Part shown: positions 1 through 40,446 of the stretch, piece after piece
How the letters are laid out: each line of letters begins with the position of its first letter
Position numbering within the stretch: the first letter of the stretch is position 1
NCBI GenBank assembly: GCA_019456305.1
Contig: VRUD01000036.1
Span: 1 to 40,446, forward strand
DNA: 40,446 bases
Origin: Cytophagales bacterium
GTDB lineage: Bacteria > Bacteroidota > Bacteroidia > Cytophagales > VRUD01
Direction: 5' to 3'
Made by a program: the position numbers and the translations under genes
Notes under the pieces: model-generated
Told to the model about the DNA's origin: nothing
Seen by the model: the letters and a program-made list of their open reading frames with translations, nothing else
Database searches by the model: none

Positions 1-836
1 CATCTGGTTCTCCAAATTTGAATTGGGCTCTTTATGCTGGATTAGAAGTTAAAGTCGGAGCAAGAATAGAAGCATTTAGTAAGACATTATTTGATTATAG
101 CGCAACAGTAATTAAAGATTCAATAATTTTAGATCAAGGTGTTGGAGGTCCAATTACTTCTACTCTAACTGACCCAAGAGATGGCCAGGTATATAATACA
201 GTACTTATCGGCACTCAATGGTGGATGGCAGAAAACCTCAATTACGGAACTTATGTGCCGATAGCAACCGGACAAGCGGGCGCAGGCACACAAAAATATT
301 GTCAGAATCTTGCCGGAGTTAATGATGCTTCTTGTCCTTTTGGCGGTTTATATGAATGGACAGAAATAATGAATGGCTCCGCTTCCTGCAACGGCACAGG
401 TGCGCCACCTAATGATAAGTGCCCGACAAATGTACAAGGAGTATGCCCTGCAGGCTGGCATGTACCTTCTCATTATGAGTGGACTACTTTAGAAAAAAAT
501 GTTGGCACCAACCCGGGTGCTTTCCCTTACGATATAACTACAACCGGAGTATGGCTTGGAACAGATGAAGGCGGCAACCTCAAACAAACCGGCATCGCCA
601 ACTGGACAACTCCCAACACAGGCGCCACCAACACCAGCGGTTTTACAGCCCTTCCGAGTGGCCAGTCCTGGTCCGGTTCGTTCTACTATACCGGTAGCTA
701 CGGTTACTGGTGGAGTTCTACCGAGAGCAGCGGGGCGAATGCGTGGGCCCGGGAGCTGATCTATAATACCGCTCAGGTGCGCAGGGGCTACGCCAATAAG
801 GCAACCGGCTTTAGTGTGCGTTGCGTTAAGGACTAA
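1..836 (+). CDS. FISUMP-domain surface protein, 3' part
   Basis: The gene enters from the left edge: the frame is open from base 3 and no convincing start is present (a TTG at 18 is just an internal Leu). The product carries a Fibrobacter succinogenes major paralogous (FISUMP) domain, shown by the runs IGTQWWMAENLNYGT, CPAGWHVPSHYEW, YWWSSTE and the terminal GFSVRCVKD. This domain is common in secreted or cell-surface proteins of Bacteroidota and Fibrobacteres, and its biochemical role is unknown. Several cysteines (CQN, CPF, CNG, CPT, CPA, CVK) could form disulfides, which fits export. The last ~280 bases are clearly more GC-rich than the start, as is usual for the conserved core of this domain. 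No C-terminal sorting domain follows. The stop codon abuts a structured non-coding segment. Confidence 0.85.
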   Translation, partial: SGSPNLNWALYAGLEVKVGARIEAFSKTLFDYSATVIKDSIILDQGVGGPITSTLTDPRDGQVYNTVLIGTQWWMAENLNYGTYVPIATGQAGAGTQKYCQNLAGVNDASCPFGGLYEWTEIMNGSASCNGTGAPPNDKCPTNVQGVCPAGWHVPSHYEWTTLEKNVGTNPGAFPYDITTTGVWLGTDEGGNLKQTGIANWTTPNTGATNTSGFTALPSGQSWSGSFYYTGSYGYWWSSTESSGANAWARELIYNTAQVRRGYANKATGFSVRCVKD

Positions 837-1181
837 GTGTGCCAGGAAGCACATCAAAACGATTACGTTTTAATGTGCATGTTGTTTTCAAGATGGTTTA
901 CCCTGTGGAATCCCGCAGAGCTGGACTATTCAACAGGGTGGGCTGTAAACACTTGCTTTGTAAGTATCAGAAACGAGCTGTTATAGATAAACAGAGGTCT
1001 CACAAACGATAAGGACAAAGAAAAGCATACAGAATTGAACCACCGACAGGGGGTAACGATGCTGATTCATGGGCCTATCGTTGTTGGATACCAAGATGAT
1101 AATGAAATCAAACCTTGAAGGTTTAAGAAATAATAGGAATAACATCAAAAAAAATGAAACAAGAAACCAGTTAGGCTTCAT
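837..1181 (+). other. Structured non-coding segment, possible truncated group II intron 5' end
   Basis: No convincing gene lies here. The segment starts right after the FISUMP stop with GTGTGCC, which fits the GUGYG 5' end of bacterial group II introns. It continues with a near-perfect 30-nt hairpin (849-878: outer stem GCACAT/ATGTGC, inner stem AAAACG/CGTTTT, loop ATTA) and a second pair of arms, ACCCTGT (about 899-905) with ACAGGGT (about 934-940). The CTGTAAAC...AGAAACGA stretch and overall pattern resemble domain I of such introns. No reverse transcriptase, domain V hairpin or 3' end is seen, so if it is an intron only the 5' few hundred bases remain. It may be another structured RNA. A 66-codon minus-strand frame here looks like noise. 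Confidence 0.33.
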
Positions 1182-1183
1182 AA

Positions 1184-1214
1184 ATTGTAATTTGCATAAA
1201 AAACTGTATCTTTG
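1184..1214 (+). promoter_or_regulatory. Bacteroidota-type promoter for the toxin-antitoxin pair
   Basis: ATTG at 1184-1187, then exactly 19 nt, then TATCTTTG at 1207-1214. This matches the Bacteroidota -33 (TTTG) and -7 (TAnnTTTG) consensus. Transcription would start near 1220, leaving about 10 nt before the ATG at 1230. Confidence 0.7.
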
Positions 1215-1229
1215 ATAAAAATAAATAAA

Positions 1230-1496
1230 ATGAAAAATATTACGGTACCAATAGAAATACCATCAGATTTGTTGATTACGCTTAATCAGTCTGAAAAGGA
1301 GTTGAAATCGCATTTTCAGACAGCAATCGCTATTTGGCTATTCCAAGAAGGGAAATTGACAATTGGGAAAGCTATACAATTATCTGGATTAACCCGCTAT
1401 GAATTTGAAAAAGCACTTACGAAAAACAATATCCCGATCTCAGAATTGGACACTGGCCAGATAATTTCTGATGTTGAAAAACTAAGTAATTTGTAG
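1230..1496 (+). CDS. UPF0175 family antitoxin
   Basis: An 88-residue protein resembling the UPF0175 family of small HTH-type proteins. The core runs from PIEIPSDLL through a helical segment with AIWLFQEGKLTIGKAIQLSGLTRYEFEKAL, a helix-turn-helix-like stretch, to a short tail. Family members are usually antitoxins and DNA-binding autorepressors, paired with a PIN-domain toxin. That is the arrangement here: the next gene starts 3 nt after this stop. I chose ATG 1230 over an upstream TTG at 1212 because the TTG lies inside the -7 promoter box. The very short leader suggests nearly leaderless translation. Confidence 0.8.
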   Translation: MKNITVPIEIPSDLLITLNQSEKELKSHFQTAIAIWLFQEGKLTIGKAIQLSGLTRYEFEKALTKNNIPISELDTGQIISDVEKLSNL

Positions 1497-1499
1497 TCT

Positions 1500-1985
1500 A
1501 TGAAAATAGTTATTGCTGACACGGGAGCATTAATTTCCCTTGGTCTGACTGGACATATTTACTTAATTGATAAAATTTTTGGGGACTTCTATATTGCAAA
1601 TGCAGTTTGGGAGGAACTACAGAGATATGACAACCCTGATTTTGATAAAAGTCTTCTGGTTCAACTAAAAAAACGAGTAGAAAGTATCAAATCCAAAAAT
1701 CATCTTTCTGTGATAATGGATTACGGTGAATCTGAATCAATAATTTTATACGAGGAATTAAAAGCTGACTATTTGCTTATAGATGACAATAGAGCCAGGA
1801 TTATTGCTGAATCATTGGACGTTAAATGCATTGGATCAATAGGTTTACTTATAAAAGCAAAACAGAAAGGACTGTTAAGTGATTTGAAACCGATCTTTGA
1901 GAAGTGGATTATAACTGGTAGATATTTCTCAAAAAAACTATTGAACAAGATATTATTACAAACTGGAGAAACACTGATTAAATAA
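1500..1985 (+). CDS. DUF3368 / PIN-like toxin
   Basis: A 161-residue PIN-fold protein of the DUF3368 group, predicted to be an RNA-cleaving toxin neutralised by the preceding UPF0175 protein. Acidic PIN residues are visible in order: IADTGALISL near the N-terminus (Asp7), DYGESESIIL in the middle, and LLIDDNRARIIAE after it, followed by GSIGLLIKAKQKGLL, typical of this family. It begins 3 nt downstream of the antitoxin stop, so the two are surely co-transcribed. The cellular target cannot be read from sequence. The C-terminus (KWIITGRYFSKKLLNKIL) matches the family's usual end, so the gene appears intact. Confidence 0.82.
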   Translation: MKIVIADTGALISLGLTGHIYLIDKIFGDFYIANAVWEELQRYDNPDFDKSLLVQLKKRVESIKSKNHLSVIMDYGESESIILYEELKADYLLIDDNRARIIAESLDVKCIGSIGLLIKAKQKGLLSDLKPIFEKWIITGRYFSKKLLNKILLQTGETLIK

Positions 1986-1995
1986 GAATTACAAA

Positions 1996-2126
1996 GCCTA
2001 ACAAGCGGTCATAAATAATTGCGGGTGAGGTGGTTAGTCAAGCGTTTATGGTTCGTATCAACTTCATCTTGGTTTGAAAGGAAAGTGCCTCGTACTCCGC
2101 AACTATTCATACCTCCGATCCGATAA
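1996..2126. repeat. Imperfect palindromic repeat, attC-like
   Basis: A gene-free stretch with imperfect dyad symmetry. The arm at 2007-2024 (ending ATTGCGG) pairs with the arm at 2097-2113 (starting CCGCAACTATTC), with a single bulge and G-U style mismatches, around a ~70-nt centre. It begins with GCCTAAC, a match to the RYYYAAC core of integron attC sites, but no matching GTTRRRY is found at the other end. It may be a dispersed Bacteroidota palindrome or a degenerate recombination site. Confidence 0.45.
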
Positions 2127-2304
2127 CTATAACTCTAAACCAATAAACTAAAAACATTAATAATTCACTTAGCCTGATTAATTCATAAATTATTAATTAA
2201 ATAGAACGCAGATTTACCCCAGACATTATCAATGCAAATTTTACGGTTTCGTTTATTACCTACATAAAATAAAAAAAACAAATATTGAAAATACGATTCA
2301 ACAT

Positions 2305-2415
2305 TTGTTAACTTTACTCCATCAAAACAAACAAGCAGCAGTAGGCAGCAGCAGGAGGCAGGACTGCCAACTGCCGCTGCCTACTGCTGCTTGTTAACTT
2401 TACTCAATCAAAACA
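2305..2415. repeat. 20-bp inverted repeat between 25-bp direct repeats, upstream of recQ
   Basis: A 25-nt sequence beginning TTGTTAACTTTACT occurs at 2305-2329 and again at 2391-2415 with one mismatch. Between and partly overlapping them is a perfect 20-bp inverted repeat (2330-2349 and 2376-2395, core AGCAGCAGTAGGCAGC). The direct repeats contain TAACTTTA, one base from the -7 consensus, so a recQ promoter element is effectively duplicated around a hairpin. The rest of 2127-2304 shows nothing gene-like. Confidence 0.75.
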
Positions 2416-2426
2416 TTACAAGCAAT

Positions 2427-4637
2427 ATGCCAACTCCACACCAAATCCTAAAAGAAAGTTTCGGATTCTCTGAATTTCGTGACAAGCAACAGCAGATCAT
2501 TGAATCGGTATTAAACGGCAAAGATAGCTTAGTGCTGATGCCCACGGGTGGAGGCAAATCACTTTGCTACCAGATCCCGGCATTGGTCTTTGAGGGGCTG
2601 ACGGTGGTTGTTTCGCCATTGATCGCATTGATGAAAGACCAGGTAGATGCGCTAAAGCTCAACGGAATTGATGCGGCTTTTTTAAATTCTACATTAAGCT
2701 ACGGGGAACAAGATCAAATAACAGCAAACCTGAAAGCCAACAAAATAAAGCTGCTTTATATTGCCCCTGAGCGCTTGTTTTCCCGGGAAATGCAATTTCT
2801 AAATTTTCTCAAATCACTATCCCTACCTGCCGACCTGTCCCGTGCCGAAGGTCGGGAAGCATCAGCGCAGGTAGGAATTTCACTATTTGCCATTGACGAA
2901 GCGCATTGCATATCACACTGGGGACATGATTTCAGGCCTGAATACCTCATGCTTTCTAAGTTAAAAAAGGAATTTCCAAAAGTGCCTGTGATAGCGCTTA
3001 CTGCAACCGCAGATGTGCAAACCCGAAAGGATATTCTGCAAAAACTTCAGCTAAATAATCCGGAAACCTTTATATCCAGCTTCAACAGGGAAAACATTCA
3101 TTATTTTATACAACCAAAAAGAAGGAGCTATGACAGGCTCGTTGATTTTCTTAGGCAGCATGAAGATGAATCAGGTATTGTGTATGTGTTGTCAAGGAAG
3201 TCGGCAGAATATACAGCAGAAGACCTTCAGAATGACGGATTTTCTGCTAAACCATACCATGCAGGATTAGACAAAGACATACGCGATAAGCACCATGAAC
3301 TTTTTATCAAAGACCAGGTAAAGATCATTGTAGCCACCATTGCCTTTGGAATGGGGATTGACAAATCCAACGTCCGCTTTGTGGCACACATGGACTTGCC
3401 CAAAAACATAGAAAGCTATTACCAGGAAACAGGCAGGGCGGGACGAGACGGGATTAAAAGTGAAGCCCTGCTATTTTACAGCTATGCCGATGTCATCAAA
3501 CTAAAAAAATTCGTAGAAATTGAAGATAACAAGGAGCAATCTGCCATTATGCTGCGCAAGCTTGATAAAATGGCTGATTACTGCCAATCAAAAAAGTGCA
3601 GGAGAAAATACATGCTGGAATATTTCGGAGAAACTTACCCGCATGAGAACTGTGATTCCTGTGATATCTGTCTTGACAAATATGAAAGATTTGACGGTAC
3701 GGTCATAGCACAAAAGGCCCTTTCTGCAGTAACAAGATTAAACGAAAGGTTCGGTATCAACTATGTCATTGACTTTTTGAGAGGATCTCAGTCGGAAAAG
3801 ATAAAAGAATGGCATAAAAAACTTAAAACCTATGGGATAGGGGCCGAAATAAGCAAAGATGACTGGCGCACGTATATCAGGAATTTGATAGATGAGGAGT
3901 ATCTGGCAGTTACTGAAGGTGAATATCCTGTATTGAACCTGACCCAAAAAAGCTCTCCTGTACTCAATGGGCAGGAAAAAGTGATGTTGGTAAAAAGCGT
4001 TACAAGGGAAACTATAGTTGAACAAACGATGAGCTATGAAGATGAACTGCTTAAAAAGCTCAAAGCCATCCGTTACGAATTATCCATCCAGGAAAATGTG
4101 CCTGCCTATATCATATTTTCAGATGTTACTCTTATAGAACTTTCTACCTACCTGCCTCAGGATTTTGAAGAACTGAAACAGATATCAGGTTTCGGTGAAA
4201 TAAAGCTGGCAAAATATGGAAACCTTTTCCTTGATGCCACCGTCCGATATTGCAGGGAGAAGGATTTGAAGTCTAAAATTCATTATAAAAAGCCAAAACG
4301 CCAAAGAAAAAGCAGACCGGGTTCTGCCACCAAACCCGATACGAAAGTAGAAACTTTTCAACTATTCAAAAACGGGAAAAGCATCCCTGATATTGCTACA
4401 GCAAGAGAATTAGCCACCAGTACCATTGAAGGACATTTAGCTCATTTTATCCTTGATGGACAGATTGAACTAAAAGACCTTGTACCTGCTGAAAAAGTAC
4501 CGGATATTGAGAAAGCCGTCATGCTCCATGGCAGCCAGGCTTTATCGCCAATCAAAAATGAGTTGGGGGATAATTTTAGTTATGGAGAAATAAGGGCAGT
4601 GATAAATCATTTACAGAAGGAGAAGCTGAACGCATAA
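2427..4637 (+). CDS. recQ: ATP-dependent DNA helicase RecQ
   Basis: A 736-residue superfamily 2, 3'-5' DNA helicase acting in recombination and fork repair. Seen in order: Walker A TGGGKS (residues 40-45), DEAH box (157-160) in [25 protein letters not shown], the motif V/VI run with [11 protein letters not shown] and [10 protein letters not shown], a four-Cys zinc site (YCQSKKC...CDSCDIC), an RQC winged helix, an HRDC domain ([14 protein letters not shown]...[13 protein letters not shown]) and a C-terminal helix-turn-helix extension ([24 protein letters not shown]) typical of Bacteroidota and Gram-positive RecQ. I chose ATG 2427; the frame is open to a TTG at 2391, but that lies in a repeat. 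Odd: about 18-22 extra residues before motif II (around 133-150) come from an inserted palindrome, listed separately. The frame is preserved and motif II is intact, so the enzyme may still work. Confidence 0.96.
2822..2875. repeat. Palindromic element inserted in frame in recQ
   Basis: Perfect outer arms CCTACCTGC (2822-2830) and GCAGGTAGG (2867-2875), plus inner arms CGACCT (2831-2836) and AGGTCG (2849-2854). Translated in frame it gives [17 protein letters not shown], low-complexity residues absent from typical RecQ just before the DEAH strand. TCACTAT flanks the region at 2814-2820 and 2880-2886, exactly 66 nt apart, possibly a target duplication. Related CCTGCC/GGCAGG arms recur at about 32147 and 33833. 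Confidence 0.7.
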
Positions 4638-4719
4638 GGCATGGAGCATAGAGCAATACCATCACAGTTTGTTTCTTTTAACTAAACGGTTGAGTATGCT
4701 ATCAAAGTTTTTTTAACAA

Positions 4720-4836
4720 ATGTCAAATCTAAAACCATACAATGCTAAAATAAAGATCGGTAAAATTGAAGCCGAAATATTTTGGCAAACGACTAATTGT
4801 GAGCATTTCTTACAAAACTATTTTTTATATCAATGA
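4720..4836 (+). CDS. Very small hypothetical ORF, coupled to the next
   Basis: Thirty-eight codons from ATG 4720, translating as MSNLKPYNAKIKIGKIEAEIFW... and ending ...YFLYQ. No family is recognised. It may be real because its TGA overlaps the ATG of the next small gene (ATGA at 4833-4836), the usual sign of translational coupling, and its composition is protein-like (mixed charged and hydrophobic residues, two Trp/Cys-containing turns). No convincing ribosome site or promoter box is visible just upstream. It could be a remnant. Confidence 0.35.
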   Translation: MSNLKPYNAKIKIGKIEAEIFWQTTNCEHFLQNYFLYQ

Positions 4837-5042
4837 ATACAAAGACAATTACCAAAATAAAAAAAATGGCTAAAAGAGTTAATACGGCTGACAAGAAGAA
4901 AAAACCGTCAAACCAAAACTCGAAAATTTTTCCAAAAGCATTATGGAAAGACGCCAATGGAGATCTTTTCTACAAAAAAAATGGAAAATTAGTACCATTT
5001 ACCGGTGATATTGAAAAATGGCTCGGGGTAGAAGAAAGTTAA
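4833..5042 (+). CDS. Small basic hypothetical protein
   Basis: A 69-residue protein with no recognised family. The N-terminal half is lysine-rich (KKMAKRVNTADKKKK), then a compact part follows with KALWKDANGDLFYKKNGKLVPF and an acidic end, WLGVEES. The second half reads like a small beta-hairpin domain. An internal ATG at 4866 (MAKRVNT) is an alternative start. It overlaps the preceding 38-codon ORF by four bases. A role in nucleic acid binding is only a guess from charge. Confidence 0.5.
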   Translation: MNTKTITKIKKMAKRVNTADKKKKPSNQNSKIFPKALWKDANGDLFYKKNGKLVPFTGDIEKWLGVEES

Positions 5043-5136
5043 TCTAATTATATTTATCATAATTACTATTTTATGGATAAATGGAAAGAGTTTGAAATGC
5101 AGTTGATTTAATAAATATTAATAACAATAGGGTCAA

Positions 5137-5166
5137 CCAGCACCCAGTAACCAGCATCCAGTAACT
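5137..5166. repeat. CCAGTAAC-type low-complexity repeat
   Basis: Two tandem copies of a CAGCAYCCAGTAAC-like unit. The same family, in reverse complement, occurs at 39627-39670 upstream of the M16 protease, so this is a dispersed simple repeat of the genome. The remaining bases of 5043-5223 hold nothing gene-like. Confidence 0.6.
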
Positions 5167-5223
5167 GATAATTTGATGCATGATGTTAATAATAATTACA
5201 ATTTAAGTTGCTTTTTTTTTAAT

Positions 5224-6234
5224 TTAGCTTTTTAGGTTCATTATAAAATTGGTAGTATGTATTTCTCCATTGTGATTGAATTGCATAAATACTTTGTACT
5301 TGCTTTCCCTGGGGAAATTAGTATGTAAGTAAATATCGGGTCCGGTGGTTTCAGATTCCATGGGATGAACATGTAAATATTCTTCAATGTCTTCACTAAG
5401 GATAACCATGTGTGCCAATGCTCCTAAATAAGTATCCAGGTTATTTACTGCTTTCCCGTCTTTGGTAATATTAATTTGTAATTGAATAGATGTTTTGATT
5501 GCAAAATCTTTGTCGGCACCTAATTTGACTGTATATCCATCTCCTTCCCATACTAATCTTTCATCTCCCAAAGGAATCTTTGCCTTTTCTTTTCCGGAAA
5601 CTTTGATAGGAATTTTCTCTATCTGGTTAGCTGCCTTGGAGGGTGTGTAATCAAGGAATATAATATAATCGCCACCAGAGAGAAATTTCGTTTCTTTTAA
5701 TCCCCTGCCTTTAGTATAATCTTCACTTTCAGCTAATACATCAATTATATGATCTCCACTAGCAGTGTACTCGGGATGGATATGTTCAAAATAAGACAAG
5801 TCTTTACTGAACACCATCATGTGGATTTTTTTTTCGTGTACGATATCTAATGGAACAAGAGCGGTCTCATTGGATTCATCTATGGGTCTAAAAGTAAGTG
5901 TAGCTGCTTTTCCGGCTTCAATTTGAACCGGGTCAGAACTGTAATCCATTCTATATGATTTTGAGCTTGTTGCTTTATCTGAATGTACTAAATTCATTCC
6001 GCAAACAGGGCATTTGCCGGGTTTATCACTCTGGCTTCCCTCGCAAGCCATCGGGCAGGTGTAAATATGCTTGTGATCATCACCTTCATCATGTGAATGT
6101 TCGTGATGTTCACCGTCCACGTGTTCGTGGGCTGCTTCACTTTGATTATCTCCTGAATTACTGCATCCGGAGATTAACATTGTTCCAAGCGTAAAAGCAC
6201 TTGCAGTTCCTAAAATTAAAATTGTCTTTTTCAT
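5224..6234 (-). CDS. Heavy-metal-binding-domain lipoprotein
   Basis: A 336-residue predicted lipoprotein: the N-terminal signal MKKTILILG... ends in the lipobox LISGC. A His/Asp/Glu-rich linker follows (HEHVDGEHHEHSHDEGDDHKH), then a heavy-metal-binding domain with CPMACEGSQSDKPGKCPVCGMNL. The rest is beta-rich, with two repeats of a motif found in Bacteroidota copper-resistance proteins (FEHIHPEY and LHVHPMES). It probably binds Cu, Zn or a similar cation at the envelope and feeds the CusA-type pump encoded upstream on the same strand. An AbiEii/DUF6922 pair separates it from the pump gene, so it may have its own promoter. The exact metal is not readable. Confidence 0.82.
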   Translation of the reverse strand: MKKTILILGTASAFTLGTMLISGCSNSGDNQSEAAHEHVDGEHHEHSHDEGDDHKHIYTCPMACEGSQSDKPGKCPVCGMNLVHSDKATSSKSYRMDYSSDPVQIEAGKAATLTFRPIDESNETALVPLDIVHEKKIHMMVFSKDLSYFEHIHPEYTASGDHIIDVLAESEDYTKGRGLKETKFLSGGDYIIFLDYTPSKAANQIEKIPIKVSGKEKAKIPLGDERLVWEGDGYTVKLGADKDFAIKTSIQLQINITKDGKAVNNLDTYLGALAHMVILSEDIEEYLHVHPMESETTGPDIYLHTNFPRESKYKVFMQFNHNGEIHTTNFIMNLKS

Positions 6235-6293
6235 AATTTAATAAATTTAAAGGTTAGTATATATATTTTTGCCTCGTAGAAAGATTTCTTCAT

Positions 6294-6983
6294 TTATTTC
6301 CTTTGTTTTTTTCTCAGCTTCATTTCTCTTTCTTTCAGAATTCCGTCAAAATAATCCTTCAATCCAATTTCAATTTTCTTCTTTGTCATTTCCCATGTCA
6401 ATTCATTCAACATTTTTGGCATTTCAGTTTTTTCGGCATCGTCAAAATCCTTGATTCTTAATATAATGGTTTCTTCATAAGGCGCCATCGTTGAATATTT
6501 TTCTTTAAATAAGCCAACCATTTCTTTTATGCTGCATTTGTCGAGCAAAGCGGCAACATCCACTAAATCCTTTTTTGTTTTTCTCCCGGTGAAGGGGTCG
6601 CAGGTTATTTTAATTTTCATGGCGGCAATTTCTTCCGGGTGTGCCATGCGAATTCCATCTTCAACAAGGGCATTGCGGATGAATTTATTTTTGTGGTCCA
6701 CAATGTCAACTTTTACTCCTTCATTAGTTATTGTTCGAATCATAATTCCACCCTTTGGTTTAACCCCGCTTTTCAAATTGAATTTTTCAATTAATTCAGC
6801 AGCTATTTCATCCCCTGAAAAATCATTACTTGTAAACAGGTCAATATCCATTGATTCCCTGTGCCCTAATTGTAATGACAGGGCAGTACCGCCAACAAGG
6901 CGGAAATTCTTAAGCGACTTCATCTCCATCAGTTGACGAAGGGCTTTTAGTAACTGCGGGGATACTCCTTCAGTTCGTAGCAT
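6294..6983 (-). CDS. AbiEii/AbiGii-like nucleotidyltransferase toxin
   Basis: A 229-residue DNA polymerase beta-type nucleotidyltransferase of the AbiEii family, toxins of type IV toxin-antitoxin or abortive-infection systems. The hallmark is LVGGTALSLQLGHRESMDIDLF (GGT at 31-33, catalytic Asp46 and Asp48), with a third Asp in VKVDIVD, then HPEEIAAMKIKI and KDLVDVAALL. Characterised AbiEii proteins transfer nucleotides to target RNAs; the target here is unknown. It overlaps the end of the upstream DUF6922 gene by 37 nt, so the two form one module. The C-terminus is unusually lysine/arginine-rich (EREMKLRKKQRK). Confidence 0.85.
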   Translation of the reverse strand: MLRTEGVSPQLLKALRQLMEMKSLKNFRLVGGTALSLQLGHRESMDIDLFTSNDFSGDEIAAELIEKFNLKSGVKPKGGIMIRTITNEGVKVDIVDHKNKFIRNALVEDGIRMAHPEEIAAMKIKITCDPFTGRKTKKDLVDVAALLDKCSIKEMVGLFKEKYSTMAPYEETIILRIKDFDDAEKTEMPKMLNELTWEMTKKKIEIGLKDYFDGILKEREMKLRKKQRK

Positions 6984-7243
6984 TTGAATTTTTTTTCCGG
7001 AATTCCCAAAAATGCAGAGGCCGTTGCAAGTCCATATGCATCAAGGTTATTGGTAGAAAGTAAAAGTTTTGTCACATATTCTTTGCCATAGCAGATAATG
7101 ATGTCGGCAACCTCCTGAAAGTTTCCATAATTAAAAACACGGCAAATTATAAAATCGCCACTTTTTTCGTAATTGATATTCTCTATGGAAACATCCCAGA
7201 AAACAGCAGGATTTATTTCGGGAATATACTTGGGAAATTTCAT
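6947..7243 (-). CDS. DUF6922 protein, partner of the AbiEii-like toxin
   Basis: A 98-residue protein with the DUF6922 pattern: FPKYIPEINPAVFWDV near the start, FIICRVFNYGN, IICYGKEYVTKLLL and a terminal IPEKKFKCYELKEY. This family sits just upstream of AbiEii-type nucleotidyltransferases in Bacteroidota and probably acts as, or with, the antitoxin; that role is inferred from context. A candidate -7 box lies on the minus strand at 7264-7271 (TAATTTCG, one mismatch). The gene overlaps the toxin start by 37 nt. Confidence 0.75.
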   Translation of the reverse strand: MKFPKYIPEINPAVFWDVSIENINYEKSGDFIICRVFNYGNFQEVADIIICYGKEYVTKLLLSTNNLDAYGLATASAFLGIPEKKFKCYELKEYPRSY

Positions 7244-7352
7244 TAATGTAATTTTTAAAACTACGAAATTAAGAAAAAAACGAAAAAAAACTTCATTTAT
7301 TATCTGAAATTATTGAATAGTAAGAATCCTGTAAATTTAACCGGATTAGTTA

Positions 7353-10300
7353 CTAATCTTCAAATTCATTTTGATTCTTGTTTTCCAAATACTTTTTCAG
7401 CGCTCTTTCTCCAAAGAGGTGAAAAACAACAGGGGTAACAATCATATCTAATAAAGTTGAGCTAATTAGCCCACCAATAATAACAGTGGCAACGGGGTAA
7501 AGGATTTCCTTTCCGGGTGCATCTTTTGCCAATGTAAGGGGGATGAGTGCAAAAGCTGCCGTTAAAGCTGTCATCAAAACCGGAACTAATCTCTCCAATG
7601 AACCCCTGATAATCATTTTCTTGCTAAACTTTTCACCTTCGTGCTCTACTAAGTGCAGGTAGTGGGAGATCATCATAATACCGTTTCGTGAAGCAATGCC
7701 CGTGAGGGTAATAAATCCGACTAAAGAAGCCACAGAAAAAACGCCCCCTGTGAGCATTACGGCAATTATACTTCCTATCAATGCAAGTGGAATGTTCAGC
7801 ATTACCTGTAACACAATACGTGAAGATTTAAAATAGGAATACAGCGCTAAGAATACGCCTGCCAGGGAGAATATGCTCAATATCAAAATAAGGCGTGAAG
7901 CTGTTTTTTGGCTTTCGAATTGCCCTCCATAGGTAATAAAGTATCCTTGCGGTAATTTAATATCCTGCCCGATCTTATCCTCTATTTCTACAACGGTGCT
8001 GCCCAGGTCCCTTCCCGATACATTACAGGAAACAACCATTCTTCGCTGTGTATTCTCGTGGTTGATGGTATTGGGGCCATTCTCAAAATAGATGTCGGCA
8101 ATTTCTTTTATGGGAATTAACTCCCCTGTTGGTGTTTCCATCAATGCCCTGCTGATTTCATCAATATCGCTTCTTTCATTCTCAGGTAACCTAAGGATAA
8201 GCTCAAAACGTTTTTCTTTATCCAAAATTTGGGAAACTACTTTGCCCTGGTACAATATTTCCAGGTCCTGCACGACTTCTCCTCTCTCTAACCCGTAATA
8301 TTTGAGCGCGTCTTCTTTAGGACGAATCAGCAACTGCGGTATTTGCACTTGCTTTTCAATCTGTATATCCACTACACCATCAACAGTAGAAATAGTATTT
8401 TTTATTTCATTAGCGTATTTTCTCAGTTCCATCAGATCATTCCCGAATATTTTAATAGCCACTTGTGCCCTTACGCCTGAAAGTAAATGGTCTAAGCGGT
8501 GTGAAATCGGCTGACCGATGTTGAAGGTGACCCCCTTCAATATAGACAGCTTTTCTCTGATGTCCTGAATGATTTTATCCCTGCTTCGTTTTTCAATATC
8601 TTTCTTGAAAGAAACCTCAATCTCGGAATTGGCAACCGGTTCAACGTGTTCGTCTAATTTCGCCCTGCCTGTTCTGCGAGCGGTAAATGCTACTTCGGGT
8701 ACTTTTAGAATTTGTTTCTCAGCGATGCTGCCCAGCTTGTTGCTTTCTTCCAGAGAAGTGCCGGTAGGCGCAACTGTATTGATGGTTAAAGACCCTTCAT
8801 TGAATGGAGGTAAAAATTCGGTGCCAAAAAACGGAACAAAAGAAAAGGCAATGAGAAACAAAATTGCTGCACCTGTTAACACTTTCTTCGGGTTGCTCAA
8901 ACCAAAGTGGAGCAGCATGGTATCCTGCTTTTTGAGCCACCTGACTAAGAAGCCATCTTCCTCGGTTTTCATTCGTTTTATATTCGGAAGCAGGTAGTAG
9001 CACATTACGGGAGTAACAGTTAAAGCAACCAATAATGAAGCTATTATTGAGGTGATATAAGCAACACCTAATGGGGCAAATATTCTTCCTTCCATTCCGC
9101 TTAAAGCGAATAAGGGGATAAATACCAATACCACAATGATGGTGGCATAAAAAATCGAATTTCGCACTTCTGTTGAGGCATCATATATGACTTTGAGGGG
9201 CGGCTGCGGGTTTTCAGAATGACGGTTTTCACGCAAGCGCCTGAAAACATTTTCTACATCCACAATTGCATCATCAACCAGTTCACCAATGGCAATGGCA
9301 ATACCACCGAGTGTCATTGTGTTTATGGTGATACCAAATGCCTTAAATACCAATGCAGTAATAATAAGTGATAATGGAATTGCTGTAAGGGTTATTAAAG
9401 TAGTTCTGAAATTGAGTAAGAACAGAAACAAAACAATGATAACTAAGACAGCTCCGTCTCTTAATGCTTCTACAACATTAGATAATGCAGCTTCAATGAA
9501 ATCAGCCTGCCTGAATACATCTGTGTTTATTTTAACATCAGATGGTAAGGATGGTTTTAATTCATCCAGTGCTTTGATGACTTCAGCCGTAAGATCAATA
9601 GTGCTGGCGTTGGGCTGTTTTTCCACGGTCATTATAACGGCAGGAATACCATTTAAACTTCCATCTCCTCTTTTGAATTTAGCTCCGAATTTCACTTCGG
9701 CTACCTGTGATATAAGTATCGGGATGTTATCTTTATAACCGATGACAATATCCTCTATTTGTTTAATTGATTTCAGCCGTCCTAAATTGCGGATCAGCAC
9801 TTCTGAACCACTTTTGTTAAAGAAATTTCCGGTGGTGTTGAGATTGGATTTTTCCAGGGCATCCATCACCTGGTTGATGGATAATCCGGCAGCATTGAGC
9901 CTGGGCATTGAAACCAGCACCTGGTATTGCAGGACATCCCCCCCGGTTGGAATAACCTGAGATATGCCGGGTATGGACAATAACCTTCTACGAATATTGT
10001 AGTCGGCTATGGTTCGTAAAACTGCCAATGAGGTAGAACCTGTCCCGATATTATCGGAATCTGTAGTAAGCCCGATCAGCATTATCTGACCCATAACGGA
10101 AGAAATAGGACCTAAAACGGGAGTAACACCATCCGGTAATTGCTCCTGAATGGTTTGCAGCTTTTCATTTACTATCTGGCGGGCTTTATAAATATCCATT
10201 CCATAATCAAATTCAACAAACACCAACCCCAACCCGATTGAAGAGTTAGAGCGGACTTGCTGAACATTGGCAGCGCCGTTCAAGGCGGTTTCCACAGGCA

Positions 10301-10499
10301 AAGTAACCAATGCTTCCACTTCTTCAGGCGCCATTCCTTCGGCTTCGAGAAAGATGGTTACGCGGGGGCGGTTCAAGTCAGGTAATACATCAACCGGCAG
10401 ATCTATTGCTGTGTATGTCCCGCCAATCATAAGAATTACTGCGAAGGCAATGACGATTAAGCGGTTGGTGAGGGAGAATTTTATGATTTTGTTTAACAT
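7353..10499 (-). CDS. CusA/CzcA family heavy-metal RND efflux pump
   Basis: A full-length 1048-residue inner-membrane RND pump of the heavy-metal (HME) subfamily, which drives metal cations out through a periplasmic adaptor and outer-membrane channel using the proton gradient. Visible: the first membrane helix after LTNRLIVIAFAV, the PVDVLPDLNRPRV entry motif, the membrane motif GELVDDAIVDVENVFRRLR with the acidic residues of the proton relay, FGTEFLPPFNEG and TARRTGRAKLDEHVEP in the second half, and TPVVFHLFGERALKKY at the end. Both halves are present. It lies 51 nt downstream of the barrel gene in the metal operon. Whether it prefers Cu/Ag or Co/Zn/Cd cannot be told confidently. Confidence 0.93.
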   Translation of the reverse strand: MLNKIIKFSLTNRLIVIAFAVILMIGGTYTAIDLPVDVLPDLNRPRVTIFLEAEGMAPEEVEALVTLPVETALNGAANVQQVRSNSSIGLGLVFVEFDYGMDIYKARQIVNEKLQTIQEQLPDGVTPVLGPISSVMGQIMLIGLTTDSDNIGTGSTSLAVLRTIADYNIRRRLLSIPGISQVIPTGGDVLQYQVLVSMPRLNAAGLSINQVMDALEKSNLNTTGNFFNKSGSEVLIRNLGRLKSIKQIEDIVIGYKDNIPILISQVAEVKFGAKFKRGDGSLNGIPAVIMTVEKQPNASTIDLTAEVIKALDELKPSLPSDVKINTDVFRQADFIEAALSNVVEALRDGAVLVIIVLFLFLLNFRTTLITLTAIPLSLIITALVFKAFGITINTMTLGGIAIAIGELVDDAIVDVENVFRRLRENRHSENPQPPLKVIYDASTEVRNSIFYATIIVVLVFIPLFALSGMEGRIFAPLGVAYITSIIASLLVALTVTPVMCYYLLPNIKRMKTEEDGFLVRWLKKQDTMLLHFGLSNPKKVLTGAAILFLIAFSFVPFFGTEFLPPFNEGSLTINTVAPTGTSLEESNKLGSIAEKQILKVPEVAFTARRTGRAKLDEHVEPVANSEIEVSFKKDIEKRSRDKIIQDIREKLSILKGVTFNIGQPISHRLDHLLSGVRAQVAIKIFGNDLMELRKYANEIKNTISTVDGVVDIQIEKQVQIPQLLIRPKEDALKYYGLERGEVVQDLEILYQGKVVSQILDKEKRFELILRLPENERSDIDEISRALMETPTGELIPIKEIADIYFENGPNTINHENTQRRMVVSCNVSGRDLGSTVVEIEDKIGQDIKLPQGYFITYGGQFESQKTASRLILILSIFSLAGVFLALYSYFKSSRIVLQVMLNIPLALIGSIIAVMLTGGVFSVASLVGFITLTGIASRNGIMMISHYLHLVEHEGEKFSKKMIIRGSLERLVPVLMTALTAAFALIPLTLAKDAPGKEILYPVATVIIGGLISSTLLDMIVTPVVFHLFGERALKKYLENKNQNEFED

Positions 10500-10550
10500 G
10501 GTTCTATTGTTGTGGCTCGTTATTTTTCATCTTCTTCATTTTCTGCTTTT

Positions 10551-11375
10551 TTATAGCATATATCTAATACCCACAATTAAATTCCCCCTGCTTTTCATCA
10601 TTGCTTCCGGAGTGTTTTGATAAAGTGGTATCTGATAAAGTGCCTCAAAAATAAAGGAAGAATAAACCATTTTAAACCCGGGAGAACCAAGGAGTTTTTT
10701 AGAAGTGAACATTCCTGGCGTATTGGTGGTATTAAACTCATGTGAATAAGAAAATTCCATAACCGGAGAAAATAGATTATCCGAATTGTTCTTATATGGA
10801 AACAAACGAGAAAAGGCAGAATTGATGTGGAGCACATCGTTATAATTGCTTGTTGCCTTCTTGTTGATATCCTGAAAAGTATAAAAAATGTTAAGGTCAA
10901 ATAACCAGAAACGGTGGCGATATGAACAATTAACTCCGGTTTTCGGACTCCATATTTTGTCGCTGATTTGTTCATTTCCTACTGGAATATTTGAGGCAAT
11001 TGTAGGAGCAATACCAAAAGTGTATGTAGCAGTATTTTTCCGAAATGCCTTAATTTTCATTAGAAAATATGGATCGTCAAACCCATTTTGAGACGTTTTT
11101 TCATTAAAAACCATATTTCTTATCTGGTAGGATTGTCTTGTCATAAGTGTAATTTTCGATGTGAGTCCATACACTACCACCAGCGGAAAAGCGTGCACAT
11201 ATGTTTCCATGCCTGAATTATACATATTCATCAAACGATATTGCGTTCTTAAAATCCACCTATCTTGAGCGGGTGTCAGTCCTGCATCTACGCTTATTCC
11301 ATCTGCATATACCAATAAAGCACATGACAACAGGAAAAAACAACTGAGTAATTTTTTCACTAATGAAGTTTTCAT
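10551..11375 (-). CDS. Outer-membrane beta-barrel transporter-like protein
   Basis: Read from ATG 11375, because MKTSLVKKLLSCFFLLSCALLVYADG is a good signal peptide. The frame extends to 11408, which would overlap the upstream gene by 17 nt. The mature part (~250 residues) is rich in alternating aromatic/polar strands and ends in aromatic-hydrophobic NLIVGIRYML, as expected of an outer-membrane barrel. It resembles the phenol_MetA_deg-like proteins often encoded in Bacteroidota metal-efflux operons. It may help the metal system at the outer membrane or form a separate channel; the substrate is unknown. Confidence 0.65.
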   Translation of the reverse strand: MKTSLVKKLLSCFFLLSCALLVYADGISVDAGLTPAQDRWILRTQYRLMNMYNSGMETYVHAFPLVVVYGLTSKITLMTRQSYQIRNMVFNEKTSQNGFDDPYFLMKIKAFRKNTATYTFGIAPTIASNIPVGNEQISDKIWSPKTGVNCSYRHRFWLFDLNIFYTFQDINKKATSNYNDVLHINSAFSRLFPYKNNSDNLFSPVMEFSYSHEFNTTNTPGMFTSKKLLGSPGFKMVYSSFIFEALYQIPLYQNTPEAMMKSRGNLIVGIRYML

Positions 11376-11391
11376 AAATACTGAATGGGCC

Positions 11392-11733
11392 TTATTCAAC
11401 TTTTTCACCCGGGGTGAAATTGGCTTTTTTTATTCTTTTAAATACATCCTCTTCGGATATAATTGTATCAGAAAATATCTCTATTTCCTGTTTAACCCAA
11501 TCGGCTTTTGAATATATTACACCTGGTATTTTGTTAATCTGCTTTTCAAGCGCTCCGTGACATCCCGGGCAATTCATGCCGTAAACCCGATACATTATGG
11601 CTATGGTATCTTTGTGCTGTATCTTGTTGCCGTCAGGTTTTATGCTGATGGTGTCAGGTAATAAGGTATCTGTATTTTGGGTGTATGCCTTTGTAAATAC
11701 AAAAAGACACACAATGAATAATAACCTTTTCAT
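11392..11733 (-). CDS. Secreted HMA-domain metallochaperone-like protein
   Basis: A 113-residue protein with a signal peptide (MKRLLFIVCLFVFTKAYTQ) followed by a heavy-metal-associated domain. The motif is YGMNCPGCHGALEKQINKIPGV, i.e. GMxCxxC with the two metal-ligand cysteines. Such domains bind Cu(I) or similar soft metals; outside the cytoplasm it would probably hand metal to the CusBA-type assembly. It lies 92 nt after the adaptor gene, in the same direction, and its last bases approach or overlap the barrel gene. Confidence 0.83.
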   Translation of the reverse strand: MKRLLFIVCLFVFTKAYTQNTDTLLPDTISIKPDGNKIQHKDTIAIMYRVYGMNCPGCHGALEKQINKIPGVIYSKADWVKQEIEIFSDTIISEEDVFKRIKKANFTPGEKVE

Positions 11734-11825
11734 TGTTTAAAGATTTAAGTGTTTAAATGTATTTTGTGCTGTTGACAATATACTTGCCGTTAATAAGGGA
11801 AAAATTAAAATAAAATGCTTCATTC

Positions 11826-13526
11826 TTATTGATTCAGATAAATAGATTTCACCTGATAGGTTCCGTTCACAACTACTCTTTCTTTATCTTCCAATCCTTT
11901 TAAGATGATTGTTTGATTCGTGTTGTTTTCACCTAAATGCACAAATTTCACTTCGAACATTTCAGGGGAAGTGTGAACAAACACAACAGGTTTTCCCTTG
12001 ATGTCGCTGATTGCTGAAGTGGGCACTACGATGTGATTTTCATCAGATTTTGCCGTCACATAAACATTTGCAAATTGTCCGGGCTTGAATAACCCCTGTG
12101 AATTATCAATCTCCAGTATGACCTTTGATGATTGATTGACGGGATTCACAACATTTCCAAAGGCAATTAGACGTGCGCTTTCTGAATAATGTTTTTCCTC
12201 CTGTATGCACTCTACAAAAAAATTAACGTTTTGTGTAATACCTGATAGGTCTGGATGATGCAGCCTGTGTAAGTCCTTATCAAATATCTGTGCTTCTACT
12301 TTCAGTATTTTAGTGTTATAGACAGTGACAAGCAGCTCGCCCTGGCTTACCTGTTGCCCGATGGCTAAATGAAAGTTGTCAACCACTCCTTTGATAGGGG
12401 ATTTAATGCTGATTATTTTACCTTTCAAACTACTGCCTGAAAGATTATCATATACTTTCTTGTTTTTCAAAGCGGTTTGGTAGCGAATTTCCGCTTCCAG
12501 GAGATCTTTTTTGGCAACAATATCTTCAATGGATTTTAAACGCTTGTATTCTTTCTTTGCAGCTTCAAACCCGGCATTGGTATTGCTTTTTTCAGTGGCA
12601 ACCTGTATTTGCTCGGCAGCGGTGAGGGTTTGCTCTATAACTACCAGTATCTGTCCCTTGTGTACTTTTTCTCCAATGCTGATATTTATCGAAACAATGG
12701 AACTGTTCTGCGGTGCAATTATCAGCGCTTCTCCATTGGTTACAGGCATTACCTTGCCGTAAAGTTTCAACGTATTATAATAATCGCTGTACTTTGAAAA
12801 AGCAGTGCGAATTTCAAATAGAAACTGGGTTTCTTTAAGTATTTCCATTGCATCGGTGAGGGTTTGACTGCTTTTGGATTTTTTTTCATCCCCGTGGTCG
12901 TGCCCTTCATGAGCAAAGATGTTATTGGTTTGATTAGCTGGGATCGTAAGCGTTAAAAAAAGTAAGAAAATAGCTTTTTTTAGTCTTTTACCTATAAAAA
13001 GGGTAATGATAACACCTGTAATAAAACTGATTATTACAAATAGTATGGTTGTCCAGCTTACTCCGGAATGTTCACTATTGTTTTCGCCATCCATGGGCAG
13101 TTCTTTTCCTACTTCAATTCCTTCTAAAAGCATTAAATCAGCATTACCTGGAGTGGCTATGTTAGCAACTAAACTATATTCGCTGTTTTTAGGGAATATC
13201 CCTTCAATGATGTAGATACCGGGTTCTGCCTGCTTAACTGTAAATTTCAAATTCTCATCATCCATACAGGTAATGGTAATTTTTGCGCTGTTTGTCGGGA
13301 CATTGGTTTCAAAATCAGAAATGAACAGTTTTATCTCTGTCATTTCGTTGGCAGTAATAGGATCATATCTTAAAACCAATTCAAACTTTTCGGAAATGCT
13401 GGTTACCGTAAACCAGGATTTTCCTGTTTGCTTTGAGTCCTTCTTTTCATCTTTGTGATCATGGCCTTCGTGGGCCAAAAGATGGGTTGAAAAGAGACAC
13501 ACCATTATTATTAAATACTTTTTCAT
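11826..13526 (-). CDS. CusB/CzcB-type efflux adaptor with extra His-rich N-terminal domain
   Basis: A 566-residue protein, much longer than usual adaptors (~350-420). Residues ~220-566 are a membrane-fusion adaptor: a barrel-sandwich half (IIAPQNSSIVSINISIGEKVHKGQ), a coiled-coil hairpin, the second half (IKSPIKGVVDNFHLAIGQQVSQG) and the beta-barrel/MP domains (GLFKPGQFANVYV). In front is a separate unit: signal peptide, HEGHDHKDEKK (from 19), a beta domain, a membrane helix (~158-178) and then a second signal-like stretch ending in another HEGHDHGDEKK (from 206). It looks like two exported proteins fused end to end. The start overlaps the TolC-like stop by 4 nt (ATGA), so expression is coupled. 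Confidence 0.88.
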   Translation of the reverse strand: MKKYLIIMVCLFSTHLLAHEGHDHKDEKKDSKQTGKSWFTVTSISEKFELVLRYDPITANEMTEIKLFISDFETNVPTNSAKITITCMDDENLKFTVKQAEPGIYIIEGIFPKNSEYSLVANIATPGNADLMLLEGIEVGKELPMDGENNSEHSGVSWTTILFVIISFITGVIITLFIGKRLKKAIFLLFLTLTIPANQTNNIFAHEGHDHGDEKKSKSSQTLTDAMEILKETQFLFEIRTAFSKYSDYYNTLKLYGKVMPVTNGEALIIAPQNSSIVSINISIGEKVHKGQILVVIEQTLTAAEQIQVATEKSNTNAGFEAAKKEYKRLKSIEDIVAKKDLLEAEIRYQTALKNKKVYDNLSGSSLKGKIISIKSPIKGVVDNFHLAIGQQVSQGELLVTVYNTKILKVEAQIFDKDLHRLHHPDLSGITQNVNFFVECIQEEKHYSESARLIAFGNVVNPVNQSSKVILEIDNSQGLFKPGQFANVYVTAKSDENHIVVPTSAISDIKGKPVVFVHTSPEMFEVKFVHLGENNTNQTIILKGLEDKERVVVNGTYQVKSIYLNQ

Positions 13527-14722
13527 GGCTGACCTTTTAGATAATTCAGTTCAATTGTGGATAGATTGTAATTCCTAACAGTTTCATAGTAATTCATTTT
13601 TATTTCAAAGGCCTGGTTCAAACTTTGCATATAGGTAATGTAACTGATTTGGCCTGCATTGTACGACCCTGAGGCCGTGCTGATGATAGTTTCGGCTTGT
13701 TTTAATGCAGATGTTTCAAAGTAGTTGATACTTCCGGTATATTTTTTATATTCAGTGACCGCTTGAAGGTATTCGCTGTTTAAATTCTGTTCTGCTAAAG
13801 CATATTGAGAATTAGCCATGTCAAACCTGATTTTGGCAGCTTTAATTTGAGAGGAGTAGGTCCAGAACCAAATCGGTATGGACAATCCGAACTGGTAGCG
13901 ATATAGTATTTCAGAATTAGCATCTCCCTGGTTAAGGTAACCTACCATCAAACCGGGGGCTAATTTTGACCGTTCTAATTTTACTGATTGTTTATTCAAG
14001 GAGATGTTTTGCTGGTAATATTGTAGAAAGGGGCTTGACTTAATCACTCCCGGGTACCCGGGGGCAATGCTTATATCCTCAATCTCTGTGCTTGTTTTAG
14101 TCAGGGTTTCATCTGCTTTAATATTTTCATCTTTTATTCCGGCTAATAATTTCAGTTGCAACTGTGCATTTTGAAAATCCGTTTTAGCTTGCATCAATAT
14201 GTTGTACATTTCTTTTGATTTTGCCTCAGCGCTCACTTTTTCCAGCAAATTGGCTTCTCCAGCATTATAGCGTCTTTCAGCTGCAAGATACAGGGCGTTG
14301 AAAATACTGTCCTGGTGGGTTAGTTGGTTTATCTTTATCTCGGCAAATTGTAGATTGAGATAAGCGATTTTTACATCTCTGATCAATAATACTTTGTTTA
14401 CAATCATTCCCTTTTCAGCAAGTCCTATATTTTGCTTTGCCACCTTTGACTGTTGAATATAAACCAATGGAAACTCAATGGTTTGCTGAACGCCTACTGT
14501 AAACCGGGTGGTTGTTGGGCTTTCAATAAATACATCCGGATTTTGCAAATTGAAACTTCCTTTTTTGCTTGCTTTCTGCTCCTCAATTTCCTGCTGTGAA
14601 AGTTGCATTAACGGATGGTTTTTTAAAGTATAAACAATTGCACTATCTAAGCGAATTGTGGTTTGAGCAAACAGTCCAATATAGTTGATAAGCATTAAAA
14701 CCGTTATAGATGTTTTATGCAT
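13523..14722 (-). CDS. TolC/CusC-like outer-membrane efflux protein
   Basis: A 399-residue outer-membrane factor of the TolC superfamily that would form the exit duct for the metal pump. It has a signal peptide (MHKTSITVLMLINYIGLFAQ), an early SAIVYTLKNHPLMQLSQQEIEEQKA helix typical of these proteins, and two long coiled-coil repeats (around AERRYNAGEANLLEKVSAEAK and the repeated GSYNAGQISYITYMQS). It is the first gene of the minus-strand operon and has an exact -7 box just upstream. The signal peptide has no lipobox cysteine, unlike many CusC proteins. Confidence 0.87.
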   Translation of the reverse strand: MHKTSITVLMLINYIGLFAQTTIRLDSAIVYTLKNHPLMQLSQQEIEEQKASKKGSFNLQNPDVFIESPTTTRFTVGVQQTIEFPLVYIQQSKVAKQNIGLAEKGMIVNKVLLIRDVKIAYLNLQFAEIKINQLTHQDSIFNALYLAAERRYNAGEANLLEKVSAEAKSKEMYNILMQAKTDFQNAQLQLKLLAGIKDENIKADETLTKTSTEIEDISIAPGYPGVIKSSPFLQYYQQNISLNKQSVKLERSKLAPGLMVGYLNQGDANSEILYRYQFGLSIPIWFWTYSSQIKAAKIRFDMANSQYALAEQNLNSEYLQAVTEYKKYTGSINYFETSALKQAETIISTASGSYNAGQISYITYMQSLNQAFEIKMNYYETVRNYNLSTIELNYLKGQP

Positions 14723-14730
14723 TGTAATTG

Positions 14731-14738
14731 CAAACTTA
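14731..14738 (-). promoter_or_regulatory. -7 box of the metal-efflux operon
   Basis: On the minus strand this reads TAAGTTTG, an exact TAnnTTTG match, 8 nt before the TolC-like ATG (14722). Transcription would begin almost at the start codon. No clear -33 TTTG is found at the proper distance, so an activator may be needed. No regulator gene is adjacent. Confidence 0.6.
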
Positions 14739-14784
14739 AGTTCAAGGAATTGGCAATTTTAATCAGACCAATGAACAATATAAA

Positions 14785-15003
14785 TCAGTGATGATGGCCT
14801 TCCTCGCTATTGCTTTCTTTCTCGAACTTAGCGCTTACGGTTTTGCCACCCACCAACTAAGTTGACTACGCAAGCAAAAGATGTACCAAGGTTTTTTAAT
14901 TTCACAACAAAATGGTCATTCCCTTGTGCAGTTAGCTTTTCGGTAGCGGTTAGGTGGTTATCAAACTGAAGTATAGAAATTAACTTTTTCTTCACCCTTT
15001 ACC
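14785..15003 (-). pseudogene. Frameshifted remnant of a His-tailed protein gene
   Basis: The minus strand holds protein-like fragments split over frames. One reads VKKKLISILQ followed by FDNHLTATEKLTAQGNDHF and VVKLKNLGTSFACVVNLVGG. About 4 nt later the frame changes to GGKTVSAKFEKESNSEEGHHH and a stop at 14785-14787. The junction sits in GGTGGGTGGC, which suggests a small duplication. The His tail and the place just upstream of the metal operon suggest a former metal-binding periplasmic protein. The fragment is not assigned to a family. Confidence 0.55.
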
Positions 15004-15026
15004 ATTTCAATATGATAATAAATTGT

Positions 15027-15034
15027 TATTTTTG
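15027..15034 (+). promoter_or_regulatory. Candidate -7 box upstream of tRNA-Val
   Basis: TATTTTTG matches TAnnTTTG. It lies about 100 nt before the tRNA, with no gene between, so it could drive the tRNA and the rhodanese gene behind it. The -33 region is weak. An 11-nt AATTCGTACTT repeat occurs twice in the leader (about 15075 and 15116). Confidence 0.4.
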
Positions 15035-15132
15035 TAAAAAATATTTTACTGAAAAATATAAATCGAAAATAAGAAATTCGTACTTCGCTTGCCACGGCAA
15101 AGTCGGGATCATTCTTAATTCGTACTTTTACC

Positions 15133-15207
15133 GGGTGATTAGCTCAGTTGGTTTAGAGCACTAGCTCGACAAGCTAGGGGTCACTGGTTCGAATCCAGTA
15201 TCGCCCA
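15133..15207 (+). tRNA. tRNA-Val (anticodon GAC)
   Basis: All arms fold: acceptor GGGTGAT/ATCGCCC (one G-U pair), D arm GCTC/GAGC, anticodon stem CTAGC/GCTAG around the loop TCGACAA, and T arm ACTGG-TTCGAAT-CCAGT, followed by discriminator A. The anticodon GAC is at 15168-15170. The CCA tail is not encoded (A is followed by CAA). Position 33, before the anticodon, is C (15167) where U is nearly universal. Confidence 0.93.
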
Positions 15208-15245
15208 CAAAAGAATGAATGAATATTTAAACCAAAACAAAAAAT

Positions 15246-15623
15246 ATGAAACAACTAACTAAATCAACGTTTATCCTGCTATTGGCAGTTGCCTGTAGTA
15301 GTGCCCAAACACAGAATGAAGGGGCCAAAAATGTTTCCGTAACTGAATTCAATGAACTTATTGAAAAAGGAACCGGGCTTTTACTCGATGTGCGCACTCC
15401 GGAGGAGTTTGAGGAAGGGTATATTGAAGGCGCTAAAAATATGAATTTTTACGATGATGATTTTGATGCTCAAATCGAGAAATTAGACAAAGACAAGCCG
15501 GTGCTTGTTTATTGCGGTTCCGGTGGCAGGAGCGCCAAAACAATGAGCCTCATGAAGGAAAAGGGGTTTAAGGAAGTATATAATTTGCTCGGTGGTTATG
15601 GCGCCTGGGTTTCTCAAAAGTGA
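15246..15623 (+). CDS. Rhodanese-domain lipoprotein
   Basis: A 125-residue single rhodanese domain with an export signal (MKQLTKSTFILLLAVAC) that probably ends in a lipidated Cys17. The family features are LLLDVRTPEEFEEGYIEGA (CH2A region) and the active-site loop YCGSGGRSA with catalytic Cys90 and Arg95 (CX4R, the sulfurtransferase-type loop), then GFKEVYNLLGGYGAW. Exported rhodaneses may handle persulfide sulfur or redox chemistry in the periplasm; the substrate is unknown. It follows the tRNA by 38 nt and may share its transcript. Confidence 0.9.
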   Translation: MKQLTKSTFILLLAVACSSAQTQNEGAKNVSVTEFNELIEKGTGLLLDVRTPEEFEEGYIEGAKNMNFYDDDFDAQIEKLDKDKPVLVYCGSGGRSAKTMSLMKEKGFKEVYNLLGGYGAWVSQK

Positions 15624-15631
15624 TAATAAAA

Positions 15632-15851
15632 AAGTTAATAGCATGTTAATAACAGTTAACAACGGTTGCTTAAAACACTGCTTTTTTGCAATATGCTCCT
15701 TTTTTTCAAGATTAAGCATATGAAAAAGTAACAGATATTAACCATTATTAACCGCTATTAACTGTTTTTAACCATTTACATAAATAGGGTAGGGGCCTTC
15801 TGATTATCCCTTTAGTGTAGTTGTTTATGCACTGCATAGCCGCCCTATTTA
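15632..15851. repeat. Intergenic region with TTAACC-rich inverted repeats
   Basis: No gene is seen here. GTTAATAGC (15634-15642) pairs with GCTATTAAC (15754-15762). The right side has four TTAAC(C/T) units spaced ~10 nt apart (15735-15777), which are partly complementary to the left side. A second 9-bp arm pair, TAAATAGGG (15781-15789) and CCCTATTTA (15843-15851), follows. TATATTTA at 15871-15878 (one mismatch to the -7 consensus) could start the next gene. Confidence 0.5.
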
Positions 15852-15890
15852 AAAGGTATTAATGTCATACTATATTTATACCCGTTTTTT

Positions 15891-16547
15891 ATGAAAACCG
15901 CAATATTATTAGGAGCTACAGGGCTGATCGGAACAGAGTTGTTAAATCAGTTGCTCCTGGATGATAATTATGAACAAATTAAGATCTTTGCGAGGCGTAC
16001 CTCAGGCATTTCACATCCGAAATTAACGGAACTTATTATTGATTTTGATAAACCGGAGACCTGGATCCGGCACGTAACCGGAGATGTTCTTTTTTCTATG
16101 TTGGGCACAACGATTAAGAAAGCCGGAAGTAACGAAAAATATTATAAAATTGATTATACCTATCAATATCAAATGGCTGAAGCTGCTGTTAGAAACAAAG
16201 TTGAAAATTACGTGCTAATATCCGCTGCAGGAGCAAGTGCCAATGCCAGGTTGTTTTACAATAGAATGAAGGGAGAATTAGACAGGGATGTACAGAATCT
16301 TTCCTTTAAACATATTTCTATCATTAAACCGTCATTGTTAGATGGTGATAGAAAAGAAAGCAGGTTAGGGGAGAAAATTGGCATTATTGTTACCAGGCTG
16401 ATAACATTGATTATCCCATTTACCAGAAGATACAGGCCGATTCATGCTTCGGTTATAGCAAGGGCTATGAGAAATGCAGTACAAAGAAATAATGAGAAAG
16501 TGAATGTATATGAATTGGAAGCTGTTTTTAACCTGGCAATCCCTTAA
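15891..16547 (+). CDS. NAD(P)-binding SDR-like protein (HTATIP2/TIP30-like)
   Basis: A 218-residue atypical short-chain dehydrogenase/reductase fold. The N-terminal GATGLIGTELL is the Rossmann dinucleotide loop; VLFSMLGTTIKKAGS and YVLISAAGASANARLFYNRMKGELDRDV match the HTATIP2/YbjT-like group, in which the YxxxK pair (here YNRMK) is retained. The usual C-terminal substrate domain is short, as in that group. The reaction is unknown. A TATATTTA box lies 13 nt upstream of the ATG. The next gene (exonuclease III) starts 59 nt downstream but has its own promoter box. Confidence 0.8.
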   Translation: MKTAILLGATGLIGTELLNQLLLDDNYEQIKIFARRTSGISHPKLTELIIDFDKPETWIRHVTGDVLFSMLGTTIKKAGSNEKYYKIDYTYQYQMAEAAVRNKVENYVLISAAGASANARLFYNRMKGELDRDVQNLSFKHISIIKPSLLDGDRKESRLGEKIGIIVTRLITLIIPFTRRYRPIHASVIARAMRNAVQRNNEKVNVYELEAVFNLAIP

Positions 16548-16560
16548 CGAAAAAAAAGTT

Positions 16561-16568
16561 TATATTTG
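16561..16568 (+). promoter_or_regulatory. -7 box for exonuclease III
   Basis: TATATTTG is an exact TAnnTTTG match, 38 nt before the ATG at 16607. The -33 region is not clear. Confidence 0.5.
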
Positions 16569-16606
16569 CATGAATATTAAATAACTAAAAAATAAATTAT
16601 TTACAG

Positions 16607-17371
16607 ATGAAATTAATTTCCTGGAACGTCAATGGCATCCGTGCAGTAGCCAAAAAAGGTTTTAAAGAATCCCTGAAAAACCTGGATACAGATATTTTAT
16701 GCTTGCAGGAAACAAAGGCCCAGGATGATCAGGTCAAAGATGTTTTAGACGACATAGACGGCTATCATTTTTTCAGTAATTCAGCCGAACGAAAGGGATA
16801 TTCCGGTACTGCAATTCTGAGCAAAACTCATCCGGTTAATATAACATACAACATTGGGATAGAAGAACATGATCAGGAGGGTAGGGTAGTGGTCGCGGAA
16901 TTTGACAGCTTTTACCTCTTAAATGTTTATGTACCTAACTCCGGCCGCGGATTGGACCGCCTGCAGTATAGAAAAAAATGGGATACAGACTTTATAAAAT
17001 ACCTAAAGAAACTCGAAGAGCATAAGCCGGTGATCGCATGCGGTGATTTCAATGTAGCGCATCAACCTATAGACCTTGCCCGGCCCAAATCCAACTATAA
17101 CAAAACAGCAGGTTATACCCAAACCGAAATAGACGGAATGTCAAATTTTATTAAAGCAGGTTTTACAGACACTTTCCGGCATCTGCACCCGGATAAAATA
17201 GCATATAGTTGGTGGAGTTACATGTTTAATGCACGCTCAAAAAACATTGGGTGGAGAATTGATTATTTTCTCATTAGCAGCTCAATGTTAGGGAAGGTTA
17301 CATCTGCATTTATTCTTCCTGACTACCAAGGCTCTGATCATTGTCCGGTAGGTATTGAGATTTTAATTTAG
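16607..17371 (+). CDS. xth: Exodeoxyribonuclease III (AP endonuclease)
   Basis: A 254-residue Mg-dependent exonuclease III-type enzyme that cuts DNA at abasic sites and trims 3' ends in base excision repair. The family signature is complete: SWNVNGIRA, LCLQETKAQ (metal-binding Glu), GYSGTAIL, YVPNSGRGLDRLQYR, CGDFNVAH (Asp/Asn catalytic pair), WWSYMFNARSKNIGWRIDYFL and the final SDHCPVG (catalytic Asp-His). The length is typical. It ends 3 nt before the convergent DUF2283 gene, so termination must be tight or overlapping. Confidence 0.96.
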   Translation: MKLISWNVNGIRAVAKKGFKESLKNLDTDILCLQETKAQDDQVKDVLDDIDGYHFFSNSAERKGYSGTAILSKTHPVNITYNIGIEEHDQEGRVVVAEFDSFYLLNVYVPNSGRGLDRLQYRKKWDTDFIKYLKKLEEHKPVIACGDFNVAHQPIDLARPKSNYNKTAGYTQTEIDGMSNFIKAGFTDTFRHLHPDKIAYSWWSYMFNARSKNIGWRIDYFLISSSMLGKVTSAFILPDYQGSDHCPVGIEILI

Positions 17372-17374
17372 TAC

Positions 17375-17590
17375 CTAAGCAGTAATAGTATCTGTCTTTT
17401 TTACCTCAAGGGCCTGTTCTATCCAATTCAGCAAATATTTCTTTGCATTTAAAATTTCAATCTCAACAGGTGAATTATTTTTATCAAAATGTATAATAAT
17501 ACCCTCGCCAATATCCTCGCCATAACTTGGTTTATTATTAGCAAGTTTTATTAATAACACGTTTGCGTCCTTATCATATGTTGCTTTCAT
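17375..17590 (-). CDS. DUF2283 protein
   Basis: A 71-residue protein of the DUF2283 type: MKATYDKDANVLLIKLANN, YGEDIGEGIIIHFDKNNSPVEIEILNA. These small proteins are often encoded next to DUF4258-like toxins and may be antitoxin-like, but no partner is found here; its neighbour is the convergent exonuclease III gene. A good promoter lies upstream on the minus strand, so it is probably expressed alone. Function unknown. Confidence 0.8.
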   Translation of the reverse strand: MKATYDKDANVLLIKLANNKPSYGEDIGEGIIIHFDKNNSPVEIEILNAKKYLLNWIEQALEVKKTDTITA

Positions 17591-17634
17591 TTCTTATGTT
17601 TTTTAAAATATCTTTCCTAATTTTATATATTATG

Positions 17635-17665
17635 CAAATATAAAGTATTTGATCCTGTAACCCAA
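17635..17665 (-). promoter_or_regulatory. Promoter of the DUF2283 gene
   Basis: On the minus strand the -7 box TATATTTG (17642-17635) is exact, with TTGG at the -33 position 19 nt upstream (17665-17662). Facing the other way, TATCTTTA (17673-17680) is a one-mismatch -7 box for the MFS gene, so this is a divergent promoter region. Confidence 0.6.
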
Positions 17666-17706
17666 AAATTATTATCTTTATTTGTAACACGATTAATGTC
17701 TAACCA

Positions 17707-18924
17707 ATGCTCCGAAAAAAAAACGCTTCCTTAATATTTATTTTTATTACTGTCGTATTAGATACGATGGGGTTAGGGATTATAATTCCAATAATTCCTA
17801 CACTGATCACTAAATTAACAGGGCAGGGGCTTAGTGACGCCTCGCTGTATGGCGGCTGGTTATTAGTTTCATTTTCGCTTATGCAGTTTTTGTTTGCGCC
17901 ATTGTTAGGAACGTTGAGTGATAGGTTGGGACGAAGGCCGGTGCTGCTGGTGGCTATGTTTGGCCTGGGTGTTGACTACCTGATACATGCTTATGCGCCA
18001 ACTATAACATGGTTATTTGCAGGGAGAATATTAGCAGGTATTACCGGGGCCAGTTATACGGTGGCCAATGCTTATGTAGCAGATATAAGTAAGCCTGAAG
18101 AAAAGGCTAAAAACTTTGGAATGGTTGGCGCCGGTTTTGGGTTGGGTTTTATACTGGGGCCTGTAATCGGAGGTTTTTGCAGCAGATGGGGCGTACAAGC
18201 GCCTTTTTTGATATCAGCAGGGCTGAGCTTTCTCAACTTTTTATACGGATTGCTGATCTTGCCTGAATCATTACCTAAAGAGAAGCGAAGAAAGATAAAC
18301 TGGCTAAAAGCCAACCCCGTAGGTGCATTGTCTTATCTCAAAAAATATCCGATGGTGATGGGCCTTGTTGTAGCCTTCTTTTTTGTGCATTTTGCAGCAC
18401 AGTCATTGCCCTCTGTATGGGTGTTTTTTACAGAGCTTAAGTTTTCCTGGTCTGAGAAAGAGGTAGGCCTGTCATTGGGTGTGGTAGGATTGCTGGTAGC
18501 CATCGTACAGGGTGGACTGACCGGGGTAGCCGTAAAAAAGTTAGGTGAGCGCAAGACTGTTTTTTTAGGTTTTCTGATGTGGAGTAGTGGAATGCTTTTA
18601 TTCATGCTTGCAAATAGTTCCCTCATGCTTTACATAGTGTTGATCCCTTATTGCCTTGGCGGGATTGCAGGGCCTACTTTGCAAAGCATTATTTCTAACC
18701 AGGTTCCTGATGATCAGCAAGGGGAATTGCAGGGCGCTTTGGCCAGTGTTATGAGTTTGTCAGCCATAGTTGGGCCACCGGTTATGACGGGGGTATTCTT
18801 CTTTTTTACCAAAGATACTTCACCGGTATTCGCCCCCGGGGCGCCTTATGGCCTGGCTGCTTTGCTTATGCTAGTAGGCTGGGTCTTGGCTTCATATTAT
18901 TTGTCTAAACTGAAAAAAGATTAA
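17707..18924 (+). CDS. TetA-like MFS efflux transporter
   Basis: A 405-residue, 12-helix major facilitator antiporter of the TCR/Tet group. Seen: VLDTMGLGIIIPIIP in helix 1 (the acidic residue used in Tet proteins), motif A GTLSDRLGRRPVLL between helices 2 and 3, GRILAGITGASYTVANAY in helix 4, and motif C GAGFGLGFILGPVIGG in helix 5. The central loop is PESLPKEKRRKINW. Homologues of this chromosomal type are often annotated as tetracycline resistance, but the drug specificity cannot be deduced. The gene stands alone, divergent from the DUF2283 gene. Confidence 0.88.
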   Translation: MLRKKNASLIFIFITVVLDTMGLGIIIPIIPTLITKLTGQGLSDASLYGGWLLVSFSLMQFLFAPLLGTLSDRLGRRPVLLVAMFGLGVDYLIHAYAPTITWLFAGRILAGITGASYTVANAYVADISKPEEKAKNFGMVGAGFGLGFILGPVIGGFCSRWGVQAPFLISAGLSFLNFLYGLLILPESLPKEKRRKINWLKANPVGALSYLKKYPMVMGLVVAFFFVHFAAQSLPSVWVFFTELKFSWSEKEVGLSLGVVGLLVAIVQGGLTGVAVKKLGERKTVFLGFLMWSSGMLLFMLANSSLMLYIVLIPYCLGGIAGPTLQSIISNQVPDDQQGELQGALASVMSLSAIVGPPVMTGVFFFFTKDTSPVFAPGAPYGLAALLMLVGWVLASYYLSKLKKD

Positions 18925-18975
18925 TCTAAAAACGTATTCAGATTCAATAACACAAGTAATCCGGGCTGATTTGCC

Positions 18976-18983
18976 TACCTTCG
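18976..18983 (+). promoter_or_regulatory. Candidate promoter of the DEAD-box helicase
   Basis: TACCTTCG is one base from TAnnTTTG and sits in the usual TTGCCTACCTTCGC context. Transcription would begin near 18990, so the MITE at 19001-19090 would be copied whole into the 5' leader. Confidence 0.5.
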
Positions 18984-19000
18984 CGGTTTATTTAACAAAC

Positions 19001-19090
19001 GGGCATCTCTAAAAACTACATATTTTTTAAAACACACCCCTTGCCCCTCTTGATAGAGGGGAATATATGGTGTAGTTTTTAGAGATGCCC
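19001..19090 (+). mobile_element. 90-bp palindromic MITE, copy 1
   Basis: Perfect 20-bp terminal inverted repeats (GGGCATCTCTAAAAACTACA at 19001-19020 and its complement at 19071-19090) enclose an inner hairpin (CCCCTCT/AGAGGGG, 19044-19061). AAAC flanks both ends (18997-19000 and 19091-19094), a 4-bp target duplication. It is the exact reverse complement of the copy at 36608-36697. No coding capacity; it would need a transposase in trans. Its right terminal repeat contains the helicase ATG (19085-19087). Confidence 0.92.
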
Positions 19091-20806
19091 AAACATATAT
19101 TGAATAACTTCAGCAAGCTGGGACTCTCACTTTCGATTATTGAAGTCCTTGATCAACTCGGGTTCGAAAACCCAACTCCCGTACAGGAAAAAGCCATTCC
19201 AATTTTATTGGGCAATGATCCAACGGATTTTATTGGGCTTGCACAAACCGGAACAGGAAAAACTGCCGCATTTTGTCTTCCATTAATTGACCTGATCGAT
19301 ATAAACTATAAGGCTACGCAGGCCCTTATTATGGCTCCAACACGTGAGTTGGGACAACAAACAGCTCAGGAGTTAGTTCGTTTTTCTAAAAACAACAAAA
19401 ACCTCAATGTAGAAGTGGTTTATGGTGGTGCGGCCATTATCAATCAAATAAAAGCGCTTAAAAAACCTACCCAGGTCATAGTGGCCACTCCCGGCCGGTT
19501 ATTGGATCTGATCAAACGAAAGGTCGTGAAGCTTGAAAGTGTCAGGTATGTAGTGTTAGACGAGGCTGATGAAATGCTCAACATGGGTTTTAAGGATGAT
19601 ATTGATAAAATCCTTTCATACACCCTTAAAGACAGGGTGATCTGGTTGTTTGCTGCAACCATGCCTCCTGAGATTCGAAAGATCATTAAAAAGTACATGG
19701 ATACACCACAGGAGGTATCCATCAATACACAGGAAAAGATCAACAAGGATATATCTCATAAATATGTGATTACCAAAACAGCCAATAAAATACCTGCACT
19801 AAGGCGATTCCTGGACTTGCAACCGGACATGCGGGGCGTCATGTTTTGCCGTACCAAATGGGAAACCCAGAAGATCTCCGATGACCTTGGCAACCTCGGT
19901 TATGCGGTAGAGGCCCTTCATGGGGACCTTTCGCAAGCACAAAGGGATGCGGTTATGAAGCGATTCAAGACTCGCTCGATGCAATTGCTCATTGCAACAG
20001 ATGTAGCTGCACGGGGTATTGATGTCATAGACCTGACGCACGTGCTCCACCACACCCTTCCCGACCAGTTGGATATCTATACCCACCGAAGTGGAAGAAC
20101 CGCGCGTGCCGGTAAGAAAGGTATTTCGCTTGCTTTTATCAATCCACGCGAAGGAAGGCGGATTGCAGAGCTGGAAAGGAAGATCCAGGTCAGGTTTGAG
20201 CGCATTGAAGTACCGGGTATTGAGGAGTTAAAATCCAGCCGCATCAACAACTGGGCAACCCTGATCATCAATACGAAGGTTGATGACCGGGCCGGAGATA
20301 TATTGCACGACCTTCACGGCCAGTTCGCCCATCTAAGTAAAGAAGATCTACTAAAACGACTGATCACAACCCAATTAGACCATCTGATGATCCATCCTGA
20401 TGGTTCCCGGAATGCGGAACAGGCAGATCTCAATGAAACGTCCGGAGGATCACCCGGAAAACGCGATAATAGCCGGTTTCATCGCTACTTTGTCAACATA
20501 GGATCGATTGATGGGATGACGAAAGCTGATCTTATTCATTTTTTGTCAGACGTTTCGGGCATAGACCGTAAGTTTTTCGGGGAGTTGACCATGCAAAAAA
20601 ACTGTGCATTTTTAGATGTAGACAAGGCTTACGACAAGGATCTAAGCAGAAGTTTCCAGGGAATTGAAATTGAAGGCCGCAACATTCGTGTAAACAGGGA
20701 TGATGATGGAAACAGGCGCCCGAAAGCATTTTCGTTTAAGAAAAAGTTCAAAGGCAAGCGCAAAAGCTCAAAACAGGATTTTCATCGTTCGGGAAAAAGA
20801 AGATGA
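19085..20806 (+). CDS. DEAD-box RNA helicase (DeaD/CsdA-like)
   Basis: A 573-residue ATP-dependent RNA helicase. Motifs in order: Q motif NPTPVQEKAIP, AQTGTGKTAAF, PTRELGQQ, TPGRLLDL, DEAD in VLDEADEMLNMGF, motif III, FCRTKWETQ, ATDVAARGIDV and HRSGRTARAG. A DbpA-type RNA-binding domain follows (FVNIGSIDGMTKADLIHFLSDVSGI) and a basic tail (KKKFKGKRKSS). It probably works in ribosome assembly or cold/mRNA remodelling. Odd points: motif III reads FAAT rather than FSAT, and the only ATG start lies inside the MITE terminal repeat. Before the insertion translation could have begun at the in-frame TTG at 19100. The usual family N-terminus starts about at NNFSKLGLS. Confidence 0.93.
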   Translation: MPKHILNNFSKLGLSLSIIEVLDQLGFENPTPVQEKAIPILLGNDPTDFIGLAQTGTGKTAAFCLPLIDLIDINYKATQALIMAPTRELGQQTAQELVRFSKNNKNLNVEVVYGGAAIINQIKALKKPTQVIVATPGRLLDLIKRKVVKLESVRYVVLDEADEMLNMGFKDDIDKILSYTLKDRVIWLFAATMPPEIRKIIKKYMDTPQEVSINTQEKINKDISHKYVITKTANKIPALRRFLDLQPDMRGVMFCRTKWETQKISDDLGNLGYAVEALHGDLSQAQRDAVMKRFKTRSMQLLIATDVAARGIDVIDLTHVLHHTLPDQLDIYTHRSGRTARAGKKGISLAFINPREGRRIAELERKIQVRFERIEVPGIEELKSSRINNWATLIINTKVDDRAGDILHDLHGQFAHLSKEDLLKRLITTQLDHLMIHPDGSRNAEQADLNETSGGSPGKRDNSRFHRYFVNIGSIDGMTKADLIHFLSDVSGIDRKFFGELTMQKNCAFLDVDKAYDKDLSRSFQGIEIEGRNIRVNRDDDGNRRPKAFSFKKKFKGKRKSSKQDFHRSGKRR

Positions 20807-20887
20807 TATCCTCTGTATATCTCCAGGAATATCAGCTAATTCTTTTCTACTTAGCGGAAAAGATACATAATGAAATAAAGAAACCAC

Positions 20888-20966
20888 GAAACCACTAATT
20901 ACACGAATTACACTAATTAAGAATTATACTAATTAAATTAGTGTAATTCGTGTAATTAGTGGTTTC
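20888..20966. repeat. 31-bp perfect inverted repeat
   Basis: Arms at 20888-20918 and 20936-20966 are fully complementary (core CACTAATTACACGAATTACAC, split here: CACTAATTAC / ACGAATTACAC) around a 17-nt AT-rich loop. The right arm ends 15 nt before the ABC-exporter ATG. It could terminate the helicase transcript, cap the exporter mRNA or be a non-autonomous repeat. The remaining 20807-20887 holds nothing visible. Confidence 0.8.
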
Positions 20967-20981
20967 AAAGTTTCAAAAGAA

Positions 20982-22718
20982 ATGAGCAAGAATAAAGTAA
21001 CCATAGGAAGTGTTTTTAAAACGATAGTCTGGCCACGGAGGAAGTTGCTCTTTGTTGGTTTGATATTAATAGTAATTAGTCGTTTGGCTAGTCTCATACT
21101 TCCGGGTGCATCAAAATATCTTATGGACGATGTTATTGTTAATAAGGATTTTGATATGCTATATAATATCATATTGTGGGTAGCATCTGCAATAATTATC
21201 CAGGCAATAACGTCATTTGCATTAACCCGGTTACTTAGTGTAGAAGCACAACACCTTATAGCTCAACTCAGAGTAAAAGTTCAAAAAAAAGTATTGAACT
21301 TACCCATTAACTTCTTTGATAACAGCAAGTCCGGGGAGTTGGTCTCACGAATAATGACAGATGTGGAAGGCGTGCGAAACCTGGTTGGAACAGGATTGGT
21401 TCAGATGATTGGCGGTACGTTAACATCTGTGATCTCCTTGTTCCTTTTAATCAAGATCAGTCCGGCCATGACAGCCTATGTGCTTGTTCCGGTCGTTATA
21501 TTTGGGTTAGTAGCATTAAAGGCATTTGGATTTATTCGTCCGATTTTCCGGGAACGTGGAAAGATCAACGCAGAGGTAACCGGAAGATTAACAGAAACAT
21601 TAAACGGAATCAGAGTAATAAAAGGGTTTAATGCGGAGAAACAGGAGATCAAAACGTTTGAGGCAGGAGTGGAAAAACTGTTTAATAACGTTAAAAAAAG
21701 TTTAACCTCCACAGCGCTGGTTACCAGTTCATCAACATTTTTGTTAGGTCTTGCCTCCACCGGAATCATGGGTATCGGTGGTTATATGATGATCAATGAT
21801 GACTTAACTTTCGGGGATTTTTTGGCCTTTACTCTTTACCTGGGATTTATGATAGCCCCCATTGTACTAATGAGCAACATTGGGAGTCAATTGACAGAAG
21901 GGTTTGCCGGATTAGACAGGACAGAAGAATTGATGAACATGGAATCTGAACATGATGATGCAGAGCGTACTATTGAGCTTGCAGCGCTAAAAGGAGATAT
22001 ACGATTTGAAAATGTATCGTTTGCTTACGAAGAGGCTAAAGAAGTGTTAAATAAAGTCACTATAGATGCTCCGGGTGGTTCGGTTACGGCCCTGGTCGGT
22101 TCTTCAGGTTCAGGAAAAAGCACCATAGCCGGTTTGGTTTCTTCCTTTTTGATTCCTAATGAGGGTGTGGTAACTATTGATGGGAATGACCTTGCTCATG
22201 TAACCCTTAGTAGTTATAGAAAAAACCTGGGAGTCGTTCTTCAGGATGAATTTCTGTTTGATGGAACTATCCGGGAAAATATCATCTTTCCCCGGCCTGA
22301 TTCTACAGATGAAGATATACAAGCAGCCGTCAAGGCTGCTTATGTTGATGAATTTACAAATAGGTTTGAAGATGGATTGGAAACGGTAATAGGAGAGAGG
22401 GGAGTAAAACTTTCCGGAGGCCAAAGGCAACGAATTGCTATAGCAAGGGCATTATTAGCAGACCCTAAAATTTTGATCTTAGATGAAGCCACCTCAAACT
22501 TAGATACGGAAAGTGAAGCTATGATCCAGCAAAGTCTATCAGGGCTAATGAAAGGAAGAACAACTTTTGTAATAGCTCACCGGTTAAGCACCATTCGAAA
22601 AGCAGACCAAATCCTTGTTGTTGAACAAGGAGAAATCAAAGAAAGAGGCACTCATGATGAGCTGATTGACCTAAAAGGCAGATACCATGAGTTATTTACC
22701 TATCAAGCCAGGATATAA
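20982..22718 (+). CDS. ABC exporter, MsbA/MdlB-like half transporter
   Basis: A 578-residue fused membrane-ATPase half transporter that would act as a dimer. The N-terminal ~320 residues hold six membrane helices with the coupling-helix pattern NFFDNSKSGELVSRIMTDVEGVRNLV and GIRVIKGFNAE. The ATPase has Walker A VGSSGSGKSTIAG (around residue 372), Q-loop VLQDEFLFDGTI, signature LSGGQRQRIAIARALL, Walker B ILILDEATSNLD and the switch His in VIAHRLSTI. It may flip lipid, lipooligosaccharide precursor or a drug; the sequence alone does not decide. A long inverted repeat forms its leader. The ORF is complete and isolated. Confidence 0.92.
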   Translation: MSKNKVTIGSVFKTIVWPRRKLLFVGLILIVISRLASLILPGASKYLMDDVIVNKDFDMLYNIILWVASAIIIQAITSFALTRLLSVEAQHLIAQLRVKVQKKVLNLPINFFDNSKSGELVSRIMTDVEGVRNLVGTGLVQMIGGTLTSVISLFLLIKISPAMTAYVLVPVVIFGLVALKAFGFIRPIFRERGKINAEVTGRLTETLNGIRVIKGFNAEKQEIKTFEAGVEKLFNNVKKSLTSTALVTSSSTFLLGLASTGIMGIGGYMMINDDLTFGDFLAFTLYLGFMIAPIVLMSNIGSQLTEGFAGLDRTEELMNMESEHDDAERTIELAALKGDIRFENVSFAYEEAKEVLNKVTIDAPGGSVTALVGSSGSGKSTIAGLVSSFLIPNEGVVTIDGNDLAHVTLSSYRKNLGVVLQDEFLFDGTIRENIIFPRPDSTDEDIQAAVKAAYVDEFTNRFEDGLETVIGERGVKLSGGQRQRIAIARALLADPKILILDEATSNLDTESEAMIQQSLSGLMKGRTTFVIAHRLSTIRKADQILVVEQGEIKERGTHDELIDLKGRYHELFTYQARI

Positions 22719-22854
22719 GGCTGGGGAAAATATAAAAACCTGTGCGTGGTCAAAAAGACAATAAATCCGTGCGGATATTTACCGAAGGCGAAGCACAGGG
22801 AAGAGACATAACATAAATTATAGCTGACCAAACGAATAACTTGATTATTAACCA

Positions 22855-23000
22855 GCCTTTTTGTCGTATAATATAATTGCATTATGTTAATATAGCTTAG
22901 CTTTGCGCGCAGGGTTTTATTTATTTTTTTTTAGGGGGGAAACCTAAAACCGCTCAAAGAGCGGTTACTCTTTCTTGTTTTTATCTTTCTTACCTCTTTC
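22855..23000 (+). repeat. Direct repeat copy A, left of the AvaI-like cassette
   Basis: About 146 nt, roughly 93% identical by eye to 25495-25637. It contains a TATAATATAATTGCATTAT box, GCGCGC, a T-run, AGGGGGGAAACC and a hairpin AACCGCTC/GAGCGGTT (22948-22966) followed by a T-rich tail, so it may also act as a terminator. The stem is identical in both copies while the 3-nt loop differs (AAA versus GCA), as for a structured element. 22719-22854 is featureless. Confidence 0.85.
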
Positions 23001-23072
23001 CACACTTAAGTTTTAGTTTCATTTTGTGAATAAAAAACAAGGAAGTATCTATGCGAATATCTTTTGTTTTTT

Positions 23073-23080
23073 TAACTTTG
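23073..23080 (+). promoter_or_regulatory. -7 box of the AvaI-like cassette
   Basis: TAACTTTG is an exact TAnnTTTG match ending 4 nt before the methylase ATG (23085). The message would be leaderless or nearly so. No -33 TTTG is obvious and no controller (C) protein gene is present. Confidence 0.6.
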
Positions 23081-23084
23081 TAAG

Positions 23085-24509
23085 ATGCTAAAAGAAGCAG
23101 AAATATTTCCCACTGAACGACAAAGACTTTACAACCGATTAGAAGATAGGCTGGAAACTGCCTATCATTTAAATCGTAAGGTAGTAAGTTTTCAAGCTAA
23201 TAAAGATATACCTATTTATCGTTGGTTTAAATATAAAGAGGGGTTTTCTTCTAGTCTTGTTAAATATTTCCTTTCAGAATATTCATCCAAACCCGGAAAA
23301 ATATTAGACCCTTTTGCAGGGGTTGGAACAACTTTGTTTGCAGGACAGGAGATGGGCTGGCAATCTTATGGCATTGAACTTTTACCGGTTGGCGCTTTCG
23401 TTATGCAGGTCAGAGAAGCCATTAACGGTATTGATAAGGAAAAGCTCAAAAAAAACGTAAAAAATATCTGGACAGATCTAAATAAACTTGACAGCTATGA
23501 TACACACATCAACCATATTACAATAACTAAAGACGCTTTCCCGGACGATACGGAGCTATTTTTAAATAAGTATTTAACCTTTTGCTCCAGCATAAAGGAT
23601 GAGAAAATACAAACTATTTTACGATTTACAGCTTTTGCTATGCTTGAAGAGATCAGCTATACAAGAAAAGATGGACAATATTTGCGATGGGATTCCCGCT
23701 CAAAAAGAGAACTTTCAGGTAAACCGTTTAACAAAGGAAGAATCTTGACTTTTAAGGAAGCTCTCAATCATAAGCTTAATCAAATTGTCAGTGACTTATC
23801 AGCAAACAAAACCAATTTGCTATTTGATTCTTTTGAGAGTAACGGACATCAAAACTTCCCGGTGAACATTACTCATGGTTCATGTCTTGAAGAATTGCCA
23901 AAACTTGAAGATAATTATTTTGATTTTATCATTACTTCACCTCCATATTGTAATCGTTATGATTATACCAGGACGTATGCTTTAGAGTTGATTTATCTCG
24001 GCTGTGACCACGAATTTGTACGTGACATTAGGCAAACAATGCTCTCTTGTACAGTTGAGAACAAAGAAAAAATTGATTATTTAAATAAATTTTATGAATC
24101 AATTCAAAGACCGGGAATTTTTGAAAAGGTACTGAATGTTTACAACAATTCAGAAGCTATGTCAGAAGTTAATTCTGTGCTCGATGAGTTGAATAAACTT
24201 GGAAAACTAAATAACAACAACATTCCGAGGATGGTTAAAAACTACTTCCTTGAACTTTGTTTTGTTATCTATGAAATGGCAAGAATAACGAAAAGTGGTG
24301 GTTATTGCGTAATGGTAAACGACAATGTTCGCTATGGAGGCGAGGAAATCCCCGTTGACTTAATATTATCGGAGTTTGCGGGAAACTTCGGTTTTAACAT
24401 CAATAAAATTTTTGTTCTACCCAAAGGCAAAGGCAACAGTAGCCAGCAAATGGGAAATTACGGGCGAACTGAAATACGCAAATGTGTATATCTATGGCAG
24501 AAAAAATAA
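23085..24509 (+). CDS. Type II DNA methyltransferase (N4-cytosine type), AvaI-like system
   Basis: A 474-residue DNA methyltransferase. The SAM-binding motif I is ILDPFAGVGTTLFAG (Asp75 region) and the catalytic motif IV is TSPPY (284-288) in IITSPPYCNRYDYTRTYALEL. The order I then IV, with the SPPY form, points to an amino-methyltransferase, probably N4-cytosine. The middle (about residues 110-280) has no known motif and may contain target recognition. Its role would be to protect host CYCGRG-like sites from the nuclease encoded next. The nuclease reading frame begins before this stop (ATG 24482 or 24494 versus stop 24509), so the two are translationally coupled. The specificity is inferred from the partner. 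Confidence 0.9.
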   Translation: MLKEAEIFPTERQRLYNRLEDRLETAYHLNRKVVSFQANKDIPIYRWFKYKEGFSSSLVKYFLSEYSSKPGKILDPFAGVGTTLFAGQEMGWQSYGIELLPVGAFVMQVREAINGIDKEKLKKNVKNIWTDLNKLDSYDTHINHITITKDAFPDDTELFLNKYLTFCSSIKDEKIQTILRFTAFAMLEEISYTRKDGQYLRWDSRSKRELSGKPFNKGRILTFKEALNHKLNQIVSDLSANKTNLLFDSFESNGHQNFPVNITHGSCLEELPKLEDNYFDFIITSPPYCNRYDYTRTYALELIYLGCDHEFVRDIRQTMLSCTVENKEKIDYLNKFYESIQRPGIFEKVLNVYNNSEAMSEVNSVLDELNKLGKLNNNNIPRMVKNYFLELCFVIYEMARITKSGGYCVMVNDNVRYGGEEIPVDLILSEFAGNFGFNINKIFVLPKGKGNSSQQMGNYGRTEIRKCVYLWQKK

Positions 24510-25462
24510 TTAATGACAGTTCAATAAATAGTGCAACGGATTTAGTAACATCCAGAGAAAAAACCAGGGCAGGTTTCATATCCCTTGCTTTAGAAAAAAA
24601 TTATCTGGCTGTTCCCTATATCGAAGAAGCAAAAGCACTTAAAGCATTAGCAGGCAAAGTAAAATATCCAAAAGATTTGTTAGATGTCACTGATCTTGGA
24701 ACGGGTTTGTTAACAGCTTCCGGTTTGTCCGATAAATCTTTAAATTATCTGACAGAAGAGGATAAGATAACTGCCATTAAAGGATTAATTGAAAAATTTC
24801 TTGAGCCGGCAGGTGATAGTTTTGTAGATGAACTCATTTATAGATACTTACTGATCAAAGGTGATGCCTTAGGAGGAAAAGCGAGGAATTTAGCCGGTTC
24901 TTTAGGAGAGAGAAAATTTCTTAGGTCATTATTGTCTGTTTTCACTATATCAGGAGTTGAATACTACTGGAAAGATAAAGATTCAAATTCATGGTTAGAA
25001 AAGCCAAAGGACGATACAGGAGTGGAGAATAGAATAAAAGGTCTTTGTTGGAATAAAAGAGGAAGAGACAAACTCTTAATTATGAATAAAACTATTCCTG
25101 TTGTAGGAAAGAATATTGATCTCTGCATTTTAAATGCCAACATTGAAGAAATTACGAAAGGGAAAGATTCGATTATTCATTTTGGTGAAAAATATATTGC
25201 TCTCGGTGAATTAAAAGGGGGTATTGATCCTGCAGGCGCTGATGAGCATTGGAAAACAGCAAATTCAGCGTTAGATAGGATCAGGGAAGGTTTTAATAGC
25301 TTTGGGTTAAAACCTAAAATATTCTTTATCGGTGCCGCTATTGAAAACAGTATGGCTTCAGAAATTTATAAGCAATTACAAGATGGAAGCTTAAATAATG
25401 CTGCGAATCTCACCAATGATGAACAATTAACCTCTGTTTGCAACTGGATTGTGAACCTATAA
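24494..25462 (+). CDS. AvaI/BsoBI-family type II restriction endonuclease
   Basis: A 322-residue protein resembling AvaI and BsoBI, which cut CYCGRG. Similar stretches include TSREKTRAGFISLALEKN, EEDKITAIKGLIEKFLEPAG and LLIKGDALGGKARNLAGSLGERKFLR. The nuclease core shows a PD-(D/E)xK arrangement: KNIDLCIL (Asp209) followed by ALGELKGGIDPAGADEHWK (Glu239, Lys241). I chose ATG 24494 (MAEKIIND); ATG 24482 is possible. Both starts overlap the methylase gene. The C-terminus looks natural. The recognition site is inferred from family membership, not shown. Confidence 0.85.
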   Translation: MAEKIINDSSINSATDLVTSREKTRAGFISLALEKNYLAVPYIEEAKALKALAGKVKYPKDLLDVTDLGTGLLTASGLSDKSLNYLTEEDKITAIKGLIEKFLEPAGDSFVDELIYRYLLIKGDALGGKARNLAGSLGERKFLRSLLSVFTISGVEYYWKDKDSNSWLEKPKDDTGVENRIKGLCWNKRGRDKLLIMNKTIPVVGKNIDLCILNANIEEITKGKDSIIHFGEKYIALGELKGGIDPAGADEHWKTANSALDRIREGFNSFGLKPKIFFIGAAIENSMASEIYKQLQDGSLNNAANLTNDEQLTSVCNWIVNL

Positions 25463-25494
25463 AGAGTTCTTGCAGATTTTTTTATTTCTGAGTC

Positions 25495-25637
25495 GCCTTT
25501 TGTCCTATAATATAATTGCATTATGTTAATATAGCTTGGCTCTGCGCGCAGGGTTTTATTTATTTTTTTTAGGGGGGAAACCTAAAACCGCTCGCAGAGC
25601 GGTTACTTTTTCTTGTTTTATCTTACTTACCTCTTTC
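25495..25637 (+). repeat. Direct repeat copy B, right of the AvaI-like cassette
   Basis: The second copy of the element at 22855-23000, in the same orientation. Its hairpin AACCGCTC/GAGCGGTT is at 25586-25604. Copies A and B enclose exactly the methylase-nuclease pair. An upstream extension (ATTTCTGAGTCGCC, from about 25485) is shared with a fragment at 31899-31921 but not with copy A. Confidence 0.85.
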
Positions 25638-25685
25638 ACTTGCCGGCAATAGGTTTTCTGGCGGACTTTTTGTTATGAGCGGTGG

Positions 25686-25729
25686 CGCAATGATTTGCCC
25701 AACTTGTTTGGGCAATTGATTGCATTGCG
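25686..25729. repeat. Nested hairpin in the intergenic region
   Basis: TTGCCCAA (25695-25702) pairs with TTGGGCAA (25708-25715) around CTTGT. Outer arms CGCAAT (25686-25691) and ATTGCG (25724-25729) extend the dyad with a bulge. No gene is seen in 25638-25780. Confidence 0.55.
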
Positions 25730-25782
25730 TGGGTACAAAAAGCATGACAGAAAAACGAACTCTTTTTTCGAGCCATGTAAAG

Positions 25783-25809
25783 AACCCCTCTTTTTGAGGG
25801 GTTTTTTGT
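25783..25809 (+). terminator. Rho-independent terminator
   Basis: An 8-bp GC-rich stem, AACCCCTC (25783-25790) with GAGGGGTT (25796-25803), loop TTTTT, followed by a T-run. It would end transcription from the AvaI-like cassette and isolate the next promoter at 25822. Confidence 0.85.
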
Positions 25810-25821
25810 TTTACGAATTTG

Positions 25822-25829
25822 TATTTTTG
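25822..25829 (+). promoter_or_regulatory. -7 box of the MmeI-like gene
   Basis: TATTTTTG is an exact TAnnTTTG match, 25 nt before ATG 25855. It rules out the upstream TTG at 25819 as the start, because that codon lies across the box. Confidence 0.6.
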
Positions 25830-25854
25830 TAAGTTATATTTTATCTCTGACGTT

Positions 25855-28617
25855 ATGGCTATTAAATTGAATCAAAGAGAAATAAAAAGCAGAGCTATTC
25901 ATTTTGCTAAAGAATGGGAAGATGTTGAGAATGAAAGAGCTGAAGCACAAAGCTTTTGGAATGATTTCTTTGAGGTTTTTGGTGTTAGCAGGAGAAGATT
26001 GGGGACTTATGAAGAACCTGTAAAACGGTTAGGAGATAAACGAGGGTTTATTGATTTGTTCTGGAAAAAACAATTGATTGTTGAGCATAAGAGCAAAGGC
26101 GAGGATCTTGACAAAGCTTATACACAAGCTGTTGAATATTTGAATGGTATTGCTGATGAAGATTTACCAAAGTACATACTTGTTTCAGATTTTGACCGTA
26201 TTCGCTTACATGATCTTGAAGATGATACAGATGTTGAGTTTAATTTAAAGGACTTACATAAGAAAATAGAACTATTTGGATTCATCTCAGGGTATGAGAA
26301 ACGGGAATATAGAGATGAAGACCCGGTGAATATAAGAGCAGCAGAACTTATGGGTAAGCTGCATGACTCTCTTTATGATAATGGCTATATAGGTCACGAA
26401 TTAGAAATTTTTCTTGTACGGACTTTATTTTGCTTGTTCGCTGATGATACAGGAATTTTCCAACCCAAAGATCAGTTCACTTTTTTTATTGAAGAACTTA
26501 CCCGTGAAGATGGGTCTGATTTAGGAGCAAGGTTAAATCATTTATTCCAAATACTTGATACACTTGAAACCAAAAGACAAAAGAATTTAGATGAAACACT
26601 TAACTCATTTCCTTATGTGAACGGTGATTTGTTTAAAGAGAATTTGCGCGCACCAGCATTTGACAGTAAGATGCGGAAAATCCTTTTGGATTGTTGCTAT
26701 TTTGATTGGTCGCAAATTTCTCCCGCTATTTTCGGTTCCATGTTTCAATCAGTAATGGATAAGGGCAAGAGAAAAAATCTTGGAGCGCATTATACTTCTG
26801 AGCAAAACATAATGAAAGCTGTTAAAGGTTTGTTTTTAGATGAATTATATGAAGAGTTTGAGAAGATAAAAGGACTGAGAAGGGATAAGAAAAAACAACT
26901 GACCGGGTTTCATCGCAAACTTGCTAATCTGAAATTCTTTGACCCTGCCTGTGGTTGCGGAAATTTCTTAATTATCGCTTACCGGGAAATTAGACTGCTT
27001 GAAATGCTTGTTTTAAAAGAGATTTTCAAGCTGGAAGGTAAGCATGCAACTGCGGTTTTTGATTTGGAGCATTTAACCCTTATTGATGTTGATGCCTTTT
27101 ATGGAATTGAGATTGAAGAATTTCCAACCCGGATAGCAGAAACTGCTATGTGGCTTGTTGACCACCAAATGAACATTAAGATGGGCGAAGAATTCGGTGA
27201 TTATTTTGTGAGATTACCGCTAAAAAAGTCGCCTCATATTATACATGGCAATGCGCTGGATATGGATTGGAACGAAATAGTGAGCAAGGATGAATTGAGC
27301 TACATTCTCGGGAATCCACCTTTCATTGCAAAAAAGAACAGGGACACAGCACAGAATGAAGATATGAAACGGGTTTGCTCCGATATTAATAATTACGGGT
27401 TGTTGGATTATGTGTGCTGCTGGTATGTGAAAGCGGTGGAATACATTAACGGAACCGGTATAAAGGTTGCTTTTGTTTCTACAAATTCCATTACACAAGG
27501 GGAGCAAACAGGTGTATTGTGGCCGTACCTGTTCCGCAAGGGGCTTAAAATTCACTTTGCGCACCGAACTTTCAAGTGGTACAATCAGGCAAAAGGCAAG
27601 GCACAGGTTTACGTTGTAATTATCGGGTTTGCATTGTCTGATACGGATAAAAAACTGCTGTACGATTATGAAACACCTTCGTCTGAGGCAATGGAAATGA
27701 GAGTTAAGAACATTAATCCTTTTCTGGTGGATTTTGATGATTTGGTGATAGTGAATCGTAGCAAACCGATTTGCGATGTGCCGGATATTGTGTTTGGTAG
27801 TATGCCTAATGATGGTGGTAACTTTCTATTTACAGATGATGAAAAGAAAGAGTTTTTGAAAATGGAACTAAATGCTAAACAATACATAAAGCCCCTCATC
27901 AGTGCAAAGGAATATTTGAGCGGTGAAAAACGGTGGTGTCTTTGGCTTGATGGTGCTAAGCCAAGCGAATGGCGAAAACTTAAAGAGGTTGTAAAGCGCG
28001 TAGATAATGTGAAAAAACTGCGGTCAGAAAGCAAAAGAGAAGCTACAAATAAGCTGGCTGCTTATCCGCATTTGTTTGGAGAAATCAGGCAACCGGTTTC
28101 AAACTATATTTTTATACCCCTTACTACTTCTGAGCACAGAAGATTTATCCCGATGGCTTTTTTGACTAAAGATAAAATTGTCAATAACACTTGTAGCGTA
28201 ATTCCTAATGCTACACTATTTCATTTTGGAGTGCTGATGTCAAGCATGCACATGGCTTGGGTACGTCAAATTTGTGGAAGGATGAAAAGCGATTACAGGT
28301 ATTCTAACAATCTTGTCTATAACAACTATCCCTAGCCAGAAAAAGTGCCAACACAAAAACGGTCGGGCGTGGAAATGAAGGTAAAGCACCTGCTTAATGT
28401 GCGGGAAAAATTCAAAGATCAGTCGCTTGCGGATTTGTATGACCCGGTTGCTATGCCTAAAGAATTGGTAAAGGCGCACCAGCAATTAGACAAGGCGGTT
28501 GACCAATGCTACCACAGCAAAGCGTTTGAAAACGAATTGAGCCGGTTGCAGTTTTTGTTTAATCTGTATAAGAAGTACAGGGAGCCGTTGTTGGTGGTGG
28601 AAAAGAAAGGAAGTTAA
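25855..28617 (+). pseudogene. MmeI-like type IIL restriction-methylase, interrupted by an in-frame TAG
   Basis: A single-chain restriction enzyme and adenine methyltransferase of the MmeI type. The N-terminal nuclease shows the MmeI pattern D-x9-ExK (Asp67, Glu77, Lys79) in GFIDLFWKKQLIVEHKSKG. The methylase has motif I DPACGCGNFL (from 363) and motif IV NPPF (487-490). The recognition and C-terminal regions follow to KSDYRYSNNLVYNNYP, where codon 827 is TAG (28333-28335). The next frame-identical residues are PEK...FKDQSLADLYDPVAMPKELVKAHQQLDKAVD, the normal C-terminal domain of this family, ending at 28617. The family has NNYPWP at this point, so TGG (Trp) became TAG. With the stop read through, the length is 920 residues, as MmeI. 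Truncated at 826 residues it would lack the last ~93. A nonsense mutation, a sequencing error or stop-codon readthrough are all possible. Confidence 0.88.
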
Positions 28618-28758
28618 AGGTTGAGGAGGGAAAATGAGGATGAAGGAATTAGAGATACCATATATTAGCAGGCACAGGAAGGTGAAGTTTTTGAGAAGAT
28701 TTGTTTAGGCAACCAAAGGGATTAGGAGTCGTCTTAATTACTGACTAAAATAAGAATT

Positions 28759-29061
28759 ATGGGAGTAGAAGTAAAAAACTTAAAACGACCTGCTGCAGCG
28801 CCAACGTGTGGCTGTTCGAGTTTCCTTAAACATTGGGAAAAAGCTACGCGAGTAGCAGCAGACAAGTGTAGCACGAAAGGTTGTAAAAGAGATGCCGATG
28901 TAGGGGCGCATGTGAAGAAGTGCAGCAAGACGTCAAAAGATTCATGGTGGATAGTTCCATTATGCAATAAGTGTAATAGTTCGGCAAATACTGATTGCTT
29001 TGAACTAAAGAATAGAGTGAGTTTTATAGGTGCTGGCAAAAAGAAAAGTTGCGGAAAGTAA
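28759..29061 (+). CDS. Small Cys/His-rich, HNH/treble-clef-like protein
   Basis: A 100-residue protein with a zinc-binding pattern: APTCGCSSFLKHWEKAT, then CSTKGCKRDADVGAHV and WWIVPLCNKCNSS. Two Cys pairs plus the GAHV histidine and PLCxxCN resemble an HNH-like treble-clef domain. Such small proteins occur widely in bacteria without a known role. It sits between the MmeI-like gene and the RloC-like gene, in the same direction; a nuclease or nucleic-acid-sensing role would fit but is inferred. The 28618-28758 gap holds only a 24-codon frame (MRMKELEIPY...) that I do not regard as a gene. Confidence 0.65.
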   Translation: MGVEVKNLKRPAAAPTCGCSSFLKHWEKATRVAADKCSTKGCKRDADVGAHVKKCSKTSKDSWWIVPLCNKCNSSANTDCFELKNRVSFIGAGKKKSCGK

Positions 29062-29149
29062 AAAAATAGAAATAGGAATCAATATCTTACAAGTCTACCG
29101 AAGAATGTCTGCGGATACGGTCCTTTTTCGGTGTTAAATATGAGTAATA

Positions 29150-31819
29150 ATGAGTGAAATAATTGAAGTAGCAGCAGAGGCCGTTGAGGAGCCGCAACAG
29201 AATCCCATTATCCAATGGGCGGAATCAAGACCTTATTGGGAAAAATATATCTGGAAGAAGTGCTTGGAAAACGGTGATTTAACGGATACTGAACTGGGTG
29301 AGGCCTTTAAGTATTTCAAGATGGAATATGACTTGGCTGAACAAGAGGATTTGCCGGAATTAAGCCTTAACGGATTGGTGCCTCCTGAAGATGCAGAAAT
29401 GGATGTTATCCACTTGAAGGAAGTAAAGAACTGTGAAAACGTCAATGCCATACCAAACGACCAGTGCTTGCAGTTCGGTAAGCAATTGACATTGGTTTGG
29501 GGCGGGAACGGTAGTGGAAAGTCAGGATATGGCAGGCTAATGGCAAATGCATGTTTTTCGAGAGGTAAGCGTATAATTCATCCGAACCTTAAAGAGGAAA
29601 ATGTCTCTACTGAACCTGCAACAGCTGATATAGTGATAGATGATGGTACCGAGGACGGGAACACCGTACAGTATGTAGATAACGGGGCAAGCGCAGGGGA
29701 CTTGAAGCGGTTTGCTGTATTTGACAAAGAGAGTGTCCCTATTCGGCTTGATAGGTCCAACTCAGTACATTTTACTCCTGGTCAACTCGTGGTGTTTGAC
29801 CATGTTAATTCATACATATATGCTATCGAGGAAAAGCTAAAGACAGAGAGAGATGCTCTTAAAAAAGAGAATCCCGTGGAGAACTCATTTGCAGATACCA
29901 CCAGCATTGTATCCAAATTGTTGCTTGACTTAACAGCGGAGGTTACAGTTGAACAAATAAAGGAGTTGACGGCCTTTCCTGAAGATGGCGATGAACAGAT
30001 TGCAAAACTCAAAGAGGAGCGCGAAGCATTGAGGAAACTTGATGTACCAGCGAAGAAAAAGACCTTCGCAGAGGAACAGCAAACGCTGACAAGGTATAAG
30101 CAAGCACTAGAGACGGTGTGGAAGCATCTTACTGATGAGAATGTAGCGGTAGTAAACGGACTCGTCAAGGAGGTTATTGATAAGAATACGCTGGTAGAGA
30201 AGTTGGGTGTCGATAAGTTCGATGATGGAATATTTGAAACCACTGGTTCGGAGAATTGGAAAGGTCTGCTTGTTGCTGCGAAGAAGTTATACGAAGCGGA
30301 ACAGGTGAAAGCCGATGACAATGAACTTGAGCACTGTTTGCTGTGCCACCAAGAGCTCACAGACAAGGAGAAACAACTGTTTAAGGATTATTGGGCATTC
30401 TTGGGAAGTACAGCAGAGGCAGAGTTGAGAAACGCATTAGGAAAACTCACGGAACTTCAACAAGTGTTGCAAACCCTTCGATTGAAGCTACCTGAAACAA
30501 ATGATGAGCAACCTGCAATAAAAATACTGTTGGAAACGGAAGATGCATTTGTTTCTGAGGTAAGAACTGGAATAGAAAAGCTGGGCGAAATATTTAAAAG
30601 TTGGGATGACGAGATTGGGAAACTAGAACCTATAAGCAATGAACATGGACCGGAGCTAAATTTGGAGACTATTGACAATCTGGTTGCAGCCAAAAAGGAC
30701 GAAGAAGGAAAGTTGAAAGACCCAACTGATGACATTGAAAAACTGAAAGGGAAAATCGTGGAGTTGCAGCATAAGAAGATAACCCTCAAAATACAGGAGC
30801 AAATACTGCAATATGCTGCTTGGTTATCATGGAATGACAAGGCAAGTGCTACAAAAATTCCAAAAGCGATGTACACTGGCACAAGAACGGAGTTCTTTAA
30901 TCAAATTGTTACCGAAGAATTTACGAGAATATTTAACAAAGAATGCAAGAACCTGGATAGTGAGGTTGGTCTTGAGATTGAATCGCACGGTGAACATGGA
31001 GATACGGTTATTGGTTTGCAATTGGGATTCGCTAAAAACGTCAAACCAACAGAAGTGTTAAGCGAAGGTGAACAAAAAGTATGTGCTCTTGCTGACTTTC
31101 TGAGTGAAGTGCAGTTGGATAAAAACAACTGTGGAATTATTTTCGATGACCCAGTTACCTCTTTGGACCATGATAGGAAAGATGTAATTGCTGAACGGTT
31201 GGTAAAAGAAGCCAAGAAACGGCAAGTAATAATCTTAACCCATGACATCGTTTTTATGAGCATGCTTGCTCGACATGCAGTCGAGAACTCCGTGGAGTTT
31301 TTCGGACATTGGATTAAGAAACTGCTGGATGGGACGCCTGGAGTTATTGAGCATCACCGGAATCCTAAGTTGTCCAATTTGGTAAGTTTGAAGAAGGATG
31401 CTGATGAGGCAGTCGAAGGATATACTGAATTAGGAGAAAAAGAAAAGGAGAAGGCATTAGGTGTTTCACTTGACTATTTGAGAAGTGCTTGTGAAGCAAT
31501 GGTTAGAGAAATATTATTCGCTGGCGCGATGAAAAGATATGATGACCATATTCGCGTGCAAAATATAGAAGAAATGCCATTCGATAAGGAGCTCGCATTG
31601 CAGCTTGTAAGTTTGCACGGCAATATTTCTGAGCAAGCTTTGATGCATGACAGGAGTGATGAAGTGCGCGGAAAACTCCCTGGAATGGAAGAATGGAACA
31701 AAATTCGGAAAGAGTTTGAAGAATTGGAGCGTAAACCAAAAGCTGTTAGAAAAGAAGCGCGAAAAGAAAGAGAGGAACGTGGAAAGAAATTAGCCGAAGA
31801 AAGTCAAGGATGGCTATAA
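29150..31819 (+). CDS. RloC-like ABC-ATPase with zinc hook, predicted anticodon nuclease
   Basis: An 889-residue SMC/Rad50-like ATPase of the AAA_13 (PrrC/RloC) group. Visible: Walker A GGNGSGKS (118-125), long coiled coils with a zinc-hook motif CLLC (396-399) in HCLLCHQEL near the middle, ABC signature LSEGEQ (637-642), Walker B GIIFDDPVTSLDHD (from 662) and the H-loop ILTHD. The C-terminal region has YLRSACEAMVREI with Arg778 and Glu782 (RxxxE) and a later HD (His833). These match the Arg-Glu-His set of PrrC/RloC anticodon nucleases. RloC proteins are thought to cut a tRNA anticodon loop when phage or DNA damage is sensed. The nuclease role is inferred; a plain ATPase of unknown function is the alternative. 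The next 630 nt hold only relics. Confidence 0.72.
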   Translation: MSEIIEVAAEAVEEPQQNPIIQWAESRPYWEKYIWKKCLENGDLTDTELGEAFKYFKMEYDLAEQEDLPELSLNGLVPPEDAEMDVIHLKEVKNCENVNAIPNDQCLQFGKQLTLVWGGNGSGKSGYGRLMANACFSRGKRIIHPNLKEENVSTEPATADIVIDDGTEDGNTVQYVDNGASAGDLKRFAVFDKESVPIRLDRSNSVHFTPGQLVVFDHVNSYIYAIEEKLKTERDALKKENPVENSFADTTSIVSKLLLDLTAEVTVEQIKELTAFPEDGDEQIAKLKEEREALRKLDVPAKKKTFAEEQQTLTRYKQALETVWKHLTDENVAVVNGLVKEVIDKNTLVEKLGVDKFDDGIFETTGSENWKGLLVAAKKLYEAEQVKADDNELEHCLLCHQELTDKEKQLFKDYWAFLGSTAEAELRNALGKLTELQQVLQTLRLKLPETNDEQPAIKILLETEDAFVSEVRTGIEKLGEIFKSWDDEIGKLEPISNEHGPELNLETIDNLVAAKKDEEGKLKDPTDDIEKLKGKIVELQHKKITLKIQEQILQYAAWLSWNDKASATKIPKAMYTGTRTEFFNQIVTEEFTRIFNKECKNLDSEVGLEIESHGEHGDTVIGLQLGFAKNVKPTEVLSEGEQKVCALADFLSEVQLDKNNCGIIFDDPVTSLDHDRKDVIAERLVKEAKKRQVIILTHDIVFMSMLARHAVENSVEFFGHWIKKLLDGTPGVIEHHRNPKLSNLVSLKKDADEAVEGYTELGEKEKEKALGVSLDYLRSACEAMVREILFAGAMKRYDDHIRVQNIEEMPFDKELALQLVSLHGNISEQALMHDRSDEVRGKLPGMEEWNKIRKEFEELERKPKAVRKEARKEREERGKKLAEESQGWL

Positions 31820-31898
31820 TGCAATAGCGGAAGGAAAGTTCCAAAATAGCGAAACCGCTAATAAGCCGCTGGCTGTGCGTTGGGCAGCAGGTTTTTCC

Positions 31899-32018
31899 AT
31901 TTCTAAGTCGCTTTTGCCCTAAATGTTTTTTTTCAAATTTAATACTCCGAATGGTTGTTGTTTGATAGAGGTATTAAACTGCAATAAACGGTTAATAACA
32001 CGTGAAAAAAACATTTAG
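31899..32018. repeat. Fragment of the cassette repeat, followed by a hairpin element
   Basis: 31899-31921 (ATTTCTAAGTCGC...) matches the sequence upstream of repeat B. A dyad follows: CTAAATG plus T-run (31919-31935) against TGA, A-run, CATTTAG (32003-32018), with an inner pair TTTAATAC (31938-31945) and GTATTAAA (31971-31978). Nothing gene-like is seen in 31820-32059; TATATTTA at 32060-32067 may have driven the relic that follows. Confidence 0.55.
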
Positions 32019-32097
32019 TTTATAGGCAAACAGGCGAAGAAATGGGATAAAAAAACCTGTATATTTATGCCGTAATTGATTTTTAAGTGTTTATTGA

Positions 32098-32264
32098 ATG
32101 GAAACGATAATTAAATACGCAGAATACCTTGTTAAGCTGGAATTCCTGCCTACGTTTTACTTCGGCAGGCAGGTATGAAAGCCCGGTACGAGGTTTTCGT
32201 AAATGAAAGCGGGGGTAGGGGAGTGGACTTTATAATAAGGGCCAAATCAGGAAATAACATTTGA
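32098..32264 (+). pseudogene. Relic of a short coding gene with palindrome insertion
   Basis: ATG 32098 gives METIIKYAEYLVKLEF, then LPTFYFGRQV and a stop at about 32178. In another frame MKARYEVFVNESGGRGVDF and IIRAKSGNNI continue to a stop at 32262-32264. The switch falls on a CCTGCC...GGCAGGCAGG palindrome (about 32147-32174). The two halves read as one former protein N-terminus, with VDFIIRAKSG like a nuclease or PD-(D/E)xK core strand. The family is not identified with confidence. The palindrome resembles the recQ and 33833 elements. Confidence 0.45.
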
Positions 32265-32282
32265 AAATTGTATTTTTGTAAT

Positions 32283-32387
32283 ATGGATAATACAATAATA
32301 TATTAGATTGGGTACGGCAATAAGAATATTAACGATTTTATAAATGAAATGAAGGAACAAGAGGAGATATTAACTAAAAGTAAATAA
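32283..32387 (+). pseudogene. DUF488-like gene fragment with in-frame stop
   Basis: The frame reads MDNTIIY, then TAG, then IGYGNKNINDFINEMKEQEE and ILTKSK to a TAA. The junction resembles the DUF488 N-terminus (IYTIGYGN...FI), where the stop replaces a Thr-like position. Only ~30 codons remain, so the rest is deleted. A good -7 box, TATTTTTG, lies at 32271-32278, 4 nt before the ATG, so the promoter survived the gene. Confidence 0.5.
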
Positions 32388-32405
32388 CATCCGATTTTTT
32401 ACGAT

Positions 32406-32436
32406 TTTCACTTTAAAGTAAAATGTATTATCTTTG
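32406..32436 (+). promoter_or_regulatory. Promoter of the TAC operon
   Basis: TTTC at 32406-32409, 19 nt, then TATCTTTG at 32429-32436 (exact -7). Transcription would start about 10 nt before ATG 32453. TTTAAAGTAAA overlaps the spacer; no clear operator palindrome is seen. Confidence 0.65.
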
Positions 32437-32452
32437 CAAATCCTATGGGTAG

Positions 32453-32944
32453 ATGAAATATAAGCTGGTAAAATTGAGTAATTTCAGTGGAGAAGAGGCT
32501 TCTATATACTCTGTTTACATGGAGGACTTGAAGAAAACATTATTTGATGTATTTTTGGAAGAAAACAAAAATTCATTTAAAAGTGAACTAAAAGACATTT
32601 TACAACGTATTAAAGTCATTGGAAGCAAAACCGGAGCAAGAGAACAATTTTTTAAACTGAATGAAGGCAAACCTGGGGATGGTGTTTGTGCTTTATATGA
32701 TGATGACAGGAACCTACGTTTATATTGTATCAGATATGCTAAACAGCTTGTAATAATAGGTGGTGGTGGCGAAAAATCAGTTCAGGTATTACAAGACGAT
32801 GAAAAACTAAAAGAAGAAAACTATTTATTAAGAGAAATATCAAAAATAATAACTGAAAGAATTAAAGAAGGTGAAATAAATTACACAAATGACTATAGGG
32901 ATTTTGAAGGAAATTTAGAATTTAACACCGAAGATTATGAATAA
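32453..32944 (+). CDS. RelE/HigB-like toxin of a TAC system
   Basis: A 163-residue predicted RNA-cleaving toxin. Its central part, SKTGAREQFFKLNEGKPGDGVCALYDDDRNLRLYCIRYAKQLVIIGGGGEK, follows the RelE/HigB-fold pattern of strands with conserved basic residues (Arg, Lys) near the end. The C-terminal ~50 residues form a helical extension (EENYLLREISKIITERIKEGE). Gene order toxin-antitoxin is the HigBA type. Its end overlaps the antitoxin start by 8 nt, so the two are coupled. The RNA target is not known; a ribosome-dependent mRNA cutter is the family expectation. Confidence 0.68.
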   Translation: MKYKLVKLSNFSGEEASIYSVYMEDLKKTLFDVFLEENKNSFKSELKDILQRIKVIGSKTGAREQFFKLNEGKPGDGVCALYDDDRNLRLYCIRYAKQLVIIGGGGEKSVQVLQDDEKLKEENYLLREISKIITERIKEGEINYTNDYRDFEGNLEFNTEDYE

Positions 32945-33377
32945 AGCAGAAACATATACAAGCAAAATCTCAGAAGATTTTCTACAGGAACTTACACCGG
33001 AAGAAGCAGATAAAATTGAAAAAAGGATGCTGCTTGCAGCCAAAATTGATGATTCCTTAAAATCAAAGGGCTGGAAGCAGAAAGACCTTGCTGAATCTTT
33101 AAATAAACAGCCCTCTGAAATCACAAAATGGTTAAGTGGTACACATAACTTCACAACTGACACTCTTTGGGATATTGAACGTGTTTTAGGTATTGAATTG
33201 GTTCGTCTTGAAGAAAAGCCTCAAGAGCAAGTCATTTTATTTCATTTATCCATCAGTGAAGATGCTGAAATTAAAGACCCCTTTGATTATGGGCAGCTTT
33301 ATTATGGAAGCCTGCTTAGTACAGGACAAAAGAAAATAATAAGGCAATATGAACCTTTAATATCCTATCAGGCATGA
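32937..33377 (+). CDS. XRE-type antitoxin with C-terminal extension
   Basis: A 146-residue DNA-binding antitoxin. Residues ~35-90 hold the HTH: AAKIDDSLKSKGWKQKDLAESL and NKQPSEITKWLSGTHNFTTDTLWDIERVLGIEL. The last ~50 residues (FHLSISEDAEIKDPFDYGQLYYGSLLSTG...YEPLISYQA) are aromatic-rich and outside the HTH; by analogy with TAC systems this tail may be the chaperone-addiction segment that needs SecB binding. It likely binds the operon promoter with the toxin. It overlaps the toxin gene (8 nt) and the chaperone gene (ATGA, 4 nt). Confidence 0.85.
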   Translation: MNKAETYTSKISEDFLQELTPEEADKIEKRMLLAAKIDDSLKSKGWKQKDLAESLNKQPSEITKWLSGTHNFTTDTLWDIERVLGIELVRLEEKPQEQVILFHLSISEDAEIKDPFDYGQLYYGSLLSTGQKKIIRQYEPLISYQA

Positions 33378-33820
33378 CAAAAGGGAAGACCAAGAAAAAG
33401 CAAGAAATTTCCTTTCAGATAAAAGGGGTGGAACTGTTAGATGCTACGATTAACCAACCCAAAAAACAACTACCGGAAAAAATTACTTTTCATTTCGATA
33501 TTTCCATTGAACTCAGAATTAATTTTGATAAAAAGTCTGTTTTCGTAGTCACATCCATTAAAGTATCGGATAAAAATGACAAAGAAACCCAACTTGGAGC
33601 TATAACAACCAGTTGTAATTTTGAAGTTACCAATTTTGATAAATTTATAGATAAAGAAAAAAAACAAGTATCATTCCCGGATGAAATAATTTTCATGTTG
33701 AACTCAATAGCCATATCCACTACGAGAGGTATAATGTTCTCTCAATTCAAAGGCACATTCTTACATACTGCATATTTGCCAATAATTGACCCAAAATCCT
33801 TTAAGCAAAAGCAAAGGTAA
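33374..33820 (+). CDS. SecB-like chaperone of the TAC system
   Basis: A 148-residue protein with SecB-like character: FHFDISIELRINF, VTSIKVSDKN..., and the closing pattern LNSIAISTTRGIMFSQFKGTFLHTAYLPIIDPKSF. The TTRG and LPIIDP runs are the conserved end of the SecB fold. It is the third gene of a coupled operon after the toxin and antitoxin, as in mycobacterial toxin-antitoxin-chaperone systems, where SecB-like Rv1957 protects the antitoxin. It would therefore prevent antitoxin aggregation or proteolysis and so control toxicity. The basic N-terminus KGKTKKKQE is unusual for general SecB. A canonical SecB gene is not in this window. Confidence 0.8.
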   Translation: MTKGKTKKKQEISFQIKGVELLDATINQPKKQLPEKITFHFDISIELRINFDKKSVFVVTSIKVSDKNDKETQLGAITTSCNFEVTNFDKFIDKEKKQVSFPDEIIFMLNSIAISTTRGIMFSQFKGTFLHTAYLPIIDPKSFKQKQR

Positions 33821-33874
33821 TGCAAACCTGTCGGCAGGCAGGCAGGCAGGCAGGCTGACCGAAGGGAGTTTGCA
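33821..33874. repeat. GGCA tandem repeat inside short inverted repeats
   Basis: Almost six GGCA units (33833-33855) within arms TGCAAAC (33821-33827) and GTTTGCA (33868-33874). It belongs to the CCTGCC/GGCAGG family seen in recQ and at 32147. Confidence 0.75.
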
Positions 33875-33910
33875 ATTACTTTTGCGCTGTAAACAGATAA
33901 ATACAATAAA

Positions 33911-34040
33911 AATGGCCTTTTGAAAATTGGCGTTAAGAAATTGCCGGAGTGTAGCGTTAAGAAAAATTCGGAGAAGCACAGCGGCTTGAATTTTTTAGTG
34001 TAACGCAGGCAATTTTAGCTAATTTTCAAACAGCCTTGAT
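33911..34040. repeat. 130-nt long imperfect palindrome
   Basis: Matching arms occur at three levels: GGCCTTTTGAAAATTGGC with GCTAATTTTCAAACAGCC, AAATTGCC with GGCAATTTT, and GCGTTAAGAAAAATTC with GAATTTTTTAGTGTAACGC. Together they fold the whole stretch into one long hairpin. The sequence looks like a dispersed Bacteroidota repeat, but no other copy is in this window. No gene in 33875-34239. Confidence 0.65.
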
Positions 34041-34098
34041 TTTTTGGTTCTTTTGCAAATAAAGACATACAGTTAAATAACCACTAAACCTCAAATGC

Positions 34099-34130
34099 AC
34101 CCTTTTGTCTTATAATTTATATTATGTTAA
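34099..34130. repeat. Partial copy of the cassette repeat (box only)
   Basis: CCTTTTGTCTTATAATTTATATTATGTTAA resembles the first ~35 nt of repeats A and B (CCTTTTGTCCTATAATATAATTGC...). It marks a fourth place with this box, on the right side of the defence island. Confidence 0.45.
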
Positions 34131-34167
34131 ATTACATATTGAACACCTCGTACTTGATACCTAACAC

Positions 34168-34208
34168 AAAAAAAGCGAAACCCCTACTCTACTGGTTCCG
34201 CTTTTTAT
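34168..34208. terminator. Bidirectional terminator
   Basis: AAAAAGCG (34170-34177) pairs with CGCTTTTT (34199-34206), with AAACC/GGTT extending the stem. The A- and T-tracts on both sides let it stop the TAC operon (+) and the TPR gene (-). Confidence 0.75.
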
Positions 34209-34239
34209 AAAAAAAATATCCAATATAGCCCTTGAAAAT

Positions 34240-35394
34240 TTAATTCCCTGCATTTTTCAGCGCTTGATCTATCCTCATCTCATCAGACTTCATGTTCAAA
34301 GAATTGTATATCATCTTTAGATTATTAAGCGTAGTTTTATCTTTAGGATCAATATTATGCGATTTTTCAAAGTATGGAATTGATTGCTTAAAATATCCAT
34401 TCGCCTTGTTTTCTAATTGCATACCCTCTCTTTGGTATTGAGCAAGGTCCATGTCCATGGTTTTTTCGTATATTTCAGCTCCTTTATTGTAAAACATCAC
34501 CGCAAGGCTATAATTGGCATCAAGGTCGTTTGGTTTAATATTTATAGCTTTTTTATAATATTCAATTGCTTTATTAGTTTCTCCTTTCGTATCGTAAAAG
34601 GATGCCAGGTTGATCAGAAAATCTGTGTTTGTAGGCTCTTTCTGTACGAGTTTCTCCAGATTCATGATCGCTTCATCAATTTTGCCGGTTACCTGGTACA
34701 GGTGGGCTTCTGCAGCCATCAGATCACCGTTATCAGGCTGCGAAACCCTTCCCTCTTTGATGATTTGCAGAGCCTTTTCGTTGTCATTATCAGCATTTTC
34801 AAAAATACGCGCTAAATTTATATATACATCAGCGCCTTTATAGTTGATATTGTCCTTTAGATGGATATAAAAACTTTTAGCTTTTTTATAATCTTTAAGT
34901 TCCTCTGCGGCGTAAGCGCCATAGAGATATGCGTTTGTATCTTTTGGGTTAATTTTTTGCGCCAGTATAAATGATATCAGGGCTTTTGAATAATCTGCAT
35001 TCTGATATTGTGCAGCTCCCACATAAACTGCATTTTTCGCAAGGTTGATCAAATGATCTTTAGAATTTTCTGCATAATCACCTCCGGATCCGTCTAATTC
35101 AATAGATTTTTTATAAGCTTGAAGTGCTATTTCTCCCGGGTTATCAGCCAGGTTTTTATATGCCGGATTTTCAGAGGTATAAATATCCATATAGATATCG
35201 CCTTTATAAAACCATGTCTTAGCTTTTGATGATGTTTTTTCATGTACACATGCCTCATCTATTGCAGATTTTGCCTTGTCTAATTCACCATCTTTAAAGT
35301 ATAAAATGGCAATTGTAACTGTGCTTTGCTGGGCAAACAACAAAAAAGAGCTAATGCAAAAAATGAAGATGGTGGTTAATTTTTTTGTATTCAT
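34240..35394 (-). CDS. Secreted TPR protein (paralogue 1)
   Basis: About 384 residues from ATG 35394 (MNTKKLTTIFIFCISSFLLFAQ signal peptide; an ATG at 35406 would prolong the N-terminus). The rest is tetratricopeptide repeats, e.g. AKTWFYKGDIYMDI, ADYSKALISFILAQKINPKDTNAYLYGAYAAEEL and TNKAIEYYKKAINIKPNDLDANYSLAVMFYNKG, forming a helical scaffold probably in the periplasm. It is homologous along its length to the next gene, with the same end pattern (SIPYFEKSHNIDPKDKTTLNNLKMIYN). Bacteroidota often carry such a TPR gene near gyrA, which fits the window's right end. Partner unknown. Confidence 0.85.
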   Translation of the reverse strand: MNTKKLTTIFIFCISSFLLFAQQSTVTIAILYFKDGELDKAKSAIDEACVHEKTSSKAKTWFYKGDIYMDIYTSENPAYKNLADNPGEIALQAYKKSIELDGSGGDYAENSKDHLINLAKNAVYVGAAQYQNADYSKALISFILAQKINPKDTNAYLYGAYAAEELKDYKKAKSFYIHLKDNINYKGADVYINLARIFENADNDNEKALQIIKEGRVSQPDNGDLMAAEAHLYQVTGKIDEAIMNLEKLVQKEPTNTDFLINLASFYDTKGETNKAIEYYKKAINIKPNDLDANYSLAVMFYNKGAEIYEKTMDMDLAQYQREGMQLENKANGYFKQSIPYFEKSHNIDPKDKTTLNNLKMIYNSLNMKSDEMRIDQALKNAGN

Positions 35395-35427
35395 AATATA
35401 AATCATTAATTGAGTTTTAGAGGCGCC

Positions 35428-36588
35428 CTATTGTTTAAGTAATTCATCTATTCTTTTTTCGTCTTCTTTTCTTCGTAGCTGATTATAGATAGTTTTAAGG
35501 TTTTGCAAAATTGATTTATCATCCTGTTTTATTTTATATAACTTTTCAAAATATGGTATTGACTTTTCATAATATTCTTTCCACTGTGCTTCTAATTGTT
35601 TACCTCTTTTTTGATACTGCTGTAAATCCATAGCATTTACTTTATTTTTGATTTTAAAACCATTGTTATAATACATTACACCGATGTTATAATTAGCATC
35701 ATAATTAAGTGGGTCAATTTCTATAACTTTTTTATAATCAGCTTCAGCATTTGATATTTCGTTAATTTTTTCGTAAACTTTTGCTCTGTGAATATATATT
35801 AATGCATATTCAGGGTTAGCTTTTATTGCATCAGTAAGCTTTTTCAATAGTACGTCAACTTTTCCGATCGTCATATAATGGTTCAATTCAGCATTGATCA
35901 ATAATTTATCCTCTTCAAATTTCTTCCTCCCCTGCTCTATGTATTTCAGAGCATTGGCGGTGTCTTTCTCAGCCATATAAATTTCGCTCATTGCAATATA
36001 TATGTCAGGATCATTATAATTAAGATCCATCAATTTTTGGAGGTAAAATTTGGTTTTTTCAAAATCTTTTAATTCCTGTGTGCACAGATATGAATTATAA
36101 CATATTGTTTGAGTTGAAACGTTGTTGCGTTTTAAATCGTTTTCTGTATCATAAGGCACAACTTCAAGTATAAGTTTGTATAGCTCCAGCGCTTTTGTAT
36201 AGTTTTTATTTTGTTGTGCTGATACGGCTTTATTATAAGCATGTAAAGAAGCGTACTTGATCAGTTCAGCTTTTGTTTTTTTTGTGTATTTTTTCTTCAC
36301 ATCGGTTTCTAAGCATTTTATGTAGCTTCTGATTGATTTCTCAATCGCTTCATCATCCAGGTTTTTCTCTTTATATTGATGTACTTCAAGGTATGTATAG
36401 CCTCTGTAATACCACATTCTTGGGTCATTAGAGGTTGTGGGATGCTCGTAAGCAATATCAATATATTTTTTTGCATCCTCCCAATTTTTTTCTTTGATAG
36501 AAAGATATGTATTTTCAACATTTAGCTTTTGCGCATAATTGATTGTTGATATTAAAAGCAGCAATGTTAATGTTTTTATTTTTTTCAT
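35428..36588 (-). CDS. Secreted TPR protein (paralogue 2)
   Basis: A 386-residue TPR protein with a signal peptide (MKKIKTLTLLLLISTINYAQ). Repeat units include WEDAKKYIDIAYEHPTTS, YTKALELYKLILEVVPYD and EISNAEADYKKVIEIDPLNYDANYNIGVMYYNNGF. It is the tandem duplicate of the following gene (34-nt gap), with a matching C-terminus (SIPYFEKLYKIKQDDKSILQNLKTIYN). It has drifted to a more lysine-rich composition, so the duplication is old. The upstream gap to the M16 gene is filled by the MITE, which could have separated an ancient operon. Confidence 0.85.
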   Translation of the reverse strand: MKKIKTLTLLLLISTINYAQKLNVENTYLSIKEKNWEDAKKYIDIAYEHPTTSNDPRMWYYRGYTYLEVHQYKEKNLDDEAIEKSIRSYIKCLETDVKKKYTKKTKAELIKYASLHAYNKAVSAQQNKNYTKALELYKLILEVVPYDTENDLKRNNVSTQTICYNSYLCTQELKDFEKTKFYLQKLMDLNYNDPDIYIAMSEIYMAEKDTANALKYIEQGRKKFEEDKLLINAELNHYMTIGKVDVLLKKLTDAIKANPEYALIYIHRAKVYEKINEISNAEADYKKVIEIDPLNYDANYNIGVMYYNNGFKIKNKVNAMDLQQYQKRGKQLEAQWKEYYEKSIPYFEKLYKIKQDDKSILQNLKTIYNQLRRKEDEKRIDELLKQ

Positions 36589-36607
36589 CAGTTGTATATT
36601 TATTATA

Positions 36608-36697
36608 GGGCATCTCTAAAAACTACACCATATATTCCCCTCTATCAAGAGGGGCAAGGGGTGTGTTTTAAAAAATATGTAGTTTTTAGAGATGCCC
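36608..36697 (-). mobile_element. 90-bp palindromic MITE, copy 2 (inverted)
   Basis: Exactly the reverse complement of 19001-19090 over all 90 bases. TATA is duplicated on both sides (36604-36607 and 36698-36701). Its last base becomes the final G of the M16 gene's TAG stop (36699-36697 on the minus strand). Pre-insertion sequence would read CTA TAA, so the old stop was TAA at the same place and the protein is unchanged. Confidence 0.92.
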
Positions 36698-39615
36698 TAT
36701 AGATTGTCAATATCCAGCACTTTTATTTTACCATAATCCAAATCTTTGATCCTGTGTTTGATTAAATATTGATCACCTACCAACATAATGATCATTTTAT
36801 CGGGTTGAAGGTACTTTTTTGCAAGGGCATTGATCTCATCTTTTGTTATGCTATTTAAAATTTTGTTCTGTTGATCCAGATAATCATCAGGCAGATCATG
36901 CTCTAATATTTCTAATAAGAAAAAGGCTTTATCAAAAATTGTTTCATAATCTAAAACCTGGCTATTTAACAGAGAATTTTTTGTAAATTCAAGCTCCTCA
37001 TCAGTTATACCTTCATCTACGTATTTATGTAGTTCATTCATAATTTCTATAACAGTCCGTTTTGTAGCACGAAATTTCACGCTGGTAGATACAGCAAAAG
37101 GGCCTGTATAATTTGAGCCTGAAAAATACGATCTTGCACCATAAGTAAAACCTTTTTTTTCTCTGAGATTCAAATTCAACCTGCTATTAAAAGAGCCTCC
37201 TAAAGCAAAATTCATGAGCTTGCATTTATAATAATCTCCCGCAAAATCATAGGGTAAAGATAAATAACCAATGCGGACCTGGGTTTGTTTAGTTACTTCC
37301 TTATGGATAAGGTATATCTGATTTTGTTCTGAAACCGGGAAGTCTTCTTTTTTAAATTCCGGAACGGCAACTTTTTTAGCCTTCCAGCTTTTCAGAAAAT
37401 CAAGCTTTGGCATAATTTCTTCCTGGGATATATCGCCCACAATAACCAATTTTGTAACAGAAGGTGAATAATAGTTTTCGTAAAACTCGTTGATATCATT
37501 TAATGTAATTAATGCTACAGATTTAGAAGTACCTGTATAAAAAGAACCCAAAATGGTTTTGCCGTATAATAATTTATTAAAAGATTTAAATGCTGTAAGG
37601 CCTGCACTATACTTTTGATTTCTAATACTTTCTTTAAGCTGTTTCTTTTCCCTTTTAAAATCTTTGGGAGTAAAATTAGGGCTGAGCAGCTTTTCTTCCA
37701 GCAGCTTTAATGTTTCATCTATATTTTTGGTGAGTGATTCAATAAATATGGTAGTGTTATCTGTTCCTGCAAAAAATGAAATATCACTGCCTAATCTGTC
37801 AAGCGCTGCGCTGAATTGCTCAGAGGTATAGTTTTGGGTTGCTTCTCCCATCATTATTGCGGTAAAATTTGCTCCCCCTTGTTTAGTACCTTTGCCTGCT
37901 TCCAGTAAATGCCCGCCTTCAATTTCCATGATCATGTTAATTTTTGGTATCTCAGACGTTTTTGTACCTATGATCTTTAATCCGTTATCAAAATTTACTT
38001 TATAATATTCAGGAATTACGGGAACTTTTGATTCACCTGCTTTTGGTTTTGTACTCCTGTCAAAATTATCAACCGGAGGTTCATATTTCAAGGTAACAAA
38101 GAGAGGGTCTTCTTTAGATTTTACATCTTTATAGGGATTAATGCTTTTTTTCTCAAATTTTTTCCTTTCTTCACCTGGTTTAGGAGGTTTAGGGGGTAGT
38201 ATGTTAACAATTGCTGCATTTTTGTTTTTAATGTATTTATTGAATACCCTTAAAACATCTTCTTTGGTTACTTTTTCGTACCTGTTTATCTCTTCATTCA
38301 TATTATATGATTTTTTATCATACATATGCCATTGTGTGAGAAAAAATGATTTATTCAGAATGCTTTGTAAACCGCTAATTAAACCAGAGGTATAAATAGA
38401 TTTTGCCCTGAGCAATTCATCATCTGTGATGCCTTTTTTGTCAAAATCATCTATTGTTTTCTTCATAAGCTGCTCAACTTCATTAAGGGAAAGAGCGCCT
38501 TCCATCCTTGGATTATATGCCGTAACATACAACCAAAATTCACCTGATAATTCCTTGCTATTATTAAATATAAATGCGTTAGTCGCTTTTTCTGAATCTA
38601 CAAAATTTTTATAAAGTAAAGAACTTTTACCACCACCCATTATTTCACTAAGCAATTCTAATGCAGGTTCATCGCGATGATATGAAGGCGCTGTTGGAAA
38701 AACCATCAAGGTTCTGGGCATAAAAATTTCGTCAATGGAATTTGCATATTTGTCAACAGGTATTCTGGGAACATTAGGCATTTGCTTTTCAACCTCTGGC
38801 CCTCTTTTTATAGGGCCAAAATATTTTTCTGTTAATTTCAGCACTTCTTTTGGATCAATATCTCCGGCAACGTTCAATATCGCGTTGTTGGGACCATACC
38901 ATCGTAAAAAGAACTTTTTTACATCGTCAAGTTCAGCTCTGTCCAGGTCATCAACATATCCGATCACAGGCCAGCTATAAGGATGGCCGGCAGGATATAA
39001 TGTTTGACCTAAAATTTCCCACTGCAGCCCGTAAGGCGGATCCAATTGATTTTGTTGCTTTTCATTCTTTACCGTTGATCTCTGGATCTCAAATTTTTCC
39101 TTTGTCAGAGAATCCAGCAGTAAACCCATCCTGTCTGCCTCTAACCATAAAGCCGTTTCAAGCTGATTGCCCGGAATCATCTCAAAATAAACCGTCATGT
39201 CATCTGTTGTAAATCCATTGTTAGCTCCTCCGGATTCCGATACAATCTTAAAATGCTCATCATCTGCAACGTTTTTTGAACCCTGAAACATCATGTGTTC
39301 AAAAAAATGAGCAAAACCAGACTTTCCTGGTACCTCCCTTGCCGAACCTACATGATATGTGATCTGTACGAGCGCTATCGGATCAGAATGATCTTCGTGC
39401 ATGATCAATGTAAGACCATTTGGTAATTGCCACTTTTCGTAAGAAATTTTTATTTCTCCCGGATCCGCTTCTACTTTCTCAATAAGCTGAGATTTCGTAA
39501 TATCTCCCGATGTTGTCTGGCTAAAAAGTAACGTAATTGAACATAGGGAAAAAATAATGATTGCTGCAAAAGAAACAATGATCTTGTACAACTGGCTGAT
39601 TTGTAATTTGTTCAT
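36697..39615 (-). CDS. M16 family zinc metalloprotease (two-domain, exported)
   Basis: A 972-residue protease with an N-terminal signal/anchor (MNKLQISQLYKIIVSFAAII...). The inverted zinc motif HFFEH is at 103-107 in SGFAHFFEHMMFQGSKN, and the N-terminal entry WQLPNGLTLIMHEDHSDP is typical of M16B. The second half repeats the fold without the motif (FDNGLKIIGTKTSEIPKINM...), as in PqqL/pitrilysin-type proteins that form a clam-shell cavity and degrade peptides in the periplasm. LREKKGFTYGARSYF is the conserved RxxxxYG loop. Its stop codon is completed by the MITE. A low-complexity CCAGTAAC repeat lies right upstream. Confidence 0.92.
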   Translation of the reverse strand: MNKLQISQLYKIIVSFAAIIIFSLCSITLLFSQTTSGDITKSQLIEKVEADPGEIKISYEKWQLPNGLTLIMHEDHSDPIALVQITYHVGSAREVPGKSGFAHFFEHMMFQGSKNVADDEHFKIVSESGGANNGFTTDDMTVYFEMIPGNQLETALWLEADRMGLLLDSLTKEKFEIQRSTVKNEKQQNQLDPPYGLQWEILGQTLYPAGHPYSWPVIGYVDDLDRAELDDVKKFFLRWYGPNNAILNVAGDIDPKEVLKLTEKYFGPIKRGPEVEKQMPNVPRIPVDKYANSIDEIFMPRTLMVFPTAPSYHRDEPALELLSEIMGGGKSSLLYKNFVDSEKATNAFIFNNSKELSGEFWLYVTAYNPRMEGALSLNEVEQLMKKTIDDFDKKGITDDELLRAKSIYTSGLISGLQSILNKSFFLTQWHMYDKKSYNMNEEINRYEKVTKEDVLRVFNKYIKNKNAAIVNILPPKPPKPGEERKKFEKKSINPYKDVKSKEDPLFVTLKYEPPVDNFDRSTKPKAGESKVPVIPEYYKVNFDNGLKIIGTKTSEIPKINMIMEIEGGHLLEAGKGTKQGGANFTAIMMGEATQNYTSEQFSAALDRLGSDISFFAGTDNTTIFIESLTKNIDETLKLLEEKLLSPNFTPKDFKREKKQLKESIRNQKYSAGLTAFKSFNKLLYGKTILGSFYTGTSKSVALITLNDINEFYENYYSPSVTKLVIVGDISQEEIMPKLDFLKSWKAKKVAVPEFKKEDFPVSEQNQIYLIHKEVTKQTQVRIGYLSLPYDFAGDYYKCKLMNFALGGSFNSRLNLNLREKKGFTYGARSYFSGSNYTGPFAVSTSVKFRATKRTVIEIMNELHKYVDEGITDEELEFTKNSLLNSQVLDYETIFDKAFFLLEILEHDLPDDYLDQQNKILNSITKDEINALAKKYLQPDKMIIMLVGDQYLIKHRIKDLDYGKIKVLDIDNL

Positions 39616-39626
39616 AATGTTTAGTT

Positions 39627-39713
39627 CTGGTTACTGGTAACTGGTTACTGGTTACTGGTTTCTGGTTACTATTCCCTTTATTTCCTTATTCCCTGTATTC
39701 CCTTTATTTCCTT
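39627..39713. repeat. Tandem TGGTTAC and ATTCCCTTTATTTCCTT repeats
   Basis: 39627-39670 holds about six CTGGTTACTGGT-like units (same family as 5137-5166). A 17-nt sequence, ATTCCCTTTATTTCCTT, then occurs twice (39671-39687 and 39697-39713). The second block is translated as the C-terminal EIKGIQGIRK of the coiled-coil gene, and a purine-rich relative is found in the gyrA tail. Confidence 0.7.
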
Positions 39714-40106
39714 CCTAAATAAGATCAATGCAATTCCTCCAAATAAAATTCCAAACCCCCAAAGCATAAAGGTTTGATTAGAATCAATTCTTTTTTCTAT
39801 TTGTTGAAAACGTTGATCAATTCGTTTTTCCATTTGTTCAAAACGTTGATCAATTCGTTTTTCCATTTGTTGTAAACGTTGATTAAATAGTTTTTCCATT
39901 TGCTCCATTGTTACCATTAACTTTTCCATCGTTATTCTTAACTCTACCATCGTATTTCCTAATTCTTCCATCTTTTCTCTATCTTTTTGAGTAAACTCAT
40001 TTTGAGCAAAAACAATATTGAAGGAGAGTATAGATATGATAATTATCAAACTACTTTTTACCAACTTTTTCATCAACAAATAATTTTTTAATAATACACT
40101 ATCCAT
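39678..40106 (-). CDS. Coiled-coil membrane protein, hypothetical
   Basis: About 142 residues from ATG 40106 (MDSVLLKNYLL...), chosen because the promoter box is at 40129-40122; ATG 40073 (MKKLVKSSLIIII) is the best alternative and gives a signal peptide ending FAQ. The centre is a long parallel coiled coil with three near-identical QMEKRIDQRF repeats (30-nt tandem repeats in DNA), then a C-terminal membrane helix (FMLWGFGILFGGIALILF) and a lysine-rich end. It may scaffold something at the inner membrane. No family with known function is recognised. The KGIQGIRK end comes from a dispersed repeat. Confidence 0.65.
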   Translation of the reverse strand: MDSVLLKNYLLMKKLVKSSLIIIISILSFNIVFAQNEFTQKDREKMEELGNTMVELRITMEKLMVTMEQMEKLFNQRLQQMEKRIDQRFEQMEKRIDQRFQQIEKRIDSNQTFMLWGFGILFGGIALILFRKEIKGIQGIRK

Positions 40107-40121
40107 CGTAAATTGAATTTG

Positions 40122-40153
40122 CAAACTTAAGATTGTTAAATGAAATAGACAAA
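40122..40153 (-). promoter_or_regulatory. Promoter of the coiled-coil gene
   Basis: Minus strand: TTTG at 40153-40150, 20 nt, then TAAGTTTG at 40129-40122 (exact -7). It leaves about 10 nt before ATG 40106. Confidence 0.6.
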
Positions 40154-40162
40154 TTTTTTATC

Positions 40163-40446
40163 TTATTTTTTCTTATTCTTTTTACCCTTCTTTTGCTTCT
40201 CCTTGGGCCCTATATCTTTTATCTCCTTTGTTTCCTCTATATCCTTTATTTTCTCTATCCCCTCTTCCTCCTCAATTTCTTTTATTTCCTCTATATCCTC
40301 TATTCCCTCTTTACCGGGTGGGAAAAGGGATGGCAAAGTCCCCCCTTCGGGGGGATTTAGGGGGGCTGACTCCCCTTTAACTTCCTCTATTTTAGCAACG
40401 GAAGTTATTTCGTCATCTTCATTTAATCTTATCAGCTTCACGCCCT
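40163..40446 (-). CDS. gyrA: DNA gyrase subunit A, C-terminal end
   Basis: The last ~94 codons of a gene entering from the right edge. GVKLIRLNEDDEITSVAKIEE is the closing strand of the GyrA C-terminal DNA-wrapping propeller. The tail is very charged: GKEGIEDIEEIKEIEEEEG, IEKIKDIEETKEIKD and ending KKGKKNKKK. GyrA tails of Bacteroidota are variable and acidic/basic. Here the middle part (APLNPPEGGTLPSLFPPG) is encoded by a CCCCCC/GGGGGG hairpin repeat, and the GIEDIEEIKE part by purine-rich tandem repeats, so the tail seems to have grown by repeat insertion. ParC is the alternative identity. Confidence 0.75.
   Translation of the reverse strand, partial: GVKLIRLNEDDEITSVAKIEEVKGESAPLNPPEGGTLPSLFPPGKEGIEDIEEIKEIEEEEGIEKIKDIEETKEIKDIGPKEKQKKGKKNKKK
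40336..40372. repeat. G/C-run hairpin repeat inside the gyrA tail
   Basis: CCCCCC (40340-40345) and GGGGGG (40349-40354) with loop TTC, followed by GATTTAGGGGGG. It is read in frame as part of SAPLNPPEGGTLPS. The pattern is a common dispersed repeat type in Bacteroidota. It differs from the MITE. Confidence 0.6.

What the first reader, a model, noticed from the sequence alone, without database searches (positions are those of the whole stretch)
19001..19090. A MITE supplies the start codon of a DEAD-box helicase and buries it in a hairpin
The ATG at 19085 lies in the right terminal repeat (AGAGATGCCC), which pairs with GGGCATCTCT at 19001. The likely promoter box (18976) is upstream, so the leader RNA would fold into a ~90-nt hairpin hiding the start. 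Without the element the local sequence has no ATG, only the in-frame TTG at 19100. Expression may be low, temperature-dependent (apt for a cold-type RNA helicase) or restarted from the TTG.
Basis: partly seen in the sequence, partly recalled or inferred. Interest (0 to 1): 0.8.

Follow-up and report, generated by a model that had tools for sequence, protein, structure and literature searches.

The report
Transposon hairpin inserted in helicase leader
A common 90-base mobile element recently landed in the short untranslated leader of a bacterial RNA-helicase gene; it adds an unneeded ATG inside a hairpin, while the gene's own older start codon (TTG, shared by its relatives) is still intact just downstream.

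Summary
The anatomy is real. Window 19001-19090 is a 90-bp MITE with perfect 20-bp terminal repeats and a 4-bp target duplication (AAAC). It is one of 73 complete copies extracted from the same 4.2-Mb Bacteroidota genome; 57 match one of two consensus sequences exactly. The ATG at 19085 lies in the right terminal repeat and would be paired in a 21-bp hairpin. The claim that the element supplies the start codon is not supported. In 77 of 78 homologues the nearest start codon lies 2-4 codons before a conserved Phe, which is where the window's TTG (19100) sits. The two closest relatives (63% and 59% identity) use TTG at that exact codon, with no other start available. The promoter at 18976 is corroborated: removing the element puts it 39 nt before the Phe codon, against 40-42 in close relatives. 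So a MITE landed in an ~18-nt leader between promoter and UUG, adding a spurious in-frame AUG and a hairpin ending 10 nt before the UUG. Folding predicts the AUG stays paired from 5 to 70 C, so no thermosensor. Reduced initiation at UUG is the likeliest effect, but inferred. The gene appears to be the only canonical DEAD-box RNA helicase in the assembly. Mostly ordinary, with a modest regulatory angle.

The parts
18976..18983 (+). Native sigma-A type -7 box TACCTTCG (consensus TAHHTTTG); predicted TSS about 18988
   Evidence: box-to-start spacing without the element matches homologues; -7 element occupies -12 to -5 (PMC6847099)
18997..19000 (.). Left copy of the 4-bp target-site duplication, AAAC
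19001..19090 (+). 90-bp MITE, 'GAATATATGG' subtype (19 identical copies in the genome)
19001..19020 (+). Left terminal inverted repeat
19071..19090 (+). Right terminal inverted repeat, holding the ATG
19085..19087 (+). In-frame ATG brought by the element; predicted paired, G at -3 and T at -6; judged a spurious upstream start
19091..19094 (.). Right copy of the target-site duplication, AAAC
19100..19102 (+). TTG: ancestral and most likely main start codon of the helicase; A at -3
19100..20806 (+). DEAD-box RNA helicase with DbpA-type RNA-binding domain; the only canonical one found in the assembly
36608..36697 (-). Second window copy of the MITE (TSD TATA), between two minus-strand ORFs; its junction forms the TAG stop of ORF 36697-39615

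Best explanation
A recently transposed 90-bp MITE (ends like those of an IS5-family element) inserted into the ~18-nt 5' leader of the helicase gene, between its own promoter (18976-18983) and its ancestral UUG start (19100). Shown: the insertion, its TSD, its near-identity to many other copies, and the conservation of promoter spacing and of the UUG position in homologues. Inferred: the mRNA starts near 18988 and carries a ~112-nt leader with a 21-bp hairpin ending 10 nt before the UUG; translation still starts mainly at the UUG, at a rate lowered by the hairpin and the altered upstream context. The in-frame AUG in the right arm is a by-product of the repeat sequence (every outward end reads AUG CCC) and is buried. 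RNase III trimming of the hairpin is possible but untested.
For: Insertion: 20-bp perfect TIR, TSD AAAC, 73 complete copies, 57 identical to one of two consensus forms, 4-bp TSD in most. Start: in 77 of 78 homologues the start nearest the conserved Phe codon lies 2-4 codons before it (all 78: 65 ATG, 11 TTG, 2 GTG; in 66 of 78 it is the only start between the upstream stop and the Phe); the window's TTG is at -3, its ATG at -8. The closest homologues L163 (63%) and L162 (59%) have TTG at exactly this codon; it is the only start available, and L162 has a stop two codons upstream of it. Promoter: 40 of 78 homologues have a perfect TAHHTTTG at -48 to -32 of the Phe codon against 0.028 expected per locus; without the element the window box is at -39, against -40, -41, -42 and -40 in L163, L162, L164 and L166. 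Folding: opening the region around the AUG costs 24 kcal/mol; opening -10 to +12 of the UUG costs 6.4 with the element and 2.7 without (37 C). In F. johnsoniae, structure near the start lowers initiation, A at -3 and -6 raises it, and extra AUGs near starts are depleted (PMC6847099).
Against: No expression data. No strain-level relative with the empty site was found; the family is represented only by this genome among the relatives searched, and the nearest homologues are 59-63% identical proteins. AUG normally initiates better than UUG, so some use of the ATG cannot be excluded. C at -6 and loss of the native A at -12 weaken the UUG context. Bioinformatic folding ignores ribosomes, proteins and processing.
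Confidence: 0.75

Rival explanations
1. One reading: the MITE ATG at 19085 has taken over as the real start, giving a 5-residue extension (MPKHI), with expression limited by the hairpin.
For: ATG is in frame and AUG is the stronger codon. Ribosomes or helicases can open hairpins.
Against: Homologues place the start at the TTG. The ATG is predicted paired at all temperatures tested and its opening costs at least 11 kcal/mol at 37 C. Its context is G at -3 and T at -6, and extra AUGs near starts are depleted in Bacteroidetes (PMC6847099).
Confidence: 0.12
2. The mRNA has a 5' end inside or after the element, through a weak promoter in the MITE (TATTTTTT at 19021, or TAGTTTTT at 19073 with predicted TSS about 19085) or RNase III cleavage of the stem, so the UUG is translated from a hairpin-free leader, in the second case of nearly native length.
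For: Two 5-of-6 matches to the -7 consensus lie in the element. Other bacterial MITEs carry outward promoters or are RNase III substrates (Correia: abstract of PMC2649163; BrickBuilt: PMC4596501). A 21-bp perfect stem is long enough for RNase III (own knowledge).
Against: Both boxes lack the near-invariant G, and the 19073 box also has a disfavoured G at position 3. Such 5-of-6 matches occur 7.5 times per kb in the window. The native promoter, corroborated by homologues, is intact.
Confidence: 0.22
3. The hairpin has been kept by selection as a regulatory switch (thermosensor or autoregulation by the helicase).
For: The gene appears to be the only canonical DEAD-box RNA helicase in the assembly, so its dose may matter.
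Against: The copy is identical to 18 others and looks recent; nothing marks it as selected. The ATG pairing does not change between 5 and 70 C. No relative shares the insertion. No RNA family matches above threshold.
Confidence: 0.04

Closest known systems
Correia repeat enclosed elements (CREE/NEMIS) of Neisseria
   Same: Short MITE with long TIRs, many copies next to genes, transcript folds into one long hairpin, may alter expression of the adjacent gene (PMC2649163, PMC10969869, PMC2229807)
   Different: Unrelated sequence; CREE effects were shown by experiment, and no promoter, IHF site or RNase III cleavage has been shown here
BrickBuilt and other IS5-like MITEs of Porphyromonas gingivalis
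   Same: MITE in the same phylum with IS5-type TIRs, intergenic (PMC4596501)
   Different: BrickBuilt TIR is GAGACCTTCGCA, carries a 23-nt minisatellite and lies 49-591 nt from genes; here the TIR is GGGCATCTCTAAAAACTACA, unit 90 bp, often directly abutting genes
Rickettsia palindromic elements (RPE) and Coxiella QMITE
   Same: MITE bases become part of, or offer codons to, host ORFs (PMC10969869, PMC5896051)
   Different: RPEs sit inside ORFs, and QMITEs were reported not to affect the 5' end of genes with known functions; here the element sits in the 5' leader and probably contributes no codon

Membership tests
MITE | Short (50 to a few hundred bp), no transposase gene | tested here: met
   90 bp; variants of 47-118 bp
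MITE | Terminal inverted repeats | tested here: met
   20 bp, 100% complementary
MITE | Target-site duplication | tested here: met
   AAAC here; longest TSD is exactly 4 bp in 59 of 73 copies
MITE | Multiple dispersed copies | tested here: met
   73 complete copies extracted from one genome
IS5-family-derived MITE | TIRs shared with an autonomous IS5-family element in the genome | tested here: inconclusive
   A truncated 140-aa IS5-like transposase (NF033581, 108 bits, below the 140 cut-off) lies next to an end beginning GGGCATCTCTAAAAACT; no intact copy found
IS5-family-derived MITE | Mobilised in trans by that transposase | not testable with these tools
   Needs a transposition assay
RNA thermometer | Start region pairing that melts within the growth range | tested here: not met
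   ATG unpaired probability at most 0.006 from 5 to 70 C
Bacteroidetes sigma-A promoter (18976) | TAHHTTTG -7 element at a plausible distance from the start | tested here: met
   5 of 6 invariant bases, both H positions satisfied; spacing conserved in homologues once the element is removed
MITE-supplied start codon | Host gene's start codon lies in the element and the ancestral start is lost | tested here: not met
   Ancestral TTG position is intact at 19100

The most novel reading that the evidence does not exclude
The hairpin makes synthesis of this lone DEAD-box helicase depend on RNA unwinding, including by the helicase itself, so a transposon insertion has created an autoregulatory leader in an organism without Shine-Dalgarno-based start selection.
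Probability: 0.04. Interest if true: 0.65.

Novelty: new member of a known kind. Interest (0 to 1): 0.3.

Why it matters
It is a clean natural experiment on start selection in Bacteroidota: an element adds a structured in-frame AUG 15 nt upstream of an intact UUG in a phylum that lacks Shine-Dalgarno sites. It also warns annotators: a gene caller preferring the ATG would start the protein inside a mobile element, whereas homologues show the TTG is original. As biology it is otherwise an ordinary recent MITE insertion.

Tried and rejected
Close relatives with the empty site: none found; the 38 relatives searched besides the window's own genome were all from other families of the order. An exact 36-base piece of the element has no match in genome contigs, and 390 genomes of the order hold only short partial or 72-92% matches outside the window's own genome. 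An autonomous partner IS: only a truncated transposase found. E. coli-type promoter or intrinsic terminator: no sense-strand hit. Known RNA family: only a sub-threshold, meaningless microRNA match. Papers on a MITE supplying a bacterial start codon: three searches found none in the held library, which is not proof of absence. ATG as a general feature: of 146 outward ends, 5 join an in-frame ORF over 200 aa. In the four others an ATG lies 5-29 codons further in; Pfam domains of three of these genes begin beyond it.

Full report
Observation. The 20-bp arms 19001-19020 and 19071-19090 are perfectly complementary and the 20-mer occurs four times in the window, twice per copy, against 0.00 expected. 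The ATG 19085-19087 lies in the right arm and opens a 573-aa ORF coding for a DEAD-box RNA helicase with a DbpA-type RNA-binding domain. Folded alone, the leader gives a 21-bp stem (z -6.2).

What the element is. A search of the window's own genome (4.25 Mb, 159 contigs, 98.4% complete) finds 82 forward and 74 reverse matches to the 15-base end. From the regions fetched, 73 complete elements were extracted: 68 are exactly 90 bp, 38 identical to one consensus and 19 to a second, differing at one base; the window copy belongs to the second. A duplication of exactly 4 bp is the longest in 59 of 73; here it is AAAC/AAAC. The sites are AT-rich, with C before and G after favoured. This is a young MITE family. 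A truncated IS5-family transposase next to an end that shares its first 17 bases (GGGCATCTCTAAAAACT) suggests an IS5-type source, but no intact source is in the assembly. A MITE with similar ends lies in a genome of another family of the order (L247).

Which start codon. Homologues were fetched from the same order and from genome contigs. In 77 of 78 usable homologues the nearest start lies 2-4 codons before a conserved Phe (F of F..LGL); over all 78 it is 65 ATG, 11 TTG, 2 GTG, and in 66 of 78 it is the only start between the upstream stop and the Phe. In the window the TTG at 19100 is 3 codons before that Phe and the ATG at 19085 is 8 codons before it. The two closest homologues, L163 (63%) and L162 (59%), start with TTG at exactly this codon and have no other start available; in L162 a stop lies two codons upstream of the TTG. 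So the TTG is not a fallback left after losing an ATG: it is the inherited start. The ATG came with the MITE, in frame by chance.

Promoter and leader. The Bacteroidetes -7 element TAHHTTTG spans -12 to -5 (PMC6847099). The window's TACCTTCG has 5 of 6 invariant bases and predicts a TSS near 18988. Forty of 78 homologues have a perfect TAHHTTTG 32-48 nt before the Phe codon against 0.028 expected per locus. Removing the element and one AAAC places the window's box at -39; L163, L162, L164 and L166 have -40, -41, -42 and -40. This independently supports the promoter, the TTG and the insertion point. The native leader would be about 18 nt, near the median of 24 nt in F. psychrophilum (PMC9723704); the element lengthens it to about 112 nt.

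Likely effect. Equilibrium folding: the AUG is unpaired with probability 0.006 or less at every temperature from 5 to 70 C, so thermosensing is not predicted. Opening 21 nt around it costs 24 kcal/mol at 37 C. The UUG itself is outside the stem; opening -10 to +12 costs 6.4 kcal/mol with the element and 2.7 without, and a wider -20 to +15 footprint costs 24 because it overlaps the stem. In F. johnsoniae, structure near the start and loss of upstream A lower initiation, and AUGs near the start are depleted (PMC6847099). The AUG has G at -3 and T at -6; the UUG keeps A at -3. The inference is reduced but continuing translation from the UUG. It is not shown.

Alternatives. Weak promoter-like boxes in the element (19021, 19073) lack the near-invariant G, and such 5-of-6 matches occur 7.5 times per kb in the window, but Correia elements and BrickBuilt show that MITEs can carry promoters (PMC2649163 abstract; PMC4596501). 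RNase III cleavage of the stem is plausible. Both would leave the UUG as start with a hairpin-free leader.

Context. Of 146 outward MITE ends, nearly all reading ATG CCC, five run in frame into ORFs of over 200 aa: the helicase, ribosomal protein L4, a methionine sulfoxide reductase, a trypsin-like/TPR protein and an unknown. The four others have a further in-frame ATG 5-29 codons inside, and in the three with Pfam domains the domain begins beyond it. Only the helicase, whose own start is a TTG, looks as if it needs the element's ATG. The helicase is the only canonical DEAD-box RNA helicase found in the assembly: the next-best PF00270 matches are three RecQ-type, RecG, Mfd and PriA, while most genomes of the order have several strong DEAD-box matches.

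Verdict. A real and recent MITE insertion in a leader, correctly seen; the start-codon claim is most likely an annotation illusion. A new member of a known kind (MITE in a 5' leader), interest 0.3.

Noticed in passing
L105:2621-2710: A copy of the same MITE lies between ribosomal protein L3-like and L4 genes (PF00297, PF00573), i.e. a long hairpin inside a ribosomal-protein operon.
   Followed up: partly
window 36608-36697; L131, L142, L092, L115: Five copies sit in the stop codon of an open frame of 150 codons or more; the duplicated 'TA' plus the element's first G makes TAG, so the reading frame still ends at the same codon.
   Followed up: partly
L098:2570-2687 and L103:2611-2728: Two 118-bp copies carry a 28-bp palindromic insert (CCCGCCTGCC...GGCGGGCAGG) in the hairpin loop; L123:2502-2548 is a 47-bp deletion form.
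   Followed up: no
L162-L241 (helicase homologues): A TTG start is used by 11 of 78 homologues of this helicase, including the two closest, with a short conserved promoter-to-start spacing; possibly a kept weak initiation site.
   Followed up: partly
window 19100-20806: The assembly has only one canonical DEAD-box RNA helicase, unusual in its order; a further copy in unassembled sequence cannot be excluded.
   Followed up: partly
L125:2485-2574 and 3365-3454: Two MITE copies 880 bp apart share the same left flank, which looks like a tandem duplication of the region including the element.
   Followed up: no
L120:2541-3474: Three MITE copies within 0.95 kb.
   Followed up: no
L247:1500-1590: A MITE-like element with related ends (GGGCATCTCTAAAAAA...GGTTTTTAGAGATGC) in a genome of another family of the order.
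   Followed up: no
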